NCBI RefSeq assembly: GCF_003851545.1
Contig: NZ_BHVX01000002.1
Span: 310,001-374,000, forward strand
Length of the DNA: 64,000 nucleotides
Source of the DNA: Ralstonia sp. SET104
Lineage (GTDB): Bacteria > Pseudomonadota > Gammaproteobacteria > Burkholderiales > Burkholderiaceae
Direction: 5' to 3'
Shown here: positions 1-64,000 of the stretch, piece by piece
Layout of the letters: every line of letters starts with the position of its first letter
Numbering within the stretch: the first letter of the stretch is position 1
Made by a program: the position numbers and the translations under genes
Notes under the pieces: generated by a model
What the model was told of the DNA's origin: nothing
Databases searched by the model: none
What the model saw: the letters and a program-made list of their open reading frames with translations, nothing else

Positions 1-296
1 TGTGGCAGCGCCTGGGTTTTACCGCCGTGCTCGTCACGCACGACGTGGCCGAGGCGGTGGCGCTGGCTGACCGTGTGGTGCTGATCGAAGAGGGCCGCAT
101 TGCGCTGGATGCGCGCATCGATCTGCCACGACCGAGGCATCGGGGCTCGCCTGCGTTTGCGCGGCTGGAAGAAGCCATTCTCAACCGCGTGATGCAGCGC
201 AAGATCGATCCGAATGAAGTGACCGATGTGCGCTCGCACACGGCGTGGGCATCACCCTTTGACGTGGCGGCCACAGCGGTGCGCTGGGCCGTGTAA
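1..296 (+). CDS. ssuB: Aliphatic sulfonate ABC transporter ATPase SsuB, C-terminal fragment
   Basis: This is the last ~97 residues of an ABC ATPase whose start lies outside the window. The visible part begins just before the H-loop (LVTHD, with the switch histidine) and continues with [18 protein letters not shown], the usual end of a nucleotide-binding domain. The tail ([11 protein letters not shown] followed by an FARLEEAIL stretch) resembles SsuB of Burkholderiales, which powers uptake of alkanesulfonates as a sulfur source. The Walker motifs are outside the window, so the substrate is inferred from the tail and from the sulfur genes that follow. The molbindin gene begins 70 bases downstream. 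Confidence 0.75.
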
Positions 297-366
297 GGCG
301 CCGCAAGACGTTCTGCTGAAAACATTCATTGGCACGTAGCGCTGTTGTCATCTAAGAAGGAGCATC

Positions 367-582
367 ATGAGCATTCAAGCGATTAACGTCCGCAACCAGT
401 TTCGCGGGCAGATCAAGGAGATCATCCGGGGCGACGTGCTCTCGGAGATTGACGTGGAGACCCAGGCCGGCATCGTTACCTCGGTCATCACCACGCGCTC
501 GGTCGACAACCTCGGCCTTAAGATCGGCAGTGAAGTGGTGGCGCTGGTGAAGGCGACGGAAGTGTCGATCGCCAAACTGTAA
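367..582 (+). CDS. Molbindin-type TOBE/Mop domain protein
   Basis: A 71-residue protein made of a single Mop/TOBE domain. It begins MSIQAINVRNQFRGQIKEI and contains the typical GDVLSEIDVET and TSVITTRSVDNLGLKIGSEV segments, ending in VALVKATEVSIAKL. Stand-alone domains of this size (~70 residues) form hexamers that bind molybdate or tungstate oxyanions and are thought to store or buffer molybdenum. A good ribosome-binding site (AAGGAG) lies 6 bases before the ATG. The position directly after ssuB suggests co-expression with sulfonate uptake. A role in general oxyanion binding is possible but is inference. Confidence 0.88.
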   Translation: MSIQAINVRNQFRGQIKEIIRGDVLSEIDVETQAGIVTSVITTRSVDNLGLKIGSEVVALVKATEVSIAKL

Positions 583-632
583 GGACGGGGAGGAGACGGC
601 GACCTAGCAGGACCACTCAGGAGCCCAATCCC

Positions 633-1511
633 ATGAGTCTCATGCACACCACTGCACTTGCACAATTTCTCGGCACCTTGCCCAACGCACCGACGCCCGA
701 TCGCCAACTGTGGCGTGACGCCGCCGGCCGCGTGCAGGGCCAGTTCTTCCATTGCGCGCTTACGAGTCTGTTCGAGCCGGTTTGGCGGCTTGCCGCCGAT
801 GGCTCTCTGGCGCCCGCCGGCCACGAAGCGCTGATGCGCACCTGGACGCGCGGTGGCGATCTGGGCCTGAACCCGTGGAAGATGTTCTCGCTGGCGTCAG
901 ATGACAGCACGCTGGTGGAACTGGACCGCCTGTGCCGGCTGGTGCATACGCTCAACTACTTTGCCCGCACCGATGCGCAGCGGCTGGTGCTGAACGTCCA
1001 TGGCCGCTTGCTGGCGGCGGTGGCGGCTGATCATGGCAGGGCGTTCCAGCGCGCGGTGACGGCACTGGGCTTGCACCCGGATCAGTTCGTCATCCAGATG
1101 CCGTCCACGGCCAACGATGACTTGGGCCTGCTGCTGTTTGTGGTGGACAACTACCGGCGCAACGGTTTTGCCGTGGCAGTGCAGGCGTCGGACCCGGCGG
1201 AAGCGGGTGCGCTGCTTGTGCATGCGAAGCCTGCATATCTGAAGCTCGACGCGCGGCGCGATTGGCACACGCGGCATGTGGTGTCGCTGGCCGATTCTGC
1301 GCGCGAGCTGGGCGTGACGCTTGCGTTGCGACGCTGCGAACGCCCGAGCGATCTGGAGCTGGCCCGCGCAGCCGGTATCACCTATGTGCAGGGCAGCATC
1401 CTGCCGGGCGCCGAACCCGAGCCGGAACCTTCGTCCACGCCGCTGTTAATGCCGATGGCGCAGGCGCCGCTCGTGCAGCAACAGTGCGCTGGCTTTTCTC
1501 TGGCGGAATGA
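633..1511 (+). CDS. Degenerate EAL-domain protein
   Basis: A 292-residue protein with the overall order of an EAL (cyclic-di-GMP phosphodiesterase) domain. The EAL-like motif is HEALMR with Glu65, the LNVHG segment carries Asn121, LKLD carries Lys204, and YVQG carries Gln253. Other catalytic positions appear lost: the glutamate region after strand 3 reads VIQMP (Gln155), and the metal-binding DDFG motif reads QASD (Gln184-Ala185). By comparison with known EAL enzymes this predicts a protein without hydrolase activity, possibly a c-di-GMP sensor or protein-protein adaptor. No signal peptide, membrane segment or GGDEF domain is seen. It lies 50 bases after the molbindin gene and 9 bases before the next gene. 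Confidence 0.75.
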   Translation: MSLMHTTALAQFLGTLPNAPTPDRQLWRDAAGRVQGQFFHCALTSLFEPVWRLAADGSLAPAGHEALMRTWTRGGDLGLNPWKMFSLASDDSTLVELDRLCRLVHTLNYFARTDAQRLVLNVHGRLLAAVAADHGRAFQRAVTALGLHPDQFVIQMPSTANDDLGLLLFVVDNYRRNGFAVAVQASDPAEAGALLVHAKPAYLKLDARRDWHTRHVVSLADSARELGVTLALRRCERPSDLELARAAGITYVQGSILPGAEPEPEPSSTPLLMPMAQAPLVQQQCAGFSLAE

Positions 1512-1520
1512 GCACGCACC

Positions 1521-2195
1521 ATGGCACGCAGCGCACCCGCAACCGCATCGGACGCACACACCTGGCTGTGGCCAGCAGACGCCATCATCCTGACCGTGCC
1601 CGGTTTGCATGGCAGCGGCCCCGGCCACTGGCAGACGCGGTGGGAGCACCGGTTTCCGGATTGGCGCCGCGTGGTGCAGACCGACTGGTCGATGCCCGAT
1701 CTACCGCGCTGGTCTGCACGTGTGGGCGAGGCGGTACGTGCGGCGCATCCCGAGCGGCCGTCATCTCGCACCAAGCGCCGCGTGATTCTGGTGGCGCACA
1801 GCTTCGGTTGCCTCGCGTCGCTGCATTGGGCGGCGCAGACAAAAGAAGCGGTAGCCGCCGTGCTGCTCGTCGCTCCGGCCGACCCGGACAAATTTGGCGT
1901 GCGTGATCTGCTGCCGCAGCGCGCCTTGCTGTTTCCCGCCACGCTCGTCGCCAGCCGCAACGATCCGTGGATGCCGCAGGGCAACGCCATCGACTGGGGT
2001 GCGCGCTGGGGCGTTGAATTTGTAGACGCAGGGGACGCCGGCCATATCAACGCCGACTCCAACCTGGGCGAATGGGACGCTGGCTTAACCCTGCTTGACC
2101 GCCTGATCGGCCGTGCAAGTGCACAAGACACCACCCGCGACGGCGCAGACTGGCAAGCCCAGTGGGAGGTTTTGCCGAGCACTCCTTATATCTAA
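1521..2195 (+). CDS. RBBP9/YdeN-type alpha/beta hydrolase
   Basis: A 224-residue small alpha/beta hydrolase. It carries the family opening VPGLHGSGPGHWQTRWE, then a Ser nucleophile elbow in LVAHSFGCLASLHWA, an acid region around SRNDPWMP and the C-terminal histidine in DAGHINADSNLGEW. These are the features of the RBBP9/YdeN (serine hydrolase DUF1234-like) group, whose physiological substrates are mostly unknown. It starts 9 bases after the EAL gene, so the two are probably translated from one transcript. The first ~20 residues look like an unconserved extension. Confidence 0.8.
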   Translation: MARSAPATASDAHTWLWPADAIILTVPGLHGSGPGHWQTRWEHRFPDWRRVVQTDWSMPDLPRWSARVGEAVRAAHPERPSSRTKRRVILVAHSFGCLASLHWAAQTKEAVAAVLLVAPADPDKFGVRDLLPQRALLFPATLVASRNDPWMPQGNAIDWGARWGVEFVDAGDAGHINADSNLGEWDAGLTLLDRLIGRASAQDTTRDGADWQAQWEVLPSTPYI

Positions 2196-2269
2196 AACGA
2201 TGATGCACATGCGCAAATATTCGTTTTCGTCATAAGAACGGTTCGCCACAATCGGTTCATCTGCATATC

Positions 2270-2302
2270 GGCCGCAGTGTTTTTGCTCTGCGGCCATTTT
2301 TA
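2270..2302 (+). terminator. Hairpin plus T-rich tail just before cysT
   Basis: Eight-base perfect arms GGCCGCAG (2270-2277) and CTGCGGCC (2288-2295) enclose a 10-base T-rich loop and are followed by ATTTTTAT. It could end the upstream ssuB-mop-EAL-hydrolase transcript. Because the cysT start is only 13-20 bases downstream, it could also attenuate the sulfate transporter operon. Confidence 0.5.
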
Positions 2303-2314
2303 TCGGTGCGCTTG

Positions 2315-3241
2315 ATGAGCCTGTCTTCTGCATTGTCTTCTGCGTTGTTTCCCTCCAAGCGGCAACGGCCCGCCAACGTGCTCCCCGGTTTCGGGCTGGC
2401 GCTGGGCTTTTCGCTGCTGTACCTCGCGCTGATCGTGTTGATCCCGCTGTCGGCGACTGTCCTCAAGACGTTCACGATGACGTGGGACGCGTTCTGGGCC
2501 ACCGTCACCGCACCGCGCGTGGTGGCGTCGTACAAGCTGACGTTCGGTGCTTCGCTGATTGCGGCGGTGGTCAACCTGGTGTTCGGGCTGATCCTGGCGT
2601 GGGTGTTGGTGCGCTATCGCTTTCCGGGCAAGCGGTTGATTGATGCGCTGGTCGATCTGCCGTTTGCGCTGCCGACTGCCGTGGCGGGCATCGCGCTCAC
2701 CGCGCTGTATGCGCCCAATGGCTGGATCGGCTCGCTGCTGGCGCCGCTGGGGCTGAAGGTCGCGTTCACGCCATTGGGCATTGTGGTGGCGCTCACGTTC
2801 ATCGGCCTGCCGTTTGTCGTGCGCACTGTGCAGCCGGTGCTTGAAGACCTGGAGGCCGAGTTGGAAGAGGCTGCCGCCAGCCTGGGTGCCACACGCTGGC
2901 AGACGTTCATCCGCGTGATTCTGCCGACCTTGCTGCCCGCCTTGTTGACTGGTTTTGCGCTGGCCTTTGCGCGGGCTACGGGCGAATACGGCTCGGTCAT
3001 CTTCATCGCCGGCAACATGCCGATGATCTCTGAGATCACGCCGCTGATGATCTATTCCAAGCTTGAGCAGTTCGATTACGCAGGCGCCACGGCCATTGCC
3101 GTTGTCATGCTCGGCATCTCGTTCACGCTGCTGCTGGTGATCAACCTATTGCAAGCCTGGACGCGCCGCCGCCGCATTGGTAACCCGCGCGGCCATGACG
3201 CCATCGAGCGTGCCCCCGAAACCCTTGCGACAGGAGCCTGA
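2315..3241 (+). CDS. cysT: Sulfate/thiosulfate ABC transporter permease CysT (CysU)
   Basis: A 308-residue inner-membrane permease of the CysT family. Hydrophobic segments run from about residue 25 ([18 protein letters not shown]) onward. The EAA loop that contacts the ATPase is visible as [15 protein letters not shown] followed by VILPTLLP. The ATG at 2315 is preferred; an in-frame GTG nine bases earlier is possible. The stop lies one base before the cysW ATG, so cysT, cysW and cysA form a tight operon. The gene for the periplasmic sulfate-binding protein, often placed immediately upstream, is absent here and must be elsewhere. Confidence 0.95.
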
Positions 3242-3242
3242 G

Positions 3243-4223
3243 ATGGCCGGTACGGTTTCCCGACAACTCGGCCAAGCGCCGGCTGCCGCGCGGCGTGGCG
3301 CTACGGCCGAATCCGCCTGGGTGCGCGCGACGTTGATCCTCGTGTCGTTCGTGTTTCTCGCGCTGTTTCTGTTCGTGCCGCTGGCGAGTGTGTTCTACGA
3401 GGCGTTCAAAAAGGGCATCGACGTCTATCTGGAGGCGCTGACCGAACCCGACGCGCTGTCGGCGGTTTATCTGACGCTGACCATCGCGGCGATTGCGGTG
3501 CCGCTCAACGTGGCGTTTGGCGTGGCCGCGGCCTGGGCGATTGCCAAGTTCGAGTTTCGCGGCAAGAACTTGCTGCTTACGCTGATCGACTTGCCGTTCT
3601 CGGTGTCGCCGGTCATCGCGGGCTTGATCTACGTGTTGCTGTTTGGCGCGCAGGGGTGGTTCGGGCCCTATCTGTCAGCGCACGATTTCAAGGTCATCTT
3701 TGCCGTGCCGGGCATTGTGCTGGCCACCGTGTTTGTGACGTTCCCGTTCGTGGCGCGCGAGCTGATTCCGCTCATGCAGGCGCAAGGCAGCGAGGAGGAG
3801 GAAGCCGCCATCGTGCTGGGCGCATCGGGCTGGCAGACGTTCCGGCGCGTGACGCTGCCCAACATCAAGTGGGGCTTGCTGTACGGCGTGATCCTGTGCA
3901 ATGCGCGGGCGATGGGTGAATTTGGTGCGGTATCGGTGGTGTCGGGCCACATTCGCGGGTTGACGAACACGATGCCGCTGCACGTCGAGATTCTTTACAA
4001 CGAATACAACTTTGCGGCCGCGTTTGCCGTGGCCTCGCTGCTGACGCTGCTGGCGCTTGTGACGCTAGCGCTAAAGACGCTGGTGCAATGGCATAGCCGA
4101 CGTGAGCTTGCCGATGCAGATGCCGGTGTGGGTGAAGGTCCGGGCCAGCGCGTTGCACAACACACGCCCGTTTCGAAATCGCACATCTCCGTGCAATCTC
4201 CGCTCGAAGGGAGCGCAGCATGA
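3243..4223 (+). CDS. cysW: Sulfate/thiosulfate ABC transporter permease CysW
   Basis: A 326-residue permease that pairs with CysT. Membrane segments include [19 protein letters not shown] near the N-terminus, and the EAA loop reads [15 protein letters not shown]. The family segment [19 protein letters not shown] is present near residue 220. The ATG at 3243 follows the cysT stop directly; a longer open frame reaches back to 3177 inside cysT but is not needed. The last ~45 residues are hydrophilic and variable. Its TGA overlaps the cysA ATG (ATGA), which suggests translational coupling. Confidence 0.95.
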
Positions 4224-5326
4224 GCATTCAGGTTCAACACATCACCAAACGCTTTGGCAATTTCGTTGCTCTCAACGATGTCTCGCTCGATTTCAAGCAG
4301 GGCGAATTGACCGCGCTGCTGGGCCCGTCGGGCTGTGGCAAGACCACGCTGCTGCGCATCATTGCGGGGCTGGAGCATGCGGATGCAGGCGCGATTCATC
4401 TGAATGGCGAAGACGCATCCGCGCAGCATGTGCGCGAGCGCCAGGTCGGTTTCGTGTTCCAGCACTACGCGCTGTTCAAGCACATGACGGTGTTCGAGAA
4501 CGTGGCCTTCGGCCTGCGCGTGAAACCGCGTGCGCAGCGGCCGAGCGATGCGCAGATCCGCGCCAAGGTGAAAGAACTGCTGGAACTCGTGCAGCTTGAC
4601 TGGCTGGCCGATCGCTACCCGCCGCAACTGTCGGGCGGCCAGCGGCAACGTATTGCGTTGGCGCGTGCGCTCGCGGTGGAGCCGCGCGTGCTGCTGCTCG
4701 ACGAGCCGTTTGGCGCGCTCGACGCCAAGGTGCGCAAGGAACTGCGCCGCTGGCTGCGCCGCCTGCATGACGATCTGCATGTCACCAGCCTGTTTGTTAC
4801 GCACGATCAGGAAGAAGCGCTGGAAGTGGCCGACAACGTGGTGCTGATGAACCGTGGACAGGTGGAGCAGGTCGGCAGCCCCGATGCGGTCTACAACACA
4901 CCGGCCACGCCGTTTGTCTACGGCTTCCTCGGCAACGTGAACCTGTTCCACGGCCGCCTGGAAGAGGGTGAGAGCGGCAGCGTGCTGCACGTGGGCGAAT
5001 CGTCCATCAACGTGCCGTCGGCTGGCGTCGATTCGTCGCGCGCAGACCAGGCAGTGGCGTTCGTGCGCCCTCACGAGATCGACCTGGAGCGCTATGCCCC
5101 GGGCGCCGACGGCATTCCCGTGACGCTGCGCCGGGCGCTCACGCTGGGCGCCGTCGCGCAGCTTGAGCTGGAACGCGAAGACACTGACGACATCATCGAA
5201 GTCTCCCTGCCCATCGAACGTTTTCGCACCGAGGGCTTTCGTGAAGGTGAAACGCTGGTGGTGCGCCCGCGCGCCATGCGCGTGTTTGCCCAAGGCGCAC
5301 GGCCGACCGTGCAACCTACCGCATAA
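4220..5326 (+). CDS. cysA: Sulfate/thiosulfate import ATP-binding protein CysA
   Basis: A 368-residue ABC ATPase that energises the CysTW permease. Walker A is GPSGCGKT at residues 35-42, the signature LSGGQ at 137-141, Walker B LLLDEP at 158-163 and the H-loop FVTHDQ near 195. The C-terminal third (from about 240) is the regulatory TOBE-like domain found in CysA. The start overlaps the cysW stop by four bases. In sulfur-starved cells such operons are usually activated by the LysR regulator CysB, whose gene follows 41 bases downstream. Confidence 0.97.
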
Positions 5327-5367
5327 CGCGCTGCTCCGACGACAACCAATACGAGAGGACACGAGCC

Positions 5368-6327
5368 ATGAATTTCCAACAACTGCGTTCCATCCGCGAG
5401 GCGGTACGCCGCCAGTTCAACCTGACCGAAGTCGCCAACGCGCTGTACACATCGCAGCCGGGTGTGTCGCGGCAGATCCGCGAGCTGGAGGATGAGCTTG
5501 GCGTGGAGATTTTCGAGCGCTACGGCAAGCGCCTGACCGGCCTGACCGAGCCCGGCCGCGAGATCGTCCGCATTGTCGAGCGCCTGCTGCTCGAAGCCGA
5601 AAACCTGCGCCAGGCGGGCGAGGAATTCTCCGGCCGCCAGTCCGGCCGCCTGACCGTGGCGACCACGCACACGCAGGCGCGCTATGCGTTGCCGAAGGTG
5701 GTGCAGGCGTTCCGCAAGTCGTATCCGCACGTGACACTGGCGCTGCAGGAGGCGTCGCCTTCGCACATCGTCGAGCTGCTGCTCACGGGGCAAGCCGATA
5801 TCGGCATCGCCACCGAGGCCGTGGCCAATGAGCCAGGACTGACCTCGTTCGAGGCGTACCGCTGGCGCCACGTGCTGGTGGTCAGCCCGGACCATCCACT
5901 GACCCAGAACCCGCTACCCACGCTGGAAGACGTGGCGCAATATCCGCTCATCACGTACGACGCGGGCTTTACGGGCCGCCGCAACATTGATGCCGCTTTT
6001 GCTGGTGCCGGCCTGCACCCCGAGATCGTGCTGACCGCAATGGATGCCGACGTGATCAAGACCTACGTGGCACTGGATGTAGGTGTAGGCATCATCGCGT
6101 CGATGGCGTATGACGGGCGCAAAGACGACAACCTCGTCTGCATTGGGGCTGACCATCTGTTTGAGCCCAACACCACGCGCGTGGCGGTGCGTCGTGGCGC
6201 CTATCTGCGCGGGTATGCGCATGACTTTATCGGCATGTTTGCGCCGCATCTTTCGCGCGAGACGGTGGCGGAGGCGGTGGCTTCCACGGTGGTGGCGCAG
6301 TCGGTGCGGGAGGTGCTGGCGGCGTAA
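5368..6327 (+). CDS. cysB: LysR-family regulator CysB (sulfur assimilation)
   Basis: A 319-residue LysR-type activator close in length to E. coli CysB (324). The N-terminal winged HTH (MNFQQLRSIREAVRRQFNL, then ALYTSQPGVSRQIRELE) matches CysB rather than generic LysR proteins, which begin differently. The effector domain has the family segment TTHTQARYALP near residue 100, where sulfate and O-acetylserine-type ligands bind in known members. Its place downstream of cysTWA suggests control of that operon and of the ssu genes. The RBS (GAGAGGAC) lies close to the ATG. Confidence 0.93.
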   Translation: MNFQQLRSIREAVRRQFNLTEVANALYTSQPGVSRQIRELEDELGVEIFERYGKRLTGLTEPGREIVRIVERLLLEAENLRQAGEEFSGRQSGRLTVATTHTQARYALPKVVQAFRKSYPHVTLALQEASPSHIVELLLTGQADIGIATEAVANEPGLTSFEAYRWRHVLVVSPDHPLTQNPLPTLEDVAQYPLITYDAGFTGRRNIDAAFAGAGLHPEIVLTAMDADVIKTYVALDVGVGIIASMAYDGRKDDNLVCIGADHLFEPNTTRVAVRRGAYLRGYAHDFIGMFAPHLSRETVAEAVASTVVAQSVREVLAA

Positions 6328-6555
6328 GCACCACGCTAGCAAGGCCGGCGGGCAGCCGTTCATCCCCCCAATCCCGCCATTCGTCGCACGCGCATGGTGC
6401 CTGCCCAGGCGCCATTCCTATACTGCGGACATCCCCGGTTCCGTCAAAGACCGCCATGTCCGCCGTCCTCTACACCCAACCCGCCCAACACCAATACGCT
6501 CAATCCGGTGCAGCCCTGCTGCGCCGTGCCGCCCGCCTCCGGTAAGATCGCCCGC

Positions 6556-7767
6556 ATGCTCGCCAATGTGTCTCGTCCTTCGCTTGCCGACTGCCGGCGC
6601 TTCGTGCGGCGCTGGCTGATCCGCTACGCCGTCATCATCGTCATCAATACGTTGATCGCGACGGTGCTGGCGTTCGGCATTCGCCCGGAAGAGACGTTCT
6701 GGCAGGACTTTGTCTTCAGCCAGTCGATCGGGCTGTCAATGTTCACGCTGATCGGCATTCCGCGCCATGCGCTCTGGGGTGACGGGCCGCCCAGCAAGAA
6801 ACTCTTTCCGTGGATCGTCATCGGGGCCGTGCTGATCGGGGTGCCGCTGGGGCAGTGGATTGCGCGCACGATTCTCTGCCTGAACGGCAATAGCGCCATG
6901 CCGTGGCGCGCCGACAGCCTGCGCATGAGTTTCATCATCGCCATGCTGGCTGCGCTGGGTGCGACGTATTTCTACTGGTCGCGCGGCAAGCTGGCGGCGT
7001 TGCAGCGTCAGGCCGCGCTTGATGCGCTGGAGCGTGAAGAGGCTGAGAAGCAGGTCGTGCGTGCGCAGCTCATGGCGCTGCAGGCGCAGATCGAGCCCCA
7101 CTTCCTGTTTAACTCGCTGGCACACGTCGATGTGCTGATCGCGCGGGACCCGGCTGGCGCGCGGCGCTTGCTGCAGCACCTGATCGGCTTTCTGCGTACC
7201 TCGCTTTCACATGCCCGCGCTGAGCAATGCACGCTTGCGCAGGAGTTTGCGCTGCTGCGCGCGTATCTCGACATCCAGGCGCTGCGCTTCGGCAACCGGT
7301 TGCGGTTTTCGGTGGCGTTGGACGATGCCATCGCTAACATCGTCATCCCGCCCATGCTGATTCAGCCGCTGGTGGAGAACGCCGTCGTGCACGGCATCGA
7401 GCCCGCGCGCGAGGGCGGCGAGATTGCGCTCTCGGCCCGCCTGGCTGCCCACAACGAGGGCGAACGCCTTGTGCTGGAGGTGCGTGATACGGGCGTTGGT
7501 TTTGGCAACGATGGCGCCAAGGGTTCGGGGCTTGGCCTCACGCATGTGCGTGAACGCCTGTCGCGCTTGTTTGATGGCGATGCGCGCCTGACGATTACCG
7601 AAACCGTGCCGCACGGCGTGACAATCATCGTCGAGCTGCCACTCGCACGCGAAGCGACCGGTGCGCCCGCCCAAGCAGATGCCCCCGAATGGCGCTGCTG
7701 CTTTTCCCAATCTTCACGCCCTGCCACCAACGCCGCGTTGTCTTCGCGCGCGTCCGCCGGAACCTGA
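6556..7767 (+). CDS. LytS/YehU-type sensor histidine kinase (His_kinase family)
   Basis: A 403-residue membrane histidine kinase. Four hydrophobic segments fill residues ~15-145 (for example YAVIIVINTLIATVLAFGI and MSFIIAMLAALGATYFYW), followed by a short coiled linker and the phosphoacceptor region QAQIEPHFLFNSLAHVD typical of LytS-like kinases. The ATPase part shows the N-box (LIQPLVENAVVHGIEP) and G-box (GVGFGNDGAKGSGLGL). I start at the ATG at 6556; the frame is open to 6394, but that upstream part is Pro-rich and unlike a signal sequence. The last ~40 residues look unconserved. The response regulator gene starts four bases after its stop. The signal sensed is unknown. Confidence 0.87.
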   Translation: MLANVSRPSLADCRRFVRRWLIRYAVIIVINTLIATVLAFGIRPEETFWQDFVFSQSIGLSMFTLIGIPRHALWGDGPPSKKLFPWIVIGAVLIGVPLGQWIARTILCLNGNSAMPWRADSLRMSFIIAMLAALGATYFYWSRGKLAALQRQAALDALEREEAEKQVVRAQLMALQAQIEPHFLFNSLAHVDVLIARDPAGARRLLQHLIGFLRTSLSHARAEQCTLAQEFALLRAYLDIQALRFGNRLRFSVALDDAIANIVIPPMLIQPLVENAVVHGIEPAREGGEIALSARLAAHNEGERLVLEVRDTGVGFGNDGAKGSGLGLTHVRERLSRLFDGDARLTITETVPHGVTIIVELPLAREATGAPAQADAPEWRCCFSQSSRPATNAALSSRASAGT

Positions 7768-7770
7768 TCG

Positions 7771-8613
7771 ATGCCAGTGTCCCCACGTTTGCTCATTGCC
7801 GATGACGAACCGGCGCTGGCCGACAACCTCGTCGCCGAGTTGGCTGCGCTCTGGCCCGAAGCCATGCTGCTGCCGGCCGTGCACGACGGGCAATCGGTGC
7901 TCGACGTGATTGACGATGCGGCTCAGAGGCAGGGGCCTGATGTCGTCTTTCTCGACATCCGCATGCCGGGGTTGTCGGGCATTGACGTGGCGCGTGAGCT
8001 ATCGGATCGGGAAGATCGTCCGCTGGTCGTGTTCGTCACCGCGTACGACCAGTTTGCGCTCGATGCCTTCGAGCAGGCCGCGGTTGACTACGTGCTCAAG
8101 CCCGTGCAGACCGAGCGCCTGGCCGAGACCGTCAAGCGCCTGAAGGATCGGCTGGGCGCGCGCCTGAACGATAACGCCAACGCCGCTGCCAACCCCACCG
8201 CTGACCCCGCACAGACGCTGGCCGAACTCGTCGAGCGTCTCGCAGGCCTGCAGGGTGCTGCGCAAACGCGTGCAACGCCGCAGGGCGGCTATCTGCGCTT
8301 CATCAAGGCACTGGTCGGGCAGGAGGTGCGCTTCATCCCCGTGGATGACGTGATCTATCTGGAAGCCACTGACAAGTACGTGAATGTGGTTGCCGGCAGT
8401 GGTGAGTCGCTCATTCGTACGAGCCTGCGCGACTTGTTGACTCAGCTTGACCCCGAACACTTCTGGCAAGTGCATCGCGGTACGGTGGTCAACGTGGCGC
8501 ATGTGTCGAGCGCCGTGCATCTGTCGCTGGGCCGCCTGGGTTTGAAGATCCGAGGGCGCACCGAGACGCTGCCGGTCGCGCGGCAATACGCGCATTTGTT
8601 CCGGCAGATGTAG
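7771..8613 (+). CDS. LytTR-family response regulator
   Basis: A 280-residue two-domain regulator. The receiver domain (1-125) has the acidic pair DDEP, the phosphoacceptor Asp62 in FLDIRMPG and the conserved lysine in YVLKPVQ. A linker of ~45 residues rich in Asn/Ala leads to a C-terminal LytTR DNA-binding domain (~175-278), recognisable by VDDVIYLEATDKYVNV and WQVHRGTVVNV. It should be phosphorylated by the kinase encoded immediately upstream. Targets cannot be read from the sequence; the neighbouring ThDP enzyme gene starts 68 bases downstream and is a candidate. Confidence 0.9.
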   Translation: MPVSPRLLIADDEPALADNLVAELAALWPEAMLLPAVHDGQSVLDVIDDAAQRQGPDVVFLDIRMPGLSGIDVARELSDREDRPLVVFVTAYDQFALDAFEQAAVDYVLKPVQTERLAETVKRLKDRLGARLNDNANAAANPTADPAQTLAELVERLAGLQGAAQTRATPQGGYLRFIKALVGQEVRFIPVDDVIYLEATDKYVNVVAGSGESLIRTSLRDLLTQLDPEHFWQVHRGTVVNVAHVSSAVHLSLGRLGLKIRGRTETLPVARQYAHLFRQM

Positions 8614-8681
8614 TCGACAGCAAGGCGGGTTCCGCTATGATCCGTTGTGTCGTCAACGGATCGAGAGCGAGAGTACCCGCC

Positions 8682-10406
8682 ATGGAGACAGCCGCCGCAC
8701 GCCCCGCCAGCATCGTCGCCGAGCCACGCCACGGCGGCCAGATTCTTGTTGACGCGCTTGTCGCCCATGGCGTTGACATGGCCTTCGGTGTGCCGGGCGA
8801 GAGCTACCTCTCGGTGCTCGAAGGCTTCTACCAGCGCCGCGACCGCGCACGTTTCATCGTCTGCCGGCAAGAAGGCGGCGCCGCCAACATGGCTGACGCC
8901 TACGGCAAGCTCACCGGCCGCCCCGGGATCGTCTTCTGCACGCGCGGGCCGGGCGCCACCAATGCCAGCATTGGCGTGCACACCGCATTCCAGGACTCCA
9001 CGCCGATGATTCTGTTCATCGGCCAGGTCGGCCGTGATTTTGCCGATCGCGAAGCCTTTCAGGAAATCGACTACCGCCGCATGTTTGGCCAGATGGCCAA
9101 GTGGGTTGCGCAGATCGATAGCGTCGAACGCATCCCCGAGTACATTGCACGTGCATTCCAGACCGCCACCGCCGGCCGCCCCGGCCCGGTGGTGCTGGCG
9201 CTGCCGGAAGACATGCTGACCGAGGTTGCCGCCGTGGCCGATGTGCCGCCGATGCCCCGCGCGATGGCGTGGCCCGGCCCACGCGATCTCGCCCAACTGA
9301 AGACGCTGTTGCAAAACGCCGAGCGCCCGATGCTGCTGCTGGGCGGTTCCGGCTGGACCCCGCAGGCGGCCGCCCGCATGCAGGCTTTTGCCGAGCGCTG
9401 GAACTTGCCCGCCGCCTGCGTGTTTCGCCGGCAAGACCTGTTCGACAACCGTCACCCGAACTACGCGGGCGATGTCGGTATCGCCATCAACCCGAAGCTG
9501 GCGGCGCGTGTGAAAGAAGCGGATGTGGTGCTCGCCATCGGCCCGCGCTTGGGCGAGATGACGACCTCCGGCTACACGCTGTTCGATGTGCCGCGCCCGA
9601 AGCAGACGCTCATCCACGTGCATGCCGGCGCTGAAGAGCTGGGGCGCGTCTACCAAGCCGATCTGATGATTCATGCATCAATGGCGGCGATTGCAGAAGC
9701 GCTCGAGGGCGTTGCGCCCCAAGCGTCTGATAGGCCACCGCGCTGGTCCGCCTGGACCGAAGCCGCGCACGCGGAGTACCTCGCCAACATCGTGCCGCCG
9801 CCGTTTAACGGCCAGGGCATCGACATGGCCCGCGCCATGCAATGGTTGCGCGAGCGCTTGCCGCACAACAGCATCCTGACTAACGGAGCGGGCAACTACG
9901 CGACGTGGCTGCATCGCTTCTATCAATACGGCGCGCTGGCGAGCGGCACGCGTACGCAGCTTGCACCGACCAGCGGGGCGATGGGCTATGGCGCACCCGC
10001 CGCCGTGGCCGCCAAGATTGTCTGCCCTGACACGCCCGTCATCTGCATGGCCGGCGACGGCTGCTTCCTGATGAACGGCCAAGAGCTGGCAACGGCCATG
10101 CAGTACAACGCGCCGGTGATCTTTATCGTGGTCAACAACGGTATGTACGGCACCATCCGCATGCACCAGGAACGCGAGTACCCCGCGCACGTGAGCGGCA
10201 CTGAACTGCGCAACCCGGACTTTGCCGCGCTGGCGCGTGCATATGGCGCGCAAGGGCATACGGTGCGCTCGCTCGAAGGTTTTCAGTCCGCTGTGGAGAC
10301 GGCGCTCGTGGCGCCCGTTGCCAGCATGATTGAAGTGCAGACCGATCCGAATATCATCAGCCCGCGCGCGACGATTGATTCGTTGCGTGCCCAGTCGCGC
10401 AGCTGA
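8682..10406 (+). CDS. Thiamine diphosphate-dependent enzyme, acetolactate synthase-like
   Basis: A 574-residue ThDP enzyme with the three-domain order of the POX/ALS family. The N-terminal domain carries the catalytic glutamate region [17 protein letters not shown]. The C-terminal domain carries the ThDP-Mg motif from [19 protein letters not shown] to the VVNNGMYG end. It is not a typical biosynthetic IlvB: no small subunit gene is adjacent, and conserved IlvB segments are altered. Candidate activities are acetolactate synthase, oxo-acid decarboxylase or another benzoylformate-decarboxylase-type reaction; I cannot choose. The ATG at 8682 is preferred over an ATG at 8637. An RraA/HMG-aldolase-like gene follows. 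Confidence 0.85.
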
Positions 10407-10446
10407 TGCCGTTTTTGATTTTGCCAACGCCAATCCACCCATTGCC

Positions 10447-10944
10447 ATGACGATGATTCCCGTGACCGACTTGTGCGACATGCACGAAGACAAGCTGGTG
10501 TACGGAAGCCTGCGTGTGCTCACGCCGGTGTTCCGCAGCTATGGCAAGCGCGCCGCGTTTGCCGGCCCCGCTTCCACGCTCAAGGTGTTTGAAGACAACG
10601 GCCTGGTGCGTGCCGCGCTGGAAGAGCAGGGCGCGGGCCGCGTGCTGGTGATCGATGGCGGCGGCTCGCTGCGCTGCGCGCTGGTGGGCGGCAACCTTGG
10701 CAAGCTGGCCGAAGAGAACGGCTGGGAAGGCATTCTGCTCAACGGTTGCGTGCGCGATACGCGCGAGCTGAGCGAATGCAATGTGGGTATCCACGCGCTG
10801 GCGGTGCATCCGCGCAAGAGCATCAAGAAGAACGCCGGGCAACGTGAAGTGGGCGTGCAGATGCCCGGTGCCTACATTCAGTCCGGCGAGTGGATCTATG
10901 CCGATGAAGACGGCGTGCTGGTTTCGCAGGATGTACTCGAATGA
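10447..10944 (+). CDS. rraA: RraA-like protein / 4-hydroxy-4-methyl-2-oxoglutarate aldolase family
   Basis: A 165-residue protein of the RraA fold. It shows [19 protein letters not shown], the glycine-rich [19 protein letters not shown] and the GCVRDTREL segment that supplies the Arg-Asp pair used for metal and substrate binding in HMG aldolases. Enterobacterial RraA inhibits RNase E; proteobacterial relatives that keep the Arg-Asp pair are class II aldolases or oxaloacetate decarboxylases. An enzymatic role is therefore at least as likely as RNase control. The start is ATG 10447 or 10453. The stop overlaps the next gene by four bases. Confidence 0.85.
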
Positions 10945-11360
10945 ATCACGCTAACGCCATCCACGTATTCGTCTACGGCACGTTGCGTGCAGGTGAGGCG
11001 AATGACCTGCGCGTTGCCGCCGCCAACCGCGGCATTCCCGAGCCAGAACTGCTGGGCACCGCCACGCTGCACGGGCGCCTGTACGACTTCGGCGCCTACC
11101 CCGGCCTCGTGCTGGACCCGACCGGCACCGCTGTGCGCGGTGACGTATACCGCATCGATGCAGCGCTCGTCCCTGTGCTGGACGAGATCGAAGCGGTCTA
11201 TCCCGGCGGCGATGCGCTGTTCCTGCGTGAAAACCACGCCGTCATGCTGGGCAGCGAGCCGGTTGATTGCATCGTCTATCCGGTCAGCGCGCAGCACATC
11301 GCGGGCCGGGCCGTAATTACGGGCGGAGATTGGGTCGCGCATCGGCTGACGTTAGGCTGA
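10941..11360 (+). CDS. Gamma-glutamylcyclotransferase-fold (AIG2/YtfP-like) protein
   Basis: A 139-residue GGCT-like protein. The opening [15 protein letters not shown] is the family signature (YGTLR), and [11 protein letters not shown] carries the glutamate expected to act as general base in the cyclotransferase fold. Members act on gamma-glutamyl amines or other gamma-glutamyl compounds, or have no known activity. It is translationally coupled to rraA (ATGA overlap) and ends the run of genes started by the ThDP enzyme. The next ~550 bases have no convincing protein gene. Confidence 0.82.
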
Positions 11361-11398
11361 TTCCGACAGGGACGATAGACGGACAATGTCCGGCGCTT

Positions 11399-11568
11399 GT
11401 GAACGCCAATGCTTTGCGGCGAGCCAGGCGGTGAGACCTTCGGGTCTGCCGGTGTCTAGATGGCCGGTCTGCTAACGCTGTCGTCAGGCCCGCCACCCTC
11501 GGTTAGTAGAGCGACAGTCCTGAGCCCACACGCAATCAACGTGAACGCCGCGCCTGCGGCGTTTTTTT
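11399..11568 (+). ncRNA. Possible structured non-coding RNA upstream of aceA
   Basis: This gene-free stretch ends in a strong intrinsic terminator. It contains a UUCG tetraloop hairpin (AGACC 11434-11438, GGTCT 11443-11447) and two interleaved helices, CTAAC 11472-11476 with GTTAG 11502-11506 and CTGTCG 11478-11483 with CGACAG 11512-11517, which would form a pseudoknot or two alternative folds. No known RNA family was recognised; 6S RNA, tmRNA and RNase P RNA were considered. The 5' end is a guess. It could be a free small RNA or an unusually long 3' UTR of the GGCT gene. Confidence 0.35.
11546..11568 (+). terminator. Intrinsic terminator
   Basis: Perfect six-base GC arms CGCCGC (11546-11551) and GCGGCG (11556-11561) with a GCCT loop are followed by seven T residues. 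It separates the upstream transcript from the aceA promoter region. Confidence 0.9.
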
Positions 11569-11604
11569 GTGCGCATGCAATGTGACGGTCAGATGTCTGC
11601 AATT

Positions 11605-11704
11605 TTTCATAATGCGGAAAGACTTTTTGGTCCGCAAAAATTGCGCATCGCACAGCACCATGACTGCCTTTCATGATGGGAAAAATCTTTCCGCATCATG
11701 AAAC
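11605..11704. promoter_or_regulatory. Three related operator-like sites upstream of aceA
   Basis: The motif TTTCATAATGCGGAAAGA (from 11605) recurs in inverted orientation at 11686-11704 with one difference in the 16-base core. A weaker direct copy, TTTCATGATGGGAAAA, lies at 11669-11684. The surrounding DNA is AT-rich for this genome. The arrangement suggests binding sites for a regulator of isocitrate lyase, which one is unknown. Confidence 0.4.
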
Positions 11705-11793
11705 ATGAACGCTAAGTCAATGAAAAGTAAAAAATAAAACTTTCCTCCTGTATCGATGTTCTCCTTGCTGCGTCGCACTGCGCCTCCCTACAC

Positions 11794-11805
11794 TCTTATA
11801 TAAGA
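11794..11805. promoter_or_regulatory. 12-bp perfect palindrome TCTTATATAAGA
   Basis: A perfect 12-base dyad lies 110 bases before the chosen aceA start. It overlaps a TATA-rich stretch that could hold a -10 element, so it may be an operator for a repressor of aceA. The remaining ~110 bases to aceA would be a 5' leader containing a weak hairpin (GAGCC near 11815, GGCTC near 11849). Confidence 0.4.
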
Positions 11806-11914
11806 CATATGACTTGAGCCATTCGGCAGCACCCCAGGAAGGTGCCAGCGGCTCAAGGCGCAGAGTGAGTTACCCGGTTTTCATTTGATGGATGCGATCA
11901 AACAGGAGAGTGCG

Positions 11915-13219
<1,305 letters not shown>

Positions 13220-13284
13220 GATTGCCGACGCATCCGGCATCCAGGTACCTGGGCCGGCCGTGCTGACCACACGCCGGCCTCTCG

Positions 13285-13315
13285 AACCGCGTCCCGTGAG
13301 TGGCGCGGTTTTTTT
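13285..13315 (+). terminator. Intrinsic terminator of aceA
   Basis: AACCGCG (13285-13291) pairs with CGCGGTT (13304-13310) across a 12-base loop and is followed by a continuing run of T residues. Confidence 0.85.
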
Positions 13316-13371
13316 ATGCGCGCTTGAAAAGCGATTCCAGATCCAGCGCCAGCAAGCCAAGTGTCAAGGAG

Positions 13372-13398
13372 AAAAAAAGCCGCCTGAAAAGGCGGCTG
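13372..13398 (-). terminator. Intrinsic terminator of the UspA gene
   Basis: Read on the minus strand, AGCCGCC and GGCGGCT-type arms enclose a short T-rich loop and are followed by seven T residues (the A run at 13372-13378 on the plus strand). It lies 25 bases past the stop of the universal stress protein gene. Confidence 0.88.
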
Positions 13399-13422
13399 GA
13401 TAGCGTGTTGGCGGGATGAGCG

Positions 13423-13857
13423 TCAGCGATAGACAATGACCGGGATCTCGGTATGCGTGAGCACCTTCTGCGTTTCGCTGCCGAGCAGCAGCCCCGCCAG
13501 CCCGCGCCGGCCATGCGACGCCATGAAGATGACGTCGCAGCCATGGCGCTCGGCCGCATCGATGATGCCCATGTACGGCACGGCAAAGCAACTCATGTCG
13601 GTATTGCAATTGATGCCGGAGGCGCGGGCGGCGTCTTCCACGTCCTTGAGCACCACGCGCGCCTGGGCTTCAACGCGCTCCTTGAACGCCTGCGGGGTCT
13701 CTACGACGATCTCTGAGAAGGGCGTGTACGGGTATTCCTCCAGGCAGGTGTACGCGGTCAGGCGTGCACCCAGCGTCTTGGCAAAGTCGAGCGCGCCCGC
13801 CACCGCCTTGCGCGACAGCTCGGAACCATCGGTTGGGATGAGGATGTGCTGGAACAT
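13423..13857 (-). CDS. Universal stress protein, UspA family
   Basis: A 144-residue single-domain UspA protein. The N-terminus FQHILIPTDGSELSRKAV and the C-terminal nucleotide loop ASHGRRGLAGLLLGS followed by EIPVIVYR are typical of the ATP-binding subgroup (G-2x-G-9x-G-S/T). Such proteins are induced in stationary phase and stress; no direct partner is visible. An AGGAGG ribosome-binding site sits five bases before the ATG. Transcription is convergent with aceA, and each gene has its own terminator. Confidence 0.93.
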   Translation of the reverse strand: MFQHILIPTDGSELSRKAVAGALDFAKTLGARLTAYTCLEEYPYTPFSEIVVETPQAFKERVEAQARVVLKDVEDAARASGINCNTDMSCFAVPYMGIIDAAERHGCDVIFMASHGRRGLAGLLLGSETQKVLTHTEIPVIVYR

Positions 13858-13947
13858 GCGGCCTCCTGGAGTGGGTGGGATGCGGCGAAGACGTCGTTGT
13901 CTTGATTGTAGGCCGCAAGCGGTGTTTCCTCCACTCGGGAGTGATGG

Positions 13948-14877
13948 CTAGTCCATCCCGATGAGGGCGTCGGCTCGGCGCCAGTAGGCCGGGTTGCCGT
14001 ACGTGTTTTTGAGGAAGTCGATAAACAACCGCACGCGCAGCGGCAGGTGCTTGCGCTGCGGAAACACCGCGTGAATGCCGATCGGGGGCGCTTCGAACGC
14101 GTCGAGTACCGTCACCAGCTTGCCCGTCGCGATGTCATGCCCGACTTCCCACCACGAGCGCCACGCCAGGCCATAGCCTTGCAGACACCACTCGCGCAGC
14201 ACGGCGCCGTCCGTGCACTCCATCGTGCCCGACACCTTCACGGTGACGGCCTTGCCGCCTTGCTGGAACACCCAGCCGCGCTGCACGTTGGCGCTGGCGC
14301 CAAAAGCCAGGCAGTTGTGGCCCGAGAGTTGCTCCACCTGTGTCGGCACGCCATGACGTTCCAGATAGCTGGGTGCGGCCACCACGACGCGGCGGTTTTC
14401 CCACAGGCGAATCGACACGAGGCTCGAGTCGGGCAGATCACCCAAGCGGATGGCGCAATCGAAGCCTTCATTGACGAGGTCGACCACGCGGTCGCCCAGG
14501 TCCAGCGTAATTGACACATCCGGATGTGTTTCCTGGAAGTCCGGCACCATCGGCGCGACATGGCGGCGGCCAAAGCCGGCAGGTGCCGTCACACGCAGAT
14601 GCCCGCTGGCCTTTACGCCGCCGGCCGAGACGCTGGCCTCGGCGTTGTGCAGGTCGTTGAGAATGCGCTGTGAGTCTTCCAAAAATGCCGAACCCTCAAA
14701 CGTGAGCGTGATGCGCCGTGTCGTACGCACGAGCAGCTTCACGCCCAAGCGTTCTTCCAGCGCGTCGATGCGGCGTCCGATGATGGCAGGCGCCACGCCT
14801 TCAGCAGCGGCGGCGGCGGAGAGACTGCCGCGCGTAGCGACGGCGACAAAGGTTTCGAGCTGCTTGAAATGATCCAT
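13948..14877 (-). CDS. LysR-family transcriptional regulator
   Basis: A 309-residue LysR regulator. The winged HTH is clear at the N-terminus (MDHFKQLETFVAVATRGSL, then GVAPAIIGRRIDALEERLG), followed by a substrate-binding domain. The recognition helix is slightly unusual (VAPAIIGRR rather than SQPAVSRQ). I start at the ATG at 14877, giving the standard MDHF opening; an in-frame ATG seven codons earlier exists. It is transcribed away from the haloacid dehalogenase gene, so that gene is its most likely target by the usual LysR layout, but no operator was identified. Confidence 0.9.
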   Translation of the reverse strand: MDHFKQLETFVAVATRGSLSAAAAAEGVAPAIIGRRIDALEERLGVKLLVRTTRRITLTFEGSAFLEDSQRILNDLHNAEASVSAGGVKASGHLRVTAPAGFGRRHVAPMVPDFQETHPDVSITLDLGDRVVDLVNEGFDCAIRLGDLPDSSLVSIRLWENRRVVVAAPSYLERHGVPTQVEQLSGHNCLAFGASANVQRGWVFQQGGKAVTVKVSGTMECTDGAVLREWCLQGYGLAWRSWWEVGHDIATGKLVTVLDAFEAPPIGIHAVFPQRKHLPLRVRLFIDFLKNTYGNPAYWRRADALIGMD

Positions 14878-15095
14878 GCCGGATGTATACCGTGGCAAGC
14901 GGAGCCTGCGGGATTGTGACGAATATAAAGGTTATCACTCGTCATTCCGCTGGTAAAAGTTAAAGATCATGTGACCATTGCCGTCTTTGTGCGCTGCGTC
15001 ACCTTTTCTACAATGGCCCTCGTTGCGAAGGTCAGCAAAGCATTCTGCGTGATAGAACGCGTGAGTGCGCCATCTTCGGGTCCGTGGAGCTTCTG

Positions 15096-15794
15096 ATGCA
15101 TTCGATTCGCGCGGTGGTCTTTGATGCCTATGGCACATTGTTCGACGTGTACTCGGTGGCGGCGCGCGCCGAGCAGCTCTTTGCCGGCAAGGGCGAAGCG
15201 CTGTCGGTGCTGTGGCGCGACAAGCAGATCGATTACACGCGCATCCGTTCGCTGGCCGATCCCACGGGCAAGTATTACAAGCCATTCTGGGACATCACCG
15301 TCGATGCGCTGCGCTATGCGGCGGCACGGCTGGGCTTGGCGCTTTCGGAGCACCATGAGGCCACACTGATGCGCGAATACGCGTGCCTGTCTGCCTTTCC
15401 CGAAAACGTACCGGCGCTGCGCCGCCTGCGCGAGCTGGGCTTGCCGCTTGGCATCCTCTCCAATGGCAACCCGCAGATGCTCGACATTGCCGTGAAGAGC
15501 GCAGGCATGTCGGGGCTGTTCGACCATGTGCTGTCGGCCGATGCGGTGAAGCTATACAAAACGGCGCCGCAAGCCTACGCGCTGGCACCGCAGGCCTTTG
15601 GCGTGCCGGCCGAGCAGATTCTTTTCGTGTCGTCCAACGGCTGGGATGCCTGCGGAGCGACGTGGTACGGCTTCACAACGTTCTGGATCAACCGCCTGGG
15701 GCATCCGCCCGAGGCACTCGACGTGGCGCCCACTGCGGCCGGCCACGACATGCGCGATCTGCTGCAATTCGTGCAGGCAACACAAGCGACGTAA
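15096..15794 (+). CDS. Haloacid dehalogenase, type II (HAD superfamily)
   Basis: A 232-residue HAD hydrolase of the L-2-haloacid dehalogenase type. The nucleophile motif is VVFDAYGTLFDVYS, the second motif LGILSNGNPQML supplies the serine/asparagine, and the third region FVSSNGWDACGATWYGF is characteristic of type II dehalogenases rather than phosphatases. The segment SRYFDPTG-like seen in characterised enzymes is replaced by SLADPTGKYYKPFW, which is close to the family form. The predicted reaction is hydrolysis of 2-haloalkanoates to 2-hydroxyacids; the natural substrate is unknown. The ATG at 15096 follows a GGAG; an upstream GTG at 15084 is less likely. Confidence 0.88.
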   Translation: MHSIRAVVFDAYGTLFDVYSVAARAEQLFAGKGEALSVLWRDKQIDYTRIRSLADPTGKYYKPFWDITVDALRYAAARLGLALSEHHEATLMREYACLSAFPENVPALRRLRELGLPLGILSNGNPQMLDIAVKSAGMSGLFDHVLSADAVKLYKTAPQAYALAPQAFGVPAEQILFVSSNGWDACGATWYGFTTFWINRLGHPPEALDVAPTAAGHDMRDLLQFVQATQAT

Positions 15795-15863
15795 GGCACT
15801 TCCTATCGGTCCAGTCATAGGACCGAACCCGTTCAACCCTCACATCATCCTCTGGAGAAAACC

Positions 15864-17444
15864 ATGGCGCTCACGCTGCCCCAAGGCATGGAGATCAAGG
15901 CCGAGATTCTTCCGGCCTACGAAGACATTCTGACCCCCGAAGCACTGGCGCTGGTTGCCAAGCTGCACCGTGCCTTCCAGCCGCGCCGCAAAGCGCTGCT
16001 GGCCGCCCGTGTCGAGCGCGCCCGCCGCCTGGACGCCGGCGAGCGCCCGGATTTCCTGGCTGAAACGAAGGCTGTGCGTGAAGGCGACTGGAAGGTCGCG
16101 CCGATCCCGCAGGCGCTGCATTGCCGCCGCGTGGAAATCACCGGCCCGGTGGATGCCAAGATGGTCATCAACGCGTTCAACTCGGGCGCGGACAGCTACA
16201 TGACCGATTTCGAGGATTCCAACTCGCCGAGCTGGCACAACCAGATTCAGGGCCAGGTGAACCTGAAGGCCGCCATCCGTCGCACGCTCACGCTTGAGCA
16301 GAACGGCAAGACCTACAAGCTCAACGACAAGATTGCCACGCTGCAGGTGCGCCCGCGCGGCTGGCATCTGGACGAGAAGCATGTGCTGATCGACGGCGAG
16401 CGCGTCTCCGGCGGCATCTTCGATTTCGCGCTGTTCCTGTTCCATAACGCCAAGGAGCAAATTGCGCGCGGTGCAGGCCCGTTCTTCTACCTGCCGAAGA
16501 TGGAAAGCCATCTGGAAGCGCGCCTGTGGAACGACATCTTCGTCATGGCGCAGAACGAGATCGGCCTGCCGCAAGGCACGATCAAGGCGACCGTGCTGAT
16601 CGAAACCATCCTCGCCGCGTTCGAGATGGAAGAAATCCTGTACGAACTGCGCGAGCACAGCGCTGGCCTGAACGCCGGCCGCTGGGACTACATCTTCTCG
16701 TGCATCAAGAAGTTCAAGGTGGACAAGAATTTCTGCCTGGCCGACCGTGCCAAGGTGACGATGACCTCGCCGTTCATGCGCGCTTATGCGCTGCTGCTGC
16801 TCAAGACCTGCCACAAGCGCGGCGCGCCCGCTATTGGCGGTATGAGCGCACTGATCCCGATCAAGAACGATCCGGAGAAGAACGCCATCGCCATGGCCGG
16901 CATCATCGGCGACAAGAAGCGCGATGCGACCGACGGCTACGACGGCGGCTGGGTGGCCCACCCGGGTCTGGTCGAGCCCGCCATGAAGGAATTCGTGGCC
17001 GTGCTGGGCGACAAGCTGAACCAGTTCGAAAAGCAACGCCCCGACGTGGAAGTGAAGGCGGCCGACCTGCTGGACTTCCAGCCGGAAACGCCCATCACCG
17101 AAGGCGGCCTGCGCATGAACATCAACGTCGGCATCCACTACCTGGGCGCCTGGCTGGCCGGCAACGGTTGCGTGCCGATCCACAACCTGATGGAAGACGC
17201 CGCCACCGCCGAGATCTCGCGCTCGCAGGTGTGGCAGTGGATCCGCTCGCCCAAGGGCAAGCTGGAAGACGGCACGAAGGTCACGGCCGAGCTCGTGCGC
17301 AAGCTGATCCCGGAAGAATTGGCCAAGGTGAAGGAGACGGGCGCGGTGGGCCACTTTGACCGCGCTGCCACGATCTTCGAACAAATGTCGACGTCGGAAG
17401 ACTTTGCAGAATTCCTGACGCTGCCGCTGTACGAAGAAATCTGA
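15864..17444 (+). CDS. aceB: Malate synthase A
   Basis: A 526-residue malate synthase of the A isoform, which condenses glyoxylate with acetyl-CoA to malate and completes the glyoxylate shunt started by AceA. Conserved parts include MTDFEDSNSPSWHN, VRPRGWHLDEKH and the C-terminal NLMEDAATAEISRSQVWQW segment that supplies the catalytic aspartate (MEDAATAEI). A CTGGAG ribosome-binding site precedes the ATG. It has its own terminator and is separated from aceA by three unrelated genes, so the pair is probably co-regulated in trans. Confidence 0.97.
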   Translation: MALTLPQGMEIKAEILPAYEDILTPEALALVAKLHRAFQPRRKALLAARVERARRLDAGERPDFLAETKAVREGDWKVAPIPQALHCRRVEITGPVDAKMVINAFNSGADSYMTDFEDSNSPSWHNQIQGQVNLKAAIRRTLTLEQNGKTYKLNDKIATLQVRPRGWHLDEKHVLIDGERVSGGIFDFALFLFHNAKEQIARGAGPFFYLPKMESHLEARLWNDIFVMAQNEIGLPQGTIKATVLIETILAAFEMEEILYELREHSAGLNAGRWDYIFSCIKKFKVDKNFCLADRAKVTMTSPFMRAYALLLLKTCHKRGAPAIGGMSALIPIKNDPEKNAIAMAGIIGDKKRDATDGYDGGWVAHPGLVEPAMKEFVAVLGDKLNQFEKQRPDVEVKAADLLDFQPETPITEGGLRMNINVGIHYLGAWLAGNGCVPIHNLMEDAATAEISRSQVWQWIRSPKGKLEDGTKVTAELVRKLIPEELAKVKETGAVGHFDRAATIFEQMSTSEDFAEFLTLPLYEEI

Positions 17445-17473
17445 AGCTAAGCGACGCCTGAGTCGCAGAGAGA

Positions 17474-17507
17474 ACGCCGGCTGGGGCAACCCGCCGGCGT
17501 TTCTTCA
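17474..17507 (+). terminator. Intrinsic terminator of aceB
   Basis: ACGCCGG (17474-17480) pairs with CCGGCGT (17494-17500), followed by TTCTTCATTT, 30 bases after the aceB stop. Confidence 0.75.
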
Positions 17508-17555
17508 TTTCGCCGTTGCCGCGCGATAATGCTCGGAAATCTTGCGGAGGCCGCT

Positions 17556-18026
17556 TTGCGCTTTGAACACCTGGTGGAAGTCAACGATCCACTGAACCCC
17601 CTTATTGATGCACTCACCCTCAACCAGATCTGGCAAGGCTTGGTGCTGCGCGTGCACGAACAGACCGAATTCGTCGAAAGTTTGGACGCGTGCATCATCA
17701 CCGCCGAAGGCGAAGGCTGGGTCGAGCGCGAACTGGTTTTCGGCAAGGCACGCATTCAAGACCGCGTGACGCTGGAGCCGCACAAGCGCGTGACCTACAC
17801 CACGGCTGCCACCGGTGAACACGCTGGGGGCTCGCTCACCATGACGATCGAAACGAACGAGGCCAACGGCGCGTTCATTCGCTTCGTCTATGACACCACG
17901 CTGCCCAACGCCGATGAAACCGGTGACACGCGTTACGCCGAGATCGTCAAATCCGCCTACCGCGAATCGGACATCGACACCGTGCGCCGCATCCGCGAGA
18001 TTGCCGCTACCGGCCGCCTGGGCTGA
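17556..18026 (+). CDS. DUF1857 / SRPBCC-fold protein
   Basis: A ~156-residue protein of the DUF1857 family in the START/SRPBCC ligand-binding superfamily. The region from RFEHLVEVNDPLNPLIDAL through TLNQIWQGLVLRVHEQTEF matches that family. No function is known. I favour a TTG start at 17556 because GCGGAGG lies six bases upstream; the ATG at 17529 gives nine extra residues without a clear ribosome-binding site. It reads toward the MFS gene 83 bases downstream. Confidence 0.78.
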   Translation: MRFEHLVEVNDPLNPLIDALTLNQIWQGLVLRVHEQTEFVESLDACIITAEGEGWVERELVFGKARIQDRVTLEPHKRVTYTTAATGEHAGGSLTMTIETNEANGAFIRFVYDTTLPNADETGDTRYAEIVKSAYRESDIDTVRRIREIAATGRLG

Positions 18027-18109
18027 CGTGTCCCGCCCGACCGGTGCTGGAGGAGGCGCCGGGCCGGGTTTGTCCCCTGAGTCGTCTCACACATCACGAC
18101 AACGAGACC

Positions 18110-19567
18110 ATGACGACATTCACGCCCACCCTGGAGGCCCTGCGCGCGCGTTACGGCGAGCGCTTCAAGTGGCTTGTGCTATTCACGCTGATGGTGGGCG
18201 CGGTGTCGTCCGTCATCTCAGCCACCATCGTCAATGTGGCGATTCCCGATCTGAGCCGGCACTTCGTGCTTGGGCAGGAGCGGGCGCAATGGGTGTCGGC
18301 CAGCTTTATGGTGGCGATGACCTTGTCGATGCTACTCACGCCGTGGCTGCTGCTGCGTTTCGGGCTGCGGCGCACATTCATCGGCGCGTTGCTGCTGCTG
18401 GGCTTGGGCGGCTTCGCGGGCGGCTTGTCGCCCAATTACGGCGTGATGATCGCCATGCGGGTTGTGGAGGGCATTGCCGCCGGCATCATGCAGCCGCTAC
18501 CCAATATTCTGATCTTGCGCGTGTTTCCCGAGCGCGAGCAGGGCAAGGCGTTCGGTTTGTTCGGCTTTGGCGTTGTGCTGGCACCCGCCGTGGGGCCGAG
18601 CGTGGGCGGTTTCCTGGTGGAGCTGTTCGGCTGGCGCTCGATCTTTTTCGTGGTGATGCCATTCACGCTGATCGGCTGGGCGATGGCGCGGCGCTTCATG
18701 GCGATCAACTCGTCGATGGCGGGTGAGCCCAAGCCCCTTGATTGGCGCGGCCTGCTGCTGATCGGCGGTGCCACGGTCACGCTGCTCAACGGGCTGGTTG
18801 CGCTGCACAGTGACGCCACGCACGGCATTGTGCTGATGTTGGTATCGGGCATATGTGTGGCGGGGTTTGTCTTCTGGCAGCGACGGGTGGAGTCGCCCTT
18901 GTTGAACCTGCGGTTGTTCAGCTACCGGCAGTTTGCGATGGGTGCGGTGGTGGCGTTCATCTACGGCGCGGGGCTGTATGGCTCGACGTATCTGGTGCCG
19001 GTGTATATGCAGGTGGCACTGGAATACGCACCGTCGCGCGCGGGGCTGGTGTTGCTGCCGGCCGGGCTGGTGCTGGCCGTGACGATCATGCTGGCCGGAC
19101 GGCTGACCAACCGTATCGAGCCTTTCCGGCTGGTGTCGTTCGGGCTGGTGGCACTGGCGATGTCGTTCTTCCTGATGGCGACGAACACGCGCGCCACCAG
19201 TTACCTGCTGTTGATTGCCATTGCCATCGTCGGACGAGTTGGCCTTGGTTTCGTGCTGCCATCGCTCAGTCTGGGCGCCATGCGCGGCGTTGATTTCACG
19301 TTGATCCCGCAAGGTTCGAGCGCGGTCAATTTCCTGCGTCAGTTGGGCGGCGCGATCGGGGTGTCCGCCACGGGCATTTTCCTGCAATGGCGGCTCGCCA
19401 CGCGCGGCATCGAGGCGGTGCACGGTGCGGCGGTCGACCCGGAGGCGCGCATCCTCGCATTCGACGAGACCTTTATCTTTCTTGGCACGCTGTGCGCACT
19501 GGCGGTGCTGGCTGCCTGGCGCATGCGCCGGCAAGACGTGCCGTCGGCCATTCCTGCCGCGCAATAA
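18110..19567 (+). CDS. MFS transporter, DHA2 (EmrB/QacA) family
   Basis: A 485-residue inner-membrane exporter of the 14-helix DHA2 type. Motif A-like and motif C-like regions are visible (FGFGVVLAPAVGPSVGG near residue 150 is the antiporter motif C), and hydrophobic segments cover most of the protein. EmrB-like proteins expel hydrophobic drugs or metabolites with proton exchange, usually with an EmrA adaptor and an outer-membrane channel; no such genes are adjacent here. The ATG at 18110 gives a normal N-terminus. The frame is open 66 bases further upstream. Confidence 0.88.
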   Translation: MTTFTPTLEALRARYGERFKWLVLFTLMVGAVSSVISATIVNVAIPDLSRHFVLGQERAQWVSASFMVAMTLSMLLTPWLLLRFGLRRTFIGALLLLGLGGFAGGLSPNYGVMIAMRVVEGIAAGIMQPLPNILILRVFPEREQGKAFGLFGFGVVLAPAVGPSVGGFLVELFGWRSIFFVVMPFTLIGWAMARRFMAINSSMAGEPKPLDWRGLLLIGGATVTLLNGLVALHSDATHGIVLMLVSGICVAGFVFWQRRVESPLLNLRLFSYRQFAMGAVVAFIYGAGLYGSTYLVPVYMQVALEYAPSRAGLVLLPAGLVLAVTIMLAGRLTNRIEPFRLVSFGLVALAMSFFLMATNTRATSYLLLIAIAIVGRVGLGFVLPSLSLGAMRGVDFTLIPQGSSAVNFLRQLGGAIGVSATGIFLQWRLATRGIEAVHGAAVDPEARILAFDETFIFLGTLCALAVLAAWRMRRQDVPSAIPAAQ

Positions 19568-19595
19568 AAAACCGGGCGCGGGGCCCGGTTCTTTG
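19566..19595. terminator. Terminator between the MFS and ACBP genes
   Basis: AACCGGGC (19570-19577) pairs with GCCCGGTT (19583-19590). The minus-strand reading is followed by TTTTTTATT, a strong terminator for the ACBP gene; the plus-strand reading has a weaker CTTTG tail and may also serve the MFS gene. Confidence 0.82.
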
Positions 19596-19610
19596 TCTGG
19601 CGGTTGACGA

Positions 19611-19880
19611 TCAGGTCGTCGCGCCGCTCTTCAGTTCTTCGACGAGGTCGATGTACTTCTGCTTGGCCTCGTCCTGCGAGGTGCCTTTCAGGCCTTCCCA
19701 CGCTTCAAACTTGTAGCGGCCAACAATATCGGTAAAGCCCGGCTTGTCGCCGTGTGCGTCGCCTTCGGCGCCTTGCTTGAAGAGGGCGTACAGACGCAGC
19801 AGCGTCATGTTGGCGGGACGCTCAGAGAGGCCCTTGACGTCGATTTGGGCTTGGTCGAAACGGGCTTGCAGGTCGCTCAT
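19611..19880 (-). CDS. Acyl-CoA-binding protein
   Basis: An 89-residue four-helix acyl-CoA-binding protein. Recognisable parts are FDQAQIDVKGLSERPANMT, the LYALFKQGAEGD helix and KFEAWEGLKGTSQDEAKQK, which hold the tyrosine/lysine residues that bind the CoA moiety in eukaryotic ACBPs. It would buffer cytosolic long-chain acyl-CoA esters. Such proteins are best known from eukaryotes and occur only in some bacteria, including Burkholderiales. It stands alone with its own terminator. Confidence 0.92.
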   Translation of the reverse strand: MSDLQARFDQAQIDVKGLSERPANMTLLRLYALFKQGAEGDAHGDKPGFTDIVGRYKFEAWEGLKGTSQDEAKQKYIDLVEELKSGATT

Positions 19881-20042
19881 GATGGTTCCCGGCTAAAAAC
19901 AATGGTTTGGCGATGATAGCGCCGGGGTTGTGCCGCAGGGTCGTTTGAATTCGAGGATGGCTTCGGTTTTCTGCTGGATTTTCCACATGGGCGGCCCAGG
20001 GTTTGGACATTCTGGCGGCACACCAGCCGGTACAATGCCGCC

Positions 20043-20783
20043 ATGCCCTGGATACTTGCTTTCGATACTTCCACCGAGTTCTGTTCCGTTGCCCTTGGTG
20101 ACGGCGCGCGCACGCTATTCCGCCATGAACACACGGGTCCGCGCTCCAGTAGCCGTGTGCTGCCGGCGGCTGCCGAATTGCTGGCAGAGGCTGGCATCGC
20201 TCTGGCTGATTGCGCGGCGATTGCCTTTGGCGCGGGCCCAGGCTCGTTCACTGGTTTGCGCACCGCGTGCGGCGTGGCGCAGGGTTTGGCGTTTGGTGCC
20301 GATCTGCCGGTGGTGCCAGTCAATTCCCTTGTTGCCTGTGCCGAACAGACGCGCGCAACGTTGCCGGCCGGTACGGCCGTGACCATCGCGCTCGATGCGC
20401 GCATGGATGAGTGCTACTGGGCCAGCTTCGTCCCCGCCGATGCGGCGCAGGATGCCTCCGGCTGGCATGCGCTGTCCGCCATCCAGGTGAGTGGGCCGCA
20501 CAGCGTGGCTGCGCCGTCGCAACCGTATTGGCTGGCGGGCAATGCCGCTGCAGTGTTTGGCGATCAACTGAGCATTGCCGCAGGTGCCGCCGCCGTGCTG
20601 CCCGAGGTGGCGCCGCACGCCCGCGAGATCATCGCGGTGGGTCTGCGTTTGCTGGCGGCCGGTCATACAGTGCGCCCGGAAGACGCGGCGCCGCTCTATG
20701 TACGTGACAAGGTCGCGCTCACCATTGAAGAGCGACAGGCCGTGCAGCAGGCCAAGGCCGCTGCGGCAGGTGCGCAGCCATGA
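20043..20783 (+). CDS. tsaB: tRNA threonylcarbamoyladenosine biosynthesis protein TsaB
   Basis: A 246-residue ASKHA-fold protein. The start MPWILAFDTSTEFCSVALGD and the segment FGAGPGSFTGLRTACGVAQGLAFG are diagnostic for TsaB. It has no activity alone; it scaffolds TsaD and TsaE for the t6A37 modification of ANN-decoding tRNAs. The stop overlaps the rimI ATG by four bases, a gene pairing common in proteobacteria. The ATG at 20043 gives the standard N-terminus. Confidence 0.95.
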   Translation: MPWILAFDTSTEFCSVALGDGARTLFRHEHTGPRSSSRVLPAAAELLAEAGIALADCAAIAFGAGPGSFTGLRTACGVAQGLAFGADLPVVPVNSLVACAEQTRATLPAGTAVTIALDARMDECYWASFVPADAAQDASGWHALSAIQVSGPHSVAAPSQPYWLAGNAAAVFGDQLSIAAGAAAVLPEVAPHAREIIAVGLRLLAAGHTVRPEDAAPLYVRDKVALTIEERQAVQQAKAAAAGAQP

Positions 20784-21307
20784 GCCTGATCGACAACGCG
20801 CTGGCCAGCGTCATCACGCAAACGCCGTTGCCTGCGGGCTGGCGCGCGGAGCGCATGACGGCACTCGATCTGACCGGCGTTGCGGCAATCGAGCAGACAG
20901 CGTTTCCGTTTCCATGGTCGCGCGGCAACTTCGAAGATTCACTCAAGTCCGGCCACCTCGGCATTGTCCTGCGCGATGGCCGCAACGAGGTCGCGGGTTA
21001 CCTGATCCTCATGCCGGTGGTCGATGAGATGCATTTGTTGAACGTGACCGTTGCGCCGGCGTGGCAGCGGCAGGGGTTGGGGCATTGGCTGCTGCGCCTG
21101 GCTGCGGCACTCACGTTGGTGCATGGTTTCTGCAGCCTGCTGCTGGAAGTGCGCCCGTCCAATACCGGCGCGATTGCGCTGTATCACCGTGTCGGGTTTG
21201 CCGAGATCGGCCGGCGCAAGCGCTATTACCCGGCTGAGAACAACACGCGCGAGGATGCGCTCGTCATGCGCATGGTCTGTGAGGCGAGTGGGGTGGAGGC
21301 AGCATGA
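20780..21307 (+). CDS. rimI: Ribosomal protein S18-alanine N-acetyltransferase RimI
   Basis: A 175-residue GNAT acetyltransferase. The acetyl-CoA loop reads [18 protein letters not shown], and the segment [20 protein letters not shown] with GRRKRYYP is the RimI signature. It acetylates the N-terminal alanine of ribosomal protein S18. It has ~20 extra N-terminal residues compared with the E. coli protein (148 aa). It overlaps tsaB and the UDG gene by four bases on either side, so all three are translationally coupled. Confidence 0.93.
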
Positions 21308-22113
21308 ATCGTCGATCCCGGATGCTGGAGGCGCTGGGCGTTTCCACCGAATGGACGTTGCGCGGCGCAGAACCCGTCGAGGTGCAGGCCGCTGAGGCAT
21401 CTGAGGTTGTTGTTGCCGAGTCGGTCGTGGTGCAGGCCGTTGCGGTTGCGCAGGAGCCTGCTGTGGCTCGCGGTGAAGCCCCGGCTGAGGCTGGTGCTCC
21501 GGCTGGCGCCGCCTTGCCACGCGCCCAACGTATCGCAGGCTTTGACTGGGTGCAGCTTGAAGATGCCGTCGCCAACTGCACCTCGTGCAAGCTGTGCGAG
21601 CGCCGCACGAATACCGTCTTTGGCGTGGGCGACCGGCAGGCGGAATGGATGCTGATCGGTGAAGCGCCTGGCGAGAACGAAGACAAGCAGGGTGAACCGT
21701 TCGTCGGTCAGGCCGGCAAGCTGCTCGACAGCATGTTGCGCGCCGTCGGCTTGTCGCGTCAGCCGGGTGAAGGCGGGGGCGTGTTTATCGCCAACGTGCT
21801 CAAATGTCGCCCGCCCGGCAACCGTGATCCGGAGCCGGATGAAGCCGCGATGTGCGACCCGTATCTCAAACGCCAGATTGCGTTGGTCAAACCGCGCATC
21901 ATCGTCGTGCTGGGCCGCGTTGCCGCGCAAAACCTGCTGCAGACGCAGACACCCGTGAGCAAGCTGCGTGGCAGGGTGCACGAAGTCGAAGGCGTACCGG
22001 TGGTGGTGACGTATCACCCTGCGTATCTGCTGCGCACCCTGACCGACAAGGCCCGTGCATGGGAAGACCTCTGTCTGGCGCGCAAGGTCTATGCGGAGCG
22101 CGGCGGCCAGTAG
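21304..22113 (+). CDS. Uracil-DNA glycosylase family 4 (iron-sulfur) / SPO1 DNA polymerase-like
   Basis: A 269-residue protein. The C-terminal ~190 residues form a family 4 UDG, with [10 protein letters not shown] supplying cysteines of the 4Fe-4S cluster, the uracil pocket [33 protein letters not shown] and the [10 protein letters not shown] motif with its histidine. It removes uracil from DNA. Residues ~20-75 are an Ala/Val/Glu-rich, probably disordered extension that varies in relatives. It is the last gene of the tsaB-rimI-UDG unit and converges on lplT with a 36-base gap. Confidence 0.9.
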
Positions 22114-22149
22114 CGCACTTGCCGCCACTGCTGCCAAGCGGGCACTGCG

Positions 22150-23466
22150 TCAGTGGTGCTTGTCTTCGCCGATGAGCGCGGCGGTGTGGAACAGCTTTTC
22201 ATTGACACGATGCCGACGCATCACCAGCGCCATCGTCACGCAGACGAAGATGCCGAACGACACGATCACCACGCTCACGGATACGTTCAGCTTGATGAGC
22301 AGCGCGTACAGGCACAGCATCAGCAGCACCGAGACGTTTTCATTGAAGTTCTGCACCGCAATCGAGTGACCTGCAGAGAGCAGCACGTGCCCGCGGTGCT
22401 GCAACAGCGCGTTCATCGGCACCACGAAGAAGCCCGACATGGCGCCCACGATCATCAGGAACAGATAGGCGATCAGCATGTACAGCGGCAGCTTCATCTC
22501 GCCGATGTGGAACGTGATTTCGGGAATCGTGTGCTTGGTGTAGAACGCCATCAGCATGACAACCACGCCCATTGCCACGCCCACCGGCAGCACGTCGAGC
22601 GAGCGGCGCAGCGGTATCTTCACGGCGGCGGCCATGGCGCCTGCAGCGACGCCCACGGCCACCACGGCCTGCAGGATGGCGCCCTGCGAGAGGTTGAGCT
22701 CCAGCGATTGCTCGGCCCACTTCAGCACGATGAACTGCAGCGTGGCGCCAGCACCCCAGAACAGCGTCGTCACTGCCAGGGATATCTGGCCCAGCTTGTC
22801 GTGCCACAAAGCGTTGAAGCAGTCGGCAAACTCCGAAATGAGGCGTACGGGGTTTTTCTCTTGCTGCGGATAGCGTGCGCCGGTATCGGGAATCCGCGTG
22901 TTGAACAGCGCGGCAATCAGGTAGATCGCCATGATCACCAGCATGGCCGCTTCGGCCGGTGTGTCGATGCGCTCCAGCCCCGGAATGTCGAACGAGAGCA
23001 GCCATGCCGACACGTGTTTGGAGATCAGCGCGCCGCCCAGTACGGTACCGAGGATGATCGAGCCGACCGTCAGGCCTTCGATCCATCCGTTGGCAGCGAC
23101 GAGTTTTTCCGGCGGAAGCAGCTCAGTCAGGATGCCGTACTTGGCTGGCGAATACGCCGCCGCTCCGAAGCCGACCACGCCATAGGCGAGCAGCGGGTGC
23201 AGGCCGGTGAGCATCACGCCACAACCGAGCAGCTTGATCGCATTGGTGATGAGCATCACCTTGCCTTTGGGCCGGGAATCAGCAAACGCGCCTACGAAGG
23301 CGGCAAGTAGAACGTAAGAGAGCACGAAGAACAGCTTGAGCAGCGGGGTCATCCACTGCGGCGCATGCATCTCTGTCAGAAGGGCGATGGCGGCAATGAG
23401 CAGCGCATTGTCGGCGAGCGACGAAAAAAACTGCGCCGCCATGATGGTGTAAAAGCCCTTCTTCAT
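22150..23466 (-). CDS. lplT: Lysophospholipid transporter LplT (MFS)
   Basis: A 438-residue MFS protein opening MKKGFYTIMAAQFFSSLADN, as in LplT of E. coli. LplT flips lysophosphatidylethanolamine inward for re-acylation by Aas. Twelve hydrophobic segments are visible, and the LLPPEKLVAANGWIEGLTVG region matches the family. In many proteobacteria lplT is next to aas; here aas is not adjacent. I start at the ATG at 23466; the frame stays open to 23601, but that part is hydrophilic and unlike the family. Confidence 0.9.
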   Translation of the reverse strand: MKKGFYTIMAAQFFSSLADNALLIAAIALLTEMHAPQWMTPLLKLFFVLSYVLLAAFVGAFADSRPKGKVMLITNAIKLLGCGVMLTGLHPLLAYGVVGFGAAAYSPAKYGILTELLPPEKLVAANGWIEGLTVGSIILGTVLGGALISKHVSAWLLSFDIPGLERIDTPAEAAMLVIMAIYLIAALFNTRIPDTGARYPQQEKNPVRLISEFADCFNALWHDKLGQISLAVTTLFWGAGATLQFIVLKWAEQSLELNLSQGAILQAVVAVGVAAGAMAAAVKIPLRRSLDVLPVGVAMGVVVMLMAFYTKHTIPEITFHIGEMKLPLYMLIAYLFLMIVGAMSGFFVVPMNALLQHRGHVLLSAGHSIAVQNFNENVSVLLMLCLYALLIKLNVSVSVVIVSFGIFVCVTMALVMRRHRVNEKLFHTAALIGEDKHH

Positions 23467-24112
23467 ACCTTCGAATTCGTCCCCGTAGACCGCGGTGCCA
23501 TGTTCGTCTTCACGACCTGCCGGCTGCGTGCCGGCACTCGGAAGCGTCCCCCGGGGGTTGCCGGCCAAGCGGTGCGTCGGCTGTTTGGCCACGCAGCGCA
23601 CAGGTGCGCGGCTGCGGCTGCGATGCCTGTACCCGCGCGGGCTCCCCTGGTTGTGGTTCCCTTGGATGGGCCCCGTTCAGTGCTGCAAAACATGCATCGC
23701 CGGGCAACCGCGGGAATCTTCACTGACAGGCGTTCGGGCCATGCGTTCCGCCCGCAGCGTGTTTTGGTCTCGCCTGTTTGCATGATCAAATCGGATGTGA
23801 CGCCATCGCGCAAAAAGAAGTGGCTGGTGCCCAACTTTCCCCATGCTGGCAGCGCATCACAACTGTTTTCCCATGCCTAAATTGAACGGCTTTATATCAT
23901 GAAACTTGTGCGCTTCCGGTGACGGCGGCGCACTTTCTTTTTTGGCACGCTGATGACACGCGCGAACCAGTTGGCGTCCTGTGGTCAAATAGAACGCTAA
24001 CTGCGTGAGGCCGGGCGCACCGGCCCCGTACTGTGTATTTGCTTGTTGCATTGCAGCACCGACGCCGCGCCACGAGCGCGCCATCGCATCCACGTTTTGC
24101 AGGTTTGCCGTC
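23467..24112. other. Divergent intergenic region lplT / alr
   Basis: About 646 bases with no convincing gene. Open frames on both strands are short or are extensions of the flanking genes. The part near lplT is GC-rich and includes a small dyad, GCCGGC-TGCGT-GCCGGC, near 23520. The part near 23880-24000 is more AT-rich (TTTATATCATGAAAC, GGTCAAATAGAAC) and probably holds the alr promoter, but no clean -35/-10 pair was found. Confidence 0.5.
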
Positions 24113-25237
24113 ATGCCAAGACCCATCCAGGCCGTCATCCACGGCCCAGCACTTGCCAATAATCTCCAGGTTGCCCGTCGCCACGCGCCCAACTCGCGCG
24201 TGTGGGCCGTCGTCAAAGCCAACGCCTACGGCCACGGTATCGAACGCGTGTATGAAGGCCTGCGCCAGACCGACGGTTTCGGTCTGCTGGATCTGGACGA
24301 GGCCGTCCGCCTGCGTCAACTCGGCTGGCAGGGGCCCGTCCTCTTGCTCGAAGGTTTTTTCAAGCCGGAAGATCTCGCGATTGTCGAGCAGTACCGCCTG
24401 ACCACCACCGTGCATAGCGAAGAGCAACTACGCATGCTGGAACTGGCCCGCCTGAAAGGGCCCATCAGCGTGCAGCTCAAAATCAACACAGGTATGAGCC
24501 GCCTGGGCTTCGCGCCCGCTGCCTACCGCGCCGCGTGGGAGCGCGCCCGAGCCATTTCGGGCATCGGCACCATCGTCCACATGACGCACTTCTCCGATGC
24601 CGACGGCCCGCGCGGCATCGACCATCAACTCGCCGCGTTTGAACAGGCTACGCAGGGGCTGCCAGGCGAGGCGTCGCTTTCCAACTCTGCGGCCACGCTG
24701 TGGCATCCGAGCGCGCATCGCGACTGGGTGCGCCCGGGCGTGATCATGTACGGCGCGTCGCCGACAGGTGTGGCAGCCGACATTGAAGGTATTGGCCTGA
24801 TGCCCGCCATGTCGCTCAAGAGCGAGCTGATCGCTATCCAGGACCTGCAGCCGGGCGCGACCATCGGCTACGGCTCGCGCTTTACCGTGGAGCAGCCGAT
24901 GCGCATCGGCATCGTGGCGTGCGGCTATGCCGATGGCTACCCGCGTCACGCGCCGGGCTGGGATGGCAACCACACGCCGGTGCTGGTCGATGGCGTGCGC
25001 ACGCATATCGTGGGCCGTGTGTCGATGGACATGATCACCGTGGACCTGGCCGGCGTGCCTGAAGCCCGTGTCGGCACGCCCGTCACGCTGTGGGGCGAAG
25101 GCTTGCCGATCGACGATGTTGCGCAGGCTGCCGGCACAGTCGGCTATGAACTGATGTGCGCACTGGCGCCGCGCGTGCCGGTGTCGGTTGAGCCCGTCAG
25201 CACTGCAGACGCGAACGAGCTGGGCAAGGCCGCCTGA
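24113..25237 (+). CDS. alr: Alanine racemase
   Basis: A 374-residue fold type III PLP enzyme that makes D-alanine for peptidoglycan. The PLP lysine is in [10 protein letters not shown] (about residue 34). The second catalytic region shows [20 protein letters not shown] with GYADGYPR, and the C-terminal part [12 protein letters not shown] is conserved. The ATG at 24113 gives [14 protein letters not shown], a normal N-terminus; the open frame extends to 24005 but looks non-coding. radA follows 68 bases downstream, on the same strand. Confidence 0.96.
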
Positions 25238-25305
25238 GCGCGGCACCGCAAATACAAAGATCAAGCGGCTGCCGTTTATGCGCGGCGCCGTAAGAAGGGG
25301 GTTGT

Positions 25306-26676
25306 TTGGCCAAGAGCAAGACGGTCTATACGTGCACCGAGTGCGGCGGCACGGCGCCGAAATGGGCGGGGCAGTGCCCGAATTGCCAGCAGTGGAACAC
25401 GCTGGTAGAGACAGTCGCGCAGCCGACGTCCGGCGCGGGCGCACGCTTCCAGTCGCTGGCCTCGAGCGCCACGGTGCGCAAGCTGTCGGACATCGACGCG
25501 GTGGACGTGCCGCGCTTCTCCAGCGGCATCGACGAATTTGACCGCGTACTGGGCGGCGGCCTTGTGAGCGGCGGCGTGGTGCTGATCGGCGGCGATCCGG
25601 GGATCGGCAAATCGACGCTGTTGCTGCAGGCGCTGTCCAACCTCTCGACTGATCGGCGGGTGTTGTATGTGAGCGGCGAGGAATCCGGCTCACAGATCGC
25701 ACTGCGCGCGCGGCGCCTGGGCGTCGAGAGCCCGAATCTGGCGCTGCTGGCGGAGATTCAGCTTGAGCGCATTCAGGCGACCATCGAGGTGGAGAAGCCT
25801 GAAGTCGTCGTCATTGATTCGATCCAGACACTGTATTCGGAGGCGTTGACTTCCGCGCCCGGCTCCGTGGCCCAGGTGCGCGAATGCGCGGCGCAGCTCA
25901 CGCGCATCGCCAAGCGGCTGGATGTGACGACCATCCTGGTCGGCCACGTGACCAAGGAAGGCGCGCTGGCGGGCCCGCGTGTGCTGGAGCACATCGTTGA
26001 TACCGTGCTGTATTTCGAGGGCGATACGCATTCCGCCTACCGGCTGGTGCGCGCATTCAAGAACCGCTTTGGCGCAGTCAACGAGCTGGGCGTGTTTGCG
26101 ATGACGGAACGCGGGCTGCGGGGCGTGGCCAATCCGTCGGCGCTGTTCCTGTCGCAGCATGAGCAGGTGGTGCCGGGCTCGTGCGTATTGGTCACGCAGG
26201 AAGGTACGCGGCCGCTGCTGGTGGAGATTCAAGCACTGGTGGATACGGCCAACGTGCCGAACCCGCGCCGCCTGGCGGTGGGCCTGGAGCAGAACCGGCT
26301 GGCGATGTTGCTGGCGGTGCTGCACCGTCACGCGGGCATTGCGTGCTTCGATCAGGACGTGTTCCTCAATGCCGTGGGCGGGGTGAAGATCACCGAGCCT
26401 GCGGCGGACTTGGCGGTGTTACTGGCGATTCATTCGTCGATGCGCAACAAGGCACTGCCGCGTGGGCTGGTCGTTTTTGGCGAGATCGGTCTGGCCGGAG
26501 AAATCCGCCCGACACCGCGCGGCCAGGAGCGTTTGAAGGAGGCCGCCAAGCTGGGTTTTTCGATTGCCGTGATCCCGAAATCCAACGCGCCCAAGCAGGC
26601 GATCGACGGGCTGGAGGTGATTGCCGTCGAACGCATTGAGCAGGCGATCGACCGGGTGCGAGCGCTGGAGGCCTGA
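25306..26676 (+). CDS. radA: DNA repair protein RadA (Sms)
   Basis: A 456-residue RadA. It has an N-terminal C4 zinc finger (CTECGG, CPNC), the Walker A motif GGDPGIGKST near residue 93, the RadA-specific KNRFG motif (about 250) and a C-terminal Lon-protease-like domain. It drives branch migration and processing of recombination intermediates. The start is TTG at 25306, supported by AAGAAGGGG 8-16 bases upstream and by the standard MAKSKTVYTC opening. It is probably co-transcribed with alr. Confidence 0.96.
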   Translation: MAKSKTVYTCTECGGTAPKWAGQCPNCQQWNTLVETVAQPTSGAGARFQSLASSATVRKLSDIDAVDVPRFSSGIDEFDRVLGGGLVSGGVVLIGGDPGIGKSTLLLQALSNLSTDRRVLYVSGEESGSQIALRARRLGVESPNLALLAEIQLERIQATIEVEKPEVVVIDSIQTLYSEALTSAPGSVAQVRECAAQLTRIAKRLDVTTILVGHVTKEGALAGPRVLEHIVDTVLYFEGDTHSAYRLVRAFKNRFGAVNELGVFAMTERGLRGVANPSALFLSQHEQVVPGSCVLVTQEGTRPLLVEIQALVDTANVPNPRRLAVGLEQNRLAMLLAVLHRHAGIACFDQDVFLNAVGGVKITEPAADLAVLLAIHSSMRNKALPRGLVVFGEIGLAGEIRPTPRGQERLKEAAKLGFSIAVIPKSNAPKQAIDGLEVIAVERIEQAIDRVRALEA

Positions 26677-26785
26677 TCGTTCAAAATTTCGCAACGGGTT
26701 CGCTGCGCCATCCCAAAACGCGCGTGCCGTTGCGGTGCGATAATCCGCCAACTTTTCTTCACGACTCCTCTGACCTGACGCCGCC

Positions 26786-27265
26786 ATGCAAGCCAACTCG
26801 CGCGCCTTTTTCCTGCTGATTGCCGTGATCTCCTTCGGGGTGGTCGGGTATGCGCTGTACCTCCAGCACGTGGAGGGGCTGCAGCCGTGCCCGCTGTGTA
26901 TCTTGCAGCGGTTCGCTTTCCTCGGGGTGGGGGTGTTCTCGTTGCTGGCGGCGCTGTCGTCGGCTACGCGGTTGCTCTGGCACGGGCTGGGGATGCTGTC
27001 GGGTCTGGCCGGCCTGTGCGTGGCGGGGTACCACGTGTCGTTGTTGCTGAACCCCAAGGCGACGTGCGGCATCGACCCGATTGAAAACTGGGTCAATGCG
27101 CTCCCTACCGCCAAATGGTTGCCGCAGGTGTTCGAGGCGGATGGGTTGTGCGTCGGGCCGATGCCGCCGGTGCTGGGCCTGTCGGTGCCGGTGTGGTCGC
27201 TGATCTGGCTGGTGATTTTGTCGCTGACGCTGGTGGTGGGGATGATCCGCCGCGAGCGCCGTTAA
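26786..27265 (+). CDS. dsbB: Disulfide bond formation protein DsbB
   Basis: A 159-residue inner-membrane quinone reductase that re-oxidises DsbA. Four membrane segments are visible. The first periplasmic loop has the CxxC of LQPCPLCILQR, and the second carries the other pair (ATCGIDP and DGLCVG). The length fits the betaproteobacterial DsbB group. It is followed 16 bases later by a DUF523 gene. Confidence 0.95.
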   Translation: MQANSRAFFLLIAVISFGVVGYALYLQHVEGLQPCPLCILQRFAFLGVGVFSLLAALSSATRLLWHGLGMLSGLAGLCVAGYHVSLLLNPKATCGIDPIENWVNALPTAKWLPQVFEADGLCVGPMPPVLGLSVPVWSLIWLVILSLTLVVGMIRRERR

Positions 27266-27281
27266 GCTGGGGCCGCCGACC

Positions 27282-27797
27282 ATGCAACGCGTGCTGGTGA
27301 GTGCCTGCCTGCTGGGCCAGCCGGTGCGCTATGACGGCGGCACGGTCATCACCGAAGGCGGCATCCTGGCGCGCTGGCAGATGGAAGGGCGCATCGTGCC
27401 CGTGTGTCCCGAAATGGCCGGTGGTTTGCCGGTGCCGCGTCTGCCGGCGGAGATTCATGGCGACGGCGGTGGTGCGGCGGTGCTGCGCGGCGCAGCCCGT
27501 GTGGTCGAGCATCACGGCCATGACGTGACCGATGCATTTGTACGGGGCGCGCAACGCGCCCTGGAGGCGGCGCAGGAAGCTGGCGTACAAGTCGCCGTGC
27601 TTACCGAGCGCAGCCCGTCCTGCGGTTCTGCATTTCTCTATGACGGAACATTTTCCAGTCAACTGCAGCCCGGCGAAGGCGTGACTGCGGCGCTGCTGCG
27701 CCAGCACGGCATTCGCGTATTCAGCCAACACCAGTTGGAAGAGGCGGGGCGTCTGCTCGACGAACTGGACCGCGCCGGCTCAGTCCGCAAACCGTAG
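27282..27797 (+). CDS. DUF523 family protein
   Basis: A 171-residue DUF523 protein. The opening VLVSACLLGQPVRYDGG, the middle VCPEMAGGLPVPR and LTERSPSCGS are the conserved cysteine-bearing segments of the family. The function is unknown; conserved cysteines suggest metal or iron-sulfur binding. Its 3' end overlaps the 3' end of the convergent CoA-transferase gene by 18 bases. Confidence 0.85.
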   Translation: MQRVLVSACLLGQPVRYDGGTVITEGGILARWQMEGRIVPVCPEMAGGLPVPRLPAEIHGDGGGAAVLRGAARVVEHHGHDVTDAFVRGAQRALEAAQEAGVQVAVLTERSPSCGSAFLYDGTFSSQLQPGEGVTAALLRQHGIRVFSQHQLEEAGRLLDELDRAGSVRKP

Positions 27798-28895
27798 CGG
27801 CAAGGCGAGCTGCACGGGTTCGCCGTTCTCCTTTACCACGCTGTTGCGCTCGACAAAGAGCGGATGCTGCAGCGCTTCCTCCATGCGCAGCACGGGCGTG
27901 ACACAGCAATCGGCATCGGCGAAACGTTCGGCCCATTCGGCTTGCGTGGCGGTGAGGAACAGCGCGGCGAGTTCATCGTGGACAGCGCGAGCATCATCAC
28001 CGCCGACACGCTGACCGAGCGCCCAGTGCCTGTCTTTCCATTCGGGCTTGCCGAGCACATCGCACATCGACTGCCAGAACTTCAACTCCAGTGCGCCGAC
28101 GGCCATGAAGCGCTCGTCCGCCGTGCGGTAGACCCCGTAGCACGGCACGCCGCCGTTGAGCAGATCGGTGCCGGCGGGGCTGGCCTTGCCGCGCGTGCCG
28201 ACGGCAAAGAACGCCATCAGGTTGTGCGCGAATACCGAGTCGGTCATCGATACGTCGACGTAGCGGCCGCGGCCGGTGGCGCGCGCATCGACCAGCGCCG
28301 CGAGGATGCCGACCACCGCTGTCAACGCGCCACCAAGCAGGTCGCCGATCTGCACGTTCGGGACGATGGGCGTGCCGTCTGCGCTGGCGAGCTGGTCAAG
28401 CATGCCAGCGTAGCCGACGTAGTTGATGTCGTGGCCTGCTGCGTGTGCGAGCGGCCCATCCTGACCGTAACCGCTGATGGAGCACATCACCAGCGCCGGA
28501 TTGGCCGCACGCAGCGTGTCCCAGCCGACACCAAGGCGTGCCATGACACCGGGGCGGAAGCTCTCGATCAGCACATCGGCGTGGCGTACGAGTTCGATCA
28601 GGGCTTCGCGGTCTTCCGCGAGTTTCAGGTCGAGCCGCACTTCGGTTTTGCCGCGATTGAGCGAGCGGAAGAACAGGCTCGGGCGTTCGGCGGCGCGGTC
28701 AGCGGACGAGCGCAGCATGTCACGGGCGTAATCGCCGGGGCCGGGGTCTTCGATCTTGATGACTTCTGCGCCGAGGTCAGCCAGGTGGCGCGTGGCGGCA
28801 GGGCCGGGCAGCAGGCGCGTGAGGTCGAGCACGCGCACGCCGGCCAGTGGCTGGTGCGTGGAGGTGGTGGCAGTGGCCGGCGACGGGGTTGTCAT
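27780..28895 (-). CDS. Class III CoA-transferase (CaiB/BaiF), alpha-methylacyl-CoA racemase-like
   Basis: A 371-residue family III CoA-transferase. The N-terminus LAGVRVLDLTRLLPGPAATR and EVIKIEDPGPGD are the CoA-binding opening. AAGHDINYVGYAG holds the aspartate that in CoA-transferases forms an acyl intermediate and in racemases acts as a base. The LLPGP form and the overall length resemble alpha-methylacyl-CoA racemases, which epimerise 2-methylacyl-CoA esters. I choose the ATG at 28895 because GGAG lies nine bases before it; an ATG at 28910 is the alternative. It lies 32 bases after the ABC-F gene on the same strand. Confidence 0.85.
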   Translation of the reverse strand: MTTPSPATATTSTHQPLAGVRVLDLTRLLPGPAATRHLADLGAEVIKIEDPGPGDYARDMLRSSADRAAERPSLFFRSLNRGKTEVRLDLKLAEDREALIELVRHADVLIESFRPGVMARLGVGWDTLRAANPALVMCSISGYGQDGPLAHAAGHDINYVGYAGMLDQLASADGTPIVPNVQIGDLLGGALTAVVGILAALVDARATGRGRYVDVSMTDSVFAHNLMAFFAVGTRGKASPAGTDLLNGGVPCYGVYRTADERFMAVGALELKFWQSMCDVLGKPEWKDRHWALGQRVGGDDARAVHDELAALFLTATQAEWAERFADADCCVTPVLRMEEALQHPLFVERNSVVKENGEPVQLALPLRFAD

Positions 28896-28927
28896 CAACA
28901 ATGTCTCCATGGCCGGACGTGCCGGCG

Positions 28928-30883
<1,956 letters not shown>

Positions 30884-31079
30884 GAAAAACTGCGCTTTTG
30901 AACAATCGGAAGGGTGCGATTGTAGCCTGCTGCGCCGCACGATCCTGGCGCGCCCGGCGCGTTTGGATTGGTGCATTGCACCGGGACGAGGCGATGCCTG
31001 CGCACGAGCTGTGCAGCTCCTGGCGAACTAGGGAAAACCATAAGCTGTCGTGAAAGTTTTTTTCTTTACATGGCCGGTT

Positions 31080-31110
31080 TGTGAAAATACATTTACACGA
31101 CCTTTTCACA
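31080..31110. promoter_or_regulatory. Inverted repeat operator candidate before the RpiR gene
   Basis: Perfect eight-base arms TGTGAAAA (31080-31087) and TTTTCACA (31103-31110) are separated by 15 bases and end 10 bases before the regulator's ATG. A related pair, GTCGTGAAA at 31047 and TTTACACGAC at 31093, overlaps it. This is a natural place for autoregulation by the RpiR protein. Confidence 0.45.
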
Positions 31111-31120
31111 GCCCACACAA

Positions 31121-32110
31121 ATGGCGAAATCCACCAGCAAGCGTACGGACGTGGCAAAAGGCGCATTTGCCGCTGATGCGACGGTCTCCGAGCGCATTGG
31201 GGCGGCCCTTGCCACGCTCACGCCCGCACACCAGCGCATGGCCGAATACGTGCTGGCGAACCCGTTTCGCGCCGCCACCATGCGCATCGACGAGTTTGCC
31301 GACGCGGTGCACATGTCGATTGCCACGGCCAACCGCTTTGCGCTGGCGCTGGGCTTTGACGGCTATCCGCAGTTTCGCGCCGGGTTGCTGCGCGGTTTCG
31401 AGGCGACCCTCGCACCGGTCGAGAAGCTGCGCCACGAGCTGGCGCGCCCAGCCACCAGCGCGGAAATCTTTGCCGCATCACTCAATGAAGATATTGCCAA
31501 CCTGGATGCAACGCGCCGCATGCTCGACGCCGCAGCCTGCGAGCGCGCGGTAGATGCCATCCTGGGCGCACAGCGCATCTATGTGATGGGCTTTGGCGCC
31601 AGCGGCTATCTGGCGGGCCTGCTGCGGCATGGGCTGGACTTGTACTGCGATACGGTGATTTCTGTTTCGCAGCCCGGCGGCGCATCGGATGCCGCGCGCC
31701 AACTGCGCAAGATCGGCCCGAAGGATCTGCTGATCGCCATCGCATTCCCGCGCTATGCGGCCGACACGATGACGCTGGCCAAACAGGCCGGCAAGCAAGG
31801 CTGCCAACTGCTGGCACTGACCGACGGCCCGACGTCACCGCTTGCGCCGCTGGCCGACATTGCGCTGTATGCGCGCCCGGAGCGGCAGTTTTCAGCCACG
31901 TCCGACACGGCTGCCGTGGCGCTGTTCGAGGCGCTGTGTGGTGCGGTGGCACATCGCTCTGCGCACTCGCTGGAATCGGCCGAGCGGCTGACTGAATTCG
32001 TGCTGCCGTGGCTGCATACCAGCCAGGCGCCGCGCGCCAACGACGCTGCTAGCGCAGCAGAGACGACCAAGACCACCCGACGCGGCCGCAAGCGCACCGC
32101 TGAAAACTGA
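31121..32110 (+). CDS. RpiR/MurR-family transcriptional regulator
   Basis: A 329-residue regulator with an N-terminal RpiR HTH (about 25-100, including MRIDEFADAVHMSIATANRFALALGF) and a SIS domain (about 140-270, with IYVMGFGASGYLAGLL). SIS domains bind phosphosugars or sugar acids in known members. The Lys/Arg/Thr-rich tail is probably disordered. It is the first gene of a co-oriented cluster with an isoaspartyl peptidase 17 bases downstream and a peptide importer, and likely controls them in response to a cell-wall or peptide-derived ligand (inference). Confidence 0.9.
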   Translation: MAKSTSKRTDVAKGAFAADATVSERIGAALATLTPAHQRMAEYVLANPFRAATMRIDEFADAVHMSIATANRFALALGFDGYPQFRAGLLRGFEATLAPVEKLRHELARPATSAEIFAASLNEDIANLDATRRMLDAAACERAVDAILGAQRIYVMGFGASGYLAGLLRHGLDLYCDTVISVSQPGGASDAARQLRKIGPKDLLIAIAFPRYAADTMTLAKQAGKQGCQLLALTDGPTSPLAPLADIALYARPERQFSATSDTAAVALFEALCGAVAHRSAHSLESAERLTEFVLPWLHTSQAPRANDAASAAETTKTTRRGRKRTAEN

Positions 32111-32127
32111 TTGACATTGAGTCACGC

Positions 32128-33090
32128 ATGACCACGCCCATCCTAGCCATCCACGGCGGCGCCGGCACCATCACCCGCGCGGCCATGAGCGCCGACAAGG
32201 AAGCCGCTTATCAGCAGGCACTCAACGACATCCTGGCAGCGGGCCAGCGCATGCTCGTTGAAGGCGGCAGCGCGCTCGACGCCGTGACCGAAGCCGTGCG
32301 CCTGCTCGAAGATTGCCCGCTGTTCAACGCCGGCAAGGGCTCGGTACTCACCAGCGCCGGCACGTATGAACTCGATGCATCGATCATGGACGGCGCCACG
32401 CTGGCCGCAGGCGCTGTGACGTGCGTCAAGCGCCTGCGCAACCCGATCCTGGCCGCCCGTGCCGTGATGGAGCACAGCGAACACGTGCTGTTCACCTCCG
32501 AAGGCGCCGAGGCTTTCGCACAGGCGCAGGGGCTGGAATTTGTCGAGCCCGACTATTACTACACCGAAGCGCGCTACGCGCAGTGGCAGCGTGCCCGCCA
32601 GCAAGACGGCATGGCGCTGCTTGATCACGACGCGGCGTCACTCGTGGCCAAGGAAGTCGCGCCCATTGACCCGGACACCAAGTTTGGCACCGTGGGCGCC
32701 GTGGCGTGCGACATGCAAGGGCATTTGGCGGCGGCCACCTCAACGGGTGGTGTTACCAACAAGAAAGTCGGCCGCGTGGGTGATACGCCCATCGTGGGCG
32801 CCGGCTGCTTTGCCAACAATGTGGCTGCCGTGTCGTGCACCGGTACGGGCGAGATGTTCATCCGTGCGGTGGCCGCGTACGACGTGGCTGCGCAGATGGA
32901 ATACGCCGGCAAGTCGCTGGCCGATGCGAGCGACGACGTGGTCATGCGCAAGCTGATGGCTATCCACGGCCGTGGCGGGCTGATCGCCGTGGATGCGCAG
33001 GGCAACGTTGCGCTGCCGTTCAACACCGAAGGGATGTACCGCGGGTTCGCACGTGGGGCACAAGCGCCCGTTGTGTCGATCTACCGGTAA
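32128..33090 (+). CDS. iaaA: Isoaspartyl peptidase / L-asparaginase (plant-type, Ntn hydrolase)
   Basis: A 320-residue Ntn hydrolase like E. coli IaaA. It matures by cleavage before the nucleophilic threonine, here Thr188 in [15 protein letters not shown]. The N-terminal AIHGGAGTI and the FNAGKGSVL loop of the alpha subunit are intact. It hydrolyses isoaspartyl dipeptides and asparagine in the cytoplasm. In E. coli iaaA (ybiK) also precedes the gsi glutathione importer, as here, which supports the assignment of the next four genes. Confidence 0.94.
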
Positions 33091-33121
33091 GCAGCAAAGC
33101 AGGGATAGCAGGAGATTTGTC

Positions 33122-35014
<1,893 letters not shown>

Positions 35015-35052
35015 ACGTAGTGAAGTCAAAAACTTCTTTGAGGAGGAAGGAC

Positions 35053-36606
35053 ATGTTCAATCGATTCACTTTCGCCCCGCGCGCAGCGATGGTTGCCAGC
35101 GGCCTGGCCCTGGCGGCGTTCACCATGCCGGCCTTTGCCGCCAAGGATGCCGTGATGGCGGTCTACTCGACCTTCACCACGATGGACCCGTACGACGCCA
35201 ACGACACGCTGTCGTTCAGCGCCGCCAAGTCGTTCTATCAGGGCCTGTTCGGCTTTGACAAGGACATGAAGCTGGTCAATGTGCTGTGCGACAGCTACGA
35301 AGTCAGCAAGGATGGCCTGGTCTACACGTTCAAGCTGCACAAGGGCGTGAAGTTCCACGACGGCACCACGTTTGACGCCAACGCCGTCAAGGCCAATCTG
35401 GACCGCGTGACGGACCCGGCCAACAAGCTCAAGCGCTTCGTGCTGTTCAACCGCGTGGCCAAGACTGAAGTGGTTGACCCGTACACCGCACGCGTGACGC
35501 TCAAAGAGCCGTTCTCGCCGTTCATCAACGTGCTGGCGCACCCGTCGGCGGCCATGATCTCGCCCACGGCGCTGAAGAAGTACGGCAAAGACATCGCCTT
35601 CCACCCGGTCGGCACAGGCCCGTTCGAGTTTGTCGAATGGAAGCAGACCGACTACCTGAAGGGCAAGAAATTCGACGGCTACTGGAAGCACGGCCTCCCG
35701 AAGATCGACACCATCACCTGGAAGCCGGTGGTGGACAACAACACGCGCGCCACCGTCATGCAGACGGGCGAAGCGGATTTCGCTTTCACGATTCCGTTCG
35801 AACAGGCCGCCGTGCTCAAGAGCAGCCCGAAGGTTGACCTGATTGCCGCGCCGTCGATCATCCAGCGCTACGTCAGCTTCAACACGCATGTGAAGCCGTT
35901 CGACAACCCGAAGGTGCGTCAGGCCATCAACTACGCCATCAACAAAGATGCGCTGACCAAGGTGGCGTTTGCCGGCTACGCCGTGCCGGCTGAAGGCGTG
36001 GTGCCGCCGGGCGTGGATTATGCCGTCAAGCTGGGCCCGTGGCCGTACAACCCGGCCAAGGCGCGCGAGCTGCTCAAGGAAGCGGGCTACCCGAACGGTT
36101 TTGAGACGCAACTGTGGTCGGCCTATAACCACACGACGGCGCAGAAGATCGTCCAGTTCGTGCAGCAGCAACTGGCGCAAGTCGGCATCAAGACCTCGGT
36201 GCTGGCACTGGAAGCCGGCCAACGTGTCGAGCGCGTGGAAAGCGTGCCGAAGCCGGAAGATGCCGGCGTGCGCATGTACTACGCAGGCTGGTCGTCGTCG
36301 ACGGGGGAATCGGATTGGGCGCTGCGTCCGCTGCTGGCCTCCGAAGCCATGCCGCCCAAGTCATTCAACACCGCGTATTACAAGAACGACCAGGTGGATA
36401 CCGACATTGCCGGCGCCCTGCGTACGACGGATCGCGCGGAAAAGTCCAAGCTCTACACCGATGCACAGAAACGCATCTGGGAAGACGCTCCGTGGGCCTT
36501 CCTGGTGACGGAAAAGATCGTCTACGCGCGCTCCAAGCGTCTGTCGGGCGCCTACGTGGCACCGGACGGATCGTTCAGCTTTGACGACATCGACATCAAG
36601 CAATAA
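35053..36606 (+). CDS. gsiB: Periplasmic glutathione/peptide-binding protein GsiB
   Basis: A 517-residue solute-binding protein of the DppA/OppA family (SBP_bac_5). Residues 1-30 form a signal peptide ending near PAFA-AKDAV. The family segment [19 protein letters not shown] and the region [19 protein letters not shown] follow. It would deliver glutathione or short peptides to GsiCD. A strong AGGAGG ribosome-binding site precedes the ATG at 35053. High expression relative to the ATPase would be normal for this role. Confidence 0.94.
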
Positions 36607-36686
36607 GCCCTGACGTAACACTCAGTTGTACCGGCCCGCGTGTAATGTGCGCGGGCCATTGAATTGCCGCCTGCGGTGGATTTGCC

Positions 36687-37610
36687 ATGCTGAACTACTT
36701 CATTAAACGTGTGCTGGGCGTGATCCCGACACTGCTCATCGTGGCAGTGCTGGTGTTCCTGTTTGTGCACCTGCTGCCGGGTGATCCGGCGCGACTGGCT
36801 GCGGGCCCCGAAGCGGACCCGGCCACTGTCGAGCTGGTCCGCTCTGACCTCGGGCTCGACAAGCCGATGCACGAGCAGTTCGTGCGCTTCTTTGCCAACG
36901 CTGCACGCGGTGAGTTCGGCAACTCGATCCGCACCAAGCGCCCGGTAAGCGAAGAGATTGGCGAGCGCTTCTGGCCCACGCTCAACCTGACGATTGCCAG
37001 CATGGTGTGGGCAGTCATCTTTGGCATGGCCATCGGCATCGTCTCGGCCGTGTGGCGCAACAAATGGCCGGACCGCCTGGGCATGACGCTGGCCGTGTCC
37101 GGCATCTCGTTCCCGGCTTTCGCGCTGGGCATGCTGCTGATGGAAGTGTTCTCGGTACAGCTCGGCTGGCTGCCGTCTATCGGGGCCGATAGCTGGAAGC
37201 ACTACATCCTGCCTTCGCTCACGCTGGGCGCTGCGGTGGCCGCCGTAATGGCGCGCTTCACCCGCGCATCGTTTGTGGAAGTGCTGCAGGAAGATTTCGT
37301 GCGCACCGCCCGTGCCAAGGGCGTGCGTGAGACGGTGGTGGTCATCAAGCACTGCCTGCGCAACGCGATGATCCCGGTGGTGACCATGATGGGCCTGCAG
37401 TTCGGTTTTTTGCTGGGCGGCTCGATCGTGGTGGAAAAGGTGTTCAACTGGCCGGGCCTCGGGCGCCTGCTGGTGGACGCGGTGGAGATGCGCGACTACC
37501 CGGTCATCCAGGCCGAGGTGCTGCTGTTCTCGCTCGAGTTCATCCTGATCAACCTGGTGGTGGACATGCTGTACACCGTGATCAACCCGACCATCCGCTA
37601 CAAGAAGTAA
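36687..37610 (+). CDS. gsiC: Glutathione/peptide ABC permease GsiC
   Basis: A 307-residue DppB-type permease. It opens [20 protein letters not shown], has the family loop [17 protein letters not shown], and the EAA-like segment [17 protein letters not shown] contacts the ATPase. Six membrane helices are visible. An 80-base gap after gsiB contains a weak dyad (GGCCCGCG near 36632, CGCGGGCC near 36649) that may moderate transcription after the abundant binding protein. gsiD follows 10 bases later. Confidence 0.94.
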
Positions 37611-37620
37611 GGAGACGGCC

Positions 37621-38532
37621 ATGACACAGACAACCAGTCCGGCCGCGGGTGTGCCAAAAACGCCGCACGTTACTACCGAGCCCGTCCGCACCCCGTGGAG
37701 CGAGTTCTGGCGCAAGTTCCGCAGGCAGCATCTGGCGATGGGCGCCGGTGTGTTTGTCATCGCGCTGGTGGTGATCGCCATCCTCGCGCCACACATCGTG
37801 CCGTTCGATGCGGAAAACTATTTCGATTACGACGCGCTCAACGCAGGCCCGTCGGCGCAGCACTGGTTTGGCGTCGATTCGCTTGGCCGCGACATCTTCA
37901 GCCGCATCGTGATGGGCACGCGCATCTCGCTGGAAGCGGGTTTCGTGTCGGTCATCATCGGCGCCATTGTGGGCACCGTTCTTGGCCTGCTGGCCGGCTA
38001 CTACGAAGGTTGGTGGGACCGCATCGTCATGCGCATCTCCGACGTGCTGTTCGCCTTCCCCGGCATTCTGCTGGCGATCGGCATTGTGGCCATCCTGGGC
38101 AACGGCATGATCAACGTGATCTTTGCCGTGGCGGTGTTCAGCATCCCTGCGTTTGCGCGGCTGGTGCGTGGCAATACGCTCATGCTCAAGCACCTGACCT
38201 ATGTGGAGGCCGCCCGCAGCATCGGCGCATCGGACTGGACGATCATCATGCGGCACATCCTGCCCGGCACGATCTCGTCCATCGTCGTGTATTTCTCCAT
38301 GCGGATCGGCACGTCGATCATCACCGCCGCAAGCCTCTCGTTCCTGGGCCTGGGCGCGCAACCGCCTACACCGGAATGGGGTGCGATGCTCAACGAAGCG
38401 CGCGCCGACATGGTGACGGCACCGCACGTGGCGATTTTCCCGAGCCTGGCCATCTTCCTGACCGTGCTGGCGTTCAACCTGCTCGGCGACGGCCTGCGCG
38501 ACGCGCTGGACCCGAAGATCGACCGCCGCTGA
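37621..38532 (+). CDS. gsiD: Glutathione/peptide ABC permease GsiD
   Basis: A 303-residue DppC-type permease. The hydrophilic N-terminus leads into the first helix ([18 protein letters not shown]), then [19 protein letters not shown] and the EAA loop [17 protein letters not shown]. The C-terminal [14 protein letters not shown] is standard for the family. An AAGGAGAC ribosome-binding site follows gsiC directly. It pairs with GsiC to form the channel. A P1 peptidase gene follows nine bases downstream. Confidence 0.94.
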
Positions 38533-38541
38533 GTTATTCGT

Positions 38542-39567
38542 ATGTCTCTGAGCCTTCCGCACATTGGCGCACTGCCAGCGGGCACACGCAACAGCATCAC
38601 CGACGTTGCCGGCGTGACCATCGGCCACGCCACGCTTGCCGGCGGCAGCATCCAGACCGGCGTGACGGTGTTGCGCCCGCATGGCGGCGATCCGTTTCTT
38701 GACAAGGTGCCGGCCGCGAGCGTCGTGCTTAACGGCTTCGGCAAGAGCGTCGGCCTCGTGCAGGTGGAAGAACTGGGCGTGCTGGAAACGCCGATTGCGC
38801 TGACCAACACGTTTGCCGTGGGCGCCGTGGCGCAGGCGCAGATTCGCCAGGCCGTGGCCGCCAACCCGCAGATCGGCCGCGCGTGGTCCACCGTCAATCC
38901 GCTCGTCTTTGAATGCAATGACGGCTACCTGAACGACCTGCAAGCCTTTGCCGTGCAGGACGTGCATTACGACGCCGCCCACGCAGCGGCGGGCGAGACG
39001 TTCGGGCAGGGCGCTGTTGGCGCGGGCCGAGGGATGTCGTCGTTCGGCGTGAAGGGTGGTATCGGTTCCGCTTCGCGCATTGTGGCGCTGGCCGACGGCA
39101 CGCAACGCGCGGTCGGTGCGCTGGTGCTCTCCAACTTTGGTGTGACAGAAAATCTGACGCTGGCCGGACGCCACATCGGCCCCGCGTTGGCGAAGGCGCT
39201 GGCAACCGGCGCGCCTGAGCCGGAGAAGGGCTCGATCATCATGCTGCTGGCCACCGACGCACCGCTCGACGCGCGCCAGTTGCGTCGCCTCGCCGTGCGC
39301 GCGGGTGCGGGCCTGGCGCGCACTGGCTCGGTCTTTGGCCATGGCAGCGGCGATATCGCACTGGCGTTCTCGACGGCCTACACCGTGCCGCACCAAGGCA
39401 CGCGCGCCATGCCGGCCATCGCCATGACGCACGAATCGCACCTTGATCCGCTATTCCAGGCCGCCGCCGACAGCGTGGAGCAGGCCATCGTGCACGCGCT
39501 GTTCCACGCAGAAGCTGTAACCGGCCGCGACGGCAACACGCGCCGCGCCCTGACGGACTTACTCTGA
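38542..39567 (+). CDS. P1-family aminopeptidase (DmpA/BapA-type)
   Basis: A 341-residue member of the S58/P1 family of self-processing N-terminal nucleophile aminopeptidases. The opening GTRNSITDVAGVTIGHA and the SSFGVKGGIGSAS region are conserved. The expected cleavage site and nucleophile are at Gly230-Ser231 in EKGSIIMLLATDAPL, where DmpA and BapA split into alpha and beta chains. Characterised members cleave N-terminal D-Ala, beta-Ala or L-residues from short peptides. There is no signal peptide, so it acts on imported peptides in the cytoplasm. Confidence 0.9.
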   Translation: MSLSLPHIGALPAGTRNSITDVAGVTIGHATLAGGSIQTGVTVLRPHGGDPFLDKVPAASVVLNGFGKSVGLVQVEELGVLETPIALTNTFAVGAVAQAQIRQAVAANPQIGRAWSTVNPLVFECNDGYLNDLQAFAVQDVHYDAAHAAAGETFGQGAVGAGRGMSSFGVKGGIGSASRIVALADGTQRAVGALVLSNFGVTENLTLAGRHIGPALAKALATGAPEPEKGSIIMLLATDAPLDARQLRRLAVRAGAGLARTGSVFGHGSGDIALAFSTAYTVPHQGTRAMPAIAMTHESHLDPLFQAAADSVEQAIVHALFHAEAVTGRDGNTRRALTDLL

Positions 39568-39571
39568 CCCC

Positions 39572-40387
39572 ATGCGAATCCTGATCTCCGCCGACATCGA
39601 GGGCGTGGCCAACGTTTTCCACCCCGAGCAGACGCGCGCCGGCAACGGCGAATACGAACGCGCCCGCCGCTGGATGACTGCTGAAGCCGACGCTGCCGTG
39701 CGTGGCGCCTTCGAGGGCGGCGCCACGGAAGTGCTCGTCAACGATTCCCACGGCGGCTTCCGCAACCTCATCCCTGATTTGATTGACCCCCGTGCGCGCT
39801 TCGTGCTCGGCAAGCCGCGCTACCTCAGCATGATGGCCGGCGTGGACGGCTGCAACGCCGTCTGCATGATCGGCTACCACGCCCGTGCCGGCAGCCGTGG
39901 CGTGCTCGCGCACACGATCAACAGCTTTGCGTTCACCCGCGTTTGGTTCAACGAGCAGGAGCTGGGGGAGGCAGGCCTCTACGGCGCCCTGGCGGGCGAA
40001 CGCGGTGTGCCGGTCGCCGTCGCCAGTGGTGACGACGTCTTCATCAAAGAGACCAAGCCGCTGTTGCCGCACACCACGTTTGTCGAAACCAAGCAGGCCG
40101 AAGGGCAGAACACAGGGACGTCGCTTTCGCCCGAACAGTCCTGCGAGGCGATCTATGCAGCCGTGAAGGCCACCGTGCAACGTGGGCACTTCAGCATGCC
40201 GCTGCGCATCCAGGCCCCGATCGTGTGCCGTCTGCAAACGCAAACGCCCGCACTGGCCGATCTGTTTTGCCAATGGCCCGCACTGGAGCGCGTGGATGGG
40301 ACGATGCTGCGTTTCGCAGCAGATTCGGTTGAGCACGCCGTGCGCATGCTCAATAGCCTCTCCGCCATGTCCGCGATGCTCCGCTAA
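39572..40387 (+). CDS. M55-family D-aminopeptidase (DppA-like)
   Basis: A 271-residue zinc D-aminopeptidase. The start MRILISADIEGVANVFHPEQ contains the DIEG metal ligands; NDSHGGFRNL and GYHARAGSRGVLAHT supply further histidine and aspartate ligands as in Bacillus DppA. DppA releases D-Ala from D-Ala-D-Ala type peptides. It starts five bases after the P1 peptidase stop and closes the cluster. Together with the P1 peptidase and isoaspartyl peptidase it points to salvage of peptides with non-standard linkages or D-residues, such as cell-wall fragments. Confidence 0.92.
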   Translation: MRILISADIEGVANVFHPEQTRAGNGEYERARRWMTAEADAAVRGAFEGGATEVLVNDSHGGFRNLIPDLIDPRARFVLGKPRYLSMMAGVDGCNAVCMIGYHARAGSRGVLAHTINSFAFTRVWFNEQELGEAGLYGALAGERGVPVAVASGDDVFIKETKPLLPHTTFVETKQAEGQNTGTSLSPEQSCEAIYAAVKATVQRGHFSMPLRIQAPIVCRLQTQTPALADLFCQWPALERVDGTMLRFAADSVEHAVRMLNSLSAMSAMLR

Positions 40388-40446
40388 CGAGCAAGACCAA
40401 GCGCCAACAAGTGCTCCCAGACGGTTTGGCAGTTCCTGCCCTGGAT

Positions 40447-40519
40447 GGCGCCTTGCTTTGCCTACCTTTTTGGCAAGTCAAAGAAAGTAGGTCGGCCCCG
40501 GCAGGGGGCGAAACCGGGA
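40447..40519 (+). repeat. Dispersed repeat element, left copy
   Basis: This ~73-base sequence matches the reverse complement of 42181-42256 along nearly its whole length. The most conserved part is TCGGCCCCGGCAGGGG followed by CGAAACCGGGA, and the left part has the pyrimidine-rich GCTTTGCCTACC and the TTGGCAAGTCAAAGAAAG dyad. I recall similar intergenic repeats in other Burkholderiales chromosomes, but copy number cannot be judged from one window. Confidence 0.75.
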
Positions 40520-40580
40520 TGGACCAAAAACGCGTACCCAAGCGTAAACTTCAGGATATCGAACCCCGAAGGAGCTCCCC

Positions 40581-40946
40581 ATGACCCGCGCACTCACACT
40601 CCTCACGCTGCTGTGTGCGCTAGCACTGACGGTAACGGCCTGCGACCGCCGCCCATCCCCATCCAACCCGCCCACTCCGCAAACGTCAAAAGCCGAAAGA
40701 GCCGCTGCCGCGCTAGCCCTGGCCGCCGCAGATTTCAAGTGCCCGTCGCCATCAGCCCGCTTCATGATCGACGACGGCACGAACCGCGGCCCCAAGCAAC
40801 CTGTGCGCACCAACTGCACCACCGCCTACGCTACCTGCGACGCCCAGTCGCAGGCCGTCTTCGACCACTGCCCGAGCGGCCAGGTGTTCGACAAACGTTT
40901 CGGTATTTGCGTCGTGAAAGACGCGTGTGACGAGGTGACGTCCTGA
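40581..40946 (+). CDS. Small lipoprotein with a chitin-binding type 2 (CBM14/peritrophin-A)-like module
   Basis: A 121-residue exported protein. Residues 1-21 form a lipoprotein signal with lipobox TVTAC (Cys21), followed by a Pro/Ser-rich linker. The mature part has six cysteines at 54, 79, 86, 97, 110 and 116, and the end HCPSGQVFDKRFGIC resembles the peritrophin-A/CBM14 signature (C-P-x-G-x-x-F-D). Spacing after the second cysteine (6, 10, 12, 5) fits the family; the first gap (24) is longer than usual. CBM14 modules bind chitin and are mainly animal and viral, so this is a prediction from pattern only. It is not obviously linked to the upstream peptidase cluster. Confidence 0.6.
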   Translation: MTRALTLLTLLCALALTVTACDRRPSPSNPPTPQTSKAERAAAALALAAADFKCPSPSARFMIDDGTNRGPKQPVRTNCTTAYATCDAQSQAVFDHCPSGQVFDKRFGICVVKDACDEVTS

Positions 40947-41200
40947 GTTTCCAACCCCACACGTCGGGTCCGGAACGTCATTGATGGGGTTCAGAACTGC
41001 AACCGCCGCGTTCCGAACCGCGCACTCGGTGTTCATGAACGCCAACTGCCGGGTTCAGAACTTCAATGATGGGGTTCCGAAGCCGCGAAAAGGGGTTCAA
41101 AACATCACCCACGGAGTCGGGAACCGCAAGTGAGCGGTCCCGAACGCCGAACGTTGCGTTCCGGAACCCTGAATGCGGTGTTCAGAACGCCACGCCGTGC
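40947..41200. repeat. 12-copy tandem array of GTTC-N-GAAC dyads, 21-bp period
   Basis: Twelve units begin at 40947, 40968, 40989, 41010, 41031, 41053, 41074, 41095, 41116, 41137, 41158 and 41180. Each starts with a nine-base core close to GTTCNGAAC (for example GTTCAGAAC three times, GTTCCGAAC, GTCCCGAAC) followed by a 12-base spacer that varies widely. Two units (41031, 41158) have a ten-base core and are 22 bases long. The array starts at the base after the lipoprotein stop codon and ends 25 bases before the prmB stop. The constant two-turn spacing and conserved dyad suggest a protein-binding array. Confidence 0.85.
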
Positions 41201-41225
41201 GCTTTCTACTGCGTTTTCTATTGCG

Positions 41226-42122
41226 TTAGAGAGCTTCGCGCGTAACCAGGAACACCTGATCTTCCCCCGCACTGGTCGGTAGCCAGACCAGATCAAGATC
41301 CGGGAACGCGGCTTCCACGTTCTCGCGCTCGTTGCCGATCTCCACCACCAGCACACCATGCGGCTTCAGATGACGCGGTGCGTCGGCCAGGATACGGCGC
41401 ACGATGTCCATGCCGTCGGCACCACCGGCCAGGGCCATGTGCGGCTCGGCACGGTACTCGGGCGGCAGCGCCTGCATCGATGTTTCGTTCACATACGGCG
41501 GGTTCGTCAGGATCACGTCGTAGTGCACGCCGGGGGGCAGCGGCGCGTACAGGTCGCCCTCGTGCAAGCGGATGCGATCTTCCAGCTTGTAATCGTCGAC
41601 GTTGCGGTTGGCCACCACCAGCGCATCGGGCGAGAGGTCTACCGCATCGATCGTTGCATCGGGCCATTGCAGCGCGGCCAGGATCGACAGGCAGCCGGAA
41701 CCGGTGCACAGCTCCAGCACGTCGGTCGGGCCGTCTTCCTGATCGAGCCACGGTTCCAGCCCGTCTTCCAGCAATTCGCCGATGAAGCTGCGCGGCACGA
41801 TCACGCGCTCGTCAACGTAGAAGCGCATGCCGTGCATGAACGCCTCGTGCGTGATGTAGGCGGCGGGCACGCGGTCGACGGCGCGGCGTTCGATCACTTT
41901 CAGCACGGCGGCCACTTCTTCGGGCAGCAGGCGGGCGTCCATGAACGGCTCCAGCGTGTCGATGGGCAGGTGCAGCGTGTGCAGGATCAGGTAGGCGGCT
42001 TCGTCGTAGGCGTTCTCGCTGCCGTGGCCGAAGACGAGGCCGGCAGCGGTGAAGCGCGACACGGCGTAGCGCAGCAGGTCGCGCACCGTGGTGAACGGGT
42101 GGGAGGTGGGGAGTGTCGGCAT
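41226..42122 (-). CDS. prmB: Ribosomal protein L3 glutamine methyltransferase PrmB
   Basis: A 298-residue N5-glutamine methyltransferase. The SAM-binding region DVLELCTGSGCLSILAAL and the catalytic VILTNPPYVNE (NPPY) are clear, and the N-terminal domain around FGHGSENAYDEAAYLILHTL is PrmB-like rather than PrmC-like. It methylates Gln150 of L3 in E. coli. The ATG at 42122 or 42128 can serve as start. It lies downstream of the dap genes on the same strand; 314 bases separate it from dapE, and a long hairpin lies in that gap. Confidence 0.93.
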   Translation of the reverse strand: MPTLPTSHPFTTVRDLLRYAVSRFTAAGLVFGHGSENAYDEAAYLILHTLHLPIDTLEPFMDARLLPEEVAAVLKVIERRAVDRVPAAYITHEAFMHGMRFYVDERVIVPRSFIGELLEDGLEPWLDQEDGPTDVLELCTGSGCLSILAALQWPDATIDAVDLSPDALVVANRNVDDYKLEDRIRLHEGDLYAPLPPGVHYDVILTNPPYVNETSMQALPPEYRAEPHMALAGGADGMDIVRRILADAPRHLKPHGVLVVEIGNERENVEAAFPDLDLVWLPTSAGEDQVFLVTREAL

Positions 42123-42180
42123 GGTCAACGTTGTTTCTTGTGTTGTGCGTACGCGGTTGGGTTTTACCTTGGTGGTGCGT

Positions 42181-42256
42181 TCCCGGTTTCGTCCCCTGCC
42201 GGGGCCGACTCACTTTCTTTGTCTTGCCAAAGAAAGTAAGCAAAGAAAGGCGCGCC
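42181..42256 (-). repeat. Dispersed repeat element, right copy (inverted)
   Basis: This is the inverted partner of 40447-40519. On the plus strand it runs from TCCCGGTTTCG to AAAGGCGCGCC. It contains its own dyad, CTTTCTTTG (42213-42221) and CAAAGAAAG (42228-42236), perfect nine-base arms around a six-base loop. Its inner edge runs into the adjacent long hairpin. Confidence 0.75.
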
Positions 42257-42258
42257 CG

Positions 42259-42374
42259 AGATGGCGACCCATCCCTTGAATTTCTGTTGCAGGGAGGGGA
42301 AGGGGAAAACTCGCTGCGCTCAGACAGTTCCCCTTCCTTTTTCCTCCCTGCAACAGAAATTCAAGGCGCCATCT
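42259..42374. repeat. Long inverted-repeat hairpin between prmB and dapE
   Basis: Perfect 24-base arms lie at 42274-42297 and 42343-42366. Inside are perfect ten-base arms GGAAGGGGAA (42298-42307) and TTCCCCTTCC (42328-42337), leaving a 20-base loop and a five-T bulge. Outside, AGATGGCG (42259-42266) pairs with CGCCATCT (42367-42374) after a seven-base bulge. In total 42 base pairs can form. It has no T-tail, so it is not a standard terminator; it looks like a small palindromic or MITE-like element. Confidence 0.8.
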
Positions 42375-42442
42375 AGGGCCAGGGTAAGGCCAAACAGTCT
42401 GAAAGTACGTGTTGGCGCCACGATAACTCTGGTTGGCGTGAG

Positions 42443-43970
<1,528 letters not shown>

Positions 43971-43984
43971 GGTGGGATTGGCGA

Positions 43985-44380
43985 TCAGTGTCGAGAGGCT
44001 TGCAGGGCAAAGGCGAGGGCGACAACCGCCAGCGCAAAGCCGATGGACGCCAACCACGTCATGCGTTTGAGGCGGCGTTCGAGTCGCGCAGCCTCATCGC
44101 GCAAGGCGTCGATGGTGATGGCGTGCTGCTCGGCCAGCAGCTTGACGGATTCGGCTTGCTGCAGGATCGCCGCTTCCAGCTCGGCGATGCGGGTGTTCGG
44201 GTCGGGCGCAGCACCATCCGCACGTGCGGGTTCAGTGCCGGCCTTCTTGCGGTTCTTGAACTTGTCGATCGTCTTGTTGGCCTGCTCCAGGATGGTGGGC
44301 AGCAAAGACAAGACAGTGCCGATGGTGTTCGGATCAAGACCCATGATGCGTTGGCGCAGTTTGCCGAGTTTTTCAGACAT
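43985..44380 (-). CDS. Hypothetical protein with coiled coil and C-terminal membrane anchor
   Basis: A 131-residue protein not recognised as a named family. The N-terminus MSEKLGKLRQRIMGLDPNT is followed by a Lys-rich stretch and an Ala/Pro-rich linker. Residues ~65-108 form a predicted coiled coil (IAELEAAILQQAESVKLLAE onward), and ASIGFALAVVALAFAL near the end is a membrane segment. The topology suggests a tail-anchored protein facing the cytoplasm. It lies between dapD and the ArsC-like gene on the same strand, so it is probably co-transcribed. Codon use is like its neighbours. Confidence 0.7.
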   Translation of the reverse strand: MSEKLGKLRQRIMGLDPNTIGTVLSLLPTILEQANKTIDKFKNRKKAGTEPARADGAAPDPNTRIAELEAAILQQAESVKLLAEQHAITIDALRDEAARLERRLKRMTWLASIGFALAVVALAFALQASRH

Positions 44381-44439
44381 GCTGCGTTCAGATTGGTTGG
44401 CGTGCCGGTGAGACTACACGACACGCCAGCCGTTCCGAT

Positions 44440-45267
44440 TTAGTCGCCGCGCAGCAGCTCGTTCAGGCCAACCTTGGCGCGCGTCTTGGCGTCGACCTTC
44501 TTGACGATCACGGCGCAGTACAGGCTGTGCGTGCCGTCCTTGCTCGGCAGGTTGCCCGCCACCACCACCGAGCCCGCGGGGATGCGGCCGTAGCTGACTT
44601 CACCGGTTTCGCGGTCGTAGATTTTGGTGCTCTGGCCCAGGTACACGCCCATCGAGATCACCGAGTTTTCTTCAACGATCACGCCTTCCACCACTTCCGA
44701 ACGCGCGCCGATAAAGCAGTTGTCTTCAATGATGACCGGGTTGGCCTGCAGCGGCTCCAGCACGCCGCCGATGCCCACACCGCCCGACAGGTGCACGTTC
44801 TTGCCGATCTGCGCGCACGAACCGACAGTGGCCCAGGTATCGACCATCGTGCCTTCATCCACATAGGCGCCGATGTTCACGTACGACGGCATCAGCACGG
44901 CGTTCTTGGCGATGAACGAGCCACGGCGCGCCACAGCCGGCGGCACCACGCGGAAGCCGCCATTGGCGAAGTCTTCGGCCGTGTAGTTGGCGAACTTGCT
45001 CGGCACCTTGTCGTAAAACTGCGTGAAGCCGCCAGCAGCCATCGGGGCGTTGTCTTCCAGGCGGAACGACAGCAGCACGGCCTTCTTGATCCACTGGTTG
45101 ACGATCCACTCGCCATCCTTCTTTTCAGCCACGCGCAGCGCGCCACGATCGAGCTGGCCGATCACGTTGGCGACGGCTTCGCGGACATCGGCCGGAGCGG
45201 CCTTGGGCGACAGGTTGGCGCGGTCTTCCCACGCTTGATCGATCAGGGATTGCAGTTGTTGCGTCAT
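44440..45267 (-). CDS. dapD: Tetrahydrodipicolinate N-succinyltransferase
   Basis: A 275-residue enzyme with the left-handed beta-helix hexapeptide repeats of the DapD family (for example [20 protein letters not shown], with [15 protein letters not shown] following). It transfers succinyl from succinyl-CoA to tetrahydrodipicolinate, committing to the succinylase lysine/DAP route. The start is the ATG at 45267 ([16 protein letters not shown]), the standard N-terminus; the frame stays open to 45645 across the 3' part of dapC without significance. dapC ends 46 bases upstream. Confidence 0.96.
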
Positions 45268-45313
45268 GGTTCTTTTGGCTCTCGGAGAGGGAACAGAAGA
45301 GAAAAAATACGGA

Positions 45314-46513
45314 TCAGCGTTGCTGGCAGAACTCAACGATGCGGCGCGCGCCTTCCAGACATTCGTCCACGCCAGCCACCAGGGCGATGCGCACGTAGTC
45401 CTGGCCGGGGTTCGTGCCGTGCGCTTCGCGGGCGAGGTAGCTGCCCGGCAGCACGGCGACGTTCTTGGCTGCGAGCAGTTGGCGTGCGAATTCGGTGTCC
45501 GACAGGCCCGTGCGCTTGACGTTGGCCCACAGGTAGAAGGCCGCGTCGGGCAGGGCCACGTCCAGCACCTCAGCCAGCATCGGGGTGACTTGCCGGAACT
45601 TCTTGACGTACTGCGCGCGGTTGTCGCGCACGTGCGTTTCGTCATTCCACGCAGCGATGCTAGCGGATTGCACCGACGGGCTCATCGCGCTGCCGTGATA
45701 CGTGCGATACAGCAGATACGCCTTGAGCAGCTTGGCGTCACCCGCCACGAAGCCGGAACGCATGCCCGGCACGTTGGAGCGCTTGGACAAGCTGGAGAAC
45801 ATCACCAGCCGATCAAAGCCACGGCCCAGTTGGTGCGCGGCCTGCAGCGCGCCGAGCGGCGGGTTGGCCTCGTCGAAATAGATTTCGGAATAGCACTCGT
45901 CCGACGCGATGATGAAGCCGTATTCGTCCGACAGCGCGAAGAGTTGCTTCCAGTCTTCGAGCGTGAGCACGGCACCGGTCGGGTTGCCCGGGCTGCACAC
46001 GAAGACGAGTTGTACGTTGCGCCACTCGTCGGGCGTGATTGCCGCGAAGTCAGGCGCGTAGTTGCGTGCCGGGTTGCTGTTGGCGAACAGCGGCTGCGCA
46101 CCGGCCAGCAGGGCCGAGCCTTCGTAGATCTGATAGAACGGGTTCGGGCAGAGCACGCGAGCGCCGGGCTTGCTGCCGTCGATGACGGTCTGCGCGAATG
46201 AGAACAGCGCCTCGCGCGAGCCGTTGACGGGCAGCACTTCGGTGGCCGGATCGACCTTGGGCAGGCCGTAGCGGCGCTCCAGCCATGCAGCGATGCACTG
46301 TCGCAGTGCATCGGAACCGATCGTCGTGGGATAATTCGCCAGCCCGCCGAGCGCGGCCGTCAGCGCATCTTTTACCAATGCCGGTGTCGGGTGCTTGGGC
46401 TCGCCGATGCCGAAGCTGATGGGGGTATGCGCGGGGCTGGGCGTCACGTCCTTGACGAGCGCTTTCAGTTTCTCGAACGGATACGGCTGCAGGGCGGACA
46501 GGCGCGGATTCAC
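45314..46513 (-). CDS. dapC: Succinyldiaminopimelate aminotransferase DapC
   Basis: A 399-residue fold type I PLP aminotransferase. The N-terminus [19 protein letters not shown] and [10 protein letters not shown] are characteristic of the betaproteobacterial DapC. The PLP lysine is in [19 protein letters not shown] (about residue 240), and the aspartate partner lies in the [12 protein letters not shown] segment. It makes N-succinyl-LL-DAP from the keto precursor. It is the first gene of the minus-strand dap run and is divergent from the DMT exporter gene. Confidence 0.93.
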
Positions 46514-46583
46514 GGTGTTGGGCTGCTGTGTTGGGCTGGTCAGCGGGCAAGCCAGGCGCTTGCCGGGAAGCCCGAAATTATAC

Positions 46584-46644
46584 GGCCAACGTGGGTTGGC
46601 CGCCCCAGGACATTGCAGGAAGCGGCGGATTCCCGCCGTTTTTT
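46584..46644 (+). promoter_or_regulatory. Leader with mutually exclusive hairpins and terminator before a DMT exporter gene
   Basis: A first hairpin GGCCAAC-GTGG-GTTGGCC (46584-46601) is followed by an intrinsic terminator, CGGCGG (46623-46628) with CCGCCG (46633-46638) and six T residues, ten bases before the exporter ATG. CCGCC (46600-46604) can also pair with GGCGG (46624-46628), which would break both hairpins. No other plus-strand gene lies upstream, so this looks like an attenuator or riboswitch-type leader. Confidence 0.5.
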
Positions 46645-46653
46645 ATTGATCAC

Positions 46654-47583
46654 ATGACAACGATTGCTTCTTCGGCGTCCTCAGCGGACAGCGCCACCCA
46701 CCAAGAGCCGCAATGGGCGGCTGCGCTGTTCATCCTGTTGGGCGCCTCGGTCTGGGGCATTTCCTGGTATCCGTACCGCCTGCTGGCCGGCTGGGGGCTT
46801 GGCAGCATGCTGGCGTCGTCGATGACGGGGGCGGCGGCTGCTGTACTGGCCGCCGTGGTGCTGCGTCGGCACTTTCCGACATTCCAGTGGTCGTGGGTGA
46901 TCCCGGCGCTCGGGATTGCAGCGGGCATCACCAATGCCGGTTTCGTTTGGGGCACAGTGCACGGCACGGTGATGCGCGTACTGCTCCTGTTTTATCTCAC
47001 CCCCGTGTGGACAGCGCTGCTGGCGCGCTTGTGGTTGCACGAGCGGCTGGGCTGGCGCGGCGGTGTACTGCTCGCGCTGGCGCTCTCGGGTGCGGTGATG
47101 ATGCTGTGGTCGGGCGAGGCCGGTACGCCATGGCCGGGTTCCGCAGCGGAATGGGCGGGGCTGATCGCAGGGCTCGCTTTTGCATGCAACAACGTGCTGT
47201 CACGCTTGGCCGGGCAGCGTCATCCGACCATGCGGCCGGAGATGCGCACGGTGGTCGTCTTCACCGGCTGTGCGTTGGTGGGCTTTCCGGCCGCGCTACT
47301 GTTCGACGGCGTGCACGCGGTGCCGGCGGCTCTTTCGCAAGGCGGTACGTGGCTGTTGCTGGCGGGCATGGCGTGTGTGCTGGTATGCGGCAATGCGATG
47401 GTGCAGCGCGGCCTGCAACGGCTGCCGGCCAACCGCGCGGCATTGCTGATGCTGTTTGAGATTGTGGTGGCGGCCGTGTCGTCAGCGCTGCTCACGGCGG
47501 AGCGCTTGTCCGCGCAGGAAATGGCGGGTGGCGCGTGCATCATCCTGGCGGGTGCGCTGTCGGGGCTGTCGCGGCGCAATTAG
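46654..47583 (+). CDS. EamA/DMT-family exporter
   Basis: A 309-residue inner-membrane protein with ten hydrophobic segments in two EamA repeats. It opens near WAAALFILLGASVWGISWYP and ends GGACIILAGALSGLSRR. Members of the drug/metabolite transporter superfamily export amino acids, purines, drugs or small cations; the substrate here is unknown. The ATG at 46654 is chosen; the frame is open to 46528 through the leader, but that part is not protein-like. The upstream terminator hairpin suggests conditional expression by a small molecule. Confidence 0.87.
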   Translation: MTTIASSASSADSATHQEPQWAAALFILLGASVWGISWYPYRLLAGWGLGSMLASSMTGAAAAVLAAVVLRRHFPTFQWSWVIPALGIAAGITNAGFVWGTVHGTVMRVLLLFYLTPVWTALLARLWLHERLGWRGGVLLALALSGAVMMLWSGEAGTPWPGSAAEWAGLIAGLAFACNNVLSRLAGQRHPTMRPEMRTVVVFTGCALVGFPAALLFDGVHAVPAALSQGGTWLLLAGMACVLVCGNAMVQRGLQRLPANRAALLMLFEIVVAAVSSALLTAERLSAQEMAGGACIILAGALSGLSRRN

Positions 47584-47620
47584 GCGGCCGGCGTTTCGCA
47601 AACCAACCGAGGGGTAGCCG

Positions 47621-48667
47621 ATGTTGCTTCGTTCGATTTCCATGGCGCTAACGGTTGCACTGTCGATGGCCGCTGCGGCCGCGCAAGCCGCGGCTACGGA
47701 GACCGGCCCCGTGTATGGCCCACGCCTGGAGGGCTTCGAGTACCCGGCCCCGGTCAAGCTCTTCAAGTTCGAATCGCAGGGCAGTGCGCTGGAAATGGCG
47801 TATCTGGACGTCGCGCCCAGGCAGCCCAACGGCCAGGTGGCGGTGTTGCTGCACGGCAAGAACTTCTGCGCGGCCACGTGGGAAGGCACGATCCAGGCGC
47901 TAACCGGCGCCGGCTACCGCGTGATCGCGCCGGACCAGATCGGCTTCTGTAAGTCGAGCAAGCCGCGTGCGTACCAGTACACCTTCCAGCAACTGGCTCA
48001 CAACACGCATGCGCTGCTGGCCTCTTTGGGTATCGGGCAGGCCATCATGATCGGCCACTCGACGGGGGGCATGCTGGCCACCCGCTATGCGCTGATGTAT
48101 CCGACGGAGGTTTCGCGGCTGGTGATGATTAACCCGATCGGCCTGGAGGACTGGAAAGCCAAGGGCGTGCCGTCGATGACTGTCGACCAGTGGTTCTCGC
48201 GCGAGAAGCAAACCACCGCCGAGCGCATCCGTGTCTATGAGCAGTCCACGTACTACGCAGGCCAATGGCGCGCGGAATACGAGCCGTGGGTGCAGATGCT
48301 GGCCGGCATGTATCGCGGCCCGGAGCGCGATCTGGTGGCGTGGAATTCGGCGCTGCTGTACGACATGATCTACACGCAGCCGGTCGTCTATGAGTTCGGC
48401 CAGTTGCGCCCCGCAACGCTTCTGCTCATCGGCCAGAAAGACACCACCGCCATCGGCAAGGACGCCGCACCGCCGCAAGCGCGTGCCCAACTTGGCCACT
48501 ACCCCGAACTCGGGCGGGCAGCCGCAAAGGCCATTCCGCGTGCAACGTTGGTGGAACTTCCGAATGCGGGCCATGCGCCACAAATTCAGGATCCTGATGC
48601 GCTGCACAATGCACTGCTAGATTGGCTCGCCAGTCCGGAACGTTCGCGCACACGCCGCCCAGACTGA
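47621..48667 (+). CDS. Secreted alpha/beta hydrolase
   Basis: A 348-residue exported hydrolase. Residues 1-27 form a signal peptide (MALTVALSMAAAAAQAAA). The catalytic fold shows the oxyanion region LLHGKNFCAATWEG, the nucleophile elbow IGHSTGGMLATRYAL (Ser about 146), and a C-terminal histidine in LPNAGHAPQIQDP. It resembles haloalkane dehalogenase/epoxide hydrolase-like and proline iminopeptidase-like hydrolases, but a Ser nucleophile argues against dehalogenase activity. The substrate is unknown. It starts 37 bases after the exporter gene on the same strand. Confidence 0.83.
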   Translation: MLLRSISMALTVALSMAAAAAQAAATETGPVYGPRLEGFEYPAPVKLFKFESQGSALEMAYLDVAPRQPNGQVAVLLHGKNFCAATWEGTIQALTGAGYRVIAPDQIGFCKSSKPRAYQYTFQQLAHNTHALLASLGIGQAIMIGHSTGGMLATRYALMYPTEVSRLVMINPIGLEDWKAKGVPSMTVDQWFSREKQTTAERIRVYEQSTYYAGQWRAEYEPWVQMLAGMYRGPERDLVAWNSALLYDMIYTQPVVYEFGQLRPATLLLIGQKDTTAIGKDAAPPQARAQLGHYPELGRAAAKAIPRATLVELPNAGHAPQIQDPDALHNALLDWLASPERSRTRRPD

Positions 48668-48781
48668 CGCTGTTTGTCATGAAGGTGAAACTGCTGATAA
48701 ATCCGCGGTAATTGTGCTGTCTATGCTGCAAATTTCGTCCATTTTTGTATCGATTTGATTGGCGGGAGCCCAGTGAGCGAA

Positions 48782-48816
48782 TGGTATGATGACGCCATCC
48801 GCGCCCCTGGGGCGCG
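48782..48816 (+). promoter_or_regulatory. Extended -10 candidate and palindrome upstream of smc
   Basis: TGGTATGAT (48782-48790) fits an extended -10 element. Ten bases further, perfect eight-base arms CGCGCCCC (48800-48807) and GGGGCGCG (48809-48816) flank a single T. A partial echo, CCTGGGGCGC, recurs near 48866-48875. A -35 element at normal distance is not clear. Confidence 0.35.
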
Positions 48817-48917
48817 CCTTGCCAATCCGCGCCGCATCGCGCCGGTGTGACGACAAAGGCGCGTTCCTGGGGCGCCCGCTTTATCCCCTTTTCTGATCCC
48901 TTCGAGACGAACACAAC

Positions 48918-51900
48918 GTGCGCCTCTCTTCGATCAAGCTCGCAGGCTTCAAGTCTTTCGTTGATCCGACCAATTTCCATGTTCCGGGCCAACTTGTCGG
49001 CATCGTCGGCCCGAACGGTTGCGGTAAATCCAACATCATCGATGCCGTGCGCTGGGTGCTCGGCGAGTCACGCGCTGCCGAGCTCCGTGGCGAATCGATG
49101 CAAGACGTCATCTTCAACGGTTCCACGCAACGCAAGCCGGCTGGCAGGGCCAGCGTCGAACTTGTATTCGACAACGCCGAAGGCCGTGCCGCCGGCCAGT
49201 GGAGCCAGTACGCTGAAGTCGCCGTCAAGCGTGTCCTGAGCCGCGACGGTACATCGTCGTACTTCATCAACAATCAGGCGGTGCGCCGCCGTGACATCCA
49301 GGACATCTTCCTCGGCACGGGCCTGGGGCCGCGTGCCTACGCCATCATCGGGCAGGGGATGATCTCGCGCATCATCGAGGCCAAGCCCGATGACATGCGC
49401 ATCTTCCTGGAAGAGGCCGCGGGCGTGTCCAAGTACAAGGAACGCCGCCGCGAAACCGAAAACCGCCTCTCCGACACGCGCGAAAACCTCACCCGCGTGG
49501 AAGATATCCTGCGCGAGCTGGGCGCCAACCTCGAAAAGCTCGAAGGTCAGGCTGAAGTCGCGCAGCGCTTCCAGACCCTGCAGGCTGACGGTGAAGAGAA
49601 GCAACACCTGCTGTGGCTGTTGCGCAAGCGTGAAGCGCAAGGTGAACAGGAGCGCCATCAACGCGCCATTGAACAGGCGCAGATCGACCTTGAAGCGCAG
49701 ACAGCGCAGTTGCGCCATATCGAGGCCGAACTCGAAACGATGCGCGTTGCGCATTACGCATCGTCCGATGCGATGCACGCCGCCCAGGGCGCGCTGTACG
49801 AGGCCAACTCCGAGGTCAGCCGCCTGGAAGCCGAGATCCGCTACGTGGTGGAGTCGCGCAACCGCATCCAGCAGCAGATCGCCACGCTGACAGCGCAGCA
49901 GGATCAATGGCACACGCAGGGCGATCAGGCGCAGGAAGATCTGGCCGCGGCCGAGGAAGAGCTCGCGATGGCCGAGGAGCGTGCCGCGCAAGCCGCCGAG
50001 GACGTCGCGCGCAAATCCGACGAACTGCCGGGCATGGAAGCGCAATGGCGCGACGCGCAGACCACGCTGAACGACCAGCGCGCTGCGATCCTGCAATCGG
50101 AACAGGCGCTCAAGCTCGAAGCCGCGCACCAGCGCAATGCTGATCAGGCCTTGCTGCAGCTTGAGCAGCGCCGCGAACGTCTGTCACAAGAGTCCAGCGG
50201 TCTCGACAAGCCGGACGACGTGCAGCTCGAAACGCTGCGCGCAGAACTGGCCGAACAGGAGGAGGTGCTGGCCGAAGCGCAGGCTGCGCTGGAAGACGCC
50301 GAGACGCAACTGCCGCAACTCGACGACGCACGCCGTGCCGCGCAAGACCGCGTGCAATCCGAAGCCGCCACCATTGCCAGCCTGGAAGCCCGTCTTGCCG
50401 CGCTCAAGCAACTGCAGGAGAACGTACAGACTGACGGCAAGGTCCAGCCGTGGCTGGCCAAGCATGAACTGAGCGAGCTGCCGCGCTTTTGGAAGAAGCT
50501 GCAGATCGAGCAGGGCTGGGAGCCCGCACTTGAAGCCGTGCTGCGCGAGAGGCTTGGCGCGCTGGAAGTCTCCAACCTCGACTGGATCAAGGCGTTTGCA
50601 GCCGATGCGCCGCCCGCCAAGCTGGCCTTCTATGCGCCGCCGCCGGCCGCGCGTCCGGTTGAGGTGCCAGCAGGGCTGCGTCCGCTGATGTCGCTGGTGC
50701 AGGTGACGGAGCCGGGCATTCGCGCCGTGCTGCAGGACTGGCTGGCCGACGTCTATATCGCCGACGACATGCAAGCTGCGCTCGCCGCACGCCAGACGCT
50801 GCCGGAAGGCGGTACGTTTGTCATCAAGGCGGGACACCTGGTTGGCCGATCATCGGTGCAGTTGTACGCGCCCGATTCCGAGCAGGCCGGCATGCTGGCC
50901 CGCGCGCAGGAGATCGAAAACCTGCACAAGCAGGTGCGTGCGCAGATGTTGCTGGCGGACGAAGCCAAGAGCGCTGCCGTGCGCGCCGAAGCGGCGTACA
51001 GCCAAGCCAGCCAAACGCTCACGCAATTGCGCGCCCGCGCTGAGCAGGCCACGCGCCGCGTGCATGTGCTGCAGATGGACGTGCTCAAGCTCTCACAGGC
51101 GATGGAGCGCTACAACGCGCGCAGTGGCCAGATCGACAGCGAGCTGGAAGAGATTCGTGCGCAGATCGAAGAGCAGCGTGCCATTCGTGCCGAATCTGAA
51201 GCGAACTTCGAGCAGCACGACGCAGCACTCGCTGACATGCAGGCGCGCTTTGAAGACAACCAACAGGCGTTTGAGGCGCTCGAAGTTCGCCTGAGCGATG
51301 CACGCAACGCCCTGCGCGACCAGGAGCGCGGCGCGCAGGAAGCGCACTTTGCCGAGCGCAACCTGCAGAACCGCATTGCAGAACTGAAGCGCAACATCCA
51401 GGTGGCGAGCGATCAGGCGCAGCAGATCGTGCTGACGCTGGAGAACGCGCGTGCCGAGCTGGAAACCATCAACGAGCAGACCGCTCACACCGGCCTGCAG
51501 GAAGCGCTGGAGCGCCGTGCCGAGAAGGAAGAAAAGCTCGGCCTGGCGCGCACGGAATTGGACGCGCTGTCCGCGCAACTGCGCGCGCATGATGAGCAAC
51601 GCCTGACTGCCGAACGCGCCCAACAACCGCTGCGCGATCGCATTACCGAGCTGCAATTGAAGGAGCAGGCCGCACGCTTGAATCAGGAGCAGTTCACCGA
51701 GCAGCTCAGCGCCGCCAGCGTGGACGAAGCTGCATTGGCCGAACGCCTGACGGGCGATCTGAAGCCTTCGTACCTGCAGGGCGAAGTCACGCGCATCAAC
51801 AACGCCATCAACGCGTTGGGCCCGGTCAACATGGCCGCGCTCGACGAGCTGGCCGCGGCGCGCGAGCGCAAGGGTTTCCTCGATGCGCAGTCGGCCGATT

Positions 51901-52433
51901 TGACTGACGCCATCACCACGCTGGAAGACGCTATCCGCAAGATCGACCAGGAAACGCGTGCGTTGCTGCAAGGCACGTTCGACCAGGTCAACTATCACTT
52001 TGGCGAGCTGTTCCCGACGCTGTTCGGTGGCGGTCAGGCCAAGCTGATGATGACTGGCGAAGAGATTCTCGATGCGGGCGTGCAGGTGATGGCGCAGCCG
52101 CCGGGCAAGAAGAACTCGACCATCCATCTGCTGTCGGGTGGCGAAAAAGCGCTGACTGCCATTGCACTGGTGTTTGCAATGTTCCAGTTGAACCCGGCTC
52201 CGTTCTGCTTGCTCGACGAGGTGGACGCGCCGCTGGATGACGCCAACACTGAACGCTACGCCAACATGGTCAAGCGCATGTCTGACAAGACCCAATTCGT
52301 TTTTATTTCTCACAACAAGATTGCGATGGAAATGGCACAACAGCTTATCGGTGTGACCATGCAGGAACAAGGTGTGTCCCGGATCGTGGCGGTGGATATG
52401 GATGCCGCGCTGACCATGGCGGAGGCTGCGTAA
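48918..52433 (+). CDS. smc: Chromosome segregation protein SMC
   Basis: A 1171-residue SMC ATPase. The N-terminal head has Walker A GPNGCGKSN at 31-39; the C-terminal head has the signature HLLSGGEKALTAIAL and Walker B FCLLDEVDAPLDDAN. Between them are two long coiled coils and a hinge (about 510-660). It compacts and segregates chromosomes with ScpAB, which are not encoded here. The start is GTG at 48918, giving MRLSSIKLAGFKSFVDP. The zipA-like gene begins at the next base after its stop, an arrangement typical of Burkholderiales. Confidence 0.97.
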   Translation: MRLSSIKLAGFKSFVDPTNFHVPGQLVGIVGPNGCGKSNIIDAVRWVLGESRAAELRGESMQDVIFNGSTQRKPAGRASVELVFDNAEGRAAGQWSQYAEVAVKRVLSRDGTSSYFINNQAVRRRDIQDIFLGTGLGPRAYAIIGQGMISRIIEAKPDDMRIFLEEAAGVSKYKERRRETENRLSDTRENLTRVEDILRELGANLEKLEGQAEVAQRFQTLQADGEEKQHLLWLLRKREAQGEQERHQRAIEQAQIDLEAQTAQLRHIEAELETMRVAHYASSDAMHAAQGALYEANSEVSRLEAEIRYVVESRNRIQQQIATLTAQQDQWHTQGDQAQEDLAAAEEELAMAEERAAQAAEDVARKSDELPGMEAQWRDAQTTLNDQRAAILQSEQALKLEAAHQRNADQALLQLEQRRERLSQESSGLDKPDDVQLETLRAELAEQEEVLAEAQAALEDAETQLPQLDDARRAAQDRVQSEAATIASLEARLAALKQLQENVQTDGKVQPWLAKHELSELPRFWKKLQIEQGWEPALEAVLRERLGALEVSNLDWIKAFAADAPPAKLAFYAPPPAARPVEVPAGLRPLMSLVQVTEPGIRAVLQDWLADVYIADDMQAALAARQTLPEGGTFVIKAGHLVGRSSVQLYAPDSEQAGMLARAQEIENLHKQVRAQMLLADEAKSAAVRAEAAYSQASQTLTQLRARAEQATRRVHVLQMDVLKLSQAMERYNARSGQIDSELEEIRAQIEEQRAIRAESEANFEQHDAALADMQARFEDNQQAFEALEVRLSDARNALRDQERGAQEAHFAERNLQNRIAELKRNIQVASDQAQQIVLTLENARAELETINEQTAHTGLQEALERRAEKEEKLGLARTELDALSAQLRAHDEQRLTAERAQQPLRDRITELQLKEQAARLNQEQFTEQLSAASVDEAALAERLTGDLKPSYLQGEVTRINNAINALGPVNMAALDELAAARERKGFLDAQSADLTDAITTLEDAIRKIDQETRALLQGTFDQVNYHFGELFPTLFGGGQAKLMMTGEEILDAGVQVMAQPPGKKNSTIHLLSGGEKALTAIALVFAMFQLNPAPFCLLDEVDAPLDDANTERYANMVKRMSDKTQFVFISHNKIAMEMAQQLIGVTMQEQGVSRIVAVDMDAALTMAEAA

Positions 52434-56640
<4,207 letters not shown>

Positions 56641-56708
56641 TCGGCACTGCGGGGGCGCCGCACCCGCGGGGGCGGGTGGGCGTGTGCTTCATCCACCACG
56701 GAGACGAT

Positions 56709-57830
56709 ATGAATCGCGATGGTTTGATGAGCTGGCGCCGGTTGGCGCTTGGGGTCGCTATGATGGCGATGCTGGGGTTGGCTGCATGCGCGGGGCCGCA
56801 GGCACCGGAAACGACCGCAGCCGCGCCGGCCGCCCAGAAGCCTCAGGGCCCGGTCTGGCAACGCGTGCGTCTGGGCGCCGATGCCGTGGCCTACGATTTC
56901 CCCGTCTACGCCAACCATCCGCTCGATGGCGATCTGAGCGGCATCCGCGAAGTCGTATTCATGCAGCACGGCCTGCAGCGCAATGGCAACGACTACTACA
57001 CTGCTGGCGCCGATCTGCTTCAGGCCAGCGGCCGCAATCCCGACGAAGTCTTGCTGATTGCGCCGAACTTTCCCGGTACGCCCGATGAGGGTAAGGGTTT
57101 CGACGGTATGCCGGTATGGTCGGTGGATGGCTGGATCGGCGGTTTCAACGCTTCGAATGCGCCATACACAGGCCTGAGCTCGCTCAAGGTGCTGGATGAT
57201 CTGATCGGCTACGTAACCGACCCGGCGCGTGCGCCCAACGTGAAGCGCGTTACCGTGGCAGGCCATTCGGGCGGCGGTCAGATCGTGCAACGCTACGCTG
57301 CGCTCAACAACGTGGACGAGGCCATTCGCGAGCGCGGCATCGACCTGCGCTACGTCATTGCCAACCCGTCGTCGTATCTGTACTTCACACCGGAGCGTCC
57401 GCACGGCAAGGGCTTCGCACGCTACAGCACCGGCATCTGCCCCGACTACGACCATTACAAGTACGGCATGGTCGACATGGTTCCGTATGCCGCCGGCAAG
57501 ACTGGCCGACAACTGTTCAACCGCTTCGCGCAGCGCCACGTGACCTACCTGGCTGGCACGAGCGACAACGATCCGAACCACCGCGTGCTCGACAAGCTCT
57601 GCGGTGCCGAGGCCGAGGGCCCGACGCGCCTGGATCGCGCACGCAACTATTGGCGCTACGAGCACCACATGGCGGGGCGCAGGCGCGTCAACCATCAGGC
57701 GCACGAAGTGGTTGGCGTGGGCCACGATCAGGCAAAGATGTTCAGCTCGCGCTGCGGCGCGCAAGCCGTATTCGGCATGCCGGCATCGGCCAACACCACG
57801 GGTGCAGCCTGCCAGGCCCCGCATCTGTAA
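56709..57830 (+). CDS. Lipoprotein alpha/beta hydrolase
   Basis: A 373-residue exported protein with a lipoprotein signal (LGLAAC, Cys about 28) and an Ala/Pro-rich linker. The hydrolase core has the oxyanion region FMQHGLQRNGNDYY, the elbow VAGHSGGGQIVQRYA (Ser) and the final segment VGHDQAKMFSS with the likely catalytic histidine. It is likely membrane-anchored on the periplasmic side or outer membrane. The substrate is unknown; the fold is found in several uncharacterised proteobacterial lipoproteins. I start at the ATG at 56709, which follows GGAG; the frame is open further upstream inside def. Confidence 0.82.
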   Translation: MNRDGLMSWRRLALGVAMMAMLGLAACAGPQAPETTAAAPAAQKPQGPVWQRVRLGADAVAYDFPVYANHPLDGDLSGIREVVFMQHGLQRNGNDYYTAGADLLQASGRNPDEVLLIAPNFPGTPDEGKGFDGMPVWSVDGWIGGFNASNAPYTGLSSLKVLDDLIGYVTDPARAPNVKRVTVAGHSGGGQIVQRYAALNNVDEAIRERGIDLRYVIANPSSYLYFTPERPHGKGFARYSTGICPDYDHYKYGMVDMVPYAAGKTGRQLFNRFAQRHVTYLAGTSDNDPNHRVLDKLCGAEAEGPTRLDRARNYWRYEHHMAGRRRVNHQAHEVVGVGHDQAKMFSSRCGAQAVFGMPASANTTGAACQAPHL

Positions 57831-57846
57831 TCTAAGCGGCAAGCAC

Positions 57847-57887
57847 AAAAAAACCGGTCAGCGCGCAATGCGTTGACCGGTTTTTTT
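57847..57887. terminator. Bidirectional terminator between the lipoprotein hydrolase and rluB
   Basis: AACCGGTCA (57852-57860) pairs with TGACCGGTT (57874-57882), and the inner GCGC/GCGT bases extend the stem. Runs of A and T residues flank both sides, so it works in both directions for the convergent genes. Confidence 0.92.
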
Positions 57888-57906
57888 GTTGGGGGCAGGG
57901 CCTGCC

Positions 57907-59691
57907 TCAGAACTTCTCGAACGGCCCCAGGAAGCGCCACTGACCGACCGGCAGGTCGCCCAGCACGATGCTGCCCATGCGGATGCGCTTAAGGCCCACC
58001 ACATCCAGACCCACCTGTTCGCACATGCGGCGGATCTGACGCTTCTTGCCTTCGCGCAGCACAAAGCGCAACTGCTCTTCGTTCTGCCAGCTCACCTTTG
58101 CGGGCTTGAGTTGTTCGCCATCGAGCGACAGGCCAAAGCGCAGCTTCTCCATCAGCTCTTCCGGGAAGACCTTGGAGATGTCGCGCTCAACCAGCCCATC
58201 CGGCGAATCCCACACCACACGCACCAGGTATTCCTTCTCAACGGTCGAATCCTCGCCGATCAGGTGGCGTGCCACGCGGCCGTCTTGCGTCAACACCAGC
58301 AAGCCGGTGGAGTCGATATCGAGTCGACCGGCGGGTGCCAATGCCTTGCGCTGCCACGGCGCAAAGCGCTTGCGCGTCGGGTCTGCCTCCCACTGGTTTT
58401 CCGGCACAAACAGCGAAACGGCCGGCTGGTAACCGTCTTCCGCCTGACCCGATACGTAGCCGACCGGCTTGTGCATCAGCACGGTCACGCGCTCGCCCTG
58501 CTCAGAGCGCGCCGACTGATGGATTTCGATGATCGCATCCGGTTTGACGCGTGAACCCAGTTCGGTGACCGGCTCGCCGTCCACCAGCACCCAGCCGCGC
58601 GGGATCCACTCATCGGCCTCGCGGCGCGAGCACAGACCCAGCTCGGACATGCGCTTGGACAGGCGTACCAGCCCGGCCGAGTCGGTTTGCGGCGCCTGGT
58701 GCGGTGCCTGCTCTTCGGCCCGGCGCGGAGCGCGTTCCTCGCGTTCACGCTCGGGCCGTTGCGGACGTGCAGGACGATCTTCGAAACGACGCGGTGGACG
58801 GTCGTTTTCAAAGCGTCGCGGCGGGCGTTCATCATCAAAGCGTCGCGGGGGGCGTTGGTCGCCATCACGACGCGGCGCGCGCTGATCGTCGCCATAGCGT
58901 CGCGGGCGCTCGTCATCGAAACGACGGGGCGGGCGCTGATCGTCGCCGAACCTGCGTGGCGGGCGTTCATCATCAAAGCGACGCGGAGGACGTTGGTCGC
59001 CGTCCCGACGCGGCGCGCGCTGATCGTCGCCATAGCGTCGCGGGCGCTCGTCGTCGAATCGACGCGGCGCGCGCTGATCGTCGCCGAACTTGCGTGGCGG
59101 ACGCTCGTCATCGAAACGACGCGGAGGACGTTGGTCGCCATCCCGACGCGGCGCGCGCTGATCGTCGCCATAGCGGCGCGGACGCTCGTCGTCGAATCGG
59201 CGAGGCGGGCGCTGATCGTCGCCGAACCTGCGCGGTGGACGCTCATCGTCAAACCGGCGCGGCGGGCGGTCTTCGTCGAAACGGCGAGGCGGGCGATCTT
59301 CGAGGCGTCGTGGGGGGCGCTGATCGTCGTTGAATCGGCGTGGCGGGCGCTCGTCATCAAAGCGCCGGGGCGGGCGATCACCTTGCACGCGTCGCGGTTT
59401 GGCGTCGCGCGTTTGACCCTCATCGTCGCGGCGCGGCGGGCGTGCTGGGCGCGGCGGCTTACCGGCACCTTCCTCCGGCTTGGGGCGACGCTGCGATGGG
59501 CGCAGCGGCTGGCGTTCGCGGTTCAGGTCGGACGAGCGCAGTGGCTTGCCGGTCGAACGCACGGCATTGCCTTCGTCGTCGCGGCGCACGCCGAGCGTGG
59601 CGCGCTTGCCCGGACGGGTGGCGCGCTGAGTCGGGTCGCTGGCGCCGCGCTTGCCGTCGTCGCCGGGGAAATCATCGGAATCGGTAGTCAT
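57907..59691 (-). CDS. rluB: RsuA/RluB-family pseudouridine synthase with long Arg/Pro/Asp-rich N-terminal tract
   Basis: A 594-residue protein. The C-terminal ~250 residues form a pseudouridine synthase: an S4 domain (LSKRMSELGLCSRREADEWI), the catalytic aspartate motif GRLDIDSTGLLVLTQDG and the end KKRQIRRMCEQVGLDVVGLKR. RluB modifies U2605 of 23S rRNA; assignment to RluB rather than RluE/RluF is by overall similarity. Residues ~1-335 are charged and disordered, dominated by PPRRFDDER/GDDQ repeats. The ATG at 59691 is 25 bases after the glnD stop on the same strand. Confidence 0.88.
   Translation of the reverse strand: MTTDSDDFPGDDGKRGASDPTQRATRPGKRATLGVRRDDEGNAVRSTGKPLRSSDLNRERQPLRPSQRRPKPEEGAGKPPRPARPPRRDDEGQTRDAKPRRVQGDRPPRRFDDERPPRRFNDDQRPPRRLEDRPPRRFDEDRPPRRFDDERPPRRFGDDQRPPRRFDDERPRRYGDDQRAPRRDGDQRPPRRFDDERPPRKFGDDQRAPRRFDDERPRRYGDDQRAPRRDGDQRPPRRFDDERPPRRFGDDQRPPRRFDDERPRRYGDDQRAPRRDGDQRPPRRFDDERPPRRFENDRPPRRFEDRPARPQRPEREREERAPRRAEEQAPHQAPQTDSAGLVRLSKRMSELGLCSRREADEWIPRGWVLVDGEPVTELGSRVKPDAIIEIHQSARSEQGERVTVLMHKPVGYVSGQAEDGYQPAVSLFVPENQWEADPTRKRFAPWQRKALAPAGRLDIDSTGLLVLTQDGRVARHLIGEDSTVEKEYLVRVVWDSPDGLVERDISKVFPEELMEKLRFGLSLDGEQLKPAKVSWQNEEQLRFVLREGKKRQIRRMCEQVGLDVVGLKRIRMGSIVLGDLPVGQWRFLGPFEKF
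58768..59376 (-). repeat. Arg/Pro/Asp-rich coding repeats in rluB, including 3 x 138 bp
   Basis: This part of rluB encodes about 200 residues built from ~9-10-residue units such as RPPRRFDDE and RPPRRFGDDQ. Within it, three in-phase copies of a 46-residue (138-bp) higher-order unit occupy 58855-59268, protein residues 142-279, with a partial fourth after them. The copies differ at only a few residues (for example PPRKFGDDQRA in the second). Confidence 0.9.
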
Positions 59692-59716
59692 GAATCTAGA
59701 CCGGTAAGGCTGGCGC

Positions 59717-62302
59717 TCAGATGGCGAGCGCATCAAGCAGCTCGCTTTCGAGTTCGAGCTGCAGTTTGTTGTCCTGGGTCAGGCGGGTGCCGTCGACCAG
59801 GAAGATGTCTTCCACGCGCTCGCCGAGCGTGTTGATGCGCGCGGTGTGTACCGACACGCGACGGTGTGCGAGCACGCGGGCAATGGCATAAAGCAGACCG
59901 GTGCGGTCTGTTGCAGAAATCGACAGCAGGTAATACTGGCCGCGCTCATCCGCCCGCAGATCGACGCGCGGCTTGATCGGGAAGCTGCGCGACTGGCGCG
60001 AGATGCGTCCGCGCGGCGGTTCGGGCAGGGCGGTTTCGCGCGAAATCTGCTCGGCCAGTTCGTGCTCGACCAGCGTGATGATGTCGCGGTAATGGCCGGG
60101 TTCCACCAGGCCGCTGCTTGGGTCGGCCACCTGGAAGGTGTCGAGCGCGTAGCCGTGCTTGGTGGTGTGGATCTTAGCGTCCAGAATCGTCAGGCTCTTG
60201 CGCTCGAAGTAGCCGCAGATACGCGCGAAAAGATCGGGCCGGTCGGGCGAGTACACCGCCACCTGCAAGCCGACGCCCGCTGGTGAGATACGCGCACGCA
60301 CGATCGGGATCGTCGTGTCGACGCGGTTATAGAAGTGCCGCGTGAACCAGGCGATGTCGCGTGCGTCGTGGCGCAGGAACACGCCCACGTCGAGCTGCTT
60401 CCACAGCGCTGCGTGCGCGGTGTCATCCAGCGCGGCCAGGCGCAGCAGCGCGCGGGCCTCTTCCTTGCGGCCTTCGAGCACGGCGTGCGGATCGGTGGTG
60501 GCGCCGCCCAGTACACGTAGCGTCATGCGGTACAGGTCTTCAAGCAGCTTGCCCTTCCAGGCGTTCCACACCTTCGGGCTGGTACCGCGAATATCGGCGA
60601 CCGTCAGCAGATACAGCGCGGTCAACCGACGTTCGGTGCTGACCAGATCGGCAAAGCGGCGAATGACCTCCGGATCGCCCAAGTCCTGCTTTTGCGCAAC
60701 CTGGCTCATGGTCAGGTGGTGCTCGACCAGCCAGACGATGAGGTCGGCGTCTTCCTTTGCGATGCCGTGTTCCTTGCAGAAGCGCCGGGCGTCAGACATG
60801 CCGAGCACGGAGTGATCGCCGCCGCGGCCCTTCGCAATGTCGTGGAACAGCGCCGCCACGGTCAGTACCCACGGCTTGTCGAAGTTCGCCATCAATTGGC
60901 TGCAGAACGGGAACTCGTGCGTGTGCTCGACGATGGCAAAGCGCCGGATATTGCGCACCACCATCAGGATGTGCTGATCCACCGTGTAGACGTGGAACAG
61001 GTCGTGCTGCATCTGCCCGACTATGCGGCGAAAATTGACCAGGTAGCGGCCAAGGACGCTGGTCTGGTTCATCAGTCGCAGCGCGTGCGTAATGCCCTGC
61101 GGCTGTTGCAGGATCGAGAGGAAAAGCGCGCGATTGGACGGGTCCTTGCGCCACTTGGCGTCCATTAGCGTGCGGGCGTTGTAGAGCGCGCGAAGCGTGC
61201 TGGCCGCCAGGCCTTTGATGCCGCGCGTCTGTTCGTACAGCAGGAACGTTTCGAGAATCGCCGTCGGCTCGCGCTGGTAGAGATCGGCGTCTGCAATTTC
61301 GAGCATGCCTTGCCGCTCGACAAAGCGCTCGTTGATCTTGCGCGTGATATCCAGCTCGCTCGGGAACAGTCGCGCCTCGATGTTCTGCAGCACCACGGTG
61401 TTGAGCTGCGTGACCGCCTTGGCCACCCAGTAATAGCGGCGCATGAGCTGTTCGCTGGCACGCTTGGCGGCGGTCGGGCGGTAGCCGAAGGACTCCGCCA
61501 ACTGTGTCTGCAGGTCAAAGACCAGTACGTCCTGGCGACGCCCCGCCAGCAGATGCAGGCGCGCCCGTACGGTCTTGAGCAGGCGCTCGTTGCTCACCAG
61601 TTCCTGTGCTTCACGGCGCGTGAGCAGGCCATTGGCAAGCAGCTCGTTCCAGCTCGAGCCAAAGCCCGCTGCGCGCGTCATCCACAGAATCACCTGCAGA
61701 TCGCGCAGGCCACCGGGGCTTTCTTTGCAGTTCGGCTCGAGCGAGTAGGGCGTATCTTGGTACTTGGCGTGCCGCTGGCGCATTTCCAGCAGCTTCGACT
61801 GGAAGAAATCGGCGGCGTCCAGATGGCCCTGATAATGCGTCTCGAACGTGCGGTACAAGCCTTCATCGCCAGTCAGCAGACGCGCTTCCAGCAACGAGGT
61901 GCGCACCGTCACGTCCTGCCCGGCTTCCTTGATGCACTCGTCTACCGTGCGCACTGACGAGCCGATGTCCAGCCCCATGTCCCAGCAGCGGCCGATGAAG
62001 GCCTCCAGTCGAGCCTCCAGCGCTTTATCCGCGACGCGCGGCAGCAACAGGAGGATATCGACGTCGGAATGCGGAAACAGCTCACCGCGCCCGTAGCCGC
62101 CTACGGCGATCAGCGCGCAGTCGGCCGGCATCTGCTCTTCTTGCCAGAGCTGTACCAGCGCGCGGTCTACCGCACGGGCCAGCTTTGTCACCAGTTGCTG
62201 AACGTTGGCGTGCTGGTCGAACTGCGCGAACAGGTGCGTGCGCTCAGCCTTGAGGGCGTCGCGCGGATGGGCTTCTTCGGCAGGAGCGGCGGCGGAGTGC
62301 AT
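59717..62302 (-). CDS. glnD: Bifunctional uridylyltransferase/uridylyl-removing enzyme GlnD
   Basis: An 861-residue nitrogen sensor. The nucleotidyltransferase motif [19 protein letters not shown] lies near residues 75-95, an HD domain for uridylyl removal shows [14 protein letters not shown] (about 480), and two ACT domains at the C-terminus bind glutamine (the first near [15 protein letters not shown], the second near [17 protein letters not shown]). It modifies PII proteins according to glutamine level. The ATG at 62302 is chosen ([10 protein letters not shown]); an in-frame ATG at 62350 is possible. It lies between map and rluB, all on the minus strand. Confidence 0.95.
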
Positions 62303-62420
62303 GAGCGGAGCGTGAATGAAACAGCGACCGGAACGAGCCGGTCGCTGCAAGAGTTGAGCCGATGCAGGGCGAGATCGGAGCGACGTTGCCGCCGCTGCCT
62401 GTGCGGCTCGCCCGCGAGGA

Positions 62421-63245
62421 TCAGGCCGTGGCCGGCGCGCCTTCGTGTACGAATTCCGGTGCCGGTGGCGTCAGCGCTGACACGGTCAGCACTTCGTGGC
62501 CGGTTTCCGTCACCAGAAGGGTGTGCTCCCACTGCGCCGACAGGCTGCGGTCGCGCGTCTTGACAGTCCACTGATCGGGCATCGTGCGGATGTCGCGCTT
62601 GCCCGCGTTGATCATCGGTTCGATCGTGAAGATCATGCCGGCCTTGAGTTCCATGCCGGTGCCCGGGCGGCCGTAATGCAGGATCTGCGGGTCAGCATGG
62701 AAGACCTTGCCGATGCCGTGGCCGCAGTATTCACGCACCACGCTGTAGCCAGCGGCTTCGGCATGCTGCTGAATCACATGGCCGATATCGCCGAGGCGAG
62801 CACCCGGGCGCACTGCGGCAATACCCTTCCACATGCACTCGAACGTCACTTGCGTCAGGCGTTTGGCCAGGATTGAGCCTTCCCCGACAATGAAGGTGCG
62901 GCTGGTGTCGCCGTAATAGCCTTCCTTGGTAATGACGGTGATATCCAGGTTGACGATGTCGCCATTCTTGAGCGCCTTGTCGCCCGGGATGCCGTGGCAG
63001 ATCACGTCGTTGACCGACGTGCAGATCGCGCCAGGGAAGGGCGGGTAGCCAGGGGGCGCATAGTTCAGAGGCGCCGGTACGGTGCCTTGCACGTCACGCA
63101 TGTAGGCATGGCACAACGCGTTCAGCTTGCCCGTGGTCACGCCGGGCGTCACAAACGGAGTGATGTAATCCAGAACTTCGGACGCAAGCCGGCAGGCTAC
63201 GCGCATTTGCGCAATGTCTTCGGCGGTGTGAATGGTAACGGCCAT
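62421..63245 (-). CDS. map: Methionine aminopeptidase, type I
   Basis: A 274-residue MetAP. Metal ligands are in [20 protein letters not shown] (two Asp), [10 protein letters not shown] (His) and the later FTIEPMI (Glu) and [11 protein letters not shown] (Glu). It removes initiator methionine after deformylation. It is divergent from rpsB, the standard map-rpsB arrangement, and probably co-transcribed with glnD 118 bases downstream. Confidence 0.96.
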
Positions 63246-63386
63246 GCTGTGACTCTTTCTGCACGCAAGCGCGCGAGGCGCCGCGTCGTGACTAAAGCCT
63301 GAATTATCGCACCAAAGCGCCCCGGCCGGGGTTTTCGGGCGCCCAATGCTGGCGCCGGCCCGTTTGTCGCGGAGGCTCGGAAGGTC

Positions 63387-63416
63387 TTGAGTTGATTGGG
63401 TTTTTGCCGCTATAAT
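63387..63416 (+). promoter_or_regulatory. Sigma-70 promoter of rpsB
   Basis: TTGAGT (63387-63392) and a perfect TATAAT (63411-63416) are separated by 18 bases. The distance to the rpsB ATG leaves a leader of about 125 bases. The 140 bases between this promoter and the map start hold nothing else recognisable beyond the divergent map promoter region. Confidence 0.75.
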
Positions 63417-63423
63417 CGCAGGC

Positions 63424-63549
63424 TAAGCAGTCGCTGGCCGTATGGTCGGCGGCGCTTGAAATCGCGAGCCGCTTCACCGCGGGTGTCCTCCGTACCGCAT
63501 GCGAAGGATGTCTGAGGCGGCTTTAGACCTAACCCGACTGGAGAATTTC
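63424..63549 (+). promoter_or_regulatory. rpsB mRNA leader, candidate ribosomal-protein autoregulatory structure
   Basis: The leader can form a stem AGCCGC (63467-63472) with GCGGCT (63517-63522) enclosing a smaller hairpin around TCCTCCGTACC. A GACTGGAGAA ribosome-binding region lies just after. Leaders of rpsB in gammaproteobacteria bind protein S2; whether this one does is inference. Confidence 0.4.
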
Positions 63550-64000
63550 ATGTCCGTGACCATGCGCGAAATGCTGGAAGCCGGTGTCCACTTTGGCCAC
63601 CAGACCCGCTTCTGGAACCCCAAGATGGCCCCCTTCATTTTCGGCCATCGCAACAAGATTCACATCATCAACCTGGAAAAGACGCTGCCGATGTACCAGG
63701 ACGCACTGAAGTACGTGCGCCAGCTGGCAGCCAACCGGGGCACCATTCTGTTCGTCGGCACGAAGCGTCAGTCGCGCGAGATCCTGGCTGAAGAAGCCGC
63801 TCGTGCAGGTATGCCGTTCGTCGACAGCCGCTGGCTCGGCGGTATGCTGACCAACTTCAAGACGGTCAAGACCTCGATCAAGCGCCTGAAAGACATGGAA
63901 GTCGCCAAGGAAGCCGGTGCGACTGAAACCATGAGCAAGAAAGAAGCGCTGATGTTCGAGCGCGAAATGGACAAGCTGGTGAAGTCCATTGGCGGCATCA
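63550..64000 (+). CDS. rpsB: 30S ribosomal protein S2, N-terminal part
   Basis: The first 150 residues of S2, cut by the window edge. The opening [20 protein letters not shown], the central [14 protein letters not shown] and [13 protein letters not shown], and [20 protein letters not shown] are diagnostic. S2 assembles late onto the 30S subunit and recruits S1. It has a strong promoter and leader, divergent from map. In related genomes tsf follows it outside this window. Confidence 0.98.

Follow-up and report, generated by a model that had tools for sequence, protein, structure and literature searches.

Dyad-unit arrays near gene ends in Ralstonia: candidate docking strips for a putative dimeric DNA-binding protein

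What is the run of small palindromes that occupies the gap between two convergent genes of Ralstonia sp. SET104, and what might it be for? The window, that is, the whole stretch of DNA analysed, comprises 64,000 nucleotides of contig NZ_BHVX01000002.1 (GCF_003851545.1, positions 310,001 to 374,000), and the dyad-unit array lies at 40947..41188 of it. The array has no strand, being alike when read from either one, and each of its twelve units consists of a core close to GTTCNGAAC and a spacer of about 12 bp. Exact GTTCNGAAC accounts for 4 of the 12 cores, and two of these, GTTCAGAAC and GTTCCGAAC, which follow one another at a distance of 21 bp (40989..41018), form the local pair of the exact pattern. 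Nine of the eleven steps measure 21 bp and two measure 22 bp (21, 21, 21, 22, 21, 21, 21, 21, 21, 22 and 21 in order); both longer steps are due to 10-bp cores, namely GTTCATGAAC at 41031..41040 and GTTCCGGAAC at 41158..41167. The chain score of the array is 28, as compared to 3.0 for the next best chain in the window under the same scoring and to a maximum of 6.0 when the window was shuffled 200 times with its dinucleotides preserved. All twelve dyad units claimed by an earlier, sequence-only reading of this DNA were recovered, and the array is confirmed to be real.

The array also fills the gap between its neighbours, as that reading had described. It starts at the base following the stop codon of a small lipoprotein-like gene on the + strand (40581..40946, 121 aa) and ends 37 bp short of the stop codon of prmB (41226..42128), which converges on it from the − strand. 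A match to TIGR03533 confirms prmB as the gene for the 50S ribosomal protein L3 N5-glutamine methyltransferase, with 407.9 bits where the cut-off is 229.7, and the lipoprotein-like protein matched no family in an NCBIfam search at E up to 1e-10. Neither a sigma-70-like promoter nor an intrinsic terminator (GC-rich hairpin plus T run) was found between 40500 and 41600. A 12-bp repeat, TGCGTTTTCTAC, present in 2.5 copies at 41198-41227, separates the array from the prmB stop. A stretch between prmB and the next gene, at 42271-42368 (L001:2783-2880), displays sub-threshold matches to several microRNA families on both strands and is therefore probably a strong inverted repeat, which may belong to the dispersed intergenic repeats adjoining arrays in L191 and L200. 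Farther along the window, at 58781-59376, the DNA is GC-rich and densely repetitive, the periods being 27, 57 and 138 bp; this region is perhaps inside a coding sequence.

The occurrence of such arrays was monitored in the source genome (4.8 Mb, 58 contigs), in the genus and beyond. The exact two-unit pattern is present 8 times in the source genome as compared to 0 for the reversed control, and 40 times as compared to 2 when two mismatches are allowed. A sequence-only profile built from 50 four-unit array stretches revealed eight clear arrays and one weak single match in this genome, and it matches all 16 genus genomes examined. The relatives, which the earlier reading had proposed to scan for arrays of the same type, thus carry them genus-wide. 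The exact two-unit pattern occurs in 15 of the 16 genus genomes, G004 being devoid of it, and in 0 of 104 others; G004 and G005 are among the species in which intact arrays are few. Outside the genus, the profile gives one or two weak matches in 3 of 104 genomes at E up to 0.001, and 0 matches at E up to 1e-6 in 382 genomes of 24 other genera of the family; lag autocorrelation detected no array behind prmB in sister genera (28 loci, 1.5-kb flanks). A regulon of isolated cores was considered and rejected, as the exact core numbers 51 in the source genome and 55 in the reversed control, with no excess of single cores; of the 50 listed among these 51 cores, 26 lie inside the eight arrays and 24 outside.

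A scan of 79 loci provided 68 arrays with 767 cores, 67 loci giving at least one array. The 12 loci without an array comprise seven prmB loci, among which that of G006 holds an array with other letters, and five of 56 exact-pair places. The description of the units as near-palindromic cores with differing spacers stands as to the cores and is to be amended as to the spacers, which over the 68 arrays are not random and carry weaker dyad information. Spacer positions 2-4 and 9-11 hold 0.7-0.9 bits each with symmetric preferences (YSR....YSR). Furthermore, the purine/pyrimidine autocorrelation peaks at lags 7, 14, 21, 28, 35 and 42, with values of 0.69, 0.68 and 0.78 at the first three and minima of about 0.32-0.37 between, so that a 7-bp period is present. 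Taken with the symmetric spacer preferences, this period defines the unit as three YYYNRRR heptads, a strong GTTC-N-GAAC with fixed letters and two weaker ones in the spacer. Other core letters, GCTCNGAGC-like, are found in L175, L201 and L206. Inspection by eye shows near-identical neighbouring units in L206, in L175 and in other arrays like them. In L206, L201, L175 and L207 near-identical 21-bp duplications expand the array, several of them with GCTCAGAGC-type cores; these expansions are recent slippage within the same array family. In 14 arrays without recent duplication, the likeness of neighbouring units (0.424) does not exceed that of non-adjacent units (0.442).

The helical phasing that had been claimed for the 21-bp step is borne out in a stricter form than first described, as evident from the even number of 22-bp leaps and a mean step of 21.17 bp. 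Among 49 arrays without recent duplication, 36 consist of 12-14 units and 34 span 241-243 or 262-264 bp. Of the steps in these arrays, 415 measure 21 bp and 84 measure 22 bp, which corresponds to 10.58 bp per turn, with a leap in about one of six steps; 19 loci whose arrays are recently duplicated, short or written in other core letters are omitted from the span and step means. In the 38 non-duplicated arrays of at least 10 steps there are two leaps in 27, three in 9 and one in 2, and the variance of the leap count is 0.22 as compared to an expected 1.79, a value as low being reached in 0 of 20,000 simulations. These 38 arrays repeat a first test on 16, of which 4 came from the place at a rhodanese-like gene and 3 from prmB. 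When each place contributes one array, P is at most 0.038 (10 places, 100 random draws). Evenness is weaker, with a P of 0.002 over 48 arrays, once ten long, recently duplicated arrays with none to two leap steps each are added.

Divergence between species further distinguishes the core from the spacer, as the sequence-only reading had predicted from a dyad that is kept and a spacer that is not. Over ten loci with one species pair each, the ortholog groups and pairs being hand-picked, 52 of 720 outer dyad bases (eight per core) differ, as compared to 221 of 1093 spacer bases (Fisher 5e-15), and the central core base, with 23 of 90 differing, is not different from the spacer. The outer core hence changes about three times slower than either the spacer or the centre base; each pair was aligned at whichever unit shift gave the fewest spacer differences, which is conservative for this contrast. 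Equal divergence of core and spacer had been named beforehand as the result that would count against selection on the dyad, and the divergence found over the ten loci is unequal. Taken singly, 7 of the 10 loci fall below 0.05, the others being Z, W and L187/L218; at Z there is no difference (core 2 of 72, spacer 2 of 109), and the U and L186/L219 pairs comprise four units each. In eight ortholog groups, the prmB group of which omits the prmB arrays of G005, G006 and G012, variable columns number 2 of 99 at c9, 8 of 99 at c8 and 10 of 98 at c1 among the outer positions, and 48 of 99 at the centre, c5. The prmB locus was picked through the protein, independently of the core pattern, and six species with an alignable array differ there by 0.00-0.11 in the core, 0.03-0.31 in the spacer and 0.03-0.23 at fourfold sites of prmB. 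Since the spacer is slower than fourfold sites in some of these pairs (e.g. 0.08 vs 0.23 for G002-G007), it is not plainly neutral.

An alignable version of the prmB array is common to these six relatives. The array in the window differs from their version by 0.14-0.21 in the core, with 0.23-0.32 at fourfold sites of prmB, and by 0.49-0.58 in the spacer at the best unit shift, as compared to 0.60 for unrelated arrays. Its top-scoring match among all other arrays is the same-locus array of G007, a weak match of 6 units at 0.62, and a three-unit match to L208 reaches 0.67. Both prmB and the lipoprotein neighbour (assigned by eye) are kept without an array in G001 and G013, and prmB has a different neighbour and no array in G003, G004, G008 and G009. 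The array at this locus therefore turns over, which qualifies the earlier reading: six relatives keep an alignable array, G001 and G013 have lost it, and the version in the window is nearly unalignable with that of the six. Behind prmB of G006 (L159, from the prmB stop on) there is a 23-unit array with steps of 21/22 bp in which a GC.C.R.GC core replaces GTTC; the purine/pyrimidine plan is kept, with a clear 7-bp autocorrelation. At the rhodanese-like gene, a label that rests on NCBIfam matches below cut-off, about two array units are left in G004 and none in G001. The loss or near-unalignability of arrays while the neighbouring genes persist suggests that array places outlast array sequences. 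The possibility that the arrays are copies of one 13-unit element was ruled out, as their spacers lack unit-by-unit homology between loci; the unit-index likeness is 0.408 at shift 0 and 0.393-0.407 at other shifts.

The nature of the constrained molecule was addressed by comparing pairing, folding and substitution patterns, which lend no support to the earlier suggestion of a transcribed set of small hairpins. The pairing at six symmetric spacer pairs ranges from 0.07 below expectation to 0.06 above it and shows no consistent excess; pair 3-10 is at 0.487 against an expected 0.537, and pairs 4-9 and 6-7 are slightly above expectation (+0.05 and +0.06). Predicted folding of 13 arrays on both strands is strong when compared to dinucleotide shuffles (z −2.1 to −10.0), whereas against shuffles of the spacer columns between units z is −1.5 to 2.0 in 25 of 26 strands, the exception being the + strand of L216, for which folding is stronger than in the shuffled versions (z −2.6). 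Core changes oriented by gene, from 33 of 35 codirectional arrays, comprise 60 T>C and 68 A>G; RNA pairing should favour A>G, and these similar numbers therefore give no G.U signature. At core positions 2 and 8, 648 paired cases are observed as compared to 568.7 expected, and this falls to 538 vs 523.3 without 13 of 67 loci that have tandem duplications or other core letters; a stem signal was rejected here, the covariation being mostly ascribed to arrays of a GCTC..GAGC dialect. A search of Rfam at E up to 1 over ten loci gave no match reaching the gathering score inside any array. One sub-threshold miRNA-family match overlaps the L139 array and another the L181 array. The lack of consistent spacer covariation, the strand-symmetric substitutions and the column-shuffle folding make the constraint look like one that acts on double-stranded DNA and not on RNA.

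The gene context of the arrays, based on gene calls by a GC3 heuristic, is convergent for 24 of 68, codirectional for 35 and divergent for 3, with 5 inside a called ORF and 1 unclassed. Among the 62 arrays with both neighbours, 42 have a gene 3' end within 50 bp and 6 have a 5' end within this distance. The convergent, codirectional and divergent counts of 21/32/3 for array gaps, as compared to 35/70/15 for other gaps in the same loci, indicate a weak convergent excess and a weak divergent deficit. A replacement of terminators by arrays was examined and rejected, as terminator-like hairpins are alike in frequency in convergent gaps with arrays (9 of 17) and without them (18 of 42). One array of the source genome lies between ureC and ureE, and an array of G013 adjoins the same ureE-side flank. 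Eight of ten flanking proteins in the source genome have family matches, none of them to replication or partition, and two are without a match; at a distance of 777 bp from the L186 array there is an ORF that looks ParA-like by eye. The interpretation offered by the earlier reading is supported in part, the partition or silencing role that it proposed being conjectural. The C4 antisense RNA is seen in immunity regions of P1/P4-like prophages, and several matches to it, at L178:2780-3823 and L204:1364-2397, adjoin one array, together with an isrK match in L178.

A three-unit pattern was located at 118 loci at least, eight of the listed ones being Ralstonia or the same genomes; among the matches listed it is also found in Nostoc and relatives, Bacteroidales, Treponema, Planctomycetes, Pedobacter and Saccharothrix. 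Palindromic 21- or 22-bp arrays (L007-L124) were noted among the matches listed in Nostoc, Bacteroidales, Planctomycetes, Ignavibacteria and Pedobacter, and at 22 bp in Saccharothrix; on average, those of 21 bp have the YYYNRRR heptad plan in common. The second and third heptads of 80 distinct non-Ralstonia spacers, among the matches listed, fit YYYNRRR at 4.42 of 6, as compared to 1.3-1.5 at other offsets and to about 3.5 expected because the search fixes one position per heptad; these non-genus arrays were found via the core pattern. Since many of the non-Ralstonia arrays among the matches listed are near-identical repeats, their heptad plan may reflect how arrays grow rather than a common function.

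The slow palindromic core, the strand symmetry and a period near two helical turns over 240-264 bp point to cooperative dimeric binding along one face of the helix. We assign a probability of about 0.5 to the reading of the array as a docking strip, on which a putative dimeric, palindrome-reading DNA-binding protein would line up with one dimer per two helical turns. Binding of such a protein, common to the genus, would be cooperative; in each unit it would contact the strong GTTC-N-GAAC heptad and have looser contacts with the other two, weaker YYYNRRR heptads. The filament formed just behind gene 3' ends would be of fixed length, and it might serve as a roadblock or topological barrier that insulates transcription units lying side by side, often in convergent orientation; this last step, the weakest, is a guess from the position of the arrays near gene ends. 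More tentatively, the arrays could be fixed-length, helically tuned strips, mostly of 12-14 dyads at 10.58 bp per turn, kept in phase by a 22-bp leap in about one of six steps and independently rewritten beside gene 3' ends, on which a genus-specific filament protein partitions the chromosome into insulated transcription units. A single protein of fixed specificity would not simply explain the arrays with other letters (L175, L201, L206 and the 23-unit array of G006).

The same features have to be weighed against origins that would need no such protein. The arrays might be decayed heptamer minisatellites, generated by 7-nt slippage of self-complementary YYYNRRR, settling beside promoter-free stop codons and having no function of their own, an origin that we consider unlikely. 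It would account for the 7-bp purine/pyrimidine period, for recent duplications such as the near-identical 21-bp units of L206, and for the similar-looking 21-bp arrays in Nostoc, Bacteroidales, Planctomycetes and others among the matches listed; bacterial heptamer repeats are over-represented, and polymerase slippage has been proposed for them, in the part of PMC4692102 available. However, decay should strike core and spacer equally, and the core is about three times slower; slippage is not expected to produce even leap steps and a common length, nor are adjacent units more alike than distant ones.

A DNA-wrapping or topology site, on which gyrase or an Lrp/HU-like protein would read bendability from pyrimidine-purine steps about every 7 bp and relieve supercoils at gene ends, seems quite improbable. 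The purine/pyrimidine order does survive a change of letters, as evident from the G006 prmB array and the autocorrelation, and both the mean period of 10.58 bp per turn and the position beside gene 3' ends, in 24 convergent and 35 codirectional of the 68 cases, would suit wrapping; the core letters, however, are kept between species at c1, c8 and c9, and the convergent excess and divergent deficit are only weak. A string of transcribed 3'-UTR hairpins, which would protect 3' ends or set operon ratios, is very improbable. The array between ureC and ureE, with its counterpart at the same flank in G013, would fit it, and the predicted folding is strong against dinucleotide shuffles, but the dyad consensus alone accounts for the fold, column shuffles fold equally in 25 of 26 strands, and neither consistent covariation nor G.U asymmetry is present. 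The docking-strip reading was also compared with systems already described.

REP, BIME and REPIN elements are extragenic palindromes scattered next to gene 3' ends and also inside operons; the REP unit is a longer hairpin and spreads by being copied. The Ralstonia arrays resemble them in being palindromes dispersed beside gene 3' ends, also in operons, and differ from them in not being copies of one sequence, as evident from the absence of unit-index homology, and in having no consistent compensatory stem pairing. In the 20-bp repeats of pSK41 ParR/parC and the heptads of the omega repressor, tandem sites lie about two turns apart and the bound dimers polymerise into a filament. By the working model, the Ralstonia arrays would work like these iteron and centromere operators, with palindromes or heptads in tandem at intervals of about two turns, whereas the eight arrays of the source genome are dispersed and adjoin, wherever a family match was obtained, ordinary genes of metabolism and transport.

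The intergenic heptamer repeats GGGAATC of Xanthomonas and GGGGAYT of Nostoc have, in the part of PMC4692102 available, no known function; they lie close to stop codons when on the coding strand and close to start codons when on the opposite one, are capable of forming G-quadruplexes and are of variable length, and a Xanthomonas genome contains 183-186 of them. Within the same part of that source, the Ralstonia arrays resemble them in repeating every 7 bp, in occupying many intergenic places in a genome, which are often no more than 50 bp away from the end of an ORF and are the same between related species, and in being under-represented in divergent gaps (PMC4692102). As far as that part goes, the Ralstonia arrays differ in that three heptads form a higher unit of 21 bp with one strong palindromic core, and in their common length, 22-bp leaps, slow core and number of eight in the source genome. 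TAACTGA heptamers are the subject of a related report (PMC4679880, in the part available). No earlier description of the Ralstonia arrays was found in the portion of the open-licence literature surveyed.

Tandem repeats of bacteria are usually regarded as noise left by slippage or used as markers for typing. In Ralstonia, non-homologous arrays common to the genus share their length, helical phase and slow core, so that sequence alone argues for an unrecognised nucleoprotein structure near gene ends. The ortholog sets, and the species without single arrays, provide natural experiments. The Ralstonia arrays thereby make testable what intergenic repeats of the heptamer type are for, and whether sequence-programmed insulators exist in bacteria.
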